From contig NZ_VKDE01000022.1 in assembly GCF_007097485.1 (NCBI RefSeq), forward strand, positions 62,001-126,000: DNA of 64,000 nucleotides. The letters are read 5' to 3'. Within the stretch, counting starts at the first letter, position 1. Every line of letters starts with the position of its first letter. Shown here piece after piece: positions 1 to 64,000 of the stretch. This DNA is from Carboxylicivirga sp. M1479. Its GTDB lineage: Bacteria; Bacteroidota; Bacteroidia; Bacteroidales; Marinilabiliaceae. The position numbers were made by a program, and so were the translations under genes. The notes under the pieces are model-generated. The model saw only the letters and a program-made list of their open reading frames with translations, did no database searches and had not been told where the DNA came from.

Positions 1-347
1 CATACATCAGCACGCAAGTTCATACCACTTGATTTGGCAATAGTATTGGTAAAGTTGAGGGTTTCGAGGTTCACATACTCCGATATTAATTGGTTGATGG
101 GTGAATTAAGATCATCGCCAATTGTCATACCGAATTGTGTAATTTCCAAATCCATTCGGTTATACACGTAATTAACATTTAAGCCGTATGGTAATTGAAT
201 TTGATAACCTCTTGCTGTTGCTTGTTTTCCAAATATTGGCATGCTATAAGGCCATTCCTTGTTACTTTGAGTGGTATCTATTTGAGCATTGGACAAGCAG
301 GCTATGCTAAGAAGAACCAGTAAACTAAGTGTTTTAATTTTCATCAT
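1..347 (-). CDS. Partial outer-membrane-type protein (N-terminus only)
   Basis: Reading on the minus strand from an ATG at 347 (a second in-frame ATG is at 344), the frame stays open to the window edge, so the C-terminal part is missing. The first 20 or so residues form a signal peptide (MKIKTLSLLVLLSIACLSNA). The mature part has alternating hydrophobic and polar residues, with a segment YQIQLPYGLNVNYVYNRM that looks like a beta-strand of an outer-membrane barrel. I do not recognise a named family; an exported Bacteroidota envelope protein is the safest reading. The gene lies just outside the palindrome array. Confidence 0.7.
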   Translation of the reverse strand, partial: MMKIKTLSLLVLLSIACLSNAQIDTTQSNKEWPYSMPIFGKQATARGYQIQLPYGLNVNYVYNRMDLEITQFGMTIGDDLNSPINQLISEYVNLETLNFTNTIAKSSGMNLRADV

Positions 348-538
348 ATTTAAGTTAGTTTGATAAGCAATTTGTTGTGATTTTTCTATCCTTTTAACAA
401 ATATAAGAAACAAATGTTTGGCTATAACCATTGCATTGCCATGCTAAGAAGCACTTGAAGATGAATAGAGGGCGATATTTAAGAGAGAAGTTGACAGTTC
501 TCTTATCACGAAGAAATCAGGTGGGGGATCATCATCAT

Positions 539-779
539 CCCCTTGGGGCGAGACATGATCCCCAAGGGGCGCGGATTTGGAACCATGGGGATAAAGATTT
601 GCCCCAACAAAAGAACCTTTCGCCCCATGGGGCGAAAAGAAATCCCCAAGGGGATGACAATGCGCCCCATGGGGATGACTGTAAAAAACTAGGGGCGAAA
701 GTTGTGCCCCTAGGGGATAATCGTGCGCCCCTAGGGGATTAAGGCTTGCCCCAGGGGGATAAGGACCATCCCCTTGGGG
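539..779. repeat. 21-bp-phased array of 12 CCCCWWGGGG palindromes
   Basis: A 10-bp core, consensus CCCC-WW-GGGG, begins at 539, 560, 581, 602, 623, 644, 665, 686, 707, 728, 749 and 770, which is an exact 21-bp period with no indel across 12 units. Eight units are perfect; 581 and 686 keep only the right arm, 602 only the left arm, and 749 reads CCCCAGGGGG. The central two bases vary (TT, AA, AT, TA). The 11-bp spacers differ in sequence, but most start with CG or AT and many end with AT, CG or TG. The period is seven codons and two B-DNA turns, so both strands stay open as fake heptapeptide ORFs. The array starts 14 bp beyond the stop codon of the small gene at 794-1114. No cas gene is visible, and a 10-bp repeat is too short for CRISPR. 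Confidence 0.95.
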
Positions 780-793
780 CGAAGCCTTTGGCA

Positions 794-1114
794 TTACTTC
801 CTGAACTTACGAACCTTTTTAATCAACTCGTCTTCCTTACCCAGTAAACCCGACAGCAAGTCGGCAAAGTTCGATGCCTCGCGGTAAGCCTCATCTAACT
901 TATCGTTAGACAGTTTAGTAGCCTCTTTGGCCTTGGCAGCGGCTTCTTGCTGAGCGATCTCTGCTGTAGCAGCTTCTTGCTTTTTCACTTTTAAAGCTTC
1001 GACCTTAGTGGCCGGATCAAATCCACTCGTCACCAAGCGATCGTTCGACTCTTCAACAGGGGTAATCATTTGCGATACAAAATCGCGCTTTGTTGCTTCA
1101 TTCATTTTTGCCAT
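794..1114 (-). CDS. Small charged helical protein, function unknown
   Basis: This is a 106-residue protein starting MAKMNEATKRDF. I chose the ATG at 1114 because upstream codons to a GTG at 1255 encode unrelated Cys/Tyr-rich sequence and run into the REP-like element. Residues 25-85 are rich in Ala, Lys, Glu and Gln and should form a long amphipathic helix or coiled coil; the C-terminus is basic (KKVRKFRK). There is no signal peptide and no recognisable domain. The gene is alone on its strand between the REP-like element and the phased palindrome array, which would form its 3' untranslated region if no terminator intervenes. A link between gene and array is possible but unproven. Confidence 0.6.
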   Translation of the reverse strand: MAKMNEATKRDFVSQMITPVEESNDRLVTSGFDPATKVEALKVKKQEAATAEIAQQEAAAKAKEATKLSNDKLDEAYREASNFADLLSGLLGKEDELIKKVRKFRK

Positions 1115-1250
1115 CTTTTTTTGATTAGGATGATTAATAAATATGAAACCTGGCCTTTTAATTAACAGGCTTCTTAATTTATAGATGCAGCAAGACCAAT
1201 TTACCCTGTAACAAAGTGACCGATTCGCATAAAAAAAATAAAATCCACCT

Positions 1251-1490
1251 ACCACAGATTGCTTCTGTGGCTATTCACCCTAAACCACTCTGTGCTTAAT
1301 ACAGCCTGAATGGATTGAATATGAATAGCCCTGTACCTTAGTGCAGGGGATTGATTGCAAGCGGTTAATTGCAAGCACAACGTGCTTGAACTAAAATGGC
1401 GAATGCCGTAATGATGAATCAATGAATGAAGCTAGTTAACTATATTAGTTAGCGATGAATGATGATTAGTGGGATTGTTTGCTAATTTTA
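1251..1490. repeat. REP-like dispersed repeat, copy 1 (about 240 bp)
   Basis: This stretch is closely similar to 2593-2834 in the same orientation over its whole length. It contains hairpins at 1252-1270 (CCACAGA stem), 1329-1348 (CCCTGTAC stem, loop CTTA) and 1372-1388 (CAAGCAC stem, loop AAC), a linker GGATTGAATATGAATAGCCC between the first two, and a 10-bp palindrome TAGTTAACTA near its right end. It fills the gap between the genes at 794-1114 and 1565-2389. The composite of several short hairpins with constant linkers resembles REP/BIME elements moved by RAYT transposases; that assignment is inference. Confidence 0.8.
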
Positions 1491-1564
1491 AGGGACAAAA
1501 CAAAGGTGCTAATTGATTTATGACATCCTCTTAATTTTAACAGTCAACTATAAAAACCCAAACT

Positions 1565-2389
1565 ATGAACTTTAAACCTGTACTCATTGGCATACTGATC
1601 TTTGTAGGAATCTTTATATCATCCAGTAAAGCCTCAGCAACACACCAAATACCTGATTATTTAGTGATTGAAACTGATACTTTCGAACTATTTAGTAATC
1701 CCCTCACAGCGTATTTTAATTTTAAGAACGAGAAAAAAATAAACGAGCATCATATCAAGTCCTTACATAGCGCATGCTGGAGGGGTTATATTGCTACTTG
1801 GCAATTGGAAAATGACAGTTTATTTCTGATTAAGATAGAAGGCAAAAATGCCAATAACGAAGCAATTAGCTACGACTTAAAAAAGGAATTTGGAAACACA
1901 AAGGTATATGCAGAGTGGTTCACAGGAACCCTCATTAGCCCACGCGGAAATAGATTACAATATCACAACATGGCATATGCCTCGGTTTATGAGAAAGAAA
2001 TGCAATACCATGTTTGGAATGGCAAGGTTAAAAAGGAAGTAATCAAGCATAACCTATCATCCGACAATAAGCGACTCTACCCCGCTGATAAGTTTCTTCA
2101 GGATACAATCACGAAAACCATAGAAGCACAACTTAATGCGCAGCAAATAAATGGAGATAACGATAAAACAAGCTCAGCTCTTTTAGTAATCCAATTTAAT
2201 AAAGATGGTAAAATTGAAGATTGGGCGTTTGCCAGTGCACAAGACGAAAAATCATTGCTTGGCCAAGAAATTACAAAGATTGCCGAAGCTGAGTTTCCTA
2301 AATTACCTGCCTTAATGAAGGTAGATCACATGCATTATCAGTCACCACGTATTGAAGTGATGATTCGAAACAAACCTAATAAACAATAA
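1565..2389 (+). CDS. Exported protein of unknown function
   Basis: The 274-residue product has an N-terminal signal peptide (hydrophobic residues 7-22, cleavage near SKASA). The mature N-terminus contains YLVIETDTFELFSNPL and a later SACWRGYIATWQLENDSLFL stretch. I associate this pattern with a common but uncharacterised Bacteroidota exported family. The C-terminal 80 residues (ALLVIQFNKDGKIEDWAF onward) weakly resemble a TonB-like C-terminal fold, but I would not name it. The gene stands alone, bracketed by the two long copies of the REP-like element. I see no catalytic motif. Confidence 0.7.
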   Translation: MNFKPVLIGILIFVGIFISSSKASATHQIPDYLVIETDTFELFSNPLTAYFNFKNEKKINEHHIKSLHSACWRGYIATWQLENDSLFLIKIEGKNANNEAISYDLKKEFGNTKVYAEWFTGTLISPRGNRLQYHNMAYASVYEKEMQYHVWNGKVKKEVIKHNLSSDNKRLYPADKFLQDTITKTIEAQLNAQQINGDNDKTSSALLVIQFNKDGKIEDWAFASAQDEKSLLGQEITKIAEAEFPKLPALMKVDHMHYQSPRIEVMIRNKPNKQ

Positions 2390-2592
2390 CGCCACAATTA
2401 CTAGTGCACACAACTAATGAATTAATAACTACAAAGCACACTCATAAACAAATACCTACATACACATCACCGATAACGGCCGTATAAAAAATGTGTTACA
2501 CTTTGGCATTTTTGCTATTAATAAGTGAGAGAGCACATCAAAATGAGTGCATTTGAAAGTTGAATCCCTGTAGGATTCCAAAAAAAACACAA
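2390..2592. other. Intergenic stretch with one small hairpin
   Basis: Non-coding sequence before REP-like copy 2. The only structure I see is a six-base-pair hairpin at 2562-2578 (GAATCC, loop CTGTA, GGATTC), followed by a run of A. It may be the outer edge of the neighbouring REP-like element, since copy 3 has a comparable AATCCC hairpin. Confidence 0.5.
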
Positions 2593-2834
2593 ACCACAGA
2601 TTGCATCGGTGGTTATTCACCTTAAACCACTCTGTGCTTAATACAGCCTGAAAGGATTGAATATGAATAGCCCTGAACCTTAGTCCAGGGAAATGATTGC
2701 AAGGGAATTATAACAAGCACAGCGTGCATGAACTAAAATAGCAAATGCCCTAGTGATGAATCAATGAATGAAGCTAGTTAACTATAATTTAGTTAGCCAT
2801 GAATGATGATTAGTGAGATTGTTTGCTAATTTTA
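2593..2834. repeat. REP-like dispersed repeat, copy 2 (about 240 bp)
   Basis: Direct repeat of 1251-1490. The same linkers are kept, including GGATTGAATATGAATAGCCC, TCTGTGCTTAATACAGCCTG and a 3' segment ATGAATGATGATTAGTG. Substitutions have weakened the hairpins: CCACAGAT now faces ATCGGTGG, and CAAGCAC faces GTGCATG. The element ends about 107 bp before the start of the 2941-3759 gene. Confidence 0.8.
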
Positions 2835-2940
2835 TGATTCAAATGGTGGTGTTAATGCACCTTTTGTTTATACACAGTCTGAAATTTCAATATATAAACA
2901 AGTTGAAGGCATAGAAAAATACCTATTCAAAAACAATATT

Positions 2941-3759
2941 ATGAGTCTAAATAAACCTTACCATAGAACATATCGAAAAATTAAAGAAGGGGAAAACTCA
3001 GGATATAGTGACTGGGCCTATATAGTTGATAAAGAATACTCGAATGAGCCAGAACATTATACCAGAGCATTTTCCATAATACAGCAAGACATAATGAAGG
3101 TGTTTGAGTTTATTGAACCTTCCGATGTAAATGAAAAGGTTTATTCTTTTAGGATTCATGAACTTTTAATGAGAACGTGTATTGAAATTGAGGCTAATTT
3201 CAAAGCAATTTTGAGAGAAAATATATATTCACCATTATACAAAAAAGGTCCGAACAAAGGGAAAACTAGAACGGAAGATTCATGGAATATTAACGATTTT
3301 AAAATTGTAAATAAAACGCATCATTTGGACAGTTACACAATTGAGATACCAATCTGGAAAGGAAACAAAAAAATACGAAAGCCATTTGTTGACTGGAAAG
3401 ATAATAAGCCTTTAAAATGGTATCAGTCTTACAATAACTCAAAGCACGACAGAATCAATAAATTTCAGGAAGCAAATTTTGAGAACTTGATGGATGCTTT
3501 TTGTGGACTATTTGCTTTATTGTCATCTCAATTTCGAACAGAAGACTTTTTCCCAGGGGAATCACTAATGAGTTTTGGTTCTAATGGTTATTATAAAGGC
3601 AGTTTTGGCATTGGTGGTTTCTTGATGGTTAATTTTCCGCAAAATTGGAGCGAAGATGAGTTATATGAATTCAATTGGAGTGACTTAGGCAAAGAATCAG
3701 TTAAGTTTCAAAAGATTAATTACAATGAAATATCCCCCCCCGTTAAGCGTAGCGTCTAG
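2941..3759 (+). CDS. Unrecognised cytoplasmic protein, accessory
   Basis: This is a 272-residue soluble protein without signal peptide or membrane segment. The middle contains YNNSKHDR followed by a helical stretch (NLMDAFCGLFALLSSQF), and the N-terminal third is helical with a conserved-looking RIHELLMRTCIEIEANFKAIL. This arrangement faintly recalls HEPN-like all-helical proteins, but the catalytic R-x4-6-H motif is not clear, so I assign no function. The start ATG follows an AT-rich leader directly behind the REP-like element. The 3' end is odd: a run of eight C (3734-3741) precedes the last codons, and the stop codon lies inside the terminator hairpin. One C more would give a shorter protein ending at a TAA before the hairpin; one fewer would extend it. 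Confidence 0.6.
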   Translation: MSLNKPYHRTYRKIKEGENSGYSDWAYIVDKEYSNEPEHYTRAFSIIQQDIMKVFEFIEPSDVNEKVYSFRIHELLMRTCIEIEANFKAILRENIYSPLYKKGPNKGKTRTEDSWNINDFKIVNKTHHLDSYTIEIPIWKGNKKIRKPFVDWKDNKPLKWYQSYNNSKHDRINKFQEANFENLMDAFCGLFALLSSQFRTEDFFPGESLMSFGSNGYYKGSFGIGGFLMVNFPQNWSEDELYEFNWSDLGKESVKFQKINYNEISPPVKRSV

Positions 3760-3768
3760 CTACGCTTA
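3744..3768 (+). terminator. Hairpin overlapping the stop codon
   Basis: Perfect 10-bp stem TAAGCGTAGC (3744-3753) and GCTACGCTTA (3759-3768) with loop GTCTA, followed by TTTCT. It overlaps the last five codons and the TAG of the upstream gene. The stem core AAGCGTAGC is shared with the hairpin at 5678-5724. Confidence 0.65.
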
Positions 3769-3810
3769 TTTCTATAAACTCAAACTTACAATACAAACTC
3801 AAACCTCATT

Positions 3811-5673
3811 ATGAAACAACTCCTAACACTACTATTTGTTGGCTTGCTCGGTCAGGCTACTTTCTCACAGACAGAGAAAAGTGTAGAATCGAAAATTAAA
3901 AATGTAACGGTTTATCAGCAGGGAGCTGAAATAAGCCGAGTGGCCAGCGTCAATCTCAAAAAGGGCAAAACCACCCTCCTCTTTAAGGGTTTATCGTCGA
4001 AGCTCAACGCTAAAAGTGTGCGGGCACAAGGCAATAAGAACCTGATGATCGTGTCTATCTCCCACAGTATCGACTACCTCAATAAGATGAAGGTATCGGC
4101 CGAAATTGAAGCTTTGGAGAACAGGCACTTGGCCATAAAGGATAGTCTGACGATGATTGACGGTATCACCAAGGTGTACCTGCAAGAGAAAGAAATGATA
4201 CTGGCCAACAAAAAAATTGGTGGCGACAGCGGCGTTAACATTAACGAGCTGCAGAATGCGGCCTCTTTTTTTCGCAGCCGACTGATGGAAATTGAAGAGA
4301 AGACCAAACAGCTGGACAAGCAAGAATACCAACTAAAGCTGAGCCTTATCGGTATTTCAAAACAGTTGATGGAATTAAACTCACAGTCGGATGTACCTAC
4401 CAGCATGGTTAAGTTGGTGGTTTCGACCAAAGAAGATATGAAGCATATCGTCGACCTTAAATATATTATCAACCAGGCCGGTTGGACACCTAATTACGAT
4501 ATACGCATAGCCGATGTGAACGAGCCCATGAACCTCTTTTACAAAGCCAAGGTGTATCAAAATTCCGACGAAGACTGGAACAATGTGAACATGATACTAT
4601 CAACGGGCAACCCCAACATTAGTAATTACAAGCCCGAGCTAAACACCTACTACCTCACCTTTAATAACTTTTACAAGCGCCCACAACATACCAACTATAA
4701 CCCAACACCCTATGCCGGTTGGGTATATGGGCGAATAACAGATGCTGATACTGGTGAAGCATTGCCGGGCGTAACAATTGTTGCACAGGGCACCCAGCAC
4801 GGCACGGTAAGTGATATGAATGGTGAATACCGCATTAACATGCCAGCGGGCAATAGCATCTTAGTCTATTCGTTTATTGGCATGCAAACGCATGTTCAAA
4901 GGGTTAACTCAGGGCAGATAAACGTGGCTTTAAAAAACGATGCTGTTGAAATGGACGAAGTGGTTGTTATGGGATATGGAGGTTCTAAAGGCGTTAAGGT
5001 CAGAGGGGCAAGTAGTATTGCTACAACAAAAAAAGAACACATTCCGTTGGCCATTGAAAAGCGACAGACATCAACCGAATTTGAAATTGAAATCCCCTAT
5101 AGCATACCATCGGACAATCAGCCCTACGATGTAACAATGGTTGAGTATCAGGTACCGGCGCAATACAATTACAGTGCTGTACCCAAATTATCGGACGATG
5201 CCTACCTAACGGCCAAAATACCCGACTGGACCAACTACGAGATGGTAAGTGGCCCTGCCAACTTATTCTTCCAAGGTATTTTCCAAGGTGATACCTACCT
5301 CGATTTAAAGGGCTTTGAAGATACCCTTAGCATATCGGTGGGAAGAGACAAGGATATTTTGATTAGTCGCGAAATACAGAAGGACTATACCCGAAAAAGC
5401 ATCATTGGCACCCACCGAAAAGAACTAAAAACATGGGAAATAAGCATTAAGAACAATAAGAGTACAAGCGTTGAACTGGTGCTGGAAGATCAGATTCCCA
5501 TCTCTAAAGTGGACGACATAAAAGTTGAACAGCTAGAGGTTTCGGGTGCCGAGGTGAACGAAGATGATGGCAAGCTTACCTGGAAGCTTAAGCTAGAAGC
5601 CAAGGAAAAAAAGGTGCTGATCGTTAAGTACGAAGTCAAGTATCCGAAAAACAAAAAGCTGATAGTGGAGTAA
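3811..5673 (+). CDS. MuiA-family DUF4139 protein with SusC-like insert
   Basis: This is a 620-residue exported protein (signal peptide 1-19, cleavage after FSQ). Residues 27-125 match the DUF4140 N-terminal domain (VTVYQQGAEISRVASVNLKKGKT), residues 130-195 form a coiled coil, and the remainder is DUF4139 (SMVKLVVSTKEDM, then AGWTPNYDIRI). This is the architecture called mucoidy inhibitor MuiA family. Within DUF4139, about residues 307-395, lies a carboxypeptidase-regulatory-like beta-sandwich (GRITDADTGEALPGVTI, GTVSDMNGEYRI) ending in EMDEVVVMGYG, the signature of SusC-type TonB-dependent receptors just before the plug. No barrel follows, and DUF4139 resumes (FEIEIPYSIPSDNQPYDV). The role is unknown; a periplasmic or outer-membrane-attached envelope protein is likely. 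It is monocistronic, flanked by hairpins on both sides. Confidence 0.85.
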   Translation: MKQLLTLLFVGLLGQATFSQTEKSVESKIKNVTVYQQGAEISRVASVNLKKGKTTLLFKGLSSKLNAKSVRAQGNKNLMIVSISHSIDYLNKMKVSAEIEALENRHLAIKDSLTMIDGITKVYLQEKEMILANKKIGGDSGVNINELQNAASFFRSRLMEIEEKTKQLDKQEYQLKLSLIGISKQLMELNSQSDVPTSMVKLVVSTKEDMKHIVDLKYIINQAGWTPNYDIRIADVNEPMNLFYKAKVYQNSDEDWNNVNMILSTGNPNISNYKPELNTYYLTFNNFYKRPQHTNYNPTPYAGWVYGRITDADTGEALPGVTIVAQGTQHGTVSDMNGEYRINMPAGNSILVYSFIGMQTHVQRVNSGQINVALKNDAVEMDEVVVMGYGGSKGVKVRGASSIATTKKEHIPLAIEKRQTSTEFEIEIPYSIPSDNQPYDVTMVEYQVPAQYNYSAVPKLSDDAYLTAKIPDWTNYEMVSGPANLFFQGIFQGDTYLDLKGFEDTLSISVGRDKDILISREIQKDYTRKSIIGTHRKELKTWEISIKNNKSTSVELVLEDQIPISKVDDIKVEQLEVSGAEVNEDDGKLTWKLKLEAKEKKVLIVKYEVKYPKNKKLIVE

Positions 5674-5677
5674 AGCT

Positions 5678-5724
5678 CTAAAACCAGAAAAGCGTAGCAA
5701 GAGGCTACGCTTTTCTGGTTTTAG
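5678..5724 (+). terminator. Long perfect-stem terminator
   Basis: A perfect 21-bp stem (5678-5698 with 5704-5724) and a five-base loop AAGAG begins five bases after the TAA of the DUF4139 gene. The outer stem is CTAAAACC/GGTTTTAG and the inner stem is AAGCGTAGC/GCTACGCTT, identical to the core of the hairpin upstream of the same gene. Confidence 0.85.
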
Positions 5725-5755
5725 TAGCTGCATTTTATATAATACGAATCAAAGG

Positions 5756-5940
5756 TTGAGCCCATTCTGGGCTCAAGCTATATGTCTTTGATATTCCATG
5801 GCTTGCTACCCGCGGCTATTCAATTTGAACTATTTCATAGTCCTTTAGGTTGTAAAATCCCAAAGGGATTTAATATGAATAAACCCGAGTCGTAACTCGG
5901 GGAGCTTATGAAGTTGTATAAACAACCCTAAAAAGGGTTG
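5756..5940. repeat. REP-like element, diverged copy 3
   Basis: Four perfect hairpins sit in a row: 5756-5776 (TTGAGCCCA stem, loop TTC), 5856-5870 (AATCCC stem, loop AAA), 5884-5901 (CCCGAGT stem, loop CGTA) and 5923-5940 (CAACCCT stem, loop AAAA). The linker GGATTTAATATGAATA between the second and third hairpins corresponds to GGATTGAATATGAATA in copies 1 and 2, and GGCTATTCA at 5814-5822 also recurs in copy 1. The hairpin arms differ in sequence while linker and layout are kept, as in REP families. Confidence 0.7.
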
Positions 5941-6078
5941 AATTCTTTATTATATTTCAAATTCAACTCTTTATTCGCATATATAGGTATCACCCAAATT
6001 AATTACATTTTGTATCCTCTTTGGGAAGATGGAAAACATCTGGCAACAGAGCGAGAAAAATACCGTTTAAAATCGACC

Positions 6079-6498
6079 TTAATTAATAACAACAGGCACC
6101 TCTAAAGTCAGGAAGGTATCCTCGCCACTCTCATCTTCCCCCGTATAAAATTTAAATATATAGGTTTCTTGTTGCAAGGCATGCACTGGTATTACAAACT
6201 CAGCAATACTTACCTCATCATCACATGAAACACCATCATCGACATGAGCAATGGGGTATATAAGTCTTGTGGTGCCTTCGTAGAAGTAATCGTACTGGTT
6301 ATAATAAAAATAACAGGTATTGGGCAGTTCAATTGTACCTTTAATTTTATAATAATTCCCATAAATAAATTCATCCGGAAGGTCTACACTTGCAGTTGCA
6401 ATATACTCCAGGTGGTAGTCATGCTCATCGTAATCATCATCGTCGTTACAGGCAGTTATTAGAAATACTGCCAAAAGAAGCGGAATAAAATATTTCAT
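6079..6498 (-). CDS. Small lipoprotein, function unknown
   Basis: The 139-residue product begins MKYFIPLLLAVFLITACNDDDD, a lipoprotein signal with lipobox ITAC and an acidic Asp-rich linker after the Cys. I chose the ATG at 6498 over the upstream one at 6522 because it gives a standard signal peptide. The mature part contains several Tyr/Asp-rich beta-strands and ends with a likely immunoglobulin-like strand pattern (EDTFLTLEVPVVIN). No family is recognised. The Asp residues next to the Cys could act as an export or surface-location signal. It is a single-gene unit. Confidence 0.7.
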   Translation of the reverse strand: MKYFIPLLLAVFLITACNDDDDYDEHDYHLEYIATASVDLPDEFIYGNYYKIKGTIELPNTCYFYYNQYDYFYEGTTRLIYPIAHVDDGVSCDDEVSIAEFVIPVHALQQETYIFKFYTGEDESGEDTFLTLEVPVVIN

Positions 6499-6840
6499 AA
6501 CAATAAAATTTAAGATTAACACCTTTATTAACTGCTAGTAAAACAAGAGTAAAGCTCGCTTGGTTTACTTTTTTTGAAATTATTTTTTGGTGATGCTAAA
6601 CAACGAATATGGTGACTCTTAAAAAACCGTTTAGACGCCAGTAGAATGGCGCGAATGACATTGGACTATTTGTGCGATAGAACAAACTCTTCTTCTTTAT
6701 TTATTCTTAAGAAAATAAGCATGCCTATGTCTCTTCTATGCTTTAATTAATAACAAAATCATCATAAGAATGTGATTCATTTCATTGTAAAGTTGGTATT
6801 AGGGATTAAAAAAATCCTATTTTAGATCAATCGAAATTCT
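6499..6840. other. Intergenic stretch, divergent promoter region
   Basis: About 340 AT-rich bases between two divergently read genes (lipoprotein on minus, cotransporter on plus), so at least two promoters should lie here. I see only a weak five-base-pair hairpin (CGCCA/TGGCG, 6636-6651) and no convincing TAnnTTTG box. Confidence 0.4.
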
Positions 6841-9030
6841 ATGGACAAAAAAATCACACTCAAAAAGTTCGGAACATTTGGCGGTGTATTTACACCAACA
6901 CTTCTCACCATCATTGGTGTTATCATGTATCTGCGCCTCGGCTGGGTTGTTGGTAATGCCGGCTTATTAGGTGCCTGGCTAATCATCATCATATCGTTTT
7001 TAATTACCCTTACCACAGCACTATCCATGTCGTCTATTACCACCAACATAAAAATTGGTGCTGGTGGTGCCTATGCTATTATTTCACAATCTCTTGGCCT
7101 TGAAATTGGTGGAAGTTTGGGTATTCCCCGTTATGTTTCTCAAGCATTGGCTGTTACCATGTATATTTTTGGTTTTAGAGAAGGCTGGCTGTTTATTTTC
7201 CCCAATCACCCTGCCTTTATGGTGGATATGGCTGTGTTTATAGTACTATACGCCATTGCCTATAAAAGTGCCGATTTGGCCATTCGCACCCAGTACCTTA
7301 TTATGGCAGTTATCTTTACTTCGTTGGTGGGCATGGTGCTGGCAGCCTATTACGGCTCTATGGAAAACAGTTTTAGCGACACTCTGCAATGGGGTTCATT
7401 TGCTGGCTCAATAGAAAATAACTTTTCTGGTTCGAACTTTTGGATTGTGTTTGCGGTATTTTTTCCGGCGGCAACTGGTATAATGGCAGGCGCTAACATG
7501 TCGGGCGAATTAAAAAATCCCAAAAAAAGTATTCCGATAGGCACCTTAGCGGCCATCGGTGTTAGTTTTTTAGTGTATATGGCCGTTGCATACTGGTTGG
7601 CCAAATCGGCAAGCACCGAAGAGTTATTAAACAACTACAATGTTTTAATCGATAAATCATTTTTTCCACCCCTGGCCATAGCGGGTGTACTAGGCGCCAC
7701 ATTTTCATCAGCTTTGGCATCTATGGTTGGTTCATCGCGCATATTATACGCCATGGGCCGTCATCGTGTATTACCGGCTGGTGGCTGGCTTGGTCGCACC
7801 GATAAAACGGGGCAACCACGCAACTCCATGATCGTGACGGGCACCTTGGTATTTTTAACCATGTTGCTGCGCGATTTAAATGCCGTTGCGCCTCTTGTTA
7901 CCATGTTTTTCCTTATTACCTACGCCATGCTAAATGTGGTGGTTATTATTGAGCAAAACCTTGGGCTAATCAGTTTTCGTCCGATGTTTAGGGTACTAAA
8001 ATGGGTGCCGTGGCTCGGTTTATTCAGCTCAGTGGTGGCCATGTTTATTATCAATTCTACCATTAGCCTAATTTCATTTGCCCTGGTATTTTTGGTATAT
8101 GCTGTTTTGTTACAACGGAAACTCACCACGCCTTTTGACGATGTACGCAGTGGTTTTTTTGTATCGGTTGCGGAGTGGGCCGCCAAACGAAGTGCCCGCC
8201 TAACCCAGCGACAGGAGCGCTCATGGAAACCCAACTTATTGGTTCCAGTACGAAAGCCCGAAACCATTAAAAGTTATTTTTCATTTTTGAAAAATGTGGC
8301 TTATCCACAGGGGTCCATCAAGCTACTGGGCCTTGGATCAAAGGAAAAATGCCCCGAACTGGGAACGAACATCAGTCAGCTTTCTGAAGAATACAAAAGC
8401 AGTGATGTTTTTGCCTCCTGGGCCGTTATACGTACCGAAAACTTTTCACAAGGCGTTAACTTTGCTAATCAGGCTTATAGAGGCTCATTTATTAAACCCA
8501 ACATTACATTTTTAAACAGAAGCGATCTTAACATACCCACCGAAGGCTTCAACGAAATAATTGATGAAGCTGCTCGTTTGGAGCTGGGAGTACTCATTTA
8601 TGCTCAGCATCCCAAGGTGGGCATGCGCAAACGACAGGTAATTAATGTATGGATCAGAAACCGAGCACCAGAATGGAAAATATCATGGGACATTGGTAAT
8701 TTGGATTTATCGATATTGGTGGCCTATAAATTAAAACGCAACTGGGGAGCTAAAATCCGTCTTGTTACCGTGGTTGATAACGAAGAGCAAAAAGAGCAAG
8801 CCTTGAACTTTATGCACGAACTAATTGATCATGCCCGATTGCCAAAAACCGAAATGGGTGTTTATGTTGATGATTTTAGTGCCTTGATTAAGCGAGCACC
8901 CGAGGCTGACTTAAATATCTTTGGTTTGGACACACACCCTAATCTTCAATTTATGGATAAGATGGTTGATGAAACACAAACAACTTGTTTGTTCATTCGT
9001 GATTCGGGTCTTGAGAATATTTTTGCTTAG
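6841..9030 (+). CDS. SLC12-type cation-chloride cotransporter / APC permease
   Basis: This is a 729-residue inner-membrane protein. Residues 10-430 hold about 12 transmembrane helices of the APC superfamily fold; TM1 contains FTPTLLTIIGVIMYLRLGWVVG, the typical start of SLC12 transporters (GVxMYLRxGWVVG). TM6 to TM8 contain PAATGIMAGANMSGELKNP, the conserved stretch before loop 6-7. The C-terminal 300 residues are cytoplasmic and resemble the SLC12 C-terminal domain (a small Rossmann-like fold with repeated VNVWIRN and LDLSILVAYKLKRNWGAKIRLVTV). It probably moves K+ and/or Na+ together with Cl-, though some bacterial members are annotated as amino-acid permeases; the sequence does not decide the substrate. 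Single-gene unit with a terminator 25 bp after its stop. Confidence 0.85.
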   Translation: MDKKITLKKFGTFGGVFTPTLLTIIGVIMYLRLGWVVGNAGLLGAWLIIIISFLITLTTALSMSSITTNIKIGAGGAYAIISQSLGLEIGGSLGIPRYVSQALAVTMYIFGFREGWLFIFPNHPAFMVDMAVFIVLYAIAYKSADLAIRTQYLIMAVIFTSLVGMVLAAYYGSMENSFSDTLQWGSFAGSIENNFSGSNFWIVFAVFFPAATGIMAGANMSGELKNPKKSIPIGTLAAIGVSFLVYMAVAYWLAKSASTEELLNNYNVLIDKSFFPPLAIAGVLGATFSSALASMVGSSRILYAMGRHRVLPAGGWLGRTDKTGQPRNSMIVTGTLVFLTMLLRDLNAVAPLVTMFFLITYAMLNVVVIIEQNLGLISFRPMFRVLKWVPWLGLFSSVVAMFIINSTISLISFALVFLVYAVLLQRKLTTPFDDVRSGFFVSVAEWAAKRSARLTQRQERSWKPNLLVPVRKPETIKSYFSFLKNVAYPQGSIKLLGLGSKEKCPELGTNISQLSEEYKSSDVFASWAVIRTENFSQGVNFANQAYRGSFIKPNITFLNRSDLNIPTEGFNEIIDEAARLELGVLIYAQHPKVGMRKRQVINVWIRNRAPEWKISWDIGNLDLSILVAYKLKRNWGAKIRLVTVVDNEEQKEQALNFMHELIDHARLPKTEMGVYVDDFSALIKRAPEADLNIFGLDTHPNLQFMDKMVDETQTTCLFIRDSGLENIFA

Positions 9031-9054
9031 TAGGTTTAATCAATTGCTATTAAA

Positions 9055-9085
9055 AAAGTCCCTCTTTCACTAAAAAAGGGACTTT
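9055..9085 (+). terminator. Terminator between convergent genes
   Basis: Inverted repeat AAAGTCCCT (9055-9063) and AGGGACTTT (9077-9085), with the outer A and T tracts needed for bidirectional action. It lies between the cotransporter stop and the convergent NTF2-like gene. Confidence 0.75.
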
Positions 9086-9109
9086 CAACATTGCTATATG
9101 TGTGATCTT

Positions 9110-9565
9110 TTATTTTTCGAACTTGTAAAATATTTTACTCACCAACTTCCAACCATCGCTAAACTTATATAAGGATATATAATCAACATATTTGAGCTCT
9201 TTACCCACGTAAAACTCAAATTTGGCTACTGCAGCGGTACCGGTTACATCAACTGATAAAAATTTGATACTAATTAGATCATCCCCACTTCGAGGCAGTT
9301 CACCTTTCTTTTTACGCTCAATAACTTTTTGCTTCCACTCAGCGATGGGCAACTTCCATATGCTTCCGTTTTCGCCTATACCAAGCAGTTTAAAATCAGG
9401 ATGAATACCAGCATCAATCTTAGCAACATCACCCTCATTTTGAATCCCCTCAACATAAGCGGATTGAATCACTTTTTTAATGGCTTTTATTTCTTGCTCA
9501 TTGGATTGAGCTTTGACTGCAAGAAACACGAACACGAATACAAGAATAAGTTCTAATCTTTTCAT
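9110..9565 (-). CDS. Exported NTF2-like (nuclear-transport-factor fold) protein
   Basis: The 151-residue product has a signal peptide (1-19, ending VKAQS). It is followed by the alpha+beta pattern of the SnoaL/NTF2-like or putative lumazine-binding family: an N-terminal helix EQEIKAIKKVIQSAYVEGIQNEGDVAK, then HPDFKLLGI, AVAKFEFYVG and a final YISLYKFSDGWKLVSKIFYKF. These proteins often appear as periplasmic small-molecule-binding or enzyme-like domains in Bacteroidota; no substrate can be read from the sequence. It is convergent with the cotransporter gene. Confidence 0.7.
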   Translation of the reverse strand: MKRLELILVFVFVFLAVKAQSNEQEIKAIKKVIQSAYVEGIQNEGDVAKIDAGIHPDFKLLGIGENGSIWKLPIAEWKQKVIERKKKGELPRSGDDLISIKFLSVDVTGTAAVAKFEFYVGKELKYVDYISLYKFSDGWKLVSKIFYKFEK

Positions 9566-9643
9566 AATGTATTATCTCATTTAGGTTTTAAGCAATAAAT
9601 ATACAACAATAAACATTTGCTTTACACACTAAGTTATTTAAGC

Positions 9644-9651
9644 TATTTTTG
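9644..9651 (+). promoter_or_regulatory. Candidate -7 promoter box (TATTTTTG)
   Basis: Matches the Bacteroidota -7 consensus TAnnTTTG and lies 18 bp before the ATG of the DUF493 gene, implying a very short leader. A TTTG is present at 9616-9619, but its distance is longer than usual for the -33 box. Confidence 0.35.
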
Positions 9652-9669
9652 TCATAAAAACAGAGTACT

Positions 9670-9942
9670 ATGTCGATGCAAGATTATGAAAAGCTAAAAG
9701 AACTACTGGCACAAAACAAAAAGTGGCCCATGCTATATATGTTCAAATTCATTGTACCTAACGAAGAGGGCAAGGTAAAAGAAGTAGTTGAACTATTGCC
9801 CAAGCATGGAACAGTGAGTTATAACCACACTAAAAACCTAAAATATGTATCAGTTACATGTAAGGTAAGTATGAAAAGTGCCAATGCCATTGTGGAAACA
9901 ACAAGTAAAATTGCGGCTATTGAAGGTGTTATGAGCTTGTAA
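9670..9942 (+). CDS. DUF493 (YbeD-like) protein
   Basis: The 90-residue protein carries the DUF493 domain over its whole length (WPMLYMFKFIVPNEEGKVKEVVELL, then YVSVTCKVSMKSANAIVETTSKIAAIEGVMSL), an ACT-like ferredoxin fold as in E. coli YbeD. The N-terminal 15 residues form a short extra helix. The family is thought to act as a small regulatory or ligand-binding domain; its function in Bacteroidota is unknown. It is a single-gene unit ending in a terminator shared with the convergent methyltransferase. Confidence 0.85.
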   Translation: MSMQDYEKLKELLAQNKKWPMLYMFKFIVPNEEGKVKEVVELLPKHGTVSYNHTKNLKYVSVTCKVSMKSANAIVETTSKIAAIEGVMSL

Positions 9943-9974
9943 TAACTGCAAAAAATCATTGAGCTACCCCAACT

Positions 9975-10001
9975 AAGCCGCCATAAAAGCGGCTTTATTT
10001 T
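9975..10001 (+). terminator. Rho-independent terminator
   Basis: Stem AAGCCGC (9975-9981) and GCGGCTT (9989-9995), loop CATAAAA, followed by TATTTTTTC. It directly abuts the stop codon of the convergent methyltransferase gene. Confidence 0.85.
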
Positions 10002-10615
10002 TTCTTAAAACTACAGAATACAAAACTCTGAATGGTATCAAAAGGTGTTTGATGATTGACCTCTACACACCTTATTTTATCAAAGTAGCATTTTAATTTT
10101 TCAGTCATTGAACCTTCGGAATACTGCTTAATTTCTATTCCGCTGCACTTACTTGGTCCCTGAGGCGAGAATGTACCAATTATTAAAACGCCGTTTTTGC
10201 TTAGGTTCTGTTGTGCCGTATTCAGGTAATTGCTAATATCCTCTTCCTCGGTTAAAAAATGAAATGCAGCCCTATCGTGCCAAAAATCATATACACAATC
10301 GGGTTTAAAACCAGCTGCATCGGCAATAATCCATTTTACCTTATTGGCCAAAACGCCTAAACGCTTTTTAGCTTTGTCAATTGCCATTTCTGATATATCC
10401 AATACGGCAATATCCTGATAACCAAGATCAATTAAATGATCGACTAAAAGGCTATCGCCACCACCAACATCTATGATTTTTGCCGACTTGGACAGTTTAA
10501 ATTGCTCGATGAAATCCAAAGATGTTTCCGGTACTGGCTGATACCAGCTTACCTCTTGCAAATCTTTGTTCTGGTAGATATTCTCCCAATGCTTTTTACG
10601 ATCAAACCTTTCCAT
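9995..10615 (-). CDS. Class I SAM-dependent methyltransferase
   Basis: The 206-residue protein starts MERFDRKKHWENIYQNKD, a typical opening for this group; an in-frame GTG two codons upstream (10621) is a less likely start. SAM-binding motif I is IIDVGGGDSLLVDHLI (about residues 45-60), acidic motif II is AVLDISEMAIDKAK, and IIADAAGF is the next SAM-contact strand. The YDFWHDRAAFHFL segment is characteristic of a methyltransferase subfamily that includes thiopurine-methyltransferase-like proteins. The substrate is unknown. It sits just downstream (on its strand) of the Nudix gene, with a gap of 53 bp, so the two may be co-transcribed. Confidence 0.85.
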   Translation of the reverse strand: MERFDRKKHWENIYQNKDLQEVSWYQPVPETSLDFIEQFKLSKSAKIIDVGGGDSLLVDHLIDLGYQDIAVLDISEMAIDKAKKRLGVLANKVKWIIADAAGFKPDCVYDFWHDRAAFHFLTEEEDISNYLNTAQQNLSKNGVLIIGTFSPQGPSKCSGIEIKQYSEGSMTEKLKCYFDKIRCVEVNHQTPFDTIQSFVFCSFKKK

Positions 10616-10668
10616 TTTCACAAAAAATAATAATTATACAATCTAATAATTTAGATGGGATATCAAAT

Positions 10669-11391
10669 TTAGAAAAACACCTCTCCCCCTTTAATGCGTA
10701 ATTCAACCTGCTGATCAATCAGTTTAAGATCTGGATTCTCTAAATAAGCTTTCACAACACTTTTATTGTAATTATTAACCTCATCCAGACTCAAAAATTT
10801 ATGCACATTCATCCACTTTGCTTCAAGTATTTCATCAGCATCCTGAATTGAAATTGTTTCACTCAAAGCCTTGGCTGTGCACACAATATATAGGTTTGAT
10901 TCACCAAATTGGCCATTTCTAAAATGCCCGAGGTTCCTGATTGATTCAAACTCTACATCAATACCTGTCTCCTCTTTTACCTCGCGCTTAACAGCATCCT
11001 TAATCATTTCATCCTTGTCAATGTGTCCTCCTGGCAACTTAAACCCAGGCGAAAAACGATCTTTTATCACCAATAATCGATCATCTTTAAGCACGATGGC
11101 ACCTACGCCAACAATGTAATTGCGGGAGGTCGGAATCATGGCATCAACCTGTAATTTCTTTACTAACATCAGGCTTGTTTCATCGCAATGATGAAATTGA
11201 AAACCCAATTGAGTGAGAGCAGGTACTAATGACGATTGCTCAATAAAAAGAGGCACCCATATCAATTGTTTATGCCTATAAGTTGTCAACAAAAGCTCCA
11301 ACTCCAACTTAACTTCATTGGGCTCTTTGGGTAAAGAGGCATTCTCAACAACGAGTCCCTGGTATTTATTCTCAATTATTTTAAGCATCAA
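10669..11391 (-). CDS. Nudix hydrolase, NUDT6-like two-domain form
   Basis: This is a 240-residue protein. Residues 1-85 form a pre-Nudix domain with the conserved WVPLFIEQSSLVPALTQLGFQFHH pattern known from NUDT6-type proteins. Residues 92-215 form the Nudix fold, with the box G-x5-E-x7-REVKEETGI at 122-144, which supplies the metal-binding glutamates. It should hydrolyse a nucleoside diphosphate linked to another moiety; the substrate (ADP-ribose, CoA or NADH types are known in the family) cannot be read here. Gene order with the methyltransferase suggests a small housekeeping unit. A second ATG directly after the first makes the exact start uncertain by one codon. Confidence 0.9.
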   Translation of the reverse strand: MMLKIIENKYQGLVVENASLPKEPNEVKLELELLLTTYRHKQLIWVPLFIEQSSLVPALTQLGFQFHHCDETSLMLVKKLQVDAMIPTSRNYIVGVGAIVLKDDRLLVIKDRFSPGFKLPGGHIDKDEMIKDAVKREVKEETGIDVEFESIRNLGHFRNGQFGESNLYIVCTAKALSETISIQDADEILEAKWMNVHKFLSLDEVNNYNKSVVKAYLENPDLKLIDQQVELRIKGGEVFF

Positions 11392-11459
11392 TAAACTCCT
11401 TCAACAATCAAACAATTACTCATCAATCTTTAAGCACTTACTGCCTTTATTGATAGGCT

Positions 11460-12278
11460 CTAAAAATCTTGCTTCATTTTTTGTATTCGCTCAACTTCTT
11501 TAAGCAATAAGGGAAATGCTGGTTCCATCATGCCATGGTCATAACCATCCAACTCCAGCAAGCGTGTTTGTTGATGTCCCACCACCTTCATCATCCGCAT
11601 TAAATAAGCATTCTCTTCGTACCTACCCAGTAATTCGAGCTCTCTATCGCCAGTTATAAGTAGTAAGGGTGGCGCATCGGCTCTCACATGATAAACAGGC
11701 GCTAATTCATCCACTATGGCTCGGTACCCCTCTATCCCTCTCTCTTCACGAACGGTAAAGTGTGTAATGGCATGACCACTAAAGGGTATTAAGCCTGCGA
11801 TATTATTGGCATCGACCTGATGTTGAGCCAACCATTTTTTATCCAAACCAAGCATACTCGCTAAATAACCTCCTGCCGAATGCCCCGACACAAAAATAAG
11901 AGAGCTATCGCCGCCATATTCTTCAATATTATTAAACACCCAAGCCACGGCAGCAGCAGCATCTTCAATGTATTGTGGCGCTTTTACCTTTGGATACAAA
12001 CGATAATTAACCGCAACAATGGCTACTCCCTTATCTTTTAATGCCTGAGGTATTTCTTTGTTTCCAGCTTTTAGCCCTCCCCCATGAAACCAAACTATGG
12101 TAGCAAATCCACTCGTTTGACTGGGGTAATAAACATCCAATACGCAGCGCTCCGCCAGATAATCATCTGCTTGCTGATCATCCGTACTATAGTAACTCAC
12201 GCTTTCGTCTATTGTGTACTGTTGAGCATAAATGCTGGCAGAAACAAACAATAGAACTAAATAAAACAATCGTCTCAT
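11460..12278 (-). CDS. Exported alpha/beta-hydrolase (esterase/lipase)
   Basis: The 272-residue protein has a signal peptide (1-18, YAQ cleavage). The oxyanion-hole motif HGGG is at 65-68, the nucleophile elbow GHSAG has Ser134, and the other likely triad residues are Asp211 (ITGDREL) and His248 (GYDHGM). The HGGG motif and NYRLYP stretch place it with the BD-FAE / hormone-sensitive-lipase-like esterases. It probably acts on short acyl or aromatic esters in the periplasm. It is a single-gene unit; the downstream Nudix gene starts about 70 bp further on. Confidence 0.85.
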   Translation of the reverse strand: MRRLFYLVLLFVSASIYAQQYTIDESVSYYSTDDQQADDYLAERCVLDVYYPSQTSGFATIVWFHGGGLKAGNKEIPQALKDKGVAIVAVNYRLYPKVKAPQYIEDAAAAVAWVFNNIEEYGGDSSLIFVSGHSAGGYLASMLGLDKKWLAQHQVDANNIAGLIPFSGHAITHFTVREERGIEGYRAIVDELAPVYHVRADAPPLLLITGDRELELLGRYEENAYLMRMMKVVGHQQTRLLELDGYDHGMMEPAFPLLLKEVERIQKMKQDF

Positions 12279-12418
12279 TATTCTAATCTTTAGGATGGTA
12301 TTAAAAAAAGTCTCATCAAGATTTTAAAACTACTAAAATCATCACAATAATAAGGGTACAAAAAAGCGCAATTATTTGATAATAATTACGCCTTGTTATT
12401 CGAAAAGTATCTTGTGTA

Positions 12419-13690
12419 TTATTTTCTTCTTTTGCGACGAAACTCGGGGTTTTGATCACCACGTTTCTTATTTCTATTGGCAAAATACTCTTGTTTCCTG
12501 CGCTGCTTTTCCTTCTCAAACTCTTTCTTTTCAGCCGCATTCATTGGCTTTTCAGTTTGCGGAAAAGGATTATCACTTACCCTGTCAATCTTTTTCTTAA
12601 TCAGCTTCTCAATATCTTTCACATACACGTTTTCTTCTGGCTCACATATTGAGATGGCCACCCCTTCTTCACCAGCACGGCCACATCGACCAATACGGTG
12701 TACGTAGGTTTCTGATTCGTTAGGTACATCAAAGTTGATAACGTAGCGAAGCTTGTCAATATCAATGCCTCGAGCTGCAATATCGGTGGCAACGAGTGCC
12801 CTAATCTTATACTCTTTAAATTCCTTTAAAGCTCGTTGTCGTTGATTCTGGCTCTTCTCTCCATGAATGGCAGCACAAGCAATCTTTTTCTGCTTTAGAT
12901 CGCGCACAATGCGATCTGCCCCATGCTTTGTTCTCGAAAAGATTAGTACCTGATCAATATCTTTATCGCTAAGGATATGCAAAAGCAGCTTTTTCTTATC
13001 GCCTTTATTAGTCATGTACAAGTGCTGCTGAATAGTTTCTGCAGTAGATGACACCGGGTTAACGGTCACTTTTTTAGGCGATCGAAGAATTTGCTGCGAT
13101 AAGCTTAATATTTTTGGCGGCATGGTAGCCGAAAAGAATAAGGACTGACGCTCTTTAGGTAATTTAACCAGTAGCTTTTTAATATCGTGGATAAACCCCA
13201 TATCAAGCATACGATCTGCTTCATCCAACACAAAGTACTTTACATCGCGCAGAGAAATATAACCTTGATCCATTAGATCTAACAAACGACCAGGCGTTGC
13301 CACTAATACATCAATACCACTTCGCAAAGCCCTTGTTTGAGGTCCTTGAGGCACTCCTCCGAAAATAACTGTGTTTTTTATATTGGTGTACTTTCCATAG
13401 GTTTTAAAACTCTCACCTATTTGAATAGCCAGCTCGCGGGTAGGCGTTACTACCAACGATAATATTTTTCTTTTACCCTTTACTTTTTGAATGTCTTCTG
13501 CCAAATGCTGAATAATAGGAATAGCAAAAGCAGCAGTTTTACCCGTTCCTGTTTGTGCACTACCCAAAACGTCTTCTCTATCGAGCACCAAAGGAATTGA
13601 TTTTGCCTGTATAGATGTTGGTTCTGAATAGTTTTCGTCACTCAAGGCCTTGAGTATGGGTGGAATTAATTTTAAATCTCCAAATTTCAT
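12419..13690 (-). CDS. DEAD-box RNA helicase, RhlE type
   Basis: This is a 423-residue protein. I took the ATG at 13690 rather than a TTG at 13705. All helicase motifs are present in order: Q motif PTSIQAKSIP, motif I AQTGTGKT, Ia PTRELA, Ib TPGRLLD, II VLDEADRMLDMGF, III SAT, then the second RecA domain with ATDIAARGIDID and HRIGRCGRAG. The C-terminus is a short, very basic tail (RRKQEYFANRNKKRGDQNPEFRRKRRK) suited to unspecific RNA binding. RhlE-type enzymes help ribosome assembly and RNA turnover and often matter in the cold. A candidate promoter lies at 13764-13771. Confidence 0.95.
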   Translation of the reverse strand: MKFGDLKLIPPILKALSDENYSEPTSIQAKSIPLVLDREDVLGSAQTGTGKTAAFAIPIIQHLAEDIQKVKGKRKILSLVVTPTRELAIQIGESFKTYGKYTNIKNTVIFGGVPQGPQTRALRSGIDVLVATPGRLLDLMDQGYISLRDVKYFVLDEADRMLDMGFIHDIKKLLVKLPKERQSLFFSATMPPKILSLSQQILRSPKKVTVNPVSSTAETIQQHLYMTNKGDKKKLLLHILSDKDIDQVLIFSRTKHGADRIVRDLKQKKIACAAIHGEKSQNQRQRALKEFKEYKIRALVATDIAARGIDIDKLRYVINFDVPNESETYVHRIGRCGRAGEEGVAISICEPEENVYVKDIEKLIKKKIDRVSDNPFPQTEKPMNAAEKKEFEKEKQRRKQEYFANRNKKRGDQNPEFRRKRRK

Positions 13691-13763
13691 TATTGTTGTT
13701 TTCAATGACTAGAACGGAGCTTCAACCTTACTATAATGTCGTGTACTTCCGTCTATCAATTTG

Positions 13764-13771
13764 CAAAAGTA
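13764..13771 (-). promoter_or_regulatory. Candidate -7 promoter box for the helicase gene
   Basis: Minus-strand TACTTTTG matches TAnnTTTG. It lies about 75 bp before the helicase ATG, leaving a 5' leader of about 65 nt. No well-spaced -33 TTTG was found. Confidence 0.35.
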
Positions 13772-13980
13772 CGAAAAACAAAGCAAAGCGCACGCATTAA
13801 CTTTTTCGAGCCAATATTCACAGTAAGTACTAGCTATCTACGAGGACAAAAACTCATTTTACAAACCACTGTTTATTTGGTATTTATAACTTATAGTCTG
13901 ATAGAAACGGACATAATGTGCTACAAGCTATAGGTAGAAAAAGCACAACAATCTGAGAAGAGAAAATCTTTTGTTGGCCA

Positions 13981-14511
13981 TTACTTTGACCACTCGCTTT
14001 TTAGTACTGCATAAATCACATCATCTACCCACTTACCATTTAAATACAAACTTTGCTTAAAGTGAGCCTCTTTACGCATACCCAAACGCTCAACCAAACG
14101 AATGGACCTCATATTATCCGGATCAATAGAAGCCATAACACGGTGCTTGTTAAGCTTATGAAACAAATAGTTGATAACAACCTGCATACACTCAAAAGCC
14201 AAACCACGTCCATGATATTCCTTACTTAATGTACAGCCAATTTCACATTGATGCCCATCGTCGCCTATAAAATGAATACCAACATCGCCAATAACATTGG
14301 ACGATAATTGATCTACAATTGCCAATTGGAACCAAGTGTTGGGTTCATTAATAGTTGCGGGGTTTTTGGCAATAAAAGCATTCACTTCTTCCAAACTCTT
14401 GGGAATCCAGGATTGATATTGGTTGCTTACAGCGTCTGATCGATAGCAGAACATTTGCTCGTTATCGCTCAATACTACAGGCCGAAGAAAAGTGCGCTTA
14501 CTTGTTATCAC
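13981..14511 (-). CDS. GNAT N-acetyltransferase, RimJ/RimL type
   Basis: The 176-residue protein has the GNAT fold of the RimJ/RimL group: TFLRPVVLSDNEQMF at the N-terminus, IGDVGIHFI strand, acetyl-CoA pyrophosphate loop EYHGRGLAFECMQ (Q/RxxGxG/A-like) and the closing SIRLVERLGMRKEAHFKQSLYLNGKWVDDVIY. These enzymes acetylate protein N-termini, antibiotics or small amines; the target is unknown. Its start codon overlaps the end of the DUF1456 gene by 14 bp, so the two are translationally coupled. Confidence 0.9.
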   Translation of the reverse strand: MITSKRTFLRPVVLSDNEQMFCYRSDAVSNQYQSWIPKSLEEVNAFIAKNPATINEPNTWFQLAIVDQLSSNVIGDVGIHFIGDDGHQCEIGCTLSKEYHGRGLAFECMQVVINYLFHKLNKHRVMASIDPDNMRSIRLVERLGMRKEAHFKQSLYLNGKWVDDVIYAVLKSEWSK

Positions 14512-14968
14512 GCTGTGTGTATTTTGCTTGTAAACCGTTTAACAAATTACGTAAGTACTGACCGTTAAACTCTTTGTACTTATGATGATCTGGTTTTCGT
14601 AAAAACGCACCTATTTCACTAACCGTTATCTTCTTATCAATTAGCTTAAATGCCTCTACAATATCTTCAGACGTTAACTTTAAAGCTATTTTAAGCTTTT
14701 TAAGAATCAAATTATTAGATAGTTCGTCCTCAGCAATAGGCTCACGCCCCTCTTGCTTACCACGCTTAGCAATGATTAAACCATTAAAAAAAGAGGCCAA
14801 CTCCTTATCACTCATCTCTACAAAAGCCTCATCACCATCACGCTTCAGCCAGTCGCTCACCTTAGTTCGATCAGCCTTTAAATTACCAAAGGTAAAAAGC
14901 TCAATCATTTTATTATCGTTTAAACTGAGTGTAAAACGTAGGCGGCGTAATATATCGTTGTTATCCAT
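14498..14968 (-). CDS. DUF1456 (YehS-like) protein
   Basis: The 156-residue protein holds two DUF1456 repeats: residues 1-68 (NNDILRRLRFTLSLNDNKMIELFTFGN and ASFFNGLIIAKRG) and 82-150 (NNLILKKLKIALKLTSEDIVEAFKL and YLRNLLNGLQAKY). E. coli YehS is the known relative; the biochemical role is unknown. The coding region overlaps the following acetyltransferase gene. No signal peptide; cytoplasmic. Confidence 0.9.
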   Translation of the reverse strand: MDNNDILRRLRFTLSLNDNKMIELFTFGNLKADRTKVSDWLKRDGDEAFVEMSDKELASFFNGLIIAKRGKQEGREPIAEDELSNNLILKKLKIALKLTSEDIVEAFKLIDKKITVSEIGAFLRKPDHHKYKEFNGQYLRNLLNGLQAKYTQRDNK

Positions 14969-15130
14969 TTATCAGTAATTTGCTACAAACTTACAAAAGA
15001 GTAGAACGATTGCATCAATAATATGTAGAAGATTTGCCCTAAAGTATAGTGGCAAATAAAAAGTACCTCAAGAATATAGTATCAATCATAACCCAGTATG
15101 AAAAATAACTCTCATCGCTCGTTTATATTT

Positions 15131-16669
15131 TTACAAAATATCCTTTGGTAAAACTTTACGTGTCCATGTTTTTACCCGTTTTATCTTACTCACTTTCGAA
15201 TCGGGATTAAAATCAAGTGTTGTTTGCCATGAGTTTTCGGGCTGAAATTCAATTTCCATCCCCTCTGCCACTCCTTTAGCTATCTTTTCCGAGTGTATAA
15301 TAGCTATGCACTCAGTATTAAGGTTTGCACTTCGTGGATCTAAATTAAAGGTGCCAATTACGGTTATTTCATCATCAATTACCATTGATTTGGCATGTAA
15401 ACCAAATATGGGCATATGATCCAATGTTTCATGCAGTTCATCCGTCATTATCTGTGCTCGTTCAGCCGCATCAGGTCTAAATTCATAAATCTCAACACCT
15501 GTTTGTAGTAGCTTCTTCCTGCTCGATTGATAGGCACTAAAGGCTTCAACATTATCGGTAGCTGCTAAACTATTGGTTAATATTCTTATTCGAACGCCTC
15601 TATCAACTGCTTGTTTAAAAATATGCTGGCTCAGCTCTGTGGTAACTAAATAGGGTGTTTGAATATCGATTGAATATTTAGCGGCACGAAGCAAACTAAT
15701 CAACGCATCAGTTGAGGCTCCTCCTCCACCCAAACCTTGGGTTCCATCATTTTTACCAGGCTCATCTGACACAAAATCTACTTTTTCAACCCAAATAAAT
15801 TCACCTGAATCAACCAATTGCTGAAAAGCAAGTGGCAATTGCTCTATTCGAGTACGAATCTGAGGCCAAAAATTTTCAGGGTTACAGGCATATTCGTGCA
15901 AACGCTTAAACCGATGCTTTACTTTTTCATATTCGATAACTTTATCGCTTAATTGACGGACTGGTGTGCTTAAGGAATTGGTCCAGAATTTATTAAATGT
16001 AGTGGAAACATCATTAACTGATTTACCAATTAAAAGCACATCACGATCCCGAAAATTATATTCATGATCATAGTCGAAATATTCATCAGCCATGTTACGA
16101 CCACCTGTTATCACAACTTTTCCATCAACAATAAAGGCCTTGTTATGCATGCGTTGGTTTACGCTACGAAAGTCACTGGCAACCGCTTTTATCTTAGAAA
16201 AAATATTTTTGCCCAGGTTAACACCTGGATTGTAAATCTTAATTGAAATATTTTCGTGAGAATCTAATGTTAGAATATCTTCAATATCAGCATCTACCAT
16301 TATATCATCAACAAGAATACGTACTTTAACACCTCGATCTGCAGCTCGTACAATGTAATCACAAGCTATCAGACCAACATTATCCAATGAAAATATAAAG
16401 TATTGAATATCCATCGTTTTCTCAGCATATTCAGAAAGCCAAGCACGAGCAACCATTGATCCCGCACCATCCTCAAGCACATAAACTCCCGTTTTTGTTT
16501 TCATGGAGTCAGTTAAACCAAGCAATTCGGATGTTAGACTTATACTATCGTTTCTATGAATTTTTGAACAAAAATCTGTATCGGAAAAACCTTGTTGCTT
16601 TTTGGGCGAACAAGATGCAATTATCAGAACAAGCAGTAGGTAATTGATTTTTATTGATAAGAATTTCAT
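15131..16669 (-). CDS. Phospholipase D-like lipoprotein (cardiolipin-synthase type)
   Basis: This is a 512-residue protein with a lipoprotein signal (LLLVLIIASCSPKKQ). It has two HKD motifs, H-x-K-x4-D at about residue 174 (HNKAFIVDGKVVITGGRN) and about residue 423 (HAKSMVIDDEITVIGTFNLDPRS), which together form one phosphatidyl-transfer active site. The layout is that of the PLD superfamily members close to YmdC/ClsC-type cardiolipin synthases rather than of nucleases. It likely acts on phospholipids in the cell envelope. Monocistronic; about 235 bp without genes lie upstream. Confidence 0.85.
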   Translation of the reverse strand: MKFLSIKINYLLLVLIIASCSPKKQQGFSDTDFCSKIHRNDSISLTSELLGLTDSMKTKTGVYVLEDGAGSMVARAWLSEYAEKTMDIQYFIFSLDNVGLIACDYIVRAADRGVKVRILVDDIMVDADIEDILTLDSHENISIKIYNPGVNLGKNIFSKIKAVASDFRSVNQRMHNKAFIVDGKVVITGGRNMADEYFDYDHEYNFRDRDVLLIGKSVNDVSTTFNKFWTNSLSTPVRQLSDKVIEYEKVKHRFKRLHEYACNPENFWPQIRTRIEQLPLAFQQLVDSGEFIWVEKVDFVSDEPGKNDGTQGLGGGGASTDALISLLRAAKYSIDIQTPYLVTTELSQHIFKQAVDRGVRIRILTNSLAATDNVEAFSAYQSSRKKLLQTGVEIYEFRPDAAERAQIMTDELHETLDHMPIFGLHAKSMVIDDEITVIGTFNLDPRSANLNTECIAIIHSEKIAKGVAEGMEIEFQPENSWQTTLDFNPDSKVSKIKRVKTWTRKVLPKDIL

Positions 16670-16905
16670 GAATCAACGCTTTACATGTGTGAATAATAAC
16701 ACTTAAAACACTCGTAGAAGCGACTATAGCATAGTCCCAAGCATTACTTCGTTAATATACAATAAAACAAATTAATAACTATAGTGCACTATGCATGAAA
16801 TTTTGTAGACTCAAAAATGCTATTCATTAAATAAGATTGTGCCATCCAACTAACTTCACATATACATAAGCATCCTAACAATGTACCATACAATAAATTC
16901 TTTAA

Positions 16906-17409
16906 CTATACACTTTGCTTAATCCACTTACGGTCACGTGTAGTAGCATCCACCACTCCAAGTCCTAATGACTCACCAAGAGCTAACGCTTCTTCAATTG
17001 CGTTGTTTTTGTCGGTAGTCATAACCTTTATAACGCTTGGGCGTTCTTCTTTAGTCACTAGGTTAACTCTGAATCGATAATCTGAAGATTCAGCTTGTAC
17101 ATACTTAGCAGAAGAAGCCTGATATTTCTTGCAAGTCATCATAACCCTTACAACCGTTACATAATCTAAAGCAGGTATCTTTCTCCAGGTACCTGATATA
17201 TAATTGAAAAACTGATAATAGCGTCTCATTTTACCACTTTCAGTATCAATTTCTAAACCAGCTTTAGTCAAAAATATACCCAAAGTAATAATAGTACTCA
17301 ACACTCCGAATAGCAGATTAACAAACACCATTAACGATAAATTAATGATGAATACTATGGCCACTCCTATGTTAAATCGTTGCTGAACCTCCTTGCTTCT
17401 ATAATACAT
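16906..17409 (-). CDS. Small membrane protein, function unknown
   Basis: The 167-residue protein has two adjacent hydrophobic segments (about 13-32 and 35-49) followed by a soluble domain with beta-strands (YYQFFNYISGTWRKIPALDYVTVVRVMM, SSDYRFRVNLVTKEERPSVIKVM) and a helix NAIEEALALGESLGLGVVDA. The pattern resembles a PH-like domain behind a membrane hairpin, as in several Bacteroidota proteins that place a PH-like domain in the cytosol. I do not recognise a named family. It stands alone, divergent from mnmH-selD. Confidence 0.65.
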   Translation of the reverse strand: MYYRSKEVQQRFNIGVAIVFIINLSLMVFVNLLFGVLSTIITLGIFLTKAGLEIDTESGKMRRYYQFFNYISGTWRKIPALDYVTVVRVMMTCKKYQASSAKYVQAESSDYRFRVNLVTKEERPSVIKVMTTDKNNAIEEALALGESLGLGVVDATTRDRKWIKQSV

Positions 17410-17803
17410 GATGCATTATTTTATTACACATAAGCTCATAACATGGCCTATGCACGTTTATTAATACTCCATAATTAGCTTGTGTTTGAATCCTCCCCAT
17501 CCCACTACACAAATTATATGTATAACTGAGACAGCTCAAAACTAATAAAAAAGTAGCAATAACATAGTGAATATGACTTATTTGATAAATAAAAATATCA
17601 CTCAATTATTTTAGCAAAACATCGCATTACCAACAATACCCTAACAGTACATATTGTCAATAAAGGATTCGACTAGCTTTAGCCAAGTATTAAACCAATC
17701 AACTTTTTATAATTCTTGTTAGTGCAATCAACTATGAAAATTTCATTTTTTAAATAACCACTTTACTTTTATAGTCATTCAACAATATGACTACCTTTGC
17801 CGC
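17410..17803. other. Divergent intergenic region before mnmH
   Basis: About 390 AT-rich bases between the membrane-protein gene (minus) and mnmH (plus). A short minus frame inside it has no protein-like composition. The only signal I see is the TACCTTTG box at its right end. Confidence 0.4.
17792..17799 (+). promoter_or_regulatory. Candidate -7 box just before the mnmH start codon
   Basis: TACCTTTG is a perfect match to TAnnTTTG and ends only four bases before the ATG at 17804. If used, transcription would begin at or near the A of ATG, giving a leaderless message. No clear -33 TTTG is present at the expected distance. Confidence 0.35.
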
Positions 17804-18832
17804 ATGCCAATAGATATAAGTATACAAAGTTACTTAAGGGAGTATAGCCATATACCGTTAATCGATGTTCGCTCACCGGGGGAATATAAAAAGGGTCACA
17901 TACCAACAGCTTATAGCATACCATTATTTAGTGACGATGAACGTGCCGACATAGGAACTGTATACAAGCAAGAGTCGCAAAAAAAAGCAATTGAATTAGG
18001 GCATCAATATGTAAATCCTAAACTTCAATGGTTTATTGATGAATCGCTAAAAGCAGCACCAAAGAAAAATATTGTAATACATTGTTGGCGAGGTGGCATG
18101 CGTAGTCATGCATTTGCAAAACACCTAAAAGACAATGGTTTTAATCAGGTTTATGTCATCGAAAAAGGCTATAAGGCATATCGCTATGAAGCTTTAAACA
18201 ACTTTGAACAGGGCTCTTTAAATCTACTGGGTGGTTATACTGGCAGTGGTAAAACACATATACTACACAAAATACAAGAAGCCGGACTTCAGGTATTGGA
18301 TCTGGAAGGCCTTGCATCACATAAAGGTTCTGCTTTTGGAAATATTGGAATGGCTAAACAACCAACTACCGAGCAGTTTGAGAACAACCTATTTTGGGAG
18401 TGGCGCCAATTTAATATGGATCTGCCTATTTGGGTAGAAGATGAAAGTCCCAACATTGGCGATGTTAATATTCCAATGCTTTTATACCAGAAAATGCGCA
18501 ACTCTTCATTGTACTTTATCGAAATAAGTAAAGAAGAGCGCGCTAAACTTTTAGTAAATGAATATGCCTTGGGCGATAAAGCCAAGCTAAGTAACGGTAT
18601 TAATCGTATTTCGAGAAGATTGGGTAATGATGTAGCAAAAAAAGCTCATAACTATCTTCAGGAGGATAATTTTTATGAAGTGGCCCTGTTAACCCTTGGT
18701 TATTACGATAAGTATTATAAACGAGGAATAGCCAAACGAGACACCTCTGATATTCATTTTATACCTATGCCTAATACCAATGCACAGGAAAATGCAAAAA
18801 CATTAATTGAATACACAACATGTCTGAAATAA
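17804..18832 (+). CDS. mnmH: tRNA 2-selenouridine synthase
   Basis: This is a 342-residue protein. Residues 5-125 form a rhodanese domain with active-site Cys94 in HCWRGGMRS; residues about 135-330 form the P-loop domain with [12 protein letters not shown]. This two-domain layout is specific to SelU/MnmH, which first geranylates and then selenates 2-thiouridine at the wobble position of Lys, Glu and Gln tRNAs, using selenophosphate. The next gene, selD, supplies selenophosphate, and the two coding regions overlap by 13 bp. The start at 17804 leaves the rhodanese opening [12 protein letters not shown] intact. Confidence 0.95.
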
Positions 18833-19851
18833 AACTAACACAATATAGCCATGGCGCAGGTTGTGGCTGCAAAATAGCACCATCGGTTCTTACAGATATA
18901 TTAAAAAGCAACATTACCCCAATTCACGATGACAAACTAATTGTGGGCAATAGCAGTCGTGATGATGCTGCTGTATATGATATGGAGGATGGAACGGCCA
19001 TTATTAGCACCACTGATTTTTTTATGCCCATTGTTGATGATCCATTTACATTTGGAAAAATAGCGGCAGCAAATGCCATTAGCGATATTTACGCCATGGG
19101 AGGCCAGGCTCTATTAGCCATTGCCATTTTAGGTTGGCCAGTTAACAAACTATCTCCAGAAGTAGCCTCACAAGTAATGGATGGTGGCAGGCAAGCATGT
19201 AAAGAAGCAGGTATTGTTCTAGCTGGAGGACATAGCATTGATAGCCCTGAACCAATCTTTGGTTTAGCGGTTACTGGTCGGGTAGATCTTGATAAGCTTA
19301 AAAGAAATGACACGGCAACACCAGGTTGCAAACTATACTTAACCAAACCTTTGGGAGTTGGTATTTTATCTACCGCGCAAAAAAAAGGATTGTTAAAGCA
19401 AGAGCATAGCCATATTGCTCCAGATTTAATGAGTCAATTAAACTTGATAGGTCAAAAACTGGCAACTATTAAAGGTATTAAAGCCATGACTGATGTTACT
19501 GGTTTTAGTTTGATAGGACACTTAAGCGAAATGTGCGAAGGCAGTAGGCTTAGCGCCCATATTAACTTTGACAAAGTACCTAAACTAGCAATGTTAAATG
19601 AGTATATTGCCCAACAGTGTTTACCAGGAGGCACTACACGTAACTGGCTTAGTTACGGTAATGAAGTTACATTAAGCCACGATTATTACAAGGATATTCT
19701 CTGTGACCCACAAACCAGCGGAGGCTTGTTAATTGCAGTTGAAAATGAATCCATCAATGAAGTTGAGACTCTTTTAAAAGAGCATGATATTGAACCAATC
19801 TGCTTTGGGGAACTCACTTGTGCTAAGGAGAAATTAATATACGTTGAGTAA
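18820..19851 (+). CDS. selD: Selenide, water dikinase (selenophosphate synthetase)
   Basis: The 343-residue protein makes selenophosphate from selenide and ATP. The flexible N-terminal loop reads [10 protein letters not shown], with catalytic Cys15 (equivalent to E. coli Cys17) and Lys18; this is the Cys form, not the selenocysteine form. The AIRS-type ATP-binding core follows ([45 protein letters not shown]), then [13 protein letters not shown] and [11 protein letters not shown]. It overlaps mnmH and is the last gene of the pair. No selA or selB is in the window, so selenium use for tRNA modification alone is the simplest reading. Confidence 0.97.
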
Positions 19852-19950
19852 CAAAAAAACTATTCATTCCACACATTCGACATTTTTGTTTTATTGGTAG
19901 AAAAAAAAATGTATATTCAGACTTCCAAAAAATGAAACGAAGTCTTTTTA

Positions 19951-22383
19951 ATGAAACAAGCCCTTAAGCTAGTTAGCTGCTTATTAATACTTTTAGTGTG
20001 CCATAATAGCTTTGCTAAACAAGTTAATGACACCATTGTATTGCAACTAAAATGGAAGCATCAATTTCAGTTTGCAGGCTTCTATGCTGCTATTAAAAAA
20101 GGTTATTATGCCGACCAAGGCTTTCATGTCATTGTTAAACCAGGGCATCCAGGCGTTAACATGGTACAAGAAGTTCTATCGGGGAATGCACATTATGGGA
20201 TCAGTAATTCAGCACTGATAAGTGATCGTAATAATAAGCTCCCTGTTGTTGCATTGGCTGCTATTTTCCAGCATTCTCCCGAAGTTCTCATAGCTCGAAA
20301 AGACACAAGTATTAAAACAATTGGAGACTTTAAAAATAGTCGCATATCTATAGGAAGGCACGGACTTACATCCACCGAAGCTTTACTGATGAAGTTTGGC
20401 ATTAGTAATGAAAACTATACCTATAATAACTCCACTTCACTGATAGATGACCTTGCGAACCAGCAAACGGATATTATTGCCAGTTACCTTACCGATGCCC
20501 CAAACATTCTAGATCAAAAAGGCATTGAACATATCGTTTTTAAACCCCGATCGTATGGCATAGATTTATATGGCGACATATTATTTACTTCACAAGCTAA
20601 TATTGAACAAAATAGAAGAAAGGTAGAGCGTTTTGTGAAAGCATCGCTCAATGGGTGGATTTATGCCATGGACAACAAGGAGGAGCTAATTGAACACATC
20701 ATTAACACCTATGAAACGTCCCTTTCCGAAGAGCAATTGCGTTACGAAGCAACCGTGATGGAAGAGCTAATAATGCCAAAATTAATTGATCCCGGACATA
20801 TGTCTCCTGAAAGGTGGCACTATATTGCCGAAACATTTGTTAGAATTGGACAATTGCAGCCTCTTTATTCCATAGATGGTTTTTTACTTGAAGATTATCA
20901 ACCCTTTAACACACGTAGAATTAAACTTCTTCTATATATTCTACTAGCTATTGTAATTCTTTCACTGATAAGCTTAAGTATATTTTTCACCTTTAATCGC
21001 CGCTTAAAAAAATCAGTATTAGAACGAACGGAAGCACTTTCTCAGGCAAACAAAAGCTTGAGAAACGAAATTAGTCGCCGACAAATGGCTCATGCCAACC
21101 TATCATTAAGTGAGGATCGTTATAAATTATTATTTGAAGATTCGCCCATATCGTTGTGGGAGGAAGATTTTAGCCAAACCAAGCAAATGCTTGATGAGTT
21201 GGTTAATAGCGGCAATACAGATATCGAACGCTACTTGAGAAGTAACCCGAACTTTGTTAAAGAATGTGCACAAGGCGTTCGCATAATCAATATTAACAAA
21301 GCCACCGTACAATACATGGAGGCTAAGGACAAAAAGTATATTTTAGAAAATGTAAATCAGGTGTTTAATGAAATGGCTCTTAAAGATTTTGCAGAAGAGC
21401 TTATTACATTTTATAAAGGCATATACTTATACGAACAGGAATCGGAACACATAACATTTAAGGGGAATAAAATACATGTCTCTATAACAGTGAAAATACC
21501 TAACGGCTATGAAAAAACATGGAGCAAGGTTATTGTGTCCCTCATTAATGTAACTGACCTGAAAAAAACTACCGAAGAGCTCAGTTTTAAAGAAATACTT
21601 TTACGCCAGCAAAACGAAGCTCTAAAGGGCATTAATGAAGAACTCAAAAACTCAAAAATAAAAGCAGAAGAAAGTGATCGACTAAAAACGGCTTTCCTTT
21701 CTAACATGAGCCATGAAATAAGGACGCCCATGAACGGTATTGTTGGTTTTACCGATTTGCTTAAAGATTCAAGTATCAGGCAAAAAGAAAGAGAACATTA
21801 TTTAGATATAATTGAGGACAACTCACAACAGTTACTACGTATTATTTCCGACATTATTGATATTTCTAAAATAGAAGCTTCTCAATTGAAAGTTGTAAAG
21901 AGTGATATTAACATCGAAAAACTTTTTAAACATCTTCACGAAGTATTTCAATTACGTATAAACAAACTCGAAAAGCAAGACTTGGAGCTTTCGTATTACT
22001 TTCATCCTGATTTAGATATTGAAAACCTAAGGCTTGAAAGCGATATAACCCGATTACGCCAAATATTAACCAACCTGCTTGAAAATGCTGTTAAGTTTAC
22101 GCCAAAAGGAAGTATCGAATTTGGAATTGTTCCATCGAACCAAAATGACATGCTTATATTGTATGTTAAAGACACAGGCATTGGCATTAAAACAGAACGT
22201 GTATCGCAAATATTCGATAGGTTCTTTAGAGAAGAAGAACGATTTGGAGCGAATTTAGGTGGTACTGGCTTGGGCTTATCGATTGCTAAAAACCTAGTTG
22301 AATTATTGGGTGGCCAAATCTTTGTGCAAAGCAAACCTGCTGAAGGCACCAAGTTTTATTTCACACACCCATACAAGCAATAA
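19951..22383 (+). CDS. Sensor histidine kinase with NMT1/THI5 periplasmic domain
   Basis: This is an 810-residue membrane protein. A signal peptide (1-22) is followed by an NMT1/THI5-like periplasmic solute-binding domain (about 25-275) with the family opening LQLKWKHQFQFAGFYAAIKKGYY. One transmembrane helix lies at about 328-349, a short coiled coil follows, then a PAS-like domain (about 385-540). The HisKA domain carries SNMSHEIRTPMNG with the phospho-accepting His near residue 588. The HATPase domain has N box LLENAVKFTP, G1 DTGIGI and G2 GGTGLGLSIAKNL. No receiver domain is attached and no response-regulator gene is adjacent. The ligand is likely a small thiamine-precursor-, amine- or sulfonate-like molecule; this is inference from the domain family. 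Confidence 0.92.
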   Translation: MKQALKLVSCLLILLVCHNSFAKQVNDTIVLQLKWKHQFQFAGFYAAIKKGYYADQGFHVIVKPGHPGVNMVQEVLSGNAHYGISNSALISDRNNKLPVVALAAIFQHSPEVLIARKDTSIKTIGDFKNSRISIGRHGLTSTEALLMKFGISNENYTYNNSTSLIDDLANQQTDIIASYLTDAPNILDQKGIEHIVFKPRSYGIDLYGDILFTSQANIEQNRRKVERFVKASLNGWIYAMDNKEELIEHIINTYETSLSEEQLRYEATVMEELIMPKLIDPGHMSPERWHYIAETFVRIGQLQPLYSIDGFLLEDYQPFNTRRIKLLLYILLAIVILSLISLSIFFTFNRRLKKSVLERTEALSQANKSLRNEISRRQMAHANLSLSEDRYKLLFEDSPISLWEEDFSQTKQMLDELVNSGNTDIERYLRSNPNFVKECAQGVRIININKATVQYMEAKDKKYILENVNQVFNEMALKDFAEELITFYKGIYLYEQESEHITFKGNKIHVSITVKIPNGYEKTWSKVIVSLINVTDLKKTTEELSFKEILLRQQNEALKGINEELKNSKIKAEESDRLKTAFLSNMSHEIRTPMNGIVGFTDLLKDSSIRQKEREHYLDIIEDNSQQLLRIISDIIDISKIEASQLKVVKSDINIEKLFKHLHEVFQLRINKLEKQDLELSYYFHPDLDIENLRLESDITRLRQILTNLLENAVKFTPKGSIEFGIVPSNQNDMLILYVKDTGIGIKTERVSQIFDRFFREEERFGANLGGTGLGLSIAKNLVELLGGQIFVQSKPAEGTKFYFTHPYKQ

Positions 22384-22384
22384 A

Positions 22385-22732
22385 TCAAATGTTTTCTTTG
22401 TTACGCTGGCGTGTTGTAAATTTTATCATGCCATCTAATTGCCAAAAAATTAAAAACAGAACACTTGCTAATAAAGGGTATTTAAGTAATTGGAAATCTA
22501 AACCTCCAATGCTTATCTGAAACATAGGTAAGGTAATGCTTACAGCGATGCCAAATACAGATCCCAACACAAAAAATAACCACGAAAGCCTAAGATTTTT
22601 AATAACAGAACGCTTACCAACTAGCTCAGTTCTTACTCGCCACATCAGTTTACTTTCAAAATCTGAAAATGGCATTTCAACTTTGCTTTCACGAAGCAAT
22701 GATTTCAATTGCTGATCTTTAAATTCGTCCAT
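22385..22732 (-). CDS. Membrane protein of an ECF-sigma operon (anti-sigma-like)
   Basis: The 115-residue protein has a charged N-terminal cytoplasmic part (LKSLLRESKVEMPFSDFESKLMWRVRTE) and two transmembrane helices (about 46-68 and 80-98). Its gene follows the sigma-factor gene by 10 bp on the same strand, the usual place for an anti-sigma factor, but the zinc-finger (HxxxCxxC) motif of ZAS-type anti-sigma proteins is absent. I therefore call it anti-sigma-like on context only. It is convergent with the sensor-kinase gene, with one base between the two stops. Confidence 0.6.
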   Translation of the reverse strand: MDEFKDQQLKSLLRESKVEMPFSDFESKLMWRVRTELVGKRSVIKNLRLSWLFFVLGSVFGIAVSITLPMFQISIGGLDFQLLKYPLLASVLFLIFWQLDGMIKFTTRQRNKENI

Positions 22733-22742
22733 CCTATATTGT

Positions 22743-23294
22743 TCAGATAATTAAACGTGATTCTTTCTTGAGTATATCATTGAGGTACGAGTAAAAACTT
22801 TTTCGAGCTCGATGCATTACTACTTTTACCTTGCTGTTTGACCAGCCTGTTACATCCTTTACTTCAGTAATACTTAATTCTTCTAAGTAGAATAATCGCA
22901 AAGCTAAGCTCTCATTGGCACTCATTAACTTAAGGGTTTCATTGATATAATACTTGCGTTCATCCTGTTCCAAAGTATCAAACTGACTTTGGTCAACAGT
23001 ATCTTCTATTGCTACCAATGGCTCATTTTTCCACTTTTTCTCTTTGTCTAAACGCCTAAAAGCAATATTAACGATAATACGATAAAACCAGGTACTATAT
23101 TTCGACTGCCCCTTAAAGGTATGCATCTTTCCAAAAGATTTCATAAATGCCTCTTGAGTTACCTCTTCGGCTAGAAATTCATCCTTTACAACAGAAAGAG
23201 CAATAGAAAAGGCCATGTCCTGATACCGTCTGATAAAATATCGGTACCCCTGCTCATCGCCTTCTATTACTTTTTTGATGTAAATATGATCCAC
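22743..23294 (-). CDS. ECF-type RNA polymerase sigma factor
   Basis: The 183-residue protein has region 2 (RRYQDMAFSIALSVVKDEFLAEEVTQEAFMKSFGKMHTFKGQSKYSTWFYRIIVN) and region 4 (LALRLFYLEELSITEVKDVTGWSNSKVKVVMHRARKSF), the group 4 or extracytoplasmic-function layout without regions 1 and 3. It directs polymerase to a small regulon, possibly envelope stress. The start codon overlaps the stop of the DUF6249 gene by one base, and the anti-sigma-like gene follows, so the three form one operon. Confidence 0.93.
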   Translation of the reverse strand: MDHIYIKKVIEGDEQGYRYFIRRYQDMAFSIALSVVKDEFLAEEVTQEAFMKSFGKMHTFKGQSKYSTWFYRIIVNIAFRRLDKEKKWKNEPLVAIEDTVDQSQFDTLEQDERKYYINETLKLMSANESLALRLFYLEELSITEVKDVTGWSNSKVKVVMHRARKSFYSYLNDILKKESRLII

Positions 23295-23647
23295 TATTGA
23301 ACTCTCTTTTTATCAGTAAAATGTGCCAATACCATACCCATACCACCAAACAAAACTGTCGATCCAAATATCATTGGTTCGGCATCTATGCTAGATGGAA
23401 GAAAAGGTTCAACAATGGTAGATAGTGTTAATCCGAAAGATATACCTACTAATAGAAGACCGAACTTGAGCCAAGGAAAAGTAAAACCTTTTCGTTCAGG
23501 TTTCTTACCGTAAAAATTACTGGCATCGGCTCCTTTTTCTATTAACATGGTTCGTTCTTTTGTACGAGCTTGCAGATAAAAATACCATGAAAAGAAAACT
23601 GTTGAGAATAATCCCAACCAAATTACTGCTAGTGCTAAGTCATTCAT
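23294..23647 (-). CDS. DUF6249-type membrane protein
   Basis: The 117-residue protein has three hydrophobic segments (about 6-25, 58-78 and 92-108). A cytoplasmic loop contains RTKERTMLIEKGADASNFYG, the hallmark of small Bacteroidota membrane proteins found next to ECF sigma genes. It is the first gene of the sigma operon and ends on the sigma start codon. A role in sensing or in holding the sigma factor is conceivable but unproven. Confidence 0.75.
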   Translation of the reverse strand: MNDLALAVIWLGLFSTVFFSWYFYLQARTKERTMLIEKGADASNFYGKKPERKGFTFPWLKFGLLLVGISFGLTLSTIVEPFLPSSIDAEPMIFGSTVLFGGMGMVLAHFTDKKRVQ

Positions 23648-23721
23648 AATCCATTCTTTTTATTTGTTTCTCTACTGAGATACACTCAAACATAGAATGG
23701 TTACAATAAAAACTAACTTTT

Positions 23722-23949
23722 TTAAAAGATTGAATCAATCTCTATTTGTCCACTCAAAACCAGCCAGCCAAAAACAGAGAATAAGATACCAAGAACAGCA
23801 TAAAAGATACGGGCTCCATTTCGCCCCATCAACTTAATCATTACCTGTGCTCTACGTTGCTTAAAAAACCATTCCCAATTAGTAATAGAGGCCATTAATA
23901 TTAAAGCCCCCACTCCAAGCATAAGGTAAAACAATACATCTGAATTCAT
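23722..23949 (-). CDS. Small membrane protein, Imm17-like
   Basis: The 75-residue protein has two transmembrane helices (about 6-22 and 48-66) and a basic loop WEWFFKQRRAQVMIKLMGRNGARIFYAVLGILF. The FKQRRA...GRNGARIFY pattern is that of proteins annotated as immunity 17 family in Bacteroidota. No toxin gene is next to it, so an immunity role is doubtful; a general membrane role fits equally well. It follows trkA by 10 bp and may be co-transcribed. Confidence 0.6.
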   Translation of the reverse strand: MNSDVLFYLMLGVGALILMASITNWEWFFKQRRAQVMIKLMGRNGARIFYAVLGILFSVFGWLVLSGQIEIDSIF

Positions 23950-23959
23950 CGGCTAAAAT

Positions 23960-25300
23960 TTAGCTAAACATTTTTTCGATTTTGACAAAACTAGATGGCA
24001 TGGCAAACATTACCACCTTATCATTTGCCTCAATTATTGTATCGCCACTGGCAATTATGGCAGACTCGCCTCTTATAATACCTCCCACATTAACATCCTT
24101 AGGCAAACTCAGTTTACGCAATGGCCCTTTGGTAATTTTAGAGCCAGGTTGAGCAATTAGCTCCAACACCTCAGCATCGGTTGCTGTTAAACACTTTACA
24201 TGCGAAACATGCGCTTTCAATGTGTATCTGTAAATATGACTAGCTGCTATTAGTTTTTTATTGACTAAAGTTCCAATACCTATATTTTCGGCTAAATCAA
24301 TGTAATCGATATTTTCGACCTCGGCAACCGTTTTTCGAACGCCCATCTTCTTTGCCAACTGACAAGCCAAAATATTAACTTCTGAGTTGCCTGTAACAGC
24401 CACAAAAGCATCCATTTTTTTAATTCCCTCGTCTTTTAACAACTCCAGGTTACGCCCATCCCCATTAATAACCAAGGTATCGGCCAAAATATCGGCCAGC
24501 CTTGCTGCTTTATCTTTATCTATTTCAATCAGCTTAATATTATACTGCCCCTCCAGCTTTTGAGCCACTTTTTTACCAATACGACTACCGCCCAAAATCA
24601 TGACATTCTTTATCTCAAACTGCTTTTTACCTGCATCGGCCATTACTTGCTGAACTGCTGACTTATTGGTAATGACATAAGCTAAATCATTATGTAACAA
24701 GGAATCCTTTCCTCGTGGGATAATGGTATCACTATCGCGATTAATCGCCACAATATTATATTCCTGCTTGTCGTACATGCCTGAAATTTCGGCCAGTGTT
24801 TTATTGACAATAGGTGCATTGTCACGAACCTTAAGTGCAAACATTACAAGTTTACTACCTGTAAACTCATACATTTGTCGCGTTCCTACTTGCTTTAAAG
24901 ATGCATATACTTCTTTAGCAGCTAATTGCTCGGGATAAATTAATTCATCAATACCTAATTTGCCGAAGAACTCTTTATTCTCCTCCAACAGATACTCATA
25001 ATTATTGACACGGGCGATGGTGGTTTTTGCTCCAAGTTGCTTTGCTAAAATGCAAGATAAAATACTCATATCCTGATATGGAGGAACAGCAATAAACAAG
25101 TCACAAGATTTAACATTGGCTTCACGCAAATCTTCTATGGATGAAATACTACCAACAATAGTCATTAGATCAAAGTGAGAATCAACTTGTTTTAGTTTCT
25201 CCTCCTCTTCATCCATCAAAATGACATCATGATTAGCAGAACACAGCATTTTTGCTAAATGCGTTCCAACTTCTCCTGCTCCTGCAATAAAAATTCTCAT
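23960..25300 (-). CDS. trkA: Trk-type potassium uptake regulator
   Basis: The 446-residue protein contains two copies of the RCK module: an NAD-binding Rossmann domain (MRIFIAGAGEVGTHLAKMLCSANHDVILMDEE) plus RCK-C domain, repeated from about residue 230 (NVMILGGSRIGKKVAQKLEGQYNIKLIEID). This is TrkA, the cytoplasmic nucleotide-binding subunit that gates the TrkH/TrkG channel. The partner trkH is not next to it in this window. Confidence 0.95.
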   Translation of the reverse strand: MRIFIAGAGEVGTHLAKMLCSANHDVILMDEEEEKLKQVDSHFDLMTIVGSISSIEDLREANVKSCDLFIAVPPYQDMSILSCILAKQLGAKTTIARVNNYEYLLEENKEFFGKLGIDELIYPEQLAAKEVYASLKQVGTRQMYEFTGSKLVMFALKVRDNAPIVNKTLAEISGMYDKQEYNIVAINRDSDTIIPRGKDSLLHNDLAYVITNKSAVQQVMADAGKKQFEIKNVMILGGSRIGKKVAQKLEGQYNIKLIEIDKDKAARLADILADTLVINGDGRNLELLKDEGIKKMDAFVAVTGNSEVNILACQLAKKMGVRKTVAEVENIDYIDLAENIGIGTLVNKKLIAASHIYRYTLKAHVSHVKCLTATDAEVLELIAQPGSKITKGPLRKLSLPKDVNVGGIIRGESAIIASGDTIIEANDKVVMFAMPSSFVKIEKMFS

Positions 25301-25397
25301 AATAATCAGTGTTGTTTAGCAAAGGTTGTTTGCCCGATAAAATCATCGCAAATTAATAGATAATACTACCAAACCTCCAAATAAAAACGCACTTAAA

Positions 25398-27482
25398 TCA
25401 CCACCTTTTATTCAAGCCTATAAAAAGAACTCCATCTTGATAAATATCGTGTACCTTTTCAACATATTTAGCATGATTCTTTAACCACTTTTTCTTTTGA
25501 TAATACTTCCAGGCATTGGGAATCACAATTTGACCAATTCGCATGGTATTTCTAACTTCTTCTAATGTCATGTTTGGCTGCCCCATTAAAAGTAAATAAT
25601 CCACATTTGAGTTATTTAGCTCATACCTCCATTTAGCTTTATCTGGAACAAGTGCAATTCTCTTGCTATTTATAAGTATAACAACAGGTTGTGAAAGCTG
25701 TTCATTTTGTAAATATTTGACGGTGTAATTTGATCTTGCTCCACAATAAGCCCATAAGCCAGATAAGGCAAAATCGATTTCTTTATCTGACAAAGAATCG
25801 CTTGAGTACACCGTATTATGGTCTGGACAAATATGATTAACAACGCTTTTACCTTTAACATTGGCAACATATAGTAACTCCTGCGGCAAATTGTGTGATC
25901 TTACAACAAAGCTTATTAGTACAATTGTTAAGGTATAGAGCAGATAACGAAAGTATTTGATCCATCTATATTCGATAAATATCAATAAAAATACAATTGA
26001 CAAATAAGTTAACACCATTTGTACACCTTGCAGATAAAGGTGCTCAATACTTGAGTAAGGCAGAGATTCAATCCAAATAACCATTGCCTCCATATAGCTT
26101 AACATGCCATCCAATCCGGGAATGATAAATTGCAAACAAGTTATTGAGAATGAAAAAACAGAGCTTAATACAGCTAATATAAGCACTGGTGTTACAATGG
26201 GAATTAAAAATACATTTGCTAAGATGAAATAAACCGGGAACGAATGAAAAGCGTAAATGCACAAAGGCAAAGTACCTATTTGGGCTGCCAGTGAAACTGC
26301 AATAATTGACCATAGCCATTTAAAAGGTGGAAAATTAAACGAAAACCAATTATTGATGTAGGGATAAAAACTGACTATGGAAGCTACGGCAACATGACTT
26401 AACCAAAAACCAATATTAAATATTGATAAGGGCTCAAAACAAATAATGATAAACATGGAGGCTCCTAGCAAATTAAAAACACCTGTCTTACGTTTAACTG
26501 TTCGGCCAATTTCAAGTATTGAAAACATGATACTAGCTCTCATAACAGATGGTGAAAATCCTGTGATTAAAGCGTAGAACCACAATAGTAAGATAATTAT
26601 CAAAGCAACAATTATTGATTTCTTTTTAAAACCAATACTTTGTAATAATACCAAAATCATCATATAAATAATGCCAACATGCAAACCACTAACTGCCAAC
26701 AAATGCATTGCGCCTGCATTAGAAAATGCAGATTTCTGATCGTATGTTAATCGACTTTTATCACCCAAAAACAGAGCATTAAGAATAGCCAAATTAGATT
26801 CCTGAAGACCAGCCTTAAGAAAGCGAATTCTTAGCTTTTCTTTTAATTTAGCACTAAATATAATTGGAGAGTGACTATTATTTTCGGCATCTAAAGTATC
26901 AATTTGCATGCTTGAAGCATAATACCGAAAGACAAATCGTTGATTGCGTAAATACCCACAATAGTCAAAATCAAATTGACTATCTGCATTTGTAAAAGGA
27001 ATAAATCGACCTAACAACTGAACTTTATCTCCTGCTGAAACAGGATATTTGCATATTTTTTTAGGCAAGTATAGTAAGCCTTTACCCCCACAAAAAGAAT
27101 TGATCGAATCAGATGAGGTGCCATGCAACTGCACTTCATAAGTATAGTTTTTAGGTGTCTCTCCCGACATCTCGATTACCCGAACACTTATTGCGACATC
27201 ATTACCTATGGGTGGCAAAACCATAGGTTTGCGCACTTGCATATAAAAGTTACCTATTAAAATAAAAGTAAGAAACACTGTTAACCCACTGAGTGAGCGA
27301 TACCTGTACTTTGCTTTTTTATTGAACCAGTATATTAAGAGCCATAAAAACGCTATACATATAATACATAGAGATAAAATAATTGACATGAAGCCACTCA
27401 AGACCATCCCAGTGTAAACACCAAAAATAAGTGGTATTACTAAGCGAACAAAAGGAGATTTCTTCAAAAATAGATTTAGCAT
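25398..27482 (-). CDS. comEC: ComEC/Rec2-family DNA-uptake channel protein
   Basis: This is a 694-residue multi-pass membrane protein. N-terminal helices (about 12-75) lead into a DUF4131-like extracellular OB domain (80-195) and the competence domain (about 230-510) with LNALFLGDKSRLTYDQKSAFSNAGAMHLLAVSGLHVGIIY, the conserved start of that domain. The C-terminal 170 residues stand where a metallo-beta-lactamase-like domain is found in many ComEC proteins, but no HxHxDH zinc motif is present, as in many Bacteroidota versions. It should form the inner-membrane channel for single-stranded DNA during transformation. It is the first non-polysaccharide gene after the cluster. Confidence 0.92.
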   Translation of the reverse strand: MLNLFLKKSPFVRLVIPLIFGVYTGMVLSGFMSIILSLCIICIAFLWLLIYWFNKKAKYRYRSLSGLTVFLTFILIGNFYMQVRKPMVLPPIGNDVAISVRVIEMSGETPKNYTYEVQLHGTSSDSINSFCGGKGLLYLPKKICKYPVSAGDKVQLLGRFIPFTNADSQFDFDYCGYLRNQRFVFRYYASSMQIDTLDAENNSHSPIIFSAKLKEKLRIRFLKAGLQESNLAILNALFLGDKSRLTYDQKSAFSNAGAMHLLAVSGLHVGIIYMMILVLLQSIGFKKKSIIVALIIILLLWFYALITGFSPSVMRASIMFSILEIGRTVKRKTGVFNLLGASMFIIICFEPLSIFNIGFWLSHVAVASIVSFYPYINNWFSFNFPPFKWLWSIIAVSLAAQIGTLPLCIYAFHSFPVYFILANVFLIPIVTPVLILAVLSSVFSFSITCLQFIIPGLDGMLSYMEAMVIWIESLPYSSIEHLYLQGVQMVLTYLSIVFLLIFIEYRWIKYFRYLLYTLTIVLISFVVRSHNLPQELLYVANVKGKSVVNHICPDHNTVYSSDSLSDKEIDFALSGLWAYCGARSNYTVKYLQNEQLSQPVVILINSKRIALVPDKAKWRYELNNSNVDYLLLMGQPNMTLEEVRNTMRIGQIVIPNAWKYYQKKKWLKNHAKYVEKVHDIYQDGVLFIGLNKRW

Positions 27483-27534
27483 ACTATCATAAATAAATTA
27501 AATTTATGATATCTAAATTGCAATCACAAGTGAA

Positions 27535-28668
27535 TTATGAACTTGAAATTCGTCCTGAAAGAATATTGTATAATGCTTTAAAAAAATACCTGAAATCGGT
27601 TAAAATTGGAGAACGATGTTTTTCATTCATATATATTCTTTCAGCTTCAATATTTTGTTCGTTATCAGGCATATTTAATGCTACGTATGGAGGTATGCAG
27701 CCTGGTTTAAAGAGTATTCGCTTTTTCTGCACATCCTCAGGCAATTCATTAAAACGTGTTTGGCTTAGAGGACGAACTCCAACAATATTCATATTACCCT
27801 TTAGCACATTTATAATCTGTGGTAATTCATCAAACCAGTATTTCCTAAAAAACTGTCCCCATCGAGTTAAACGAAAATCATTAGCTGGCTTTCCTTGTGC
27901 ATTATAGCCATTTAAACGAATCACATAATCTTGTAGATACTCTGAATAAGGGTGCATGGTTCTAATTTTGTAAACCTTAATCATTTTACCATGCTTACCA
28001 ACACGTTGCATGGCAAAAACGGGCGCATACGAAGGTTGCTTTATACTAAATACCTCCGATGTTTTCATAATAACAAAGTATACTTTGCCTTCGATCTCTT
28101 TAAATTCAATAATTTCAAAGCCACAGCTAACCACTCGGCCAAGAACTTCAGCAATTGTTAACCATCTATACTTTCCTTTAGTAATAAAAAAGTAAAGCTT
28201 TCTTAAGCTTGGAACTTTTGGCCATACTCGATGAATAATGAAATTAAATAACCAGATTAAGTGACATAAAAATTGGGTCTTCCTTTTGAATAGATTCCTT
28301 TTACGATTACTGGTTGATTCAACGCAGCCAACATATATTCCTGCATCAGGTAATGCTTTATTAACCTTAATCAGGTATTTATTAATATATCGAACATTAT
28401 TTATCTGTTGTACATTGACAATACTTCGTATTTGCTGTCCTCTTCCAATACTTGCATCCATCACATTGTCAGACATAAAACGCACTGATTCTGAATCAAT
28501 AGCAATATGCTGATTCATATACTTTCGAACCTGATCACTCAATGATAAAATAATACTTTCCTTGGAAGCACTAATATTCTCAACAACAACAGAATTGACA
28601 AGCTCATTTTGTACTTGTTCAACACTTTGCCCAACTCTTAAAGCTCCTATTGATTCCACACTTCTCAT
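27535..28668 (-). CDS. Phosphoglycosyl transferase (sugar transferase) with soluble N-terminus
   Basis: The 377-residue protein ends in a bacterial sugar-transferase catalytic domain (about 225-370): AMQRVGKHGKMIKVYKIRTMHP, the catalytic Asp-Glu pair in WFDELPQIINVLKGNMNIVGVRPLS and the FKPGCIPPYVAL segment. Such enzymes put the first sugar phosphate on undecaprenyl phosphate. The usual N-terminal membrane helices and the re-entrant helix before the QRVG motif are not clear; instead, about 220 residues of mainly soluble sequence precede it, with one hydrophobic stretch (LCHLIWLFNFIIHRVW). This may be the Bacteroidota form with a degenerate methyltransferase-like N-terminus. It is the last gene of the polysaccharide cluster. 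Confidence 0.85.
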   Translation of the reverse strand: MRSVESIGALRVGQSVEQVQNELVNSVVVENISASKESIILSLSDQVRKYMNQHIAIDSESVRFMSDNVMDASIGRGQQIRSIVNVQQINNVRYINKYLIKVNKALPDAGIYVGCVESTSNRKRNLFKRKTQFLCHLIWLFNFIIHRVWPKVPSLRKLYFFITKGKYRWLTIAEVLGRVVSCGFEIIEFKEIEGKVYFVIMKTSEVFSIKQPSYAPVFAMQRVGKHGKMIKVYKIRTMHPYSEYLQDYVIRLNGYNAQGKPANDFRLTRWGQFFRKYWFDELPQIINVLKGNMNIVGVRPLSQTRFNELPEDVQKKRILFKPGCIPPYVALNMPDNEQNIEAERIYMNEKHRSPILTDFRYFFKALYNILSGRISSS

Positions 28669-28908
28669 CCCAATTCAATAAAAGGTTATGAAGCAATATA
28701 CTTTCAATTATAAATTTTGTACAGTTGTTTTACACTAAGCCAAACGAGAACATAACAATCTAAATATCAACAAAAACGACTCATCAGTGTTTTTCATTTA
28801 TTCCTCTAACAAAACAAGCCTTTAGTCAAAATTTTATCTTTATAGTTTGATTTTTACGAACGTGTTAAAATTATAGGTTACCGCCAAAAATCGCTATTTC
28901 AAACTCTA

Positions 28909-30357
28909 CTATTTAGTTTTCTTACCTGCTGCATTAACTTGCATTTTATCTGAAAAAACAATGTGTTGAGGCACTTTATAGTTAGATAATTTCATGGCAC
29001 ATTCTCGCTTAATATCATCTGCCGATATTGTTTCATTGTTAACGACTACAATTGCTTTAATCGCTTCTCCTAATAACTCATCAGCAACCGCTTCAATTGT
29101 ACAGTCAACCACCCCTTCCAGTCCTACAATCACTTCTTCAATTTCTTTTGGACTAACTCGTCGTCCCCCAACTTTAATAATTTCCTTACGCCTTGCAGCG
29201 TGGAATATAAAGCCATCTTGATCGATTCGAGCCATATCCCCAGTATATAACCAACCATTTTTAATTGTTTGACTTGTTTCCTCTGGGTCTTTATAGTAAC
29301 CAAGCATGACATTATCGCCTTTAGCAATAATTTCGCCAATTTCATCGGGGTTAACATTGCTACCTTGAGCATTAACGACACGTAATTCTACATCTGGAAT
29401 ACCTTTGCCAATTGAACCCATTTTTTTATCAAGCATTAAGGGTGGTAAATAGGACAAACGAGCTGTTGCTTCAGTTTGGCCGTACATCACAAATAAATCA
29501 ACTTTCGACTTACTCTTTTTAAACTCCTCTATAAAAGCGGTATGTAATTTACCACCAGCCTGTGTTACATAGCGTAAATCGGGAAAATCAGTCGTTTTGA
29601 ATTCTTTTGATTTACGCAGTAAAATCTGAAAATGACTTGGAACACCTGCAAAGCCAGTACATTTATATTTGATTAGATCACTTATAACACTTGAAAGAAA
29701 TATAAACGTATTATTAAGCACAATTTTACCTCCTACTTTCAAGTGCGTATGCAAGAGCGACAAACCATAACAATAAAAGAATGGCAAAACAACTTCCATT
29801 GTATCATGTTGACTTAAGGCTAAATACTCAACGATGGAACGTGTATTAGCAATTATATTTCTATGGGATATCATTACACCCTTTGGTTCGGCAGTAGAAC
29901 CAGATGTGAAAATAATTTGAGCTAAATCGTCTAAATCCTGAGTTGAATCCTTCCAATTTACCTCATCTGATGATGCTATAATTGTTGACAGGTCGGATTG
30001 ATTAAAAATGTACTCAGATGTTGGTTGTATCCGATTAATCAGCTGCTGTGAAGCAAACAAATATTTAGCATCACAGCATTGCATAATTCTCTCACATGTA
30101 TCTTTTTCTATTGCTGGGTTTAAAGGAACAACCACATTACCCGATTTCATAATGGCTAAATAACAAATTATAAAATCGTTACTATTGGGCATTATCAAAA
30201 CTACATTCTTCCCCTGCCCCACATTTAGCCTAAACCACTCGGCTAGTTTAAGAATATCACAAATCAATTGCGAATAAGCCAATGTATCGGTTCGGCCGAT
30301 TACAAAATCACTCTTTCGTAACAAATGATCCTTTAATAAGAAATCGATACAATTCAT
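28909..30357 (-). CDS. AMP-forming acyl/aminoacyl-carrier ligase
   Basis: This is a 482-residue class I adenylate-forming enzyme. Core motifs: A3 IIFTSGSTAEPKGVMISH, A5 YGQTEATARLS, A7-A8 YTGDMARIDQDGFIFHAARRKEIIKVGGRRVSPKEIEEV, and the C-terminal catalytic Lys in NAAGKKTK at the very end. It activates a carboxylate as an acyl-AMP and loads it onto a thiol, here probably the phosphopantetheine arm of the carrier protein encoded at 33336-33578. The gene is nine bases behind the NadE-like gene, in a tight four-gene unit with asnB and the carrier protein. The substrate is unknown; a hydroxy-acid or amino acid destined for polymer decoration is my inference. Confidence 0.88.
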   Translation of the reverse strand: MNCIDFLLKDHLLRKSDFVIGRTDTLAYSQLICDILKLAEWFRLNVGQGKNVVLIMPNSNDFIICYLAIMKSGNVVVPLNPAIEKDTCERIMQCCDAKYLFASQQLINRIQPTSEYIFNQSDLSTIIASSDEVNWKDSTQDLDDLAQIIFTSGSTAEPKGVMISHRNIIANTRSIVEYLALSQHDTMEVVLPFFYCYGLSLLHTHLKVGGKIVLNNTFIFLSSVISDLIKYKCTGFAGVPSHFQILLRKSKEFKTTDFPDLRYVTQAGGKLHTAFIEEFKKSKSKVDLFVMYGQTEATARLSYLPPLMLDKKMGSIGKGIPDVELRVVNAQGSNVNPDEIGEIIAKGDNVMLGYYKDPEETSQTIKNGWLYTGDMARIDQDGFIFHAARRKEIIKVGGRRVSPKEIEEVIVGLEGVVDCTIEAVADELLGEAIKAIVVVNNETISADDIKRECAMKLSNYKVPQHIVFSDKMQVNAAGKKTK

Positions 30358-30366
30358 GATTATAAA

Positions 30367-31347
30367 TTAGTAGTTATGAATAGGTGGCAAACGTAAATAT
30401 TCTGTCGTCTTCCTTTTTCTGTCAAAATTTTTATAAATCTTTTCAACTTCAACCTCTTCTTTCGCAAGAACTTTAGCTACTTCGGCAGCTGAATAATTAT
30501 TCTCCCATCCGTACCACAACAAATCCATCATTTCAAAAGGCATCTGATAAAAGAACTCCTCTTGAGTTTGTTCTGCTGTATAAGTATCTGTAGTGGGTGT
30601 ACGTTCAATAATTTCATTGGGAATACCCAATTCTCGTGCTAATTCATAAACTTGTGTTTTATACAAGTTACCGATTGGCATTACATCGGCACCACCATCT
30701 CCAAACTTTACAAAAAAGCCTTGTTGTACTTCGTGTTTATTTGGCGTGCCAATAACAGCATAATGCCGTGCTTCTGCATGATAATACAACATGGTCATGC
30801 GACTACGTTGTTTAAAATTAGAAGCAGCCACTATTTGTAAGTATTCGTTCATTGGCAAACGTTCACTTTGTTCGCTACCATCTTCAAATACAACAGTTAC
30901 AAAAAATACTGGAGGCAAGTTACTATTTATAAAAGCCTCAGGAATACCAATCTTCATCTTATCCTTTGCAGGGTTAAACTTTGGAATAATGCGTTTTACC
31001 GCTTCATCTCGACGTGTATAACATTCAAATCCTTCAAGGGCACCACTTATATTCTCTTCAAGCACCTCAACACCGAACTTCTCAGCTAATTTCAAGGCAA
31101 ACTCTTTACTATCGTCATTCGAATCTTTTTCGGGCAACATCACACCTAATACATTCTTGGCACCGAAAGCTTTAACAGCTATGGCTAAGGTAACAGAAGA
31201 ATCTATTCCACCACTGATTCCAACAACTGCACCACGTCGTTTTAAAACTTTCCCAACGTCGTGTTTAAGTTTGGTGGTAATCTGTTCTATTGTTTTAGAA
31301 ATGCTTTTTAGCTTTATTATATCTTTATTAAATTCAGGTTTAGTCAT
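30367..31347 (-). CDS. NadE-like ammonia-dependent amide synthetase
   Basis: The 326-residue protein carries the NAD synthase domain: PP-loop GISGGIDSSVTLAIA (about residue 44), GTPNKHEVQQGFFVKFGDGGADVMPIGNLYKTQV, and a C-terminal RLPPIHNY. There is no nitrilase or glutaminase domain, so it should use free ammonia. Compared with standard NadE, the loop after IIERTPTTDTYTAEQTQEEF lacks the usual ADL...QTDE wording, so its substrate may not be deamido-NAD. It sits between asnB and an AMP-ligase within the polysaccharide cluster, an odd place for a housekeeping NAD synthase. I think it is a paralog amidating a polysaccharide precursor, but a real NAD synthase remains possible. Confidence 0.8.
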   Translation of the reverse strand: MTKPEFNKDIIKLKSISKTIEQITTKLKHDVGKVLKRRGAVVGISGGIDSSVTLAIAVKAFGAKNVLGVMLPEKDSNDDSKEFALKLAEKFGVEVLEENISGALEGFECYTRRDEAVKRIIPKFNPAKDKMKIGIPEAFINSNLPPVFFVTVVFEDGSEQSERLPMNEYLQIVAASNFKQRSRMTMLYYHAEARHYAVIGTPNKHEVQQGFFVKFGDGGADVMPIGNLYKTQVYELARELGIPNEIIERTPTTDTYTAEQTQEEFFYQMPFEMMDLLWYGWENNYSAAEVAKVLAKEEVEVEKIYKNFDRKRKTTEYLRLPPIHNY

Positions 31348-31370
31348 TCGATTCTATTTTACAGTTATTA

Positions 31371-33329
31371 CTATTTGTTTTTGACATCTGCATGCAACAT
31401 GCTACTACTTTTTATTTCTTGTTTTGAGTCAATAAATTGTTGATACAACATTTGAGTTGACAGCACGGCTATTAAGGCCATATTATCTTGCTCAGTAATA
31501 ATATTTGTGGTTTGAATTTTAGTAAAAAGTGAAGCTAGTTTATCGACATTAAACAATCCGCTTGAAACCAAGGCTGAATTACTAAAGTATGCTTCTAGTA
31601 AATCAGAACTTTTTATTATGGCATGCCCAACTGGTGCACGGTATGCTTGTTTTGGCCTCTTTATTACTGAAGCAGGCAATTGAGTTCTCATCATGTGTTT
31701 AAGTAGTACTTTCTCATTCAGCCCTTTTATTTTAAATTCATCGGGTAAAGTAGAACAAAACTCCGCTACTCGATGATCCAAGAATGGATAGCGCCCTTCG
31801 ACAGAGTTTGCCATGGCCACTCTATCGCCCTGAGAAGACAAAAGGTAACCTGACATAAAGAATCGTGATTCGATTAACTGTGCCTTTTCAAGAGATGTAA
31901 ACCCATCCAACTCATTTACCAAACTATTAGCAACATTATCAATTGGATGATAGTCTTTAATTGACTGGTAACAATCATCGGATAATAAATTTGTTAGATT
32001 TTGACCATTTTTCCAACGTAACAAATGCGAGTAAACGGGCGACTCTGTATTTTGTAACTGATAGCCGAAAAACAATTTTAAAGCCTGGGCTGATGCATTT
32101 TTTAATTGTGGAATATACGGATACAACCTTTTTAAAAGCAAAGGCCTTAGCTTGGAAGTAGGATCTTTTGCCCAAAAATGCCTGATGATTGCTTCCTTAA
32201 AAATATTATAGCCTCCAAGCATTTCATCAGCGCCTTCCCCTGTTAATACAACCTTAATGTTACTCTTTCGAACCAAAGAGGATAACATCATCATTGGAAC
32301 AGGAGATGTACGAAGAATTGGTGCCTCGGTATGATAAATGGCTTTTTGTAATAGGTCTACAATATTATTGTCGGAACAAGAAATACTCTTGTGTCTGGTA
32401 TTAAAATGAGCAGATACCTCTTGTTGGTAGTTTGATTCATCATATTGCTCATCGTCAAAACCAATTGAGAAAGTATTTAAAGAGCTCGGTTGTATTTGCT
32501 TAACAAGAGCTGTTACCACACTAGAATCTAGTCCACCACTTAAATAAGCCGCAACCTGTACATCGGCTCGCAAGCGTAAATCAATACTACTTTTGAGCAA
32601 AAAAGATAATTCCTCAGCTGCCTCATTAAAAGTCCCTTTAAAAGTGTTGATCCCAAACTCATGCTTCCAATAGGATCGAATTTCACTGACTCCCCCACTA
32701 AACTCCATATAATGGCCAGGCGGAAGTTCTTTGATATTCTGGAAAAAGGTATTAGGCGATAGTGGCGACCAAAAGATAAACGATTCTTTCAAGCCTTTTA
32801 GGTTAATATGAGGCTCAACATTTGGATATTCAAACAGACATTTTATTTCGGACGCGAATATTAACTCATCATTATTACGGGTATAAAACAAGGGACGAAT
32901 TCCAAAGCGGTCGCGTGCTAAAAACAGTTTTTGCTTCTTTTCATCCCAAATTGAAAAGGCAAACTGCCCGTTTAGTTGAGTTAAGCAATCAGCACCATAC
33001 TCTTCGTACATGTGCAATACTACTTCGGTATCGCAGTTGGTTTTAAATTGATGTCCTAATGATTGAAGTTGTTGCCGTAATTCGGTATGGTTATAAACTT
33101 CGCCATTATAAGCAATCCACAGATTACCATCTTGATTACATAATGGCTGTTGACCAGATCCTAAATCGACAATACTGAGACGTACACTACCCATTCCAAA
33201 AGTTGGTGTTCTGTATAATCCAGCTTCATCGGGACCGCGATGTACAATACGCGTTAACATTTTATTCAGCACATCTTCTTTTTGTGCTAAAGGCATATTA
33301 TTACCGCTAAAGCCAACTATACCACACAT
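31371..33329 (-). CDS. asnB: Glutamine-dependent asparagine synthase-family amidotransferase
   Basis: The 652-residue protein begins MCGIVGFSG; Cys2 after Met removal is the glutaminase nucleophile. Residues 2-190 form the Ntn glutaminase domain, with AYNGEVYNHTELR and LFLARDRFGIRPLFY. Residues about 235-600 form the ATP-pyrophosphatase synthetase domain with PP-loop YLSGGLDSSVVTAL and VEGRYPFLDHRVAEFC. It should move glutamine nitrogen onto an adenylated carboxylate. In exopolysaccharide clusters such enzymes probably amidate uronic or amino acids rather than aspartate. The carrier-protein gene ends only six bases upstream, so the two are co-transcribed. Confidence 0.92.
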   Translation of the reverse strand: MCGIVGFSGNNMPLAQKEDVLNKMLTRIVHRGPDEAGLYRTPTFGMGSVRLSIVDLGSGQQPLCNQDGNLWIAYNGEVYNHTELRQQLQSLGHQFKTNCDTEVVLHMYEEYGADCLTQLNGQFAFSIWDEKKQKLFLARDRFGIRPLFYTRNNDELIFASEIKCLFEYPNVEPHINLKGLKESFIFWSPLSPNTFFQNIKELPPGHYMEFSGGVSEIRSYWKHEFGINTFKGTFNEAAEELSFLLKSSIDLRLRADVQVAAYLSGGLDSSVVTALVKQIQPSSLNTFSIGFDDEQYDESNYQQEVSAHFNTRHKSISCSDNNIVDLLQKAIYHTEAPILRTSPVPMMMLSSLVRKSNIKVVLTGEGADEMLGGYNIFKEAIIRHFWAKDPTSKLRPLLLKRLYPYIPQLKNASAQALKLFFGYQLQNTESPVYSHLLRWKNGQNLTNLLSDDCYQSIKDYHPIDNVANSLVNELDGFTSLEKAQLIESRFFMSGYLLSSQGDRVAMANSVEGRYPFLDHRVAEFCSTLPDEFKIKGLNEKVLLKHMMRTQLPASVIKRPKQAYRAPVGHAIIKSSDLLEAYFSNSALVSSGLFNVDKLASLFTKIQTTNIITEQDNMALIAVLSTQMLYQQFIDSKQEIKSSSMLHADVKNK

Positions 33330-33335
33330 AACAAA

Positions 33336-33578
33336 TTAATTAGCAGGTGTTTTTTTTCGCTCGAGAAATGAAACAATGGTATTAATACTTTTAAAATTCT
33401 CCTCTGTCAAATCACCATCATCTGTTTTAACTCCCATTTCTTCATCAATAAAGGTTATTAAACTCAGTAAACCCATTGAATCAAAAATCCCTTGCTCAAA
33501 CAGTGAAACATCATCGGTTATGGTCTCTTTATCAATAAAGGTAATTTCCGAAATAAAGGCTCTTATTTGCTCTTTCAT
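33336..33578 (-). CDS. Acyl carrier protein
   Basis: The 80-residue acidic helical protein has the phosphopantetheine attachment site in IFDSMGLLSLITFIDEE, with Ser34 as the carrier residue. It is a stand-alone carrier protein, not the fatty-acid ACP by sequence context, because it heads the asnB / NadE-like / AMP-ligase unit. The partner AMP-ligase at 28909-30357 is the likely loader. Known parallels are the carrier protein plus AMP-ligase plus amidotransferase sets in exosortase-associated polysaccharide loci. Confidence 0.92.
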   Translation of the reverse strand: MKEQIRAFISEITFIDKETITDDVSLFEQGIFDSMGLLSLITFIDEEMGVKTDDGDLTEENFKSINTIVSFLERKKTPAN

Positions 33579-33734
33579 TATGTATAAATTAGGTTATTGT
33601 GCTTAAATTAAAGAAGCGCCCCAAAAGGCATATTCTAATAAAAAGGTAGAAAATACTATGCGGAAATGCTTTGAATTTTGCTTGATGTGGAGATATTTTA
33701 CATTAACATCACAATCTATTAGATTAAGCTATTA

Positions 33735-34985
33735 TCAATCAAGAAATGCATTTAACCATTCTTCAAGATTTGTAAAACCATTTTGATCGTCATCTTCATG
33801 CATTTTATCAGGTAAGTCTAATGCTCTTGTATTGGATGTATACTCGTACCCTCCAACATCTGATGGTGTTTTAATCCGAGTTCCCTTGTAGTTTTTTAGC
33901 TCCTGTAATAAACGCAAATCAACAGAATCTCGACGTTTGGCATGAGCTCCACAACTGTTTAACAAGTATTTTTTAAGTTCACTTTCATTAATAAACTCAA
34001 ACTCTGGCATTATAACAGGATTTTTTTCAACTCCCACTGCTTTATTACCAGGATTATGAATTAATGAACTACTCCATTGCTTATTAGTAGTGATACCTTG
34101 AGTTTTATTGCGACTGAGGTACACCTTAGCTAAAACATTAAAATCCTTGTTAATTGATAATATATATTCATTTCTATTTTCTTTTCCTTGTATGTATACG
34201 TTGCCTAGAAGAGCTGCCTTAAGAGCAATGCCTTTTGGTCCTTTAAAGCCCAGATACATGGCATGGGTATCAGAATTATATATTAGATTATTAGCTACAA
34301 GCGCTTCCTTACAATCACCTATTATCAGCGGGTTACGATCAGCATTATGTATGAAAATATTTTTGATTACACTTACCTGTTCTGTATCCATTGCTAACAA
34401 ACCCATGGAATGATTCATAAACTCTAAGCCCTCACTAATGATGCAGTTGCTAATAGAAATCCCGGCACCTCCATTTAATATACCAATGTTTTCATCTAGA
34501 CCCCATGATACACTGCAGCGATCAACCACAATATTATAAAGGTAATCAGGGTCATCAGCAATGTTGATACCGTCTATTTGTTCATTGGAATAGATCCCGG
34601 GTCGTATTTTTAATCCTTGAACCAGTACATCGTGACTTGAAATACCTAAGGAATAATTCTTTAAGGTAATACCAGGATAGGGAGCTGTTTGGCCGGCAAT
34701 ATAAACATAAGGAGAACGTATGCGCATGGTACGCTGTAGCTCAATAACTCCGCTAACTTCAAACACAATTATACGTGGATAACGTTGATTAATAGCAGAG
34801 CGTAAAGAACCTGGGCCTCCATCTTCAAGGTTGGTAACTTTTATAACTTTTGGCAACTGATCTCCTGCATATGCACCTCGAGAATCTGTACCAAAACCTT
34901 CCGAACCTGGAAAAATATTCTGCCCTTCTACATTGCCTATAAACAAAAGACAAAAAACAATAGGTATGAACTGCCACCATCTCAT
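33735..34985 (-). CDS. Exported pectate-lyase-like beta-helix protein
   Basis: The 416-residue protein has a signal peptide (1-21) and begins its mature part with NIFPGSEGFGTDSRGAYAGDQLPKVIKVTNLEDGGPGSLRSAINQ, the usual start of PL1-type pectate lyases in Bacteroidota. IVFEVSGVIELQRTMRI and HNADRNPLIIG belong to the parallel beta-helix. The C-terminus HEDDDQNGFTNLEEWLNAFLD is a calcium-loop-like motif (DxDxNG). Inside a polysaccharide cluster it may cut the polymer it accompanies, as lyases do in alginate loci, rather than plant pectin; this is inference. Confidence 0.88.
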   Translation of the reverse strand: MRWWQFIPIVFCLLFIGNVEGQNIFPGSEGFGTDSRGAYAGDQLPKVIKVTNLEDGGPGSLRSAINQRYPRIIVFEVSGVIELQRTMRIRSPYVYIAGQTAPYPGITLKNYSLGISSHDVLVQGLKIRPGIYSNEQIDGINIADDPDYLYNIVVDRCSVSWGLDENIGILNGGAGISISNCIISEGLEFMNHSMGLLAMDTEQVSVIKNIFIHNADRNPLIIGDCKEALVANNLIYNSDTHAMYLGFKGPKGIALKAALLGNVYIQGKENRNEYILSINKDFNVLAKVYLSRNKTQGITTNKQWSSSLIHNPGNKAVGVEKNPVIMPEFEFINESELKKYLLNSCGAHAKRRDSVDLRLLQELKNYKGTRIKTPSDVGGYEYTSNTRALDLPDKMHEDDDQNGFTNLEEWLNAFLD

Positions 34986-34986
34986 A

Positions 34987-36069
34987 TCATTCGTTTTTAA
35001 TTAAATTACTATATAATTTTAAATACTGACTTGTCATTTGTGCCTGAGAGAATCTTGATTTAATCACCTCCGCACCCCTCTGCCCCATCTCTTCTGCTCT
35101 TTGAGGATTATCTAATAATTCTATTATTTTAAGAGCCATCTGTTTATCATCTCTAACCGGGACAAGGAGTCCTGTTTCTCCATCAATTACCAGCTCGCGA
35201 TTACCAGGTACATCTGACGCTACAACTGGCTTACCAAAAGCCATATACTCCATGACTGAATTAGAAATACCCTCGGCAAATGTTGCCAATACTCCCATTG
35301 TAAAACATTGAACATAGCGATCAACATTATCCTGCTTTCCTAAAAAAGCAAAATTCTCTGCCAACTTTTCCGGAACCATTTGCTTGATCGCTACTTGATC
35401 ATCTCCCTCTCCTATAATGACAAAAGCAACATCATTTCTCTGCTCAAGTACTATTAGTGCTGCTTTTATAAAAGTCGGATAATCTTTACGAAAGTTGATA
35501 CTGGCTATCATGCCCACAATAGACTTATTTCCGAATTGAAATTCGCTTAAAGGACTTTTATCGTATGCAACATTTAAGCGGGATAAGTTGAAGCCATTTC
35601 GAATTACAACACCTTTACTTTTATTTACTTTATATGCTTTTAATCCGACATTAGAATTGGAAACGATGTAATTGGAGAATGGAAATGATAAGCGAGAGCG
35701 CATCCAATCTTTTGTAAAAGGTTGACAAACAGAATTTGCAATCATTCCATTTATTAATTTCTTCTTACAAAAAAAAGCAACAGGAACAGCTACAACCGAG
35801 GGAATACCACCCCAAGTATGAATTAAATCTGGTTTTTGTTCATTACAAATTTTAAACAACTGAAAGTAAGTAAACACATCTTTCTTGTATCGCTTTTTCA
35901 ATACTATAATCTGCACGGGTAAATCCAACACTTCTTTATAATGAATAGCATCTCGAAAGAGAACTAGTGTAATCGTATGACCATGAGAAAGTAAGCCTTT
36001 TATCAACTCCAGCATACGACGCTCACGGCCTCCCATCACTAAATTATCAGCCACATATAATATCTTCAT
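34987..36069 (-). CDS. GT4-family glycosyltransferase
   Basis: The 360-residue GT-B glycosyltransferase has the N-terminal MKILYVADNLVMGGRERRMLELIKGL, and a C-terminal domain with EGISNSVMEYMAFGKPVVASDVPGNRELV (E-x7-E motif) and GETGLLVPVRDDKQMA. The start was chosen at 36069 because a purine-rich AGAGGAG lies six bases before that ATG; the earlier ATG at 36075 would directly abut it. It transfers a nucleotide-linked sugar to the growing repeat unit with retention of configuration. Ends next to the pectate-lyase-like gene. Confidence 0.92.
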   Translation of the reverse strand: MKILYVADNLVMGGRERRMLELIKGLLSHGHTITLVLFRDAIHYKEVLDLPVQIIVLKKRYKKDVFTYFQLFKICNEQKPDLIHTWGGIPSVVAVPVAFFCKKKLINGMIANSVCQPFTKDWMRSRLSFPFSNYIVSNSNVGLKAYKVNKSKGVVIRNGFNLSRLNVAYDKSPLSEFQFGNKSIVGMIASINFRKDYPTFIKAALIVLEQRNDVAFVIIGEGDDQVAIKQMVPEKLAENFAFLGKQDNVDRYVQCFTMGVLATFAEGISNSVMEYMAFGKPVVASDVPGNRELVIDGETGLLVPVRDDKQMALKIIELLDNPQRAEEMGQRGAEVIKSRFSQAQMTSQYLKLYSNLIKNE

Positions 36070-36084
36070 TACCATCTCCTCTTT

Positions 36085-36618
36085 TTACTCTCCAATTTTA
36101 AAACGCTCTGTTAACACTTTTTTCTTTTGTTTGTCTGACAATTGTTTAAGGTTAAACTTTGATGGACTCATTAAGTACATGCGTTTCTGTAAATTCGTAT
36201 CCATTATTTTTTTTGCTGGATTACCCATGATCAACGAACCATTCCCAAACTTCCCTTTAACAACAGCTCCTGCAGCTACAATACAGTTATCACCAATTAC
36301 AGTATTGGGTAGAATTATAGCATTCATCCCAATTACTGTATTATTCCCAATAACTATTTTTCCAAAAACATCAAGGTCCGGAAATTCATCACGGTAAATC
36401 CACACGGCGCCATCGTGTGTTATAAATCGAACGCCGTTAGATACTGCTACGTGATTTCCTATGGTGATAAGATAAGGTTCTGTTGAGAAATCAGCATTAA
36501 AAATCATGCAATTATCCCCAATTTTAACACCTCTGCTGCGAAGCAATGCGATTCTGGCGTTACCCACCAAAACACGATTAAGCAAGCGTGCAACCAAATG
36601 AAGTATTTTTCCACTCAT
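36085..36618 (-). CDS. Hexapeptide-repeat O-acetyltransferase
   Basis: The 177-residue protein consists largely of left-handed beta-helix hexapeptide repeats (IGDNCMIFNADF, IGNHVAVSNGVRFITHDGA, IVIGNNTVIGMNAIILPNTVIGDNCIVAAGAVV), ending in GNPAKKI. His in FITHDGA is the usual catalytic residue. This is the acetyltransferase type (NodL/WbbJ/Maa) that adds acetyl groups to sugar hydroxyls of polysaccharides. It sits between a GT4 gene and the SGNH gene in the same minus-strand unit. Confidence 0.88.
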   Translation of the reverse strand: MSGKILHLVARLLNRVLVGNARIALLRSRGVKIGDNCMIFNADFSTEPYLITIGNHVAVSNGVRFITHDGAVWIYRDEFPDLDVFGKIVIGNNTVIGMNAIILPNTVIGDNCIVAAGAVVKGKFGNGSLIMGNPAKKIMDTNLQKRMYLMSPSKFNLKQLSDKQKKKVLTERFKIGE

Positions 36619-36623
36619 GATTT

Positions 36624-37436
36624 TTACCTGTTTAATACTTCAACAATTTTTTTACAAAACAAAGGATAAGCTTTTTGTGCTAATGCTGTATTTGGGTGTG
36701 AATCAGATGGTGTTTCGGCATATTTATCGAGTAAATAAATTCCCCCTTCAGTTTCAAGCTCCCTAAAATCCCAGAGGTATACGTTATCATCTATTTTGTC
36801 CCAATCATTTTTCATCCAATTGTAAAATTCATCCATGTTTTTTGCCCATTGCTCTTTTGATTTCCTTTCTGTAAGGGCTGGTGGAGTCCACAATAAAAAC
36901 TTATGATTAGGGTATTTTTGAAATTCTTGATACAAAGCCTCGTACTGAAGTTTATAATTTTCAATCGTTTTTTCATCCGACTCAATATTAGCCGCTTCGC
37001 TTTCACTTTTTAATTTACTTACAGGGAAACAATGTTTAAGTATAATAACACCATACTCTTTAGTTAAGGTTTTTAAGGTTGGTTCATCCTCATAATAATC
37101 CAAATGTCCGTTTTCAACCCATATTTTATAATAATCATAAGGGTAATTTTTCCACCCATATGGTTCTCTGGCAGGAAATGGTCTGGCGTCTACTTGATAA
37201 TCAGTACCATTCTGTTGGTTATAGTTTTTAAACCATTTCTCAACTGCTGAAGGCAGGCCCAGCTTCAGTTTAACTTTCTGAGCAAAGGTATTACCTCCTC
37301 GCCAAATGGTTTTTCCGGTGCTATGGTGTAAAAAGATGACTCGTGAATTAATAGTACTTGGCTCCATATTATTATTTTTTGTACATGAAAAAACAGCAAA
37401 CACAACAATAACCGTTATCAGTTTTAATTTATTCAT
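36624..37436 (-). CDS. SGNH/GDSL-like esterase lipoprotein
   Basis: The 270-residue protein begins with a lipoprotein signal (FAVFSCTKNNN). FLHHSTGKTIW holds a candidate nucleophile Ser near the start of the fold, and DSHPNTALAQKAYPLFCKKI near the C-terminus provides the Asp-x-x-His pair typical of SGNH hydrolases (here D-S-H-P-N). Middle blocks are WTPPALTERKSKEQW and YLWDFRELE. It is probably a cell-surface esterase acting on acyl groups of the polysaccharide, in line with the neighbouring acetyltransferase. It is the 5'-most gene of this minus-strand run, divergent from the plus-strand GT block. Confidence 0.75.
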   Translation of the reverse strand: MNKLKLITVIVVFAVFSCTKNNNMEPSTINSRVIFLHHSTGKTIWRGGNTFAQKVKLKLGLPSAVEKWFKNYNQQNGTDYQVDARPFPAREPYGWKNYPYDYYKIWVENGHLDYYEDEPTLKTLTKEYGVIILKHCFPVSKLKSESEAANIESDEKTIENYKLQYEALYQEFQKYPNHKFLLWTPPALTERKSKEQWAKNMDEFYNWMKNDWDKIDDNVYLWDFRELETEGGIYLLDKYAETPSDSHPNTALAQKAYPLFCKKIVEVLNR

Positions 37437-37619
37437 AATTCATTTATTAAAATCAACAAAAACTATGACTTGATATTCGTTAGTTCTTCATCCCCGAATT
37501 TAGATGCATGAAAAAATTACAAAAAAAAGTAGTGGTTAACCACTCATTTTTGACCAACTGTCAAAAATTCAGGCATCAATGACAGATATTTCTTAGTTTA
37601 GGTAGTAAATACTATTTGA

Positions 37620-38678
37620 ATGAAAAACATTGGCATAGTCATACGTTCACTTAAACCTGGAGGAGCTGAAAAGCAAAGTGCCCTTCTTGCATCTGTTCTA
37701 AGCACGACTTACAGTGTTTATTTATTTATTCAATACCCACAACTTTGCAAACAGAACCAGCAGTTACTTAAGCAATTTCCTCAAATTAAACTTATCCATT
37801 TAGATGGGCAATGGCAGAAAAAGATTAAAAAACTTAAGAATTCTATTAAGCATTATCATATTAGTCATTTGTTCGCGTATCTGACAAGCGACAATTTAAT
37901 TGCCTCAATAGCTGCGCGCAACATCAGTGATTGTACGGTGTACGGAGGCGTTAGAAGTTCACAAATACCACTTCATAAATTTTTAGTTCTTCGTTTACTC
38001 AATAGATTTTTCCAAAAAGCTACCATATTCAATAACCATCAGGGATGCCAGAACTTTATAAAAAAAGGGTTTGCCAAAAACAAATGTCATGTCATCCACA
38101 ATGGAATAGAAATCAGTGAAAGTTTTGATATTACAGATATTCCATCTGAGCTGAATATCATTAGTATAGGTCGATTTGTAGAAGCTAAGGATTTCAAAAC
38201 GTCTATCTTAGCAATTAAAGAACTGCAGAAACGAACCGAACTACCGTTTACATTTTACCTTATAGGTTATGGCCCACTAGAAGCAAGCATTAGGCATTGG
38301 ATAAATGCGGAGGATCTAAACAATAAGATTAAAGTAATAATCAATCCCAACAACATTGATCAGTATTATCAAATGGGTCATGTTTATTTGAGCACGTCGG
38401 TATTTGAAGGTTTATCTAATTCAATTATGGAAGCGATGAATAATTTTATGCCAATTGTTGCAACAAATGTTGGAGATAACGCTTCTCTAATAGAACACGA
38501 TAAAACAGGATTTTTAATAGATACTGGCGATTACAAAAAAGCGGCAGAATACCTGAGTAAACTCATTAAGAACAGACAATTAACAAACAGTATGGGGCAA
38601 AAAGCCTACCAACACTTGAAATCGAACTTTTCAATTGATCAATTTCGAAATAAATACATAACTCTAATCGAAAGCTAG
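37620..38678 (+). CDS. GT4-family glycosyltransferase
   Basis: The 352-residue GT-B enzyme opens with NIGIVIRSLKPGGAEKQSALLASVL; the C-terminal half contains ISIGRFVEAKDFKTSILAI, the retaining-GT motif VFEGLSNSIMEAMNNFMPIVATNVGDNASLI and HDKTGFLIDTGDYKKAAEYLSKLI. It is the first of three plus-strand genes inside a mainly minus-strand locus, with about 180 bp of divergent promoter region upstream. The next gene begins about 100 bp later. It should add a sugar to the lipid-linked unit. Confidence 0.92.
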   Translation: MKNIGIVIRSLKPGGAEKQSALLASVLSTTYSVYLFIQYPQLCKQNQQLLKQFPQIKLIHLDGQWQKKIKKLKNSIKHYHISHLFAYLTSDNLIASIAARNISDCTVYGGVRSSQIPLHKFLVLRLLNRFFQKATIFNNHQGCQNFIKKGFAKNKCHVIHNGIEISESFDITDIPSELNIISIGRFVEAKDFKTSILAIKELQKRTELPFTFYLIGYGPLEASIRHWINAEDLNNKIKVIINPNNIDQYYQMGHVYLSTSVFEGLSNSIMEAMNNFMPIVATNVGDNASLIEHDKTGFLIDTGDYKKAAEYLSKLIKNRQLTNSMGQKAYQHLKSNFSIDQFRNKYITLIES

Positions 38679-38782
38679 CACATGAAGCGACCATGAAAAT
38701 TTTATTATCCAAATTGACACAGATGCGGATGACAAAATTTACTAGGGAGTTCCATCTGACTATTGAAAATAAATTTAAACAG

Positions 38783-39895
38783 ATGAAAAAGCCTAAAGTT
38801 ATCATTTTCGGAGTCAAGTATTTTCCATCAAAAGGAGGAACGAGCCGAGTTGTTGAGAATATTATTCATCAGCTTAAAGATAAATATGACATAACCTTAC
38901 TTTGCTACAAAAACAAAGCGGCACAAAACCATATGGATGGTATTAAAGTAGTTGAGTTTACCTCATGGTTCCAAGGCAGCTTAGGCGCATTATTTTATTT
39001 TCTGAGAAGCGCTTTATATGCCCTTACACAAACATTTGACATCATTCATATCCATAAAATCGATGCAGCATTTTTTATACCATGGTTTTATAAAAAGGGC
39101 GTAGTTATAGCGACTTCACATGAGTCGGCTTACCTTAGGGACAAATGGGGTAAGCTCGAAAAAAAATATCTGATGCAAGCCGAAAAAACATTTTTGAATT
39201 CAAAAGCTGTATTAACATGCATTTCAAATCCATTGACTCAAAACTATAATCAAGATGCTTCAAACAAAGTAAAGTACATCCCTAACGGCATTACCATTAA
39301 TGATCAATACAAAGAAAAGGAAGCTACAGATTTTTTAACTCAACACCAACTAGACGAAGGCAACTACTACTTTTTTGCAGCCCGAAGAATAATGAAAACA
39401 AAAGGTGCACATACCCTATTGGCAGCACTTGATAAAATTAACTATGAAGGTAAAATTGTAATTGCAGGTGATTTATCGCATAACAAAGAGTACAGACATC
39501 AATTACAAGAAAATTATAAGCATTTAAACATCATTTTTCCTGGATACATTAGTGACCTACCATTGTTACTAACGCTAATTAAAAAAGCCAAGTTATTTGT
39601 ATTTCCATCAGAAACAGAAGGTATGTCGATTATGCTTTTAGAGGCCGTATCTACCTTAACTCCAATAATTGCCAGTGACATTAAAGAAAACAAAGAGGTA
39701 TTTGATGACCAACACCTTACTTTCTTTAAATCAGAAGACAGTAACGATCTAGCCTCCAAAATATCGTGGTTCGAAAGCAATAAAGAGATAGCTAAACGCC
39801 AGGCTCTGGAGGCAGTCACCCATGTAAAAAACAACTATAGCTGGTCAGAAATTGCCAAGCAGTACGATGGTTTATACACGAAGAGTCTGAATTAA
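38783..39895 (+). CDS. GT4-family glycosyltransferase
   Basis: The 370-residue protein starts MKKPKVIIFGVKYFPSKGGTSRVVENIIHQL; the upstream extension to 38693 is unlike the family start and was rejected. The donor-binding half contains YFFAARRIMKTKGAHTLLAAL and VFPSETEGMSIMLLEAVSTLTPIIASDIKENKEVF with the E-x7-E pair. It probably follows the previous GT4 in the same plus-strand unit. The acceptor and donor sugars are unknown. Confidence 0.9.
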   Translation: MKKPKVIIFGVKYFPSKGGTSRVVENIIHQLKDKYDITLLCYKNKAAQNHMDGIKVVEFTSWFQGSLGALFYFLRSALYALTQTFDIIHIHKIDAAFFIPWFYKKGVVIATSHESAYLRDKWGKLEKKYLMQAEKTFLNSKAVLTCISNPLTQNYNQDASNKVKYIPNGITINDQYKEKEATDFLTQHQLDEGNYYFFAARRIMKTKGAHTLLAALDKINYEGKIVIAGDLSHNKEYRHQLQENYKHLNIIFPGYISDLPLLLTLIKKAKLFVFPSETEGMSIMLLEAVSTLTPIIASDIKENKEVFDDQHLTFFKSEDSNDLASKISWFESNKEIAKRQALEAVTHVKNNYSWSEIAKQYDGLYTKSLN

Positions 39896-39929
39896 TAATC
39901 ATTATCAAACACCCCTTAAATCACTAATT

Positions 39930-41129
39930 ATGAACAAGAAGCTTTCAAACCAACTAACCCCAGTATTTGTATTAGACGTAAACCCAACTGGATACAGTAT
40001 AATGAGATCCTTATACAAATATAAAATTCCTTTATATGGTTTTACATTTGATACAACACATTGGGGTTACCGCTCTTCGTACGCTAAAAACGTTATTTTA
40101 TACAAAAATACAGATGAAGATTTACTGGATAAACTTTTACAGCTTCGAGCTGAAATGCCGGTTAAGCCAGTTCTTTTCTTATCGAACGATGAAAAGGTGC
40201 AATTCGCTATCGATAATTGGGATGTATTGCAAGAAAATTTTTTGATGCGTCTTTCCGATAAAGATCTAACTCAAAAATTAATTGACAAAACCAAACTTCC
40301 GGCACTAATTGATGGCAAAGCCCTTAAACTACCTAAAAACATTGATATTGAAAGCATTGATGATCTTCCTAAGATAAAAGAGCTACAATTTCCGATTATT
40401 CTCAAGCCATTTCTAAAATCAGATAAGTGGTTAAAGTCATTCCCATCTAAAGCATACATTTTTGATACCTTTGAGGAATTAGCACCTCAATTTGAAGCCT
40501 TTTACCAATGTGAAAACAAATTAATAGTACAAGAATTTATACCTGGAAAAGATGATGACGTACACTACTGCCTTGTTTATTCAGATAAGAATGGAAAGGT
40601 ACATACCTCCTTTACCGGACAAAAAATAAGACAATACGATGCCCTAACAGGCACTACAACCTCAACAAGACAAATTGAAAATAAAACTGTTGAATCCCTA
40701 ACGATTGATTTTTTCAATCAAATTAATTTTAAAGGCATGGGGTCATTAGAGTTTAAGCAGCATGCTGTTACAAAAGATTATTATTTAATTGAACCTACGG
40801 CAGGCAGACCTGATGGACAAGAGTTTGTTGCCAATGCAGCTGGCGTAAACATACCACTAATTGCCTACAATGAAATTACGGAACATAACCTAACTCCTAA
40901 AGAGAAAAAGCGCAATAATGCTGTTTTTATGGATGAGGTTGGAGAAGTAATAGGCGTTAAATTATTAGTTAAAAATGGCGAATTATCATTTTGGCAGTGG
41001 ATTAAATCGCTAAAAGGCCATATCGCATTCAGATATATTTCTTTTTCGGATTGGCGAGTAAGTATGTTTATGGGTTATATTACCATGCGCAGAACGCTCG
41101 GAATTTTATTAGCATCTATAAGACGGTAA
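39930..41129 (+). CDS. ATP-grasp enzyme (carboxylate-amine ligase type)
   Basis: The 399-residue protein has an N-terminal Rossmann-like region (VFVLDVNPTGYSIMRSLYKYKIPLYGFTFDTTHWGYRS) and an ATP-grasp core (about 120-310) with FPIILKPFLKSDKWLKSFPSKAYIF, the hinge stretch KLIVQEFIPGKDDDVHYCLVY, and GMGSLEFKQHAVTKDYYLIEPTAGRPDGQE for Mg-ATP binding. Such enzymes form C-N or C-O bonds via an acyl phosphate. It is the last plus-strand gene, and its stop is four bases from the stop of the convergent GINT1-like gene. Its place supports attachment of an amino acid or similar group to the polysaccharide; the substrate is not known. Confidence 0.85.
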   Translation: MNKKLSNQLTPVFVLDVNPTGYSIMRSLYKYKIPLYGFTFDTTHWGYRSSYAKNVILYKNTDEDLLDKLLQLRAEMPVKPVLFLSNDEKVQFAIDNWDVLQENFLMRLSDKDLTQKLIDKTKLPALIDGKALKLPKNIDIESIDDLPKIKELQFPIILKPFLKSDKWLKSFPSKAYIFDTFEELAPQFEAFYQCENKLIVQEFIPGKDDDVHYCLVYSDKNGKVHTSFTGQKIRQYDALTGTTTSTRQIENKTVESLTIDFFNQINFKGMGSLEFKQHAVTKDYYLIEPTAGRPDGQEFVANAAGVNIPLIAYNEITEHNLTPKEKKRNNAVFMDEVGEVIGVKLLVKNGELSFWQWIKSLKGHIAFRYISFSDWRVSMFMGYITMRRTLGILLASIRR

Positions 41130-41132
41130 GCA

Positions 41133-42650
41133 TTATGAGGGAAAGCGTGGAGACCACAATTGTAAATCCAATACTTCCCATCCGTTATCAAAATTAAAAG
41201 TATGTAGAGCTAAACCTTTAACTCCATAGTCTAATGGTGTTAGTCTTTTAATCAGTTGCTCTTTGTACTCACTGGTGGTTAGCGCTACTATTTCATTAAT
41301 ATTTACGGCAGCTCCGTAATTAGCAAAACAATCTTGAGATGGTCGATATATTCTATTGTCAGCTCGATAGATTTTACCAGCAGGACGCGCTTGGCTACTA
41401 TTGGTAATAACAGGATTTTGCTTGTGTGGTTTCCAGTTTCCGTTCAATAGATCTTTTGTATAAAACAGAAATAATTGATCAAAAGAGCTTCCCTCATCTA
41501 AAACCTTAACTGTAGCAAAAATCCACCAGAATCCATCATTTAAGAATAAGGTTGTATCCAATAAGCGTGCATCATCAACCAATACTTTTGATAAATTCCA
41601 ATGCTGTGGGAAAAAATTAGATTTATACAATCTAAGCTGCTTAGCTGAAGCCGATTCTGGAACCATCAACCACTCATTATTGTATTTAAAAATATTGGGG
41701 TACGATAAATGGAATGGTTCATTAACTATCGATTTGGCAGTAACACAGTCACCATTTTCATCCAATTGCACTTGTGCTAAATGGCCTTTCCCACTTTTAT
41801 TGTCAATCTCTTCAACAAACAAATTCTGTTGCACAAGAAAAGGATCAGCCCAACCATTATGGCTAGTGGGTTTCAACCTTTTTACTCTGCCATCGGGCAA
41901 TTTCAATAACACAATCCACCTCTTAAAGAAAACAGTTTTACACAGCCACTTAAATAACCTTTTCAATACCCAACGTAACCAATAAGTTTCTAAACTACTG
42001 TTGTTATTATCTGTAGGGCTCTCTTGTTCATTTACAATTTGACGTTCCGACACCCACAAACATTCTATTGCTTGCTTTAATGCAGCTTTAAAAAATCCGA
42101 TATTCTTATCTAGGCTGTATTCTTTCGTTTGAAATAGGTGTTTCCATATAACTCCCTGGTGACTACGGACAATTAATGCACGATCGTTCTTCATATATTG
42201 ATCTACAAACGAGATAATTCCAGTTGTCCCTACTGCACAATCGACGCCATCAACTGAAACAACTCTTCTAGAATACTTATCGATTTTAATTTTGGTTAAA
42301 TTGAAAATCAGATCATCAGCTTCTAACTCATCTAATGCTTCGTGTGAATAAGGTTTTAAACCAATTGATGATGGAAATTTCACATCGTAGATATTCATTG
42401 AATTGAAATTTTTAAATCGTTGGCGAAAAATATAGCGCTCTAAAAAGATAAAACAACTTAAAAACCACTTGAATTTATCGTCCGTACTCTTCTCTTCGTT
42501 TATAATGAGCGAAATTTCTTTAGACGGATATAAATTTGCCAAAACCACAATCACATCCACAAGCCAACTAGGCACAGTGGCATCAATAACCATAAGCAAT
42601 TTACCAACATTTTCTTTCTTACTAATTAGTGACAATTTCTGTATTGACAT
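41133..42650 (-). CDS. GINT1-like glycosyltransferase-associated propeller protein
   Basis: The 505-residue protein has two parts. Residues 15-230 include a formyltransferase-like or otherwise unrecognised region with DAVGTTGIISFV-like spacing (actual: DCAVGTTGIISFVDQYM). Residues about 255-500 form the five-bladed propeller-like GINT1 N-terminal domain: NGWADPFLVQQNLFVEEI, HLSYPNIFKYNNEWLMVPESASAKQLRLYKS, LLDTTLFLNDGFWWIF and GKIYRADNRIYRPSQDC. GINT1 is known from plant glucosamine inositolphosphorylceramide transferase; in bacteria the domain is common in polysaccharide clusters. Its role in the cluster is unclear: it may build or modify a sugar unit. A short predicted helix WVLKRLFKWLCKTVFFKRWIVLL could attach it to the membrane. 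Confidence 0.75.
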   Translation of the reverse strand: MSIQKLSLISKKENVGKLLMVIDATVPSWLVDVIVVLANLYPSKEISLIINEEKSTDDKFKWFLSCFIFLERYIFRQRFKNFNSMNIYDVKFPSSIGLKPYSHEALDELEADDLIFNLTKIKIDKYSRRVVSVDGVDCAVGTTGIISFVDQYMKNDRALIVRSHQGVIWKHLFQTKEYSLDKNIGFFKAALKQAIECLWVSERQIVNEQESPTDNNNSSLETYWLRWVLKRLFKWLCKTVFFKRWIVLLKLPDGRVKRLKPTSHNGWADPFLVQQNLFVEEIDNKSGKGHLAQVQLDENGDCVTAKSIVNEPFHLSYPNIFKYNNEWLMVPESASAKQLRLYKSNFFPQHWNLSKVLVDDARLLDTTLFLNDGFWWIFATVKVLDEGSSFDQLFLFYTKDLLNGNWKPHKQNPVITNSSQARPAGKIYRADNRIYRPSQDCFANYGAAVNINEIVALTTSEYKEQLIKRLTPLDYGVKGLALHTFNFDNGWEVLDLQLWSPRFPS

Positions 42651-42652
42651 AA

Positions 42653-43771
42653 TTACAATTTTTCAAGTGCACGTAATGCCCGCTTTTCCCAAGTGTAATG
42701 TTTTGAAAAGTCATCAAACGCTGCATTACCCAATTGTTGTCTCAAAGTAGAATCCTGACATAAAGTAAGAGCACTTATCCACAGCTTGACATCATCGGGT
42801 TCTACCAACAGGGCATTTTTTTCAGAAAGAACCTCCCGTAGTACAGGCATATCTGAACAAATGATGCACTTTTGAGATGCCATGTATTCAAATATCTTAA
42901 GGGGCGACATGTATTTCGATGATTCATGCCCATTATTAGCAACCCAGACGGCTCTTTGATAAGGTGCTAGCAAAACATCGCACTTATGACGATAAGAGGC
43001 CACTAAAGCAGGACTAATAAAACCATAAAAACTAATATTATTAACATTATGCATTTGCTCCTGCCAATAGTTAACATCTTCAGCTCGTCCTCCAACAATA
43101 TGAAAATCAACTTGAGGTAGAGCCTGTGCCATTTGTAAAATCATTTCTACACCCCTGCCCTTATACAGATGGCCGAAATACCCAACCTGTAAGGCTCCAT
43201 CTCTCGCATGCCAATTGCTTACATTCTCCTTTAAATTATTAACTGGAGTAGCTGCATCGTGCAAAACAAGCATTTTGTTTTTATCTATATTAAAATCCTC
43301 AATAAATAAATTTTGTAAGGCTTTAGATATAGTAACAATACGCTTTAGATTACTAGCTCTAAGCATTCTAACAATTAACTTATCAATAAAAAAGGTTTTG
43401 TCAACGTAACGCTTGTGTGCTTCAATAACGAATGGCAATTGTGTAAAAGACAAGTAAATGGCTGGTGTTTCGCAACGAGTATATACCAAATCAGGTTTAA
43501 TTCGTTGGGCCACCTTTACTGCTTCCAAAGCAAAAACATGCATCTTGCCTTTAAATGTACTCAGCTTAATTTTTATAAGCTCAAAACAAGTTTGAATTCC
43601 ATAATATTCAAACACATCCTTAATACCATTTTCTTCATTGCTTGGAGAATCAAAGGTTATAAGCGATACCTGATGTCCATTAAGCGCCATTGCCTGACAC
43701 ATCTGCATTACATGTATACTATTTGCCGTTTTACTCGGTATAAATGAATTAGCGATATAAACAATCTTCAT
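42653..43771 (-). CDS. GT4-family glycosyltransferase
   Basis: The 372-residue GT-B enzyme opens MKIVYIANSFIPSKTANSIHVMQMCQAMALNGHQVSLITF, typical of GT4 proteins of exopolysaccharide loci. The C-terminal domain contains VGYFGHLYKGRGVEMILQMAQALPQVDFHIVGG and YMSPLKIFEYMASQKCIICSDMPVLREVL, where the E-x7-E region should bind the nucleotide sugar. The stop of this gene lies two bases before the ATG side of the GINT1-like gene, so the two are coupled on the minus strand. Confidence 0.92.
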   Translation of the reverse strand: MKIVYIANSFIPSKTANSIHVMQMCQAMALNGHQVSLITFDSPSNEENGIKDVFEYYGIQTCFELIKIKLSTFKGKMHVFALEAVKVAQRIKPDLVYTRCETPAIYLSFTQLPFVIEAHKRYVDKTFFIDKLIVRMLRASNLKRIVTISKALQNLFIEDFNIDKNKMLVLHDAATPVNNLKENVSNWHARDGALQVGYFGHLYKGRGVEMILQMAQALPQVDFHIVGGRAEDVNYWQEQMHNVNNISFYGFISPALVASYRHKCDVLLAPYQRAVWVANNGHESSKYMSPLKIFEYMASQKCIICSDMPVLREVLSEKNALLVEPDDVKLWISALTLCQDSTLRQQLGNAAFDDFSKHYTWEKRALRALEKL

Positions 43772-43941
43772 GTGTTTAAATTTTGTTTTTATAACCTAAT
43801 GTAACTCGCCAGAATTAATCATGCTCCAGGGTAAGAAGCTATTCTTTTGACTCGTTTCATCTATTTCTCCTTTACTATTTCACAATAATTACATGAACTA
43901 ATTAAAAACTCATATCCATTAAGTTTATACTATCATATGGA

Positions 43942-45627
43942 TTAAACATCCTCCATCACTTTATTAAACAAAGGCTTACCATCTTCTTTAAAGGCCGAAA
44001 AATTCTTTAAAAACAAAAAGACAGATAAAAATGATGTGAGTAAAACACTATCCGTTCGTAGCACTTCATCCAAGCGTTGTAATAATTCGTCTCTATTAAA
44101 ATACTCATCTGCTAATGGATTTTCCTCATTTAAAATACGGGTGATAAACTCATAATTTTCCTTTTCACTTAACCAACCACTTAAATTTTTATGGTTGCCT
44201 TTGTACCACAGCGACATATGTATGGTTTTGTACAATTTAGTATCTAATCGCCAAAAAAACTTTTTACAAGCCGACAGTGCTTTATCACTCTCATCCAATA
44301 GATTAAATGGCGTACGTTCAAAACGTATAGATGCCAAAGCGGGCATTGCTTTACAGGCTGCCTCTTTGTATAAACTCCTCTGGTCTCTATATTCAAATGG
44401 AAGACGAAGCGATAAATCGGCGATTGCATTACTTACTAAGGGACTACGGCTTTCCATATGTCCGTAATAGTTTGTCCATGGTTCATTTTTATTCAGTCGA
44501 CGTTGACGGCAATTGAAATCAAAAGTATCACAGAGATCTCCTAAATCACTTATTCTTAATTCATCTAACTCAGCAATAAATTGATCTTTCATTTCAATTA
44601 CTTGCGCATTTTTGTAAACCTTTTCAATCAAAGTAGTGTTCGAAGCCAAGTAAATATCATAGCAATAATTGGCTTTTTCTGATTGGGAGCCTTGAACAAA
44701 GCTCTTATAGCTACTCTTTTCATCCATATAAGTAAATGCATCAAAAAAGGTTGAAATAAAACCATTTACATTAACAGTCTGATCTTGCAATTCTTTGTGA
44801 GCATCATAATACCAAGCACTGTATAAAGGCAACATGGGATTATGGCCAATATGTTTTTGTGCATACAATTCTAAAAAATTATTGGTCGATATATGAATTT
44901 CCTGTTGGTTACTCATTCCGAGTTCTGAGGCTACTTTATTGGCAATATAATTAGCATCTGATTGTGTATATCCAGAATAAGTGTAGGGTGTAATCTGATG
45001 ATTAAGCGACTGTGCAAAAAACATATTCCAACGCGAATCAAGGCCACCTGAATTAGCGATTGCATATTTACCATTACTCTCATTAAAACACTGCTTAACG
45101 CTACTTTTTATCGTTTCAATCATAGCCTCTTTAGCATTCTTTTTGTCAAAGAGATCGGGTTGTGGTTGGTGCTTCCAAAATGTCGTCTGCTTAACTACTT
45201 TATTTGTTTCTATATCAATACTAATAATGCTTGCTGGTGCACACAGCGATATTTCATTCAGGAATGTTTGTTTCCAATGTACGTACCCAAAACTAAGAAA
45301 TTGCATAATAGCCATGGTATCAATTGAGTGCTGATCGGTAGCATAGATAACCTCCCAGAAACTACTACTGATAACCCACTTATTACTGTTATTGTAAAAG
45401 TATATATCTTGCATCCCATGCCGATCATTAAATATGCATAATACGCCATCAGAACGATCGATATACCAACCACAATAACTTCCATCGAAACCATTTAAAG
45501 CCTCCATACCTTTAGCTTGCAATTCATTTAGAACATAAGTATTTGCTTCGGAAGAGGACTTTCCGTTTAAGAAACCCTCAAAACCAAAGTCACTGATCTG
45601 TTCTATATTTTGCTTACTTATCAGCAT
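43942..45627 (-). CDS. Asparagine-synthase-like protein without glutaminase Cys
   Basis: The 561-residue protein has the two-domain plan of asparagine synthase, but its N-terminus reads MLISKQNIEQISDFG instead of MCG, so no Cys nucleophile is available and glutamine hydrolysis is unlikely. The N-terminal Ntn-like fold is still visible (GSYCGWYIDRSDGVLCIFNDRHGMQDIYFY). The PP-loop of the synthetase domain is intact (ANSGGLDSRWNMFFAQSL, about residue 193), so an acyl-AMP can still be made; the amine must come from elsewhere. Similar Cys-less proteins include beta-lactam synthetase and lasso-peptide cyclase, which make amides from an amine already present. The start overlaps the GT2 stop by 14 bp. 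Confidence 0.85.
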   Translation of the reverse strand: MLISKQNIEQISDFGFEGFLNGKSSSEANTYVLNELQAKGMEALNGFDGSYCGWYIDRSDGVLCIFNDRHGMQDIYFYNNSNKWVISSSFWEVIYATDQHSIDTMAIMQFLSFGYVHWKQTFLNEISLCAPASIISIDIETNKVVKQTTFWKHQPQPDLFDKKNAKEAMIETIKSSVKQCFNESNGKYAIANSGGLDSRWNMFFAQSLNHQITPYTYSGYTQSDANYIANKVASELGMSNQQEIHISTNNFLELYAQKHIGHNPMLPLYSAWYYDAHKELQDQTVNVNGFISTFFDAFTYMDEKSSYKSFVQGSQSEKANYCYDIYLASNTTLIEKVYKNAQVIEMKDQFIAELDELRISDLGDLCDTFDFNCRQRRLNKNEPWTNYYGHMESRSPLVSNAIADLSLRLPFEYRDQRSLYKEAACKAMPALASIRFERTPFNLLDESDKALSACKKFFWRLDTKLYKTIHMSLWYKGNHKNLSGWLSEKENYEFITRILNEENPLADEYFNRDELLQRLDEVLRTDSVLLTSFLSVFLFLKNFSAFKEDGKPLFNKVMEDV

Positions 45628-46459
45628 CTAATTGCGCTATAAGGTTATAAATATGTTCGAGCTCTATACGATATTTTTTTGATGACTTTCTTATTATCAA
45701 TCGGCTCTGACTCAATAAATACAGAAAGCGTCTTATTCTTGGGATTTTAGACACCCACGTTCGGTATCGTCTGGCATATTCATCAAATTCATCTTGTGAA
45801 TCATCTCTTTGCGACACTTCTCCAAATACTTGAACCGATTTTGATTCATCATGCTCGCGGTAAGCGCCTAAAAAATAAGGAATTTGCTTAAAGTCGGTAT
45901 ACTTCATAAACTTATGCCACAAGTCGGCATCCATGGTATAATGAAGGCTTTCATCCAAGCCATTTACATTTTCCCAAATTGTTGATGTGAAGAAAGTTGT
46001 TTCCTGGGGAATTTTTAAAAAGTACCTGGCTTCACGCCTATTGAAATTAGGCCCCTCATTTATTTTTAAAATACGATCATGAACATCGAGTATTATTCGA
46101 TTACCAAAGAACATTTGGTATTTTGGAAATCGTTTATAATAATCAGCCACAATATGCAGAGCATTAGGATAAAGGATATCATCCGAATTTAACCAATTAT
46201 ACAATTCTCCACTAGCCCTTTTAAATCCCTTATTAATGGCATTACTTTGACCACTATCAGCTTCACTTACCCAATAATCAATATGCTGTTCATATTTTTT
46301 AATGATGTCGACACTTCCATCGTTAGAGCCTCCATCAATGATAAAATATTCTAGATTTGGATAACCTTGATTAATAACTGATAAAATGGTACGTTCCAAA
46401 AACTCAGCTTGGTTGTATGATGGGGTAACTATTGTTATTTTAGGGTATTTATCTGTCAT
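45614..46459 (-). CDS. GT2-family glycosyltransferase
   Basis: The 281-residue GT-A enzyme has ITIVTPSYNQAEFLERTILSVINQGYPNLEYFIIDGGSNDGS, the nucleotide-binding start of GT2, and LNSDDILYPNAL as the DxD-like metal site, followed by YTMDADLWHKFMKY as the acceptor region. Such inverting enzymes add sugars to lipid-linked oligosaccharides. It overlaps the asparagine-synthase-like gene and follows the ATP-grasp gene by 12 bp, so all three are one transcriptional unit. Confidence 0.92.
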   Translation of the reverse strand: MTDKYPKITIVTPSYNQAEFLERTILSVINQGYPNLEYFIIDGGSNDGSVDIIKKYEQHIDYWVSEADSGQSNAINKGFKRASGELYNWLNSDDILYPNALHIVADYYKRFPKYQMFFGNRIILDVHDRILKINEGPNFNRREARYFLKIPQETTFFTSTIWENVNGLDESLHYTMDADLWHKFMKYTDFKQIPYFLGAYREHDESKSVQVFGEVSQRDDSQDEFDEYARRYRTWVSKIPRIRRFLYLLSQSRLIIRKSSKKYRIELEHIYNLIAQLDADK

Positions 46460-46471
46460 ATCAAAAAATAA

Positions 46472-47644
46472 TTAAAGGTCGAGCAGGTTATACTTCGATT
46501 GTTTTTCTAATTGTTGTTCGCAATAATCAATTACCTCATCAGTAAAGTCACCAAAGAAAGGCCCTACAACCAATTGATCGCCATCAATACCAATTTCAGA
46601 AGTATTGACTTCTATCAGAACAACATTACCGTCGGCATCCACTCCAATATCGAGTCCTAGAATACGGCAGTAAATTTGCTTTTCAGCTACCTCTTTTGCC
46701 AAATTCCAAACCTCATCTATTTGTTGTGCTCTAGCATAGTCCTTAAATTGTTTACCATCCTTAAGAGCATACATTTTTCCTGCATTAACCCCTATGGCAT
46801 AATCATAGAAATATCCATCTTTATTAACATATAAACTTAATTCCCCACCCTCAATCTTGTTCTCTTCTTTCATACTTCCTATTCTGTAAAAAGAATAAAG
46901 AACGTGTACTTTATTATCTTTCACCGATCGATATGTAACAACTCTAAACACCTCAAAACCACCATCTTCTATATTCTTATAATACTCATGATTTTCGAGG
47001 AATTTCTGCAACAAAAAGTCCTGACCAAATAAGTTTTCCATATAGTTGATAGATAGCTGACGCTTATGAACATCCACAAAATGACCATCTTCATTTTGGG
47101 ATAAGCGCATAACCCCCTTACCACCATGTAAACCAATGGATTTCTTCAATATTACCTTTGAACACCTCGATAGTAAAAGTTCAAGATCTATTTTATCCTT
47201 ATCTACAACTTGTTGATTAGAATCATAATAAACACCTTGTATGTTTCGTAAATAAATAGTTGGTACATGTTGCTGTCCGTTTATCCAATCAACACGACAT
47301 TTATCTTCCAATGACCGAGCATACTCAACGTTATTCAAGAGTGGTTCAACTACTAAATGAAAAACCTCCATGGGCATAACATCTGATGCAAATCTGCCTT
47401 TGTAATCAATATAGTTATTCAAAAGATTCATGTTGACGGATTGTATTAAGCGTCCCCATTTGGATGTGTATTCCGCCCTTTGTTCAGAAGATAAAACCTT
47501 TTTGTATTGACGTTCTTTTAAACTGTATTTTTTTTCCAATGCAGAATAATCCAATCGAATATATTCATATTTAACAACTTGATGTAGCTTCCTAAATAGC
47601 TTAGTAAGAAAAAAATATAGAGCGCGTTTTAAAGATGTTCCCAT
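46472..47644 (-). CDS. Sugar-transfer-associated ATP-grasp protein
   Basis: The 390-residue protein was started at MGTSLKRALYFF (47644) because the upstream residues to 47695 form an unrelated hydrophobic stretch. The ATP-grasp core contains ILKKSIGLHGGKGVMRL (ATP-binding lysines and Gly loop), EVFRVVTYRSVKDNKVHVLYSFYRIG and NVVLIEVNTSEIGIDGDQLV (Mg-binding Glu and Asn). This pattern is that of the ATPgrasp_ST family (sugar-transfer associated), often found next to glycosyltransferases in polysaccharide loci; the reaction is unknown but should join a carboxylate to an amine or hydroxyl. Confidence 0.83.
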   Translation of the reverse strand: MGTSLKRALYFFLTKLFRKLHQVVKYEYIRLDYSALEKKYSLKERQYKKVLSSEQRAEYTSKWGRLIQSVNMNLLNNYIDYKGRFASDVMPMEVFHLVVEPLLNNVEYARSLEDKCRVDWINGQQHVPTIYLRNIQGVYYDSNQQVVDKDKIDLELLLSRCSKVILKKSIGLHGGKGVMRLSQNEDGHFVDVHKRQLSINYMENLFGQDFLLQKFLENHEYYKNIEDGGFEVFRVVTYRSVKDNKVHVLYSFYRIGSMKEENKIEGGELSLYVNKDGYFYDYAIGVNAGKMYALKDGKQFKDYARAQQIDEVWNLAKEVAEKQIYCRILGLDIGVDADGNVVLIEVNTSEIGIDGDQLVVGPFFGDFTDEVIDYCEQQLEKQSKYNLLDL

Positions 47645-47779
47645 AGCTTTAAAATAAAATATTGTAAATAAGTTAAGAAAACAAATAGCATACATCGAGA
47701 ATACTTGATGAATACACGATAATCTTTTATTAAACTATATCCATACTTATTGAGTTGTTTAACCAGAAGTAGAGTTGCC

Positions 47780-49177
47780 TTAGCGATTCCAAATACCTTT
47801 GGCATTACCTCTTATAATTTTTAAATATTGTATTGGATAAATTATAGCACCAATCCCTAAACAAATGATGGTTGCCAGAATAATTCCATTAATACCCATT
47901 TCTAAATTTTTGGCCAGATAAATAGACAATGGAATATTAATTACACCAGTTATAACGGCAATGTATAGTTGTAAGGTTATTTTTCCAACACCATTTATAT
48001 AATAAATAAACACATTGCCCCAAGCACGTACAAATACAAATAAAGCCATGAGCAATGATAGTTCCCACGGAATTTCTACCATATCTTTTAACCATATCTT
48101 AAACACCATGGGAGAAATTAATAACATCACAATTAAAGCGAGTAACACGCCTGCAACTAACAACATTAATTTTTTTATAGAAGTTTTAACCCACTTCAAG
48201 TCTCCTTTTATATAAGCATTTGTAAACGCCGACCAAAAGGGTTCAAGTATAATATAAAATACAACAGCTACAATACTAAAATACTTACGTGCAGCATTAT
48301 AAGGCACTACGTCTTCAGGGCCTAAAACATGTGAAATAATCATATTATCGCTTGCAAACAGGATGATAACCGACATTTGGATGATAAAAAATCGTAATCC
48401 TAAACTAGCTAAATCTCGAAATAAGGTCTTATCGATACTTTTAAAGCTTGGTCTAATATTTTTATATCTTTTTCGGTACCAATAGACAGATAAACATGCA
48501 AATATAAGGACCGGCAAACCTCCGTGTACAATTACAATATACATCAACAAAGGCTCTGTAAAATTAATTAGAAATATGATCCCTATAAAGAAAAGTGTAC
48601 TCGTTAAAAAATCAACTAAGTCGCCATAAGCTGGTCGTTGATCGGCATCAAAAATACTTTCTATTATACTTAAGATGAACTTCAAGCAAAATAAACCAAC
48701 AAATATTAATAGTGCACCTCTTATCAGTCCCGGATCTTCACCTTGAATATTAAAAACAGGATTCCAGTCAATAAATAAAATAACAGGCATTAAGATTAGA
48801 AACAAACTCAAAGAAATAATTGAGATGACGAAATAGGTACTGCTCACATACTTCTTTGATTTTTCAACATCTCCATTAGCCAGGCTTTCGGCTAACTTAT
48901 TTCTTAAACCATTGCCTAATCCTAAATTAAAAAAGCTTAACCAGCCTGTAAATGAACCAATAGTAAGCCAAACTCCATACCACATGTTACCTAAGTACGA
49001 TAATGTTAATGGAAACCTAATATAGCCGATACCCATTCCAATAGCTTTTAACAAAAACGATACAATCACATTTTTCTTTAGCAGCACAGAACGGCTATCA
49101 CCCTTATTAATCAGGCTTAATATTTTATTCTTTATTTTGTGCACCCTCGTGATATTTTTGAGTATAAAACTTATCAA
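47780..49177 (-). CDS. Wzx-like polysaccharide flippase
   Basis: The 465-residue membrane protein has about 12-14 transmembrane helices of the MATE/MVF fold, with FPLTLSYLGNMWYGVWLTIGSFTGWLSFFNLGLGNGLRNKLAESLANGD near the N-terminus, a conserved Wzx-like segment. It flips the undecaprenyl-linked repeat unit across the inner membrane. The start at 49177 overlaps the upstream Wzy-like gene by 53 bp; a later in-frame start (for example the GTG giving VHKIKNKIL) is possible. The next gene on the minus strand is the ATP-grasp gene 136 bp away. Confidence 0.9.
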   Translation of the reverse strand: MISFILKNITRVHKIKNKILSLINKGDSRSVLLKKNVIVSFLLKAIGMGIGYIRFPLTLSYLGNMWYGVWLTIGSFTGWLSFFNLGLGNGLRNKLAESLANGDVEKSKKYVSSTYFVISIISLSLFLILMPVILFIDWNPVFNIQGEDPGLIRGALLIFVGLFCLKFILSIIESIFDADQRPAYGDLVDFLTSTLFFIGIIFLINFTEPLLMYIVIVHGGLPVLIFACLSVYWYRKRYKNIRPSFKSIDKTLFRDLASLGLRFFIIQMSVIILFASDNMIISHVLGPEDVVPYNAARKYFSIVAVVFYIILEPFWSAFTNAYIKGDLKWVKTSIKKLMLLVAGVLLALIVMLLISPMVFKIWLKDMVEIPWELSLLMALFVFVRAWGNVFIYYINGVGKITLQLYIAVITGVINIPLSIYLAKNLEMGINGIILATIICLGIGAIIYPIQYLKIIRGNAKGIWNR

Positions 49178-50369
49178 ATAAAAATGCCATTAAAATTCCA
49201 TAGGAGAATATGAGGTAGTATACTTGCGTTACATTGGCCCATAAGAACACCATAATTGCAATAAAACTGCCCCAAAAACCGGTTCTAATAGCTGTTTTAT
49301 AAAAACGACGGGCAATCATCAGCCAAAATGTAAAAGCTATAAGGCTGCCAACAATGCCGTATGAAAACAAATGCGCCAAATACCCAACATGAATTTGTGA
49401 GCTTCTTCCGGCAATAGCAGTAACCAACTCATCTGTTAGATGCATGCCAGAACCAAACCATGGATGACGGCCAAAAAATTTAGCAAACATTTCAAAAGCT
49501 AATAAACGTGTAGAAGCTGAATCGGACATAAGCCGCTCTTGAATATACGACTGAATATTAAAATCAATCGCATCGAGAAATAGCAACAAAAGCCCTAAAC
49601 CAAAAAGTAATGACACCCCAATTATAATAGAGGCACGGAGTTTACTTTTTGCGAGGGCAACAAATGGTATCAAGGTTAAGAAATATCCCAATTGTGCATA
49701 TCGGTAATTATTAGCAAAAGGAACCAAAATAGCTATGATTACAATTACGAACAAGACCTTTCTTTTTTCCAGGTAATAGTATGAATTAACAATGCCAACA
49801 ATAGGTAGGTAGGCAATTGTTACCGAAAGGTTATCAATATAGCCATAGATCGATACCCTCCTAACTTCAAAATCGTTATACATGGCTCCCATCATTCTGG
49901 TATACGCCACAATTTCATCAGGCGAAAAGAAAAACGGATCATAAACAATTTGTAAAGCAGAAACCAATACCGAAACGATAATAGTTCCTATAAAAATTTT
50001 CGTAAGAATCTTAATCAAACTTTCAGGCACTTTAAAATTATCAATAACATAAATAAATGCCGTTATATGTACATATGGATTAACAAAGAAGTCAAACACA
50101 AAGCCTTTCCGCTCCAATGTTCTTTGCTGCAAGGTAATATCCCAAATCAGATTAAACAGATAAATGCCCAAGGCAAAGAGTAATATAATATCAAACTTTG
50201 ACTTATTAACGCCTTTACGAATTAATAGTGCTGTAGCTAAAAGCAACAAGGTTGCGCCATACAATTTAAAGAAACCTTGATCTACTGTTTTATAATCAAC
50301 AAAGCATACAAATGGTGTAAATGCTAAAGCTATAAAATACAGATATATCAGATTTGATATTTTAAACAT
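49125..50369 (-). CDS. Wzy/O-antigen ligase-like polymerase
   Basis: The 414-residue protein has about 11 transmembrane helices. A large periplasmic loop near residues 270-330 contains ARLLAFEMFAKFF-like spacing (actual: STRLLAFEMFAKFFGRHPWFGSGMH), which is the HPWFGxG motif of the O-antigen ligase/polymerase family. It should polymerise repeat units (Wzy role) or ligate the chain. It lies between the Wzx-like and Wzc-like genes, as expected of a Wzx/Wzy-dependent pathway. Confidence 0.88.
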   Translation of the reverse strand: MFKISNLIYLYFIALAFTPFVCFVDYKTVDQGFFKLYGATLLLLATALLIRKGVNKSKFDIILLFALGIYLFNLIWDITLQQRTLERKGFVFDFFVNPYVHITAFIYVIDNFKVPESLIKILTKIFIGTIIVSVLVSALQIVYDPFFFSPDEIVAYTRMMGAMYNDFEVRRVSIYGYIDNLSVTIAYLPIVGIVNSYYYLEKRKVLFVIVIIAILVPFANNYRYAQLGYFLTLIPFVALAKSKLRASIIIGVSLLFGLGLLLLFLDAIDFNIQSYIQERLMSDSASTRLLAFEMFAKFFGRHPWFGSGMHLTDELVTAIAGRSSQIHVGYLAHLFSYGIVGSLIAFTFWLMIARRFYKTAIRTGFWGSFIAIMVFLWANVTQVYYLIFSYGILMAFLFDKFYTQKYHEGAQNKE

Positions 50370-50375
50370 ACATTA

Positions 50376-52733
50376 TTAGTTCAGGTTTGGTTTGGCGTAA
50401 TAAGCTGAATAATTGTAATAACGTTGACGTGATACTTTAACTCCATTTAATACAACTGTTACTTTTTTACCGAACGAACCGTCTAATTCTTCAATAATCT
50501 CTTTAAATTCTTTTTTAAGAGTGTAGTTCACCCGCATAACAACCAAAATTAAATCGGCCATTTTGCCTAATACCAAACTCTCTGCTGTTACACTAGTTGG
50601 CCCGGCATCAAGAATAATAAAGTCATAACGAGTTTTTAATTCAGCTAACATTTCTAACGTTTTATCTGACTCAACTAACTCAGACGGATTGGGTGGTAGG
50701 TGACCTGCTGCGATATAACTAATATTTTTACCTTCCTGTTTCTCAATAATATCATCCAACTCTACTTGATTAGACAAAAACATTGAAATTCCTTTATTCT
50801 CACTCTTAAAATAATTCTCACTCAAATCTCCTTTTCGTAAGTCAAAATCTAAGATCACGGTCTTTTTTCCCAAACTCGCTAATGACTGAGCCAAGTTATA
50901 GGAGCAAAACGTTTTTCCCTCGCCAGGCATGGTTGATGTAAATAATACAACACGCCCTTCTAGTGTATCTTTCCATGGCCAGAAGCCTAAATTGGTACGC
51001 AATTTTCTAAATGACTCAGCAACCACTGCATCTTCATTACTAGGCTCAAATATTTTTTTACTACCATTTGAACACAAGGTAATTTGCCCTAAAACAGGAG
51101 CTTTAAAGCTAAATCTATAATCTTCTATGTCCGATATCTTTTCGAAATATGATTCGTTTAAGAGAACATATATGGTTGGTAGTAGTAGTCCGAAAAAGAC
51201 CATCAAAATTAAATTACGAGACTTTTTGGGAGCAGCTCGTCCGTCAAAAGCAGGATAATCAATCAACTCAAAAGCAGGTAAATTGGATGCTTTAGCAATC
51301 TGTGCCTCGGACCGTTTCTGAATTAAAAAGGTATAAATCGCATCATTTAATCGAAAATTACGCTCGTATGTTGTTAAATTACGCTGTGTCTCAGGTAATC
51401 TGTTAAGTTCAACATTGAGTGTGCTAATCTTACTCCTAATTTGTTGTAGAGCCAGACGCGATGCATCTAATTCGTACTGCAAGTTGACTAAAATAGTATT
51501 TTTCAAATTTGATATTTGAAACGTTAACTCTCTCAGCTGAGGACTTTTGGCTTGCTTATTTTCCAAAAGATGTTGTTTTCTTCCTACAAGTCCAATGTAT
51601 TCATTCAATAAATCATTTAATACCTCATTGTTTAAGTTAGACATTAGAGTAACCGAATGTGCTGAAAAGTCTTCATCTTTCTGAAAATTCTCATTTAAGA
51701 ATTCTAGATTATTCACATGAGCCTCCAATTGATCTTTTTCGATACCTATCGCCCTTAAGTTTTCATAAATCTGACCTGCTTTAAGATTAACATCTACTAC
51801 TTGCTGATCAGTTTTAAAGTCTTGTAAAGATTGCTCAGCAATACTCAAAGAGTCAAAAACATCAGACAAATGATCATCAATAAAGTCGATTGTTGAAAAG
51901 GCTATATGATTTTTACGCTGTAGATCATATTCAATTACTGTTTCAATATATTTATCCAGAAACTCCTTTCCCATGTTGAAGTTCGTTGAAACAAGGTTGA
52001 TGCTTATGGCTGTTGCATCAAGCTGGGTTGCCTCAATTTTTAGATTATCTTTAGATTCGTCTACTACTTGTCGGTTACTTTTGATAACAAAGAAGAGTTT
52101 CTTACCAACTAACTTATCGATATTTAGGCCTTCTTTCAGTAAAACGGTAAAGTTGAAGTTTTCATTCTCAATAGATTCTCCAAAACGATAGGTATGTTTA
52201 AACTCCCAATCTTCAACTAATTGCTCACTGCTAGCATTTAAAAAATTGTGCAATTCACCTTCGTCAACCTCAACTTTTAAGGTAAATAAATCCTTAGATA
52301 GTATTTCAACATAAAACTCTGCTCCAGTAAGCTGTAAATAATTTTTATCCAATACAACCTGAAAAGGCGATGATGTATATAGGTTTTTATCATACAAAAC
52401 CTTTGGTTGGTAGTAAAACACATCGATATTAAGCTTATTCACCACTTGTTCAAGAAGAGGTCTGGCATTTAATGAAATTAAGCTATTTTGAAATGTATTT
52501 CGACCACTAAACAACTCAGAACCAGGCATAAAAGAACTAGGATCAATCATATTGCGCCTACTCTCGTGCACTACAAGTTTAGCACTTATATTAACTTTGG
52601 GTTCCGAGAACTTATTAAACAATACTCCTATACCCAAAAACAGAGTAATGGAGATCACATAAAGCTTCCAATGCTTCCCAACTTTATGCAATACATTTTT
52701 CAAATCGTTAGATTGGTCGTTTTCCAAATTCAT
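50376..52733 (-). CDS. Wzc-type polysaccharide co-polymerase and tyrosine autokinase
   Basis: The 785-residue protein has a short cytoplasmic N-terminus, TM1 (about 20-40), a Wzz-like periplasmic domain with long coiled coils (about 250-450), TM2 (about 510-530) and a cytoplasmic BY-kinase domain: Walker A STMPGEGKTFCSYNLA (about 603), A' VILDFDLRKGD, B FIILDAGP. The last 17 residues hold five tyrosines (YYNYSAYY), the autophosphorylation cluster that controls polymer length and export. No separate phosphatase gene is adjacent. It is the second gene of the export unit behind Wza. Confidence 0.95.
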   Translation of the reverse strand: MNLENDQSNDLKNVLHKVGKHWKLYVISITLFLGIGVLFNKFSEPKVNISAKLVVHESRRNMIDPSSFMPGSELFSGRNTFQNSLISLNARPLLEQVVNKLNIDVFYYQPKVLYDKNLYTSSPFQVVLDKNYLQLTGAEFYVEILSKDLFTLKVEVDEGELHNFLNASSEQLVEDWEFKHTYRFGESIENENFNFTVLLKEGLNIDKLVGKKLFFVIKSNRQVVDESKDNLKIEATQLDATAISINLVSTNFNMGKEFLDKYIETVIEYDLQRKNHIAFSTIDFIDDHLSDVFDSLSIAEQSLQDFKTDQQVVDVNLKAGQIYENLRAIGIEKDQLEAHVNNLEFLNENFQKDEDFSAHSVTLMSNLNNEVLNDLLNEYIGLVGRKQHLLENKQAKSPQLRELTFQISNLKNTILVNLQYELDASRLALQQIRSKISTLNVELNRLPETQRNLTTYERNFRLNDAIYTFLIQKRSEAQIAKASNLPAFELIDYPAFDGRAAPKKSRNLILMVFFGLLLPTIYVLLNESYFEKISDIEDYRFSFKAPVLGQITLCSNGSKKIFEPSNEDAVVAESFRKLRTNLGFWPWKDTLEGRVVLFTSTMPGEGKTFCSYNLAQSLASLGKKTVILDFDLRKGDLSENYFKSENKGISMFLSNQVELDDIIEKQEGKNISYIAAGHLPPNPSELVESDKTLEMLAELKTRYDFIILDAGPTSVTAESLVLGKMADLILVVMRVNYTLKKEFKEIIEELDGSFGKKVTVVLNGVKVSRQRYYNYSAYYAKPNLN

Positions 52734-52734
52734 A

Positions 52735-53499
52735 TTAATTATTTACATAATCCATAACTAAAATAAAGGTTGTAATTGATGAAAGAAGTAGCGCATATGG
52801 GAAAGTATCCATTCCCCACCTTCTTCGCTTTAAAGGCTCTACATACAATACATCATTTGAGCGCAAATAGTAATATGGCGATGAGAATATCCTATCAGAA
52901 GTAAGGTCAATAATTTGCTTAGTTGTAACGTTATTTTCTTCACGCACAATCATCACATTTTGTCTGTTTCCATACTCGTGTATATCGCCAGCCATACCTA
53001 AAGCCTGGAAAATATTTATGTGATCGCTTGAGTAGTAATAACGCCCTGGCCGATTGACATAACCAACCAAGGTAATACTCTTATTAACGAAGTTTATTTT
53101 CACAGATGGTTGATAAAGGTAATCCTCCAACTTTTCTTCCATATAATCAGCAGCTCCTTCAATCGTAAGTTCCGCTATTCTAATTTTACCAATGACTGGC
53201 AGGTTGACATTACCAAACTCATCAACACGGTACGATATAATTGAAAGCCCCTCGGGGGTGGTAGTACTGTATAATCCCTGTTGCTGTTGCTCCAGAAAAT
53301 TCGATCCTTCTCTATCGGTGCTCATCACCTCGATGTAAACCTCATCAAATGGCTGAATTGTTTGCTGTGTTTTTACAACATCATGAGCTTCGTCCATATA
53401 TTTATCATCTACAGTATCCTGTAAGTAGATAATTTCTTTATGAGGAACACACCCATTTAATGTAAAAAGGGTAAGAATCAGGAGATATATCGAACGCAT
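52735..53499 (-). CDS. Wza-type outer-membrane polysaccharide export lipoprotein
   Basis: The 254-residue protein starts with a lipoprotein signal (LTLFTLNGCVPHKEI). Residues 45-130 form the Poly_export domain (PFDEVYIEVMSTDREGSNF, VDEFGNVNLPVIGKIRIAELTIEGAADYMEEKLEDYL) and residues 135-215 the SLBB domain (SITLVGYVNRPGRYYYSSDHINIFQALGMAGDI). A C-terminal transmembrane helix (FPYALLLSSITTFILVMDYV) probably spans the outer membrane or anchors the complex. It is the first gene of the export unit, followed by Wzc after one base. Confidence 0.93.
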   Translation of the reverse strand: MRSIYLLILTLFTLNGCVPHKEIIYLQDTVDDKYMDEAHDVVKTQQTIQPFDEVYIEVMSTDREGSNFLEQQQQGLYSTTTPEGLSIISYRVDEFGNVNLPVIGKIRIAELTIEGAADYMEEKLEDYLYQPSVKINFVNKSITLVGYVNRPGRYYYSSDHINIFQALGMAGDIHEYGNRQNVMIVREENNVTTKQIIDLTSDRIFSSPYYYLRSNDVLYVEPLKRRRWGMDTFPYALLLSSITTFILVMDYVNN

Positions 53500-53637
53500 A
53501 ATGTATTTTTAAATTAAATAGATCATTACCAAAATAAAAACAATTGAATCAAGATGTTCCATTATTTTATTAACTGTTGGTAATACTTCATCAACAACAC
53601 AATTACTTACATGAGTTATAAGTACCATCATACAAAA

Positions 53638-53672
53638 TGAAGAGGCAGGCCTAATTATTACCCACCTCTTCA
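53638..53672 (-). terminator. Terminator behind the T9SS beta-helix gene
   Basis: Stem TGAAGAGG (53638-53645) with CCTCTTCA (53665-53672), followed on the minus strand by TTTTG. It separates the large secreted-protein gene from the Wza-led polysaccharide operon, so the two probably have their own promoters. Confidence 0.6.
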
Positions 53673-53691
53673 AACATTTTATGATCAACTT

Positions 53692-56634
53692 TTATTTTAC
53701 AATTAACTTATGCGTCTTGCTTTCTCCTGTTGGCAATAGGACATTAAGAATGTATACTCCTTTTGCTAAATCACTAACATTTACAGGACTTGCTAGCTGG
53801 TTCTGGTTAACTACTTTAACCAAACTTCCAGTTCCATTATAAAACTGCACCTGTTGCACATCGCCTGTAATATTTAATACATCATATACAGGGTTAGGAT
53901 AAATTTTAAAAGCAGCCAGCTCTTTCATGTCAATTGATGTTGACGTACCAAAACCAATCTCAAGAGTTGAGTTTTCGGTTAAGATTCCAACGGTAATAGT
54001 GAAAGTTCCATCATTATTATCAATAAGATCTCCACTTACGTCGCTACCATTTAATGTTAATGTAGAAACTTCATTACCACCTTCAGGAGTTAAAACAATA
54101 TCGATGAACTCATCATCAAATAATTCCTGTGGGCTTACATGACTTACTGCACCACCTGGTGACGCTGTAATGTCTAATAAATAGTATTGTTGAAATACGA
54201 TATTCAATGTAGCATCAGCCGTTAAATCTTTGACGGCATAACTATAAGAACCATCTTCATTTTCAACAAGTAAGTCGCTTACATCCGTACCATCCAATTG
54301 AATCTCTGTAATTTTATACTGACTTTCTGGTGATATCATTAGGTCTAACTCTTCCCCTTCGATTATCCTGTGTTCATCAATATGGCTCGCGCTACCACCT
54401 GCCGAAATTGTAATATTGATGGTATAATAACGGGTGAATTCAATATCTAAAACAGCATCATCTGTTAAACCACTTACCGTATAGGTATATGTTCCATCAG
54501 TATTATCGACAATATTTGCAAGCACATCCACATTATCAAGATTAACGGCTGTAATTGCATACCCTAAATCAGGTGTAATTGTTATGTCTATCTCATTACC
54601 CTCTAATAAAGTAACATCACCAGTTGGTGAAGCTACTCCACCAACAGCCGTAGTCACTGTTAAGGTATGAATCAAAGCGAAATCAACAACAACGGTATGT
54701 GATGCATCCACATTTTCGAAGATATAGCTATATGTGTCATCTCCGTTATCTGTTACATTCTCGATTTGCTCCTCACCATCTATCAAAATAGAACGCAAAT
54801 CGAAACCTGTTGAAGGATCTATGTCTACTGTTAATGAGAAACCTTCGTAAATAGTGTTTACTCCACTTGGTGTAACATCACCACCAGCATCTCCTGTTAC
54901 TTCAATTGTGTGCTCAGTAAGAGAAGCAAAAACAACAACAATATCCAGATTTTCATTAATATTGCTTACGTTGTAAGTAAATACACCTTCATCCTCTACC
55001 AGTTCACCTATTCTATTTTCTCCATTAACGGTGAATGTATAAATCTGATGGTTGGCATCTGGCGTAAAGTCGTACGATACACTTCCTCCGGCAACAACAT
55101 TACTTGACGACATTGGTGAATAAATACCATTTCCGGTAGCATCAATTGTAGCTATGTAAAATTCTAATTCATATGCGCCAATATCAATTCGGTTTTGCAC
55201 AACACGCTGTTCGATATTTAAATCTTCGTCGCCAACATCAACACCTGTTAAATCAGCAAGTCCAGCGTTTAATAATGGAGAGCTTATACCAAATGTCCAA
55301 TCAGCTGCCATGATATTATTTCGCTCCGCTGGTGTGGTTCCTCTACCAATGTAACTGGATAGTAAGGTAAATTGAGGCCCTTCACTATTTGCATTTACTT
55401 CGCTAAGGTTTATTAAATCGGTTCCTACAGCGTTATTAATATCGCTAATTGCACAATTGGTGAGAACAGTTTGAGCACCTTCATCTATTTGGTCGGCAGG
55501 AGGACTACCAAAGCAGTCGTTACCCCATATAACTACATTGGTTAATATCGTAACGTTAGCATTTTCATCATCATCAAAAGTAATAACTCCACCACCAGAA
55601 TCGTTTGATTGGTTGTGAACAACAGTCGTATTTAATACTGTTCCATGACTATAAATATAAATACCACCACCATCTGCCCAAGCAGTATTGTTAGCTACTA
55701 AACAATTTTTAATTATACCTCCTGTTGTTGCTACTGGAGTTACTTCATCGGAGTAGGAATATATACCACCACCATGGCTATCTGCCACATTATTTATAAT
55801 TCGACACTTATCAAAAGTACCTTCGGTACAAGCTATTGCACCTCCTCTTCCGACACTATAATTATTATAAAATTCACATTCTGTTATTTCACTACCCGTT
55901 AAGTGAGCATACAATCCACCACCCAAAGGCGTTCTATCTCCAGCAATTGCCTCATTTCCTACAAATAAACAATTATTAAAAACACCACCGCTATAAGCGT
56001 AAACACCTCCACCTAAATTAGCAGAATTACCAACTAGTGTTACATTATTATATGTTCCTCCATTTCGTGTTTGAATTCCACCGCCACGACCATCACGGTC
56101 GCTTCCATCCGCATAACCCTCAGTAATGACAACATCAGAAAGGACAGCGGTATTTGAAGTATAATCAATTCCATATACAACATGATAAGAATTATCAGAG
56201 ATATCATCTTCCACACCAATATCTCCACTCAAGATAGTTGCATTTGCTTCTCCATATCCGTAATTGCTACGAGCCCCAATCTCACCCTCATCTCCAACAA
56301 AGCCACCAATTATGGAAACCGTATTCGCCATCATAAAACTGATACTTCGTGACTCAACCGTTGCATCGTACCCTTCATCTCCAGGATCTAAGAGATAATA
56401 GCTTTCAGTTGGGGTATAGGTTCCACTAGCTACCCAAACCTCGCCACCTGTAACCGCAAGTGAATTAATTGCTTCTTGTAAATCGCTGGTAGCATCTTCC
56501 CAAGAGTCATGGTCGGCACCAGATGTATAAGCCACCCCATCTGTTTTTACATAAACCCTCTGACCGGTAAGATCAACAGCTGATAAACAGATAAGTAGAA
56601 GTAGTACAGTCGAATTGAGTATAATTCTTCGCAT
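53692..56634 (-). CDS. T9SS-secreted beta-helix protein with five InlB-like repeats
   Basis: This is a 980-residue secreted protein with a signal peptide (1-24). Residues 28-480 form a right-handed beta-helix with many GGGI/GGGV-type turns (GRGGGIQTRNGGTYNN, NLGGGVYAYSGGVFNN, SHGGGIYSYS, DGGGIYIYSHG). Residues about 495-900 hold five repeats of about 80 residues of the divergent InlB B-repeat type (each with G-G-x-x-S/P-...-DGTYTYTV...-DLTADATLNIVF pattern). The last 75 residues are a type A T9SS sorting domain (FKIYPNPVYDVLNITG, GVYILNVLLPTGESKTHKLIVK). It is probably bound to the cell surface and could bind the polysaccharide made next door; this is inference. Confidence 0.92.
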   Translation of the reverse strand: MRRIILNSTVLLLLICLSAVDLTGQRVYVKTDGVAYTSGADHDSWEDATSDLQEAINSLAVTGGEVWVASGTYTPTESYYLLDPGDEGYDATVESRSISFMMANTVSIIGGFVGDEGEIGARSNYGYGEANATILSGDIGVEDDISDNSYHVVYGIDYTSNTAVLSDVVITEGYADGSDRDGRGGGIQTRNGGTYNNVTLVGNSANLGGGVYAYSGGVFNNCLFVGNEAIAGDRTPLGGGLYAHLTGSEITECEFYNNYSVGRGGAIACTEGTFDKCRIINNVADSHGGGIYSYSDEVTPVATTGGIIKNCLVANNTAWADGGGIYIYSHGTVLNTTVVHNQSNDSGGGVITFDDDENANVTILTNVVIWGNDCFGSPPADQIDEGAQTVLTNCAISDINNAVGTDLINLSEVNANSEGPQFTLLSSYIGRGTTPAERNNIMAADWTFGISSPLLNAGLADLTGVDVGDEDLNIEQRVVQNRIDIGAYELEFYIATIDATGNGIYSPMSSSNVVAGGSVSYDFTPDANHQIYTFTVNGENRIGELVEDEGVFTYNVSNINENLDIVVVFASLTEHTIEVTGDAGGDVTPSGVNTIYEGFSLTVDIDPSTGFDLRSILIDGEEQIENVTDNGDDTYSYIFENVDASHTVVVDFALIHTLTVTTAVGGVASPTGDVTLLEGNEIDITITPDLGYAITAVNLDNVDVLANIVDNTDGTYTYTVSGLTDDAVLDIEFTRYYTINITISAGGSASHIDEHRIIEGEELDLMISPESQYKITEIQLDGTDVSDLLVENEDGSYSYAVKDLTADATLNIVFQQYYLLDITASPGGAVSHVSPQELFDDEFIDIVLTPEGGNEVSTLTLNGSDVSGDLIDNNDGTFTITVGILTENSTLEIGFGTSTSIDMKELAAFKIYPNPVYDVLNITGDVQQVQFYNGTGSLVKVVNQNQLASPVNVSDLAKGVYILNVLLPTGESKTHKLIVK

Positions 56635-56776
56635 AACGTTGAGTATTTGATTAATAATTAATTAAGAAATATCAAGTTATGGGAAAAGATACTTTTATGC
56701 CCAATCTTTACACTAACAAATAGTTATCGTTGATTAAAATGCAGCTAAATAGGTTGAAACCAATAATATGGTCGTT

Positions 56777-57328
56777 TTATGAGCTTACGGTTTTGTAAGC
56801 TGCATTAGAAAACCGTTTTTTAACAAGGCCTACATAAAGCTTGACAAATATTCTTTTGAGTCTAGGTAATTTATCAATAAATAAATGTCCTTCTAAGTGG
56901 TCATATTCGTGTTGAATAACACGCGCTACAAACCCTTCATACTCTTCTGTGTGCTCAATAAAGTTTTCATCCTTATAGTGGATTCTAATTTTATCGGGAC
57001 GCTTAATCGTTTGATGAATACCAGGCAAACTAAGACAACCTTCAGAAAATGACTTATTAGGAGATTCTAACAGTTCAAGTTTAGCATTTATAAAGACTTT
57101 CTTAAAACCTTTTAATTCAGGGTACTCATCTTTAAATACATCAAGGTCAATTAAAAATAAACGAATGGATTTTCCCACCTGTGGTGCCGCCAAACCGATA
57201 CCATCGGTCCGGTATAGAGTTGCCCATAAATCCTTCAAAAACTCATTTAAATGGGGGTAATTGGCACTTATTTTAGTTGCCTTTTTCCTCAATACCTGGT
57301 GACCATAAACAGCAATAGGAAAAATCAT
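56777..57328 (-). CDS. def: Peptide deformylase
   Basis: The 183-residue metalloenzyme removes the formyl group from nascent protein N-termini. All three motifs are present: GIGLAAPQVG (43-52), EGCLSLPG (96-103, with metal ligand Cys98) and QHEYDHLEG (139-147, with metal-ligand His residues and catalytic Glu). Its ATG overlaps the stop of ruvX by four bases (ATGA), so the two are translationally coupled. It is typical in length and lies at the end of the unit. Confidence 0.97.
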   Translation of the reverse strand: MIFPIAVYGHQVLRKKATKISANYPHLNEFLKDLWATLYRTDGIGLAAPQVGKSIRLFLIDLDVFKDEYPELKGFKKVFINAKLELLESPNKSFSEGCLSLPGIHQTIKRPDKIRIHYKDENFIEHTEEYEGFVARVIQHEYDHLEGHLFIDKLPRLKRIFVKLYVGLVKKRFSNAAYKTVSS

Positions 57329-57741
57329 ATGCGACTTTGCTCCATATAGGTTTGAAGAATTATGGTTGCACTCACCTTATCAACCATGGCCTTATCCTGG
57401 CGTGCTTTCTTTTTTAAGCCTCCATCAATCATAGCTTGAAAAGCAATTTTTGACGTAAAGCGCTCATCAACCCATTCAATTGGCAGGTCTTTAAAATTCT
57501 TCTTCAATCGGTTAACAAATGGTTCAATGTATTTCATTGATTCAGATTTTTCGCCACTATTTTGTGTAGGGTAACCCACTACAATACGCTCTACCTCTTC
57601 TTCTTTCATGTATTTGACAATAAAATCGAAAAGTTCGTGCGATGGTACGGTAGTTAATCCATTGGCGATGATTTTCATTGGATCGGTTACTGCCAAACCG
57701 CTTTTCTTTCTTCCGTAGTCAATTGCTAATATTCTGCCCAT
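57325..57741 (-). CDS. ruvX: Holliday junction resolvase-like RuvX (YqgF)
   Basis: The 138-residue RNase H-fold protein has MGRILAIDYGRKKSGLAVTD with the first catalytic Asp, ERIVVGYPTQNSGEKSESMKYI, and IEWVDERFTSKIA with the next acidic residues; the final Asp lies in KKARQDKAMVDKVSATIILQTYME. It acts on branched DNA or in 16S rRNA 5' processing. It overlaps def by four bases. Confidence 0.95.
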   Translation of the reverse strand: MGRILAIDYGRKKSGLAVTDPMKIIANGLTTVPSHELFDFIVKYMKEEEVERIVVGYPTQNSGEKSESMKYIEPFVNRLKKNFKDLPIEWVDERFTSKIAFQAMIDGGLKKKARQDKAMVDKVSATIILQTYMEQSRI

Positions 57742-57816
57742 TTATAAACTTTGTTGCAAAGATAGTTTTTATTGGAAGCCTCTATATGTAAATACACTGA
57801 TTTAATTATCAGCAAA

Positions 57817-57845
57817 AAAAGAGCTTCCATTACGGAAGCTCTTTT
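57817..57845 (-). terminator. Terminator of ppdK
   Basis: Perfect 12-bp stem AAAAGAGCTTCC / GGAAGCTCTTTT with loop ATTAC, followed on the minus strand by a run of T. It lies 26 bp after the ppdK stop. Confidence 0.92.
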
Positions 57846-57871
57846 CACATATAGTATTATCGTTATAATTA

Positions 57872-60586
57872 TTAACGAAGGTTTGCTTGTGCAGCAGCTA
57901 AACGTGCGATAGGCACACGGAAAGGAGAACAAGAAACGTAATCTAAACCTGTTCGGTGACAGAACTCAACTGAAGAAGGCTCACCACCATGCTCACCACA
58001 GATACCTAATTTCAACTCTGGACGAGCTGAACGGCCTTTTTCACAACCCATTTCTACCAATTGACCAACACCTGTTTGATCTAATGCCTGGAATGGATCT
58101 TGCTTTAAGATACCTTTTTCGATGTAGATAGGTAAGAATTTACCAGCATCGTCACGAGAATATCCGAAAGTCATCTGTGTTAAGTCATTTGTACCGAATG
58201 AGAAGAATTCAGCTACTTCAGCTACTTCATTAGCAGTTAATGCAGCACGAGGAATTTCAATCATAGTACCTACCATGTAGTCTACTTTCATTCCTTTCTC
58301 TTCGAATACCTTAGCAGCAGTTGAACGGATCAACTCTTCCTGCATTTTAAGCTCTTTTACAGTACCAATTAATGGAACCATAATCTCAGGCTTAGGATCA
58401 AATCCTTCTTTCTTAAGGTCACAAGCTGCTTCGATAATAGCGCGAGCCTGCATCACAGTAATTTCAGGATAAGTATTTCCTAAACGACAACCACGGTGAC
58501 CTAACATTGGGTTGAATTCGTGTAAGCCTTCAACTTTTTCAGTTACAACTTTCACATCAACACCTAATTTCTCAGCCATCTCTTTTTGAGACTCTAAATC
58601 GTTAGGAGTAAATTCGTGCAATGGTGGATCCAGTAAACGAATAGTAACACCAAACCCGTCCATAGCCTTAAGAATTCCGTAGAAATCCTCACGCTGGATA
58701 GGTAATAATTTAGCCAATGCTTCTTCACGACCTTCAACCGTTTCGGCTAAGATCATTTCACGCATTTTCCAGATACGGTCACCTTCGAAGAACATGTGCT
58801 CTGTACGACAAAGACCAATACCTTTAGCTCCAAACTCACGAGCAGTTTGAGCATCAGCAGGAGAATCAGCGTTAGTACGAACATACATACGTGTGTTCTT
58901 TTCAGCTAATTCCATCATCTTACCAAAGTCACCATCTAATGAAGGAGTAATAGTTGCTACTTTACCTTCGTAAACAATACCAGTAGTACCGTTTAATGAA
59001 ATAAAGTCACCCTCTTTGTACTCAACACCATCAATTGACATTGACTTACCTGATACTGTTAAACCAGCAGCAGAAGAGATACAACATTTACCCATACCAC
59101 GAGCTACTACAGCCGCGTGAGAAGTCATACCACCACGCTCAGTTAAAATACCTTCAGCAGCATACATTCCTTTTAAATCTTCAGGAGAAGTTTCGCGACG
59201 AACCAAGATTACTTTCTTACCATCGGCAGCCCACTGCTCAGCAGCTTCAGCAGAAAATACTACTTGACCAGTTGCAGCACCCGGAGATGCAGGCAAACCT
59301 TTAGATAGTTCTTTTGCAGCAGCAATTGCAGCACCATCAAATACAGGGTGTAATAACTCGTCTAATTTATTTGGCTCCTGACGTAAAACAGCTGTTTTTT
59401 CGTCAATCATACCTTCAGCTAACATGTCGATAGCCATTTTAACCATGGCAGCACCAGTACGCTTACCAGCACGCGTTTGCAACATCCAAAGTTTACCATC
59501 TTGAATGGTGAACTCCATATCTTGCATATCGCTATAGTGATCTTCTAATTTTTGCTGTGTTTCATTCAACTCAGCATAAAGTTCTGGCATTGCTTCTTCC
59601 ATTGAAAGGAAGTTTGCTTTACGATCTTCTTCCGAAGTACCGTTACGCTCAGCCCAACGCTTAGAACCAATAGTTGTAATCTCAAGTGGCGTACGTACAC
59701 CAGCAACAACGTCTTCACCCTGCGCATTGATTAAGTACTCACCATTGAATTGATCTTCACCTGTGGCAGCATCACGTGAGAAACATACTCCTGTAGCAGA
59801 AGTTTCACCCATGTTACCATATACCATAGCCTGTACGTTTACTGCTGTACCCCACTCGTCAGGAATCTGCTCCATACGACGGTAAAGAATAGCACGCTCA
59901 GTATTCCATGAATCAAATACTGCACATACAGCACCCCAAAGCTGATCCCAAGGGTTTGTTGGGAAATCAACACCTGCGTGCTCACGAACAACAGCCTTAT
60001 AACCTTCAACCAAAACTTTCAGGTCTTCAACTGTTAATTCAGTATCTAATTTATATCCTTTTGATTCTTTTAACTCATCTAGTACTACTTCAAATGGATT
60101 GTGCTGACCTTCTTCAGCCTCTACACCCATTACCACGTCACCATACATATGGATGAAACGACGGTATGAGTCATACGCGAATTGTTCGTTACCTGATTTT
60201 TCAGCGATGATCTTTACAGCATCATCGTTCATACCTAGGTTAAGAACAGTGTTCATCATACCAGGCATGGATGCACGAGCACCTGAACGAACAGATAATA
60301 ACAATGGGAAAGCCTCACCGGTAGAACCGAATTTTGCATTCATTACTTTTTCGGTAGCTGCTACTCCAGCCTCTACTTCAGCTTTCATTAATTCAACAAC
60401 AGCTTCTTTACCTTTTAGGTTGTACTCGGTACACACTTCAGTTGTGATAGTAAAACCGGCAGGAACTGGAACACCAATAAGGTTCATCTCAGCAAGGTTT
60501 GCACCTTTACCACCAAGCAGATTTTTCATATCAGCTTTACCTTCAGCTTGTCCGTTACCAAAGGTATAAACGCGTTTATTGCTCAT
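57872..60586 (-). CDS. ppdK: Pyruvate, phosphate dikinase
   Basis: The 904-residue enzyme interconverts pyruvate, ATP and Pi with PEP, AMP and PPi. The N-terminal ATP-grasp domain starts GGKGANLAEMNLIGVPVPAGFTITTEVC; the central swivelling domain has the phospho-accepting His in ERGGMTSHAAVVARGMGKCCISSA; the C-terminal PEP-binding barrel has GIGLCRTEHMFF, the loop FNPMLGHRGCRL and FFSFGTNDLTQMTFGYSRDD. The length is normal. It works at the same PEP/pyruvate node as pyk, two genes away. It is monocistronic, with a strong terminator. Confidence 0.98.
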   Translation of the reverse strand: MSNKRVYTFGNGQAEGKADMKNLLGGKGANLAEMNLIGVPVPAGFTITTEVCTEYNLKGKEAVVELMKAEVEAGVAATEKVMNAKFGSTGEAFPLLLSVRSGARASMPGMMNTVLNLGMNDDAVKIIAEKSGNEQFAYDSYRRFIHMYGDVVMGVEAEEGQHNPFEVVLDELKESKGYKLDTELTVEDLKVLVEGYKAVVREHAGVDFPTNPWDQLWGAVCAVFDSWNTERAILYRRMEQIPDEWGTAVNVQAMVYGNMGETSATGVCFSRDAATGEDQFNGEYLINAQGEDVVAGVRTPLEITTIGSKRWAERNGTSEEDRKANFLSMEEAMPELYAELNETQQKLEDHYSDMQDMEFTIQDGKLWMLQTRAGKRTGAAMVKMAIDMLAEGMIDEKTAVLRQEPNKLDELLHPVFDGAAIAAAKELSKGLPASPGAATGQVVFSAEAAEQWAADGKKVILVRRETSPEDLKGMYAAEGILTERGGMTSHAAVVARGMGKCCISSAAGLTVSGKSMSIDGVEYKEGDFISLNGTTGIVYEGKVATITPSLDGDFGKMMELAEKNTRMYVRTNADSPADAQTAREFGAKGIGLCRTEHMFFEGDRIWKMREMILAETVEGREEALAKLLPIQREDFYGILKAMDGFGVTIRLLDPPLHEFTPNDLESQKEMAEKLGVDVKVVTEKVEGLHEFNPMLGHRGCRLGNTYPEITVMQARAIIEAACDLKKEGFDPKPEIMVPLIGTVKELKMQEELIRSTAAKVFEEKGMKVDYMVGTMIEIPRAALTANEVAEVAEFFSFGTNDLTQMTFGYSRDDAGKFLPIYIEKGILKQDPFQALDQTGVGQLVEMGCEKGRSARPELKLGICGEHGGEPSSVEFCHRTGLDYVSCSPFRVPIARLAAAQANLR

Positions 60587-60760
60587 ACTTAGATTATTAA
60601 AAATTTATTATAAAATAGTAGTTATCAACGTTTTCGATTGTTTCGAAATATAAATTTCAAAAACCATACAAATAAACAAAAAATTTGGCAAAGTCACCAC
60701 TATTGAAACCGCTAGGAATGCGTTAATAAATAATAAATTCTGCCTAAGCATCGTGAAATT

Positions 60761-60795
60761 AAAAAAGCGATTCTTTCATCATGGAAAAAATCGCT
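60761..60795 (-). terminator. Terminator of the dihydroorotate-dehydrogenase-like gene
   Basis: Stem AGCGATT (60767-60773) with AATCGCT (60789-60795) and an inner TTTC/GGAAA pairing; on the minus strand it is followed by six T. It lies about 26 bp after the gene's stop. Confidence 0.75.
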
Positions 60796-60820
60796 CTTAT
60801 TTTATTTAGAATCACTAATA

Positions 60821-61831
60821 CTAATTAACAGGATACTTTTTAAGGTATTCTTTTGCTTTCATCAAATAATCAACATATTGAGCTCTTCTATATGCATGTG
60901 GATCATCGACATTCTTTTTAGATAGTTTGCCTTTGAAGTCATCAATACGATTATAGCCCTTAGACTTCATCCAGGCACTTAATTCCTCAAGCATACGCGT
61001 AACCTGAACCACTCCATTTTTATATACAGTGCTCACAATTTGTACAGAGTCAGCACCGGCTAATAACATGGTAATTAAGTCTTCTCCATCAATGATACCC
61101 GTATTGCTACAAATACTGCCCTTAAGGTTACCTGCCAATAAACCAGCAAAACGCAGAGCTAAACGATTATCTCCTTTATGACTCAAATTGTATGGTACAC
61201 GCAGTTTTTCTTCCTTAACATCTATATCTGGCTGGAACAAACGATTAAAAAGGACAAAACCATCTGCACCGTTTTTATCCATCCGATAAACCACATTCAT
61301 CATATTGGTGTAAAACGGACTTAGCTTAACACTTACAGGAATTTTGACTGCAGCTTTAATCTTTTTCAAAATTTCAATACGCTCTTCTTCGATCGTCGCT
61401 GGCGATTTTTCAACATCCGAAATAGTTGAATAGAAGTTCAACTCCAAGCCATCAACTCCAGTTTCTTCCAAATACTTTGCATAATCTACCCAACTTACAT
61501 CGTAAGTACAATTGAGACTTGCGAACACAGGTATAGATACCGTTTCTTTCAATTTTTTAAGAGCTAACAAATGTGCTTTCGGTCCTGAGTGTTCAATCTT
61601 TGGAAATAAAGATGTCATCTCAGCTTGGAGATTATCAAATTCATGCAATTCATCTTCCAACTCGGCTGCCTCTAGGTTAAGTTGTTCTTCAAAAAGCGAT
61701 TTATAGACAATCGCAGCTGCGCCAGCATCTTCTAACTTCTTAGCCATAGACAAGTCTAAAACTAAATTACTGGCTCCAATAATGATGGGATTTTTTAATT
61801 CAATCCCCATGTAAGTGGTTCTTAAATCCAT
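60821..61831 (-). CDS. Dihydroorotate dehydrogenase-like flavoprotein
   Basis: The 336-residue TIM-barrel protein begins MDLRTTYMGIELKNPIIIGASNLVLDLSMAKKLEDAGAAAIVYKSLFEEQ, close to PyrD but with differences at the catalytic loop; VSVKLSPFYTNMMNVVYRMDKNGADGFVLFNR and SNTGIIDGEDLITMLLAGADSVQIVSTVYKNG form the FMN-binding parts. Proteins with this exact opening are annotated as dihydroorotate-dehydrogenase-like in many bacteria and are probably not the pyrimidine enzyme. The substrate is unknown. Situated between ppdK and pyk with its own terminator. Confidence 0.9.
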   Translation of the reverse strand: MDLRTTYMGIELKNPIIIGASNLVLDLSMAKKLEDAGAAAIVYKSLFEEQLNLEAAELEDELHEFDNLQAEMTSLFPKIEHSGPKAHLLALKKLKETVSIPVFASLNCTYDVSWVDYAKYLEETGVDGLELNFYSTISDVEKSPATIEEERIEILKKIKAAVKIPVSVKLSPFYTNMMNVVYRMDKNGADGFVLFNRLFQPDIDVKEEKLRVPYNLSHKGDNRLALRFAGLLAGNLKGSICSNTGIIDGEDLITMLLAGADSVQIVSTVYKNGVVQVTRMLEELSAWMKSKGYNRIDDFKGKLSKKNVDDPHAYRRAQYVDYLMKAKEYLKKYPVN

Positions 61832-62014
61832 GTCAAAGGTGATATTAAAGGGTTTTTAATTTCTTATATACTTTAACAAGGAGCTGATATTAATTGTTTT
61901 AAGTAAAAGATAAAATAGTCCTTATCTCGAACAAATAGAATTGATATTCGATACAATAAAGTGCTTACGTTGTCTTTGAAAACTACTTGCGACATTGTTC
62001 ATGCCCCATAACAC

Positions 62015-62046
62015 AAAAAGGTGTTACAAAACTGCAACACCTTTTT
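62015..62046 (-). terminator. Terminator of pyk
   Basis: Perfect 11-bp stem AAAAAGGTGTT / AACACCTTTTT with loop ACAAAACTGC, followed by T-rich sequence on the minus strand, about 20 bp after the pyk stop. Confidence 0.9.
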
Positions 62047-62067
62047 AAATTATTTTTAGACTGTAAC

Positions 62068-63492
62068 TTAGTCTTTATCTACTTTTTTAAGCAAAGCTTT
62101 AACAGTAATTACCTCTAAATAGGTTGTTCCACCGCCAATTCCAAAACTACCACCTAAATAAGCTACCAAATCATCCTCAACAAGAACTTCTTTTTTCAAT
62201 AACTTCTTCAATGTTTTTTTCAGAATCTCTTTCTTAGAGCTACCATCTTCCATCAAACGTGGAGATACTCCATAAGAAAGTGCCAACTGACGACCTACAT
62301 TTTGATTGTAACACAAAGCGTAAACAGGAACTGCACCTCTAAAAGCCGCTAAATACCTAGCCGTTTTACCAGTTAAGCTATCAGTTAATACGGCTTTAAT
62401 GTCTAAATTTTTACTTGCACGCACTGCTGTGTCTGAAAGATAAGCTGTAATATCATTCGTATCTTGTAATACAGGAATATCGTAACGACTATCTTTTGAT
62501 GCTTCAACTTCTTTAGCAATTTTAGCCATTGTTTTAACAGCTTCAACTGGATAATTACCATAAGCAGTTTCACCACTTAACATGATGGCATCTGTACGGT
62601 AATAAATAGCATTAGCAACATCTGTAACTTCGGCACGCGTAGGTCGCGGATTTTTAATCATTGTGTGCAACATTTGCGTGGCAACAATTACAGGCTTTTT
62701 AGCTTCAACACACTTACGAATCATGCGACGTTGAATACCCGGAATTTTTTCTTGAGGTATTTCAATACCCAAGTCTCCGCGAGCAACCATAATACCGTGT
62801 ACATGTTCCAAGATTTCATCCAAGTTAGCAACACCTTCTTCATTTTCAATTTTAGCCACAATTTTCATTGGACTTTCCATCTCATTTAAGATTTGCTGTA
62901 CTTCAATAACATCTTCTTTATTACGTACAAAAGAGTGTGCTACAAAGTCAATGTTGTTTTGAGCGGCAAACTTAATAAAGTTACGATCTTTCTCAGTAAC
63001 AGACGGTAAACTCACTCGAACTCCTGGGATATTCACACTCTTGCGACTGCCTACAATACCATCATTTAACACTTTACATGTTAAATAATCATCTTCTTTG
63101 GCAGTAACTTCCATAGCCACTTCACCATCATCGATCAAAATTTGACCTCCAATAGGCATGTCTTTTACAAAGTGTTCATAGCTAACACAAATACACTCTT
63201 TAGATGATAAGCAATTGATATCACCTTTTACTTTTAAAACATCACCAGTTGTTAACTCAATGTCGTCTTCACATTTTGTCGTTCTGATTTCTGGTCCCTT
63301 CGTATCAATCAAGATTGCAATCTTGTCTGATACAGCTCTAACGTTAGTGATGACTTTAAGAACTCCTTCGTAATCCTGATGTGCAGTGTTTAAACGCACA
63401 ACGTTCATGCCGGATTTGTAAAGTTTTTTCAAAAAATCAACATCACAACTGCGATCCGAAATTGTAGCAACAATTTTGGTAAACTTCTTCAT
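62068..63492 (-). CDS. pyk: Pyruvate kinase
   Basis: The 474-residue enzyme converts PEP and ADP to pyruvate and ATP. The ATG at 63492 (MKKFTKIVATIS) was preferred over one at 63522 because it gives the normal family start. The barrel has SGMNVVRLNTAHQD, the active-site IDTKGPEIRT, VAKIENEEGVANLDEIL, MVARGDLGIEIPQEKIPGIQ (Mg/K-binding) and KPVIVATQMLHTMIKNPRPTRAEVTDVANAI. The C-terminal domain lacks any PEP-utiliser extension. Transcribed on its own with a strong terminator. Confidence 0.98.
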   Translation of the reverse strand: MKKFTKIVATISDRSCDVDFLKKLYKSGMNVVRLNTAHQDYEGVLKVITNVRAVSDKIAILIDTKGPEIRTTKCEDDIELTTGDVLKVKGDINCLSSKECICVSYEHFVKDMPIGGQILIDDGEVAMEVTAKEDDYLTCKVLNDGIVGSRKSVNIPGVRVSLPSVTEKDRNFIKFAAQNNIDFVAHSFVRNKEDVIEVQQILNEMESPMKIVAKIENEEGVANLDEILEHVHGIMVARGDLGIEIPQEKIPGIQRRMIRKCVEAKKPVIVATQMLHTMIKNPRPTRAEVTDVANAIYYRTDAIMLSGETAYGNYPVEAVKTMAKIAKEVEASKDSRYDIPVLQDTNDITAYLSDTAVRASKNLDIKAVLTDSLTGKTARYLAAFRGAVPVYALCYNQNVGRQLALSYGVSPRLMEDGSSKKEILKKTLKKLLKKEVLVEDDLVAYLGGSFGIGGGTTYLEVITVKALLKKVDKD

Positions 63493-63600
63493 AATCAAAT
63501 TTTTCTTGGTGGTATGCAACAATTAATATTATTCTAAATACAGCTCTTCCCCAACTGTATTCAGACTTTCATTATCTTATATTTAATGAGAGATTTTTTT

Positions 63601-64000
63601 TTACAAAGATCTTTTTAAAGCTTCTACTGCTAATCGATAAGAATTCAATCCAAATCCTGCAATAACTCCTTTACAAACAGCAGTTATAAATGATTTATGC
63701 CGAACTTTTTCTCGCTTATGTACATTACTGATGTGAACTTCAATAACCGGACTTTCAATACCTGCTATTGCATCTGCTATTGCCAATGAAGTATGCGTAT
63801 ATGCACCTGCATTTAGTACGATCCCATCAACCTTGTACCCCTCTGTATGAAGCTTATCAATTATTTCTCCCTCATGATTCGATTGAAAATAGGATAAATT
63901 GTCATCAGAAAACTCCGCTGTCAGCTGGTCGAAATAACTTTCAAAAGACGTATTTCCGTATATGGAAGTTTCTCGCTTGCCTAACAAATTAAGGTTCGGC
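63601..64000 (-). CDS. aroQ: 3-dehydroquinate dehydratase, type II (partial)
   Basis: The frame runs off the right edge of the window: reading inward from 64000, the codons give PNLNLLGKRETSIYG, the conserved start of type II dehydroquinases, so only about eight N-terminal residues are missing. Other motifs: catalytic Tyr in SIYG, SNHEGEIIDKLH, LNAGAYTHTSLAIADAI, EVHISNVHKREKVRHKSF and the closing GFGLNSYRLAVEAL. The enzyme performs step three of the shikimate pathway. The internal TTG at 63987 is not the start. Confidence 0.95.
   Translation of the reverse strand, partial: PNLNLLGKRETSIYGNTSFESYFDQLTAEFSDDNLSYFQSNHEGEIIDKLHTEGYKVDGIVLNAGAYTHTSLAIADAIAGIESPVIEVHISNVHKREKVRHKSFITAVCKGVIAGFGLNSYRLAVEALKRSL

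Follow-up and report, generated by a model that had tools for sequence, protein, structure and literature searches.

Anatomy of the palindrome array and its neighbouring gene

The stretch of DNA analysed here (the window) spans 64,000 nucleotides of the genome of Carboxylicivirga sp. M1479, which is assembled as 5.4 Mb in 130 contigs. Positions 539 to 779 of the window are occupied by a 12-unit array with a 21-bp period that consists of nine intact CCCCNNGGGG palindromes, starting at 539, 560, 623, 644, 665, 707, 728, 749, and 770 in one 21-bp phase, and three one-armed units, AACCATGGGG (581 to 590), CCCCAACAAA (602 to 611), and AAACTAGGGG (686 to 695). A half-unit, GGGGG (523 to 527), lies in phase at the left edge of the array. 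On the minus strand the unit at 686 to 695 reads, by eye, as a GC hairpin followed by a T run and is terminator-like. A sequence-only reading of the window had described twelve CCCCWWGGGG palindromes at exactly 21 bp from 539 to 770 without slip, with units that lost one arm keeping the phase. Every unit start does fall on one phase, and the units at 581, 602, and 686 are all in register; however, the unbroken register holds twelve units of which nine are intact, and the centre is not WW in every unit (that at 749 is CCCCAGGGGG). The palindrome CCCCNNGGGG occurs 10 times in the window (nine times in the array and once at 53248), compared with a mean of 0.20 in dinucleotide shuffles of the window. 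Similarly, seven pairs of palindromes 21 bp apart with at most two mismatches were found, while 0.00 were expected from dinucleotide shuffles. Tandem Repeats Finder reports just two overlapping fragments of the array (689 to 738 and 704 to 764), likely due to the divergence of the spacers.

The array is adjacent to a gene on the minus strand (794 to 1114), referred to here as X, that encodes a protein of 106 amino acids; its stop codon, TAA, lies at 794 to 796 and its 3' end faces the array. Helices are predicted at residues 6 to 22, 24 to 29, 35 to 91, and 96 to 104. An AlphaFold2 model built from seven sequences is confident and helical (pLDDT 89.1, pTM 0.54), with two short helices, one helix of 57 residues, and a C-terminal helix, and the C terminus is basic. 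Most X homologues are about 103 to 140 amino acids long, and five residues are invariant among 12 aligned proteins (F12, L41, Y77, S81, and R105). No family scored above the cut-off in Pfam (seven X proteins) or NCBIfam (five X proteins), no PADLOC model matched (four X proteins), and a Foldseek search of the model against PDB and BFVD gave no match with E below 1. The PHROGs search (five X proteins) gave a single weak match, of the homologue L039 only, to a family of unknown function (E 0.0026), and a profile of X sequences matched only MafG weakly (E 0.1 and 0.19). Thus, domain, profile, and fold searches found no DNA-binding domain of a known type in X, with a remote fold match being conceivable.

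Two further repeats were observed in this part of the chromosome. Within the window, an intergenic segment of about 213 bp that contains CCACAGATTGC is present twice (1240 to 1450 and 2582 to 2794; 87% identical). To the left of the window (C46, about 60.2 to 60.9 kb; L008 3235 to 3937), minus-strand frames repeat a block of about 41 residues, running from RIINFCASASLCCFCLNVSP to TYIFKNSINAETQRHGG, which corresponds by eye to a tandem repeat of about 123 bp.

Arrays in the genome of strain M1479 and in other genomes

Four arrays in this genome, that of the window and three others termed C1, C2, and C37, hold 32 of the 38 genomic CCCCNNGGGG sites, and a reversed control motif occurs 6 times genome-wide compared with 38 for CCCCNNGGGG. 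All four arrays are intergenic as judged by inspection of open frames, and three of them stand without X. Unit for unit, the C1 and C2 arrays share 84 to 88% identity with the window array or with one another, and this includes the one-armed units: those at 581 and 602 are found in both copies, while the one at 686 is the same in C2 and C37 and reads AAACAAGGGG in C1. That C1 and C2 have one-armed units where the window array has them indicates that these units are inherited rather than the product of fresh decay. The homology of C1 and C2 to the window array starts at 524 and stops at or near the array edges; the flanks are unrelated and no flanking genes are common. The C1 match includes 27 identical bases that reach window position 796, the end of the X stop codon, which hints that the arrays without X may derive from an X-linked array. 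The C37 array is more distant (74% identity to the window array over 100 bases) and lies between genes that presumably encode UvrD-like and beta-lactamase-like proteins. At the corresponding position in genome G008 (L093, about 935 to 1500) there is a short gene, presumably for a protein resembling the four-helix-bundle or 23S-insert proteins, that is flanked by CACTTTTAG-type repeats. Three of the four own-genome loci were examined for an empty counterpart; their flanks have diverged, and none of the three gave a clean empty site.

Exact palindrome pairs are present in 4 of 40 relatives, with the M1479 genome counted; a sample of 393 genomes of the order has them in 2 (M1479 and G120). When the GTDB collection (described as covering 84,980 species) was scanned with the query CCCCWWGGGG-N11-CCCCWWGGGG, 50 stretches were returned, of which 25 keep the register over at least five unit positions (counted by hand, with gaps of up to two units allowed). 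Nineteen of these 25 come from Bacteroidota, including Draconibacterium, Marinilabiliaceae JC017, termite-gut Tannerella metagenome-assembled genomes (MAGs), and Carboxylicivirga. The other six are from Candidatus Edwardsbacteria (L039), Verrucomicrobia or Spartobacteria (L059, L075, L079, and L084), and Treponema (L044); the Treponema array sits inside an open frame of 574 codons and is probably coding. The remaining 25 stretches span two to four units. Some of them end at contig or stretch ends or belong to Carboxylicivirga (L041 with L083, and L048), and the rest, many in GC-rich DNA, look like chance matches. One viral contig matched the palindrome-pair query with two units, and the plasmid and phage collections gave no match to the window's array or to X. 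Arrays in the 21-bp register are thus present in relatives, and the idea passed this test of the sequence-only reading, which absent or unphased arrays would have contradicted.

Some of these arrays, like C1, C2, and C37, are found apart from X. Draconibacterium aestuarii has three CCCC arrays with no X nearby, and four Tannerella MAGs that yielded no X also have arrays. In two Tannerella MAGs a gene of 217 amino acids (L055 3448 to 4122 and L063 1691 to 2341), which matches no Pfam or NCBIfam family, has its 5' end beside a CCCCATGGGG array; the surroundings of a further array (L056) are homologous to those of L063, with this gene seemingly missing. The 217-amino-acid gene, found beside two arrays, has no detectable homology to X and is possibly a second family that is linked to 21-bp arrays in the opposite order. 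Two other genomes, G006 and G010, contain 54 and 43 CCCCNNGGGG sites compared with 4 and 2 for the reversed control. Among the matches listed, these sites are mostly isolated and outside 21-bp arrays, and they are perhaps terminators or a dispersed form.

Linkage of X to arrays with changing arms

When the genes next to 24 arrays were compared, X homologues were found beside five further arrays, each with its 3' end toward the array: L037 (71% identity, 38 bp from the array), L074 (62%, 176 bp), L053 (44%, 124 bp), L058 (42%, 130 bp), and L039 (30%, 32 bp), the last from another phylum. L084, from a Spartobacteria MAG, was picked up in addition when every frame of the scan loci was searched with a profile. 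The known hosts of X are Bacteroidales, one Candidatus Edwardsbacteria MAG, and two Verrucomicrobiota MAGs (the second being L141, from the genome of L059). The profile found X in 4 of 393 genomes of the order, in 1 of 395 genomes of the phylum (M1479 itself), and in 15 of 30 chosen genomes. Within the genus, 5 of the 13 genomes searched have one or two X genes each (G001, G006, G007, G008, and G009). A viral locus found with the profile (L125), whose frame may encode a phage portal protein, was regarded as a chance match.

These searches yielded 30 distinct X genes, where L141 and L149, one gene with two X domains, are counted once and L135, L144, and L151 stand for genes that had first been recorded as L121, L123, and L124. 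Arrays were called by a periodic-segment score of at least 10 that also exceeded the score of all other periods tested. By this measure, a 21/22-bp array lies 3' of X in 29 of 30 loci, compared with 2 of 29 of the 5' flanks and 2 of 79 control gene ends. At a threshold of 8 the counts are 29 of 30, 4 of 29, and 3 of 79, and at a threshold of 15 they are 25 of 30, 0 of 29, and 1 of 79. Seven of the 30 genes were first found through their own arrays; without these seeds the array is present 3' of X in 22 of 23 loci, the exception being L140, which has none. A lag statistic gave 29 of 30 downstream and 1 of 29 upstream but was also positive in 7 of 76 controls, and the segment score was used in its place for that reason; an earlier control set, of which 45 of 512 were positive by the lag statistic, itself included array loci and was replaced. 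The linkage of gene and array is therefore shown. The sequence-only reading had suggested that the gene at 794 to 1114 may encode the protein that binds the array, and the part of this suggestion that places the gene with the array is borne out by the 29 of 30 homologues that stand 5' of a 21/22-bp array, while the role of X as the binder is still conjectural.

The linked arrays start 8 to 275 bp past the X stop codon (about 9 bases in the window) and contain about 5 to 19 units, mostly 9 to 17. The period is 21 bp in most, with diverged spacers and no visible slip, while L135 has a period of 22 and L151 one of 21 or 22. A second X gene of strain M1479 (L010), whose product is 54 to 55% identical to X, has no CCCC array and is followed instead by GGC-N6-GCC units on the same 21-bp period. 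In D. aestuarii (L145), X and its array lie between genes presumed to encode an epimerase-like protein and a dTDP-glucose dehydratase-like protein, and a 93% identical copy of the latter follows the array of D. mangrovi (L147). The shared downstream gene suggests that the element can be vertically stable.

Read by eye, the sequence of the arms varies from locus to locus while the period persists. In addition to the CCCC/GGGG arms of the window type, there are TACC/GGTA or ACC/GGT arms (L143, L146, and L122), GGTAC/GTACC (L150), GGTCAG/CTGACC (L134), GTTG/CAAC (L145 and L147), AAGAT/ATCTT (L136 and L152), GCTT/AAGC (L137), TTTTTA/TAAAAA (L153), GGC/GCC (L010), and GTCG/CGAC (L148). Two arm types are mixed in L131, L133, and L138, and CCCC is mixed with TTTT or AAAA in Draconibacterium. 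The distance from arm to arm within a unit also differs between arrays (by eye). Dyad symmetry is significant in 21 of 30 loci, where at most 2 of 60 column permutations reach it, and the other nine failed this control (L128, L130, L133, L135, L138, L140, L144, L146, and L152).

Close relatives of X can have equal arms, as in L136 and L152 (85% identical) and in L145 and L147 (48%), while L119 and L122, which are 75% identical, differ in theirs (CCCC and ACC/GGT). Coevolution of arms and X over all loci was rejected, as X identity and array words gave a Mantel rho of 0.03, which 671 of 2000 permutations equalled or exceeded (28 loci). A single genome carries up to five differing copies. Similar pairs of X-linked arrays number 0 of 19 within genomes compared with 28 of 359 between genomes (7 of 338 without the pairs of array-derived seeds); with the chance of zero being about 0.2 or 0.7, avoidance of equal arms by paralogues in the same genome is suggestive only and was not retained.

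Possible functions and comparison with known systems

An open frame of 116 codons on the minus strand (444 to 794) passes through the window array, with its ATG overlapping the X stop codon (TAATG), and was rejected as a gene because no frame stays open across arrays. None of the reading phases stays open throughout the set of 24 CCCC-type arrays, and 18 of the 42 arrays considered lack an open frame altogether. The sequence-only reading had allowed that such units might merely belong to coding tandem repeats, and the arrays are not generally coding. There is an excess of open frames relative to column-shuffled arrays (49 compared with 34.7 expected, and at least one frame in 24 of 42 arrays compared with 18.2). 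Despite this excess, a heptad-coding repeat was rejected, since no single frame is both open through the arrays and common to relatives. Nor do the arrays carry an RNA-strand signature, as the conserved columns of 26 X arrays show substitutions that are symmetric between the strands (C>T 89 and G>A 86; A>G 84 and T>C 101). Rfam covariance models gave no match at the gathering score in 12 loci with arrays of the CCCC type. In 14 of 30 loci X is separated from its array by a terminator-like hairpin, and the array is therefore probably not part of the 3' untranslated region of X there; a fifteenth (L147) has the hairpin inside its array, and none lies between the X stop and the array in the window.

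Several forms of pairing between units were also considered. The window array folds with z scores of -8.4 and -7.7 on the two strands relative to shuffles. Over 43 arrays, the real order of units folds slightly better than permuted orders (mean z -0.62 and -0.45, with z of -2 or less in 8 and 5 of 43). This effect is small and leans toward self-pairing of the array. A single global hairpin was rejected, as few of 24 arrays have spacers that are more mirror-complementary than permuted spacers (the best, L006, was matched in 29 and 9 of 500 permutations without and with G-U pairs). Local compensatory changes were rejected as well, with double changes within a unit at 5 of 227 deviant positions (two of them compensatory) and between neighbours at 2 of 209 (both compensatory). 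Specific pairing of one unit with another was discarded in turn: most single arrays are within the null, the pooled excess fades with distance, and pooled arm covariation is confounded both by neighbouring units resembling each other and by how the phase was chosen.

The combination of a 21-bp register, drifting spacers, and a noncoding sequence would most simply reflect two turns of B-DNA. With about as much reason for as against, X and the array are proposed to be the two parts of one chromosomal element, with X loading on a platform of duplex DNA that is phased to the helix. In favour of this proposal are the linkage, the different array of the paralogue L010 on an equal 21-bp period, the dyad symmetry in 21 of 30 loci, a register without visible slip in most arrays, the lack of a frame that is open in every array, the strand symmetry of substitutions, the hairpin ahead of the array in 14 of 30 loci, and the confident helical model of X. 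Such an element would comprise gene X followed, behind a terminator of the gene's own in about half of the loci, by inverted-repeat units in the 21-bp register. The array would act as duplex DNA on which X assembles; X would line one face of the helix, with two turns for each unit, probably in dimers or higher oligomers and perhaps together with a partner. Binding of this kind would give a nucleoprotein patch with an organising, silencing, or partition-like outcome. The main difficulty for duplex loading is that the arms change while X stays similar. Specificity may depend on few residues, X may read shape and spacing, or a second protein may read the arms. The arm-to-arm distance, which varies by eye, would not fit a rigid dimer, and the missing DNA-binding domain, the nine loci that fail the dyad control, the arrayless L140, the slight gain in RNA folding from the real order of units, and the arrays without X also count against the model.

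The turnover of arms would be better explained if the array, as RNA or single-stranded DNA, formed a chain of hairpins or interlocked stems whose shape rather than sequence is read by X, since it is the complementarity of the arms and not their sequence that persists between loci. The folding of the window array, far better than that of shuffles, and the small gain from unit order point the same way. Hand counts add that a left arm matches the right arm of the following unit in 7 of 8 (L131) and 7 of 7 (L133) of the cases that could be read and that of its own unit in only 4 of 9 each, although these two arrays are related and the counts are not independent because of a repeated motif common to both. 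However, self-pairing does not explain the register or the strand symmetry: chains of hairpins should allow insertions and deletions in the spacers, yet the register is nearly perfect, and no G-U strand signature is seen. Spacer mirror complementarity mostly no better than permuted, pooled covariation that decays with distance and is confounded, the lack of an Rfam match in the 12 loci, and the terminator ahead of the array in 14 of 30 loci weigh in the same direction, and self-pairing of the array is accordingly a doubtful, if serious, alternative to loading on duplex DNA.

It is rather unlikely that the array belongs to the dispersed, non-autonomous repeats of the REP or MITE kind, with X either spreading it or standing beside it by an accident of insertion. 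The C1 and C2 copies, whose similarity stops at or close to the array borders amid unrelated flanks, have the appearance of such a repeat, as do the three X-less arrays of D. aestuarii, and the C1 match to position 796 looks as if it came from an X-linked array. Most X arrays, however, have arms peculiar to themselves (similar within-genome pairs, 0 of 19), X resembles no transposase or recombinase model, the three loci examined offer no clean empty site, and the 93% identical gene downstream of L145 and L147 speaks for an element that can be vertically stable. It is very improbable that the array lacks a function of its own and is no more than a minisatellite, a multiple terminator, or a repeat coding for heptads. 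Twenty-one base pairs equal seven codons, the window array has its 116-codon frame, open frames exceed expectation, and one-armed units with T runs resemble terminators (L065). Nonetheless, the 18 frameless arrays, the want of a phase open in all 24 CCCC-type arrays, and terminator-like units that in C1 and C2 face away from the upstream gene argue otherwise, as do arms and a register that are kept while spacers diverge and a linkage to X that spans phyla.

Selection in such a pair would act on matching arms and spacing instead of on a fixed motif. X and its array could represent a new class of gene and repeat in bacteria, a proposal as likely to fail as to hold, in which a conserved small coiled-coil protein works with a helically phased self-complementary array whose arms are free to change so long as they match within the array; differing copies would coexist in a genome, and X-less arrays of the same sequence would be further targets. 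A gene family linked to arrays in 29 of 30 loci, with helical spacing fixed and sequence variable, strongly suggests a molecular machine of a hitherto unknown kind. The pair spans phyla, matches nothing in the family libraries searched, and is directly testable with one small protein and one 250-bp DNA. Full-text searches of the open-licence PMC literature brought up no title or abstract opening that describes such a pair.

Several known systems share features with this element. CRISPR arrays have conserved repeats longer than about 20 bp and unique spacers. The window array also has short palindromic repeats with variable spacers of constant length, but its repeats are 10 bp, its spacers are 11 bp, its arms are degenerate, and no PADLOC model matched the four X proteins. 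RAYT proteins are the Y1 transposase partners of REP/BIME elements, whose palindromes bear a GTAG or CGTC tag at one end. REP elements are described as short palindromes in intergenic DNA (PMC3733652). X arrays are likewise intergenic palindromes that are linked to a gene family and have dispersed copies; they differ in that X matches no Y1 transposase model (seven proteins in Pfam and five in NCBIfam), the consensus units have no constant GTAG or CGTC tag by eye, and the arrays are strictly 21 bp in period. Type III toxin-antitoxin systems such as ToxIN combine a small protein gene with a tandem repeat array, often with a terminator between them, and the repeat RNA lies upstream of the toxin. 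X is also a small gene with a tandem array and, in 14 of 30 loci, a terminator between, but the array is 3' of the gene (29 of 30), its 21-bp units are palindromic with no RNA signature, and no nuclease model matched. In Rep/iteron, ParR/parC, and TubR/tubC systems, a small protein gene stands beside tandem sites that are about two helical turns apart on one face of the DNA, and X is similarly a small gene beside a tandem array of about two turns per unit. Searches of the family libraries turned up no relative of X among Rep or Par proteins, and the window's array and X are unmatched among plasmids; unlike the sites of those systems, the sites linked to X are inverted repeats whose sequence changes by locus and of which several differing copies occur in one genome.
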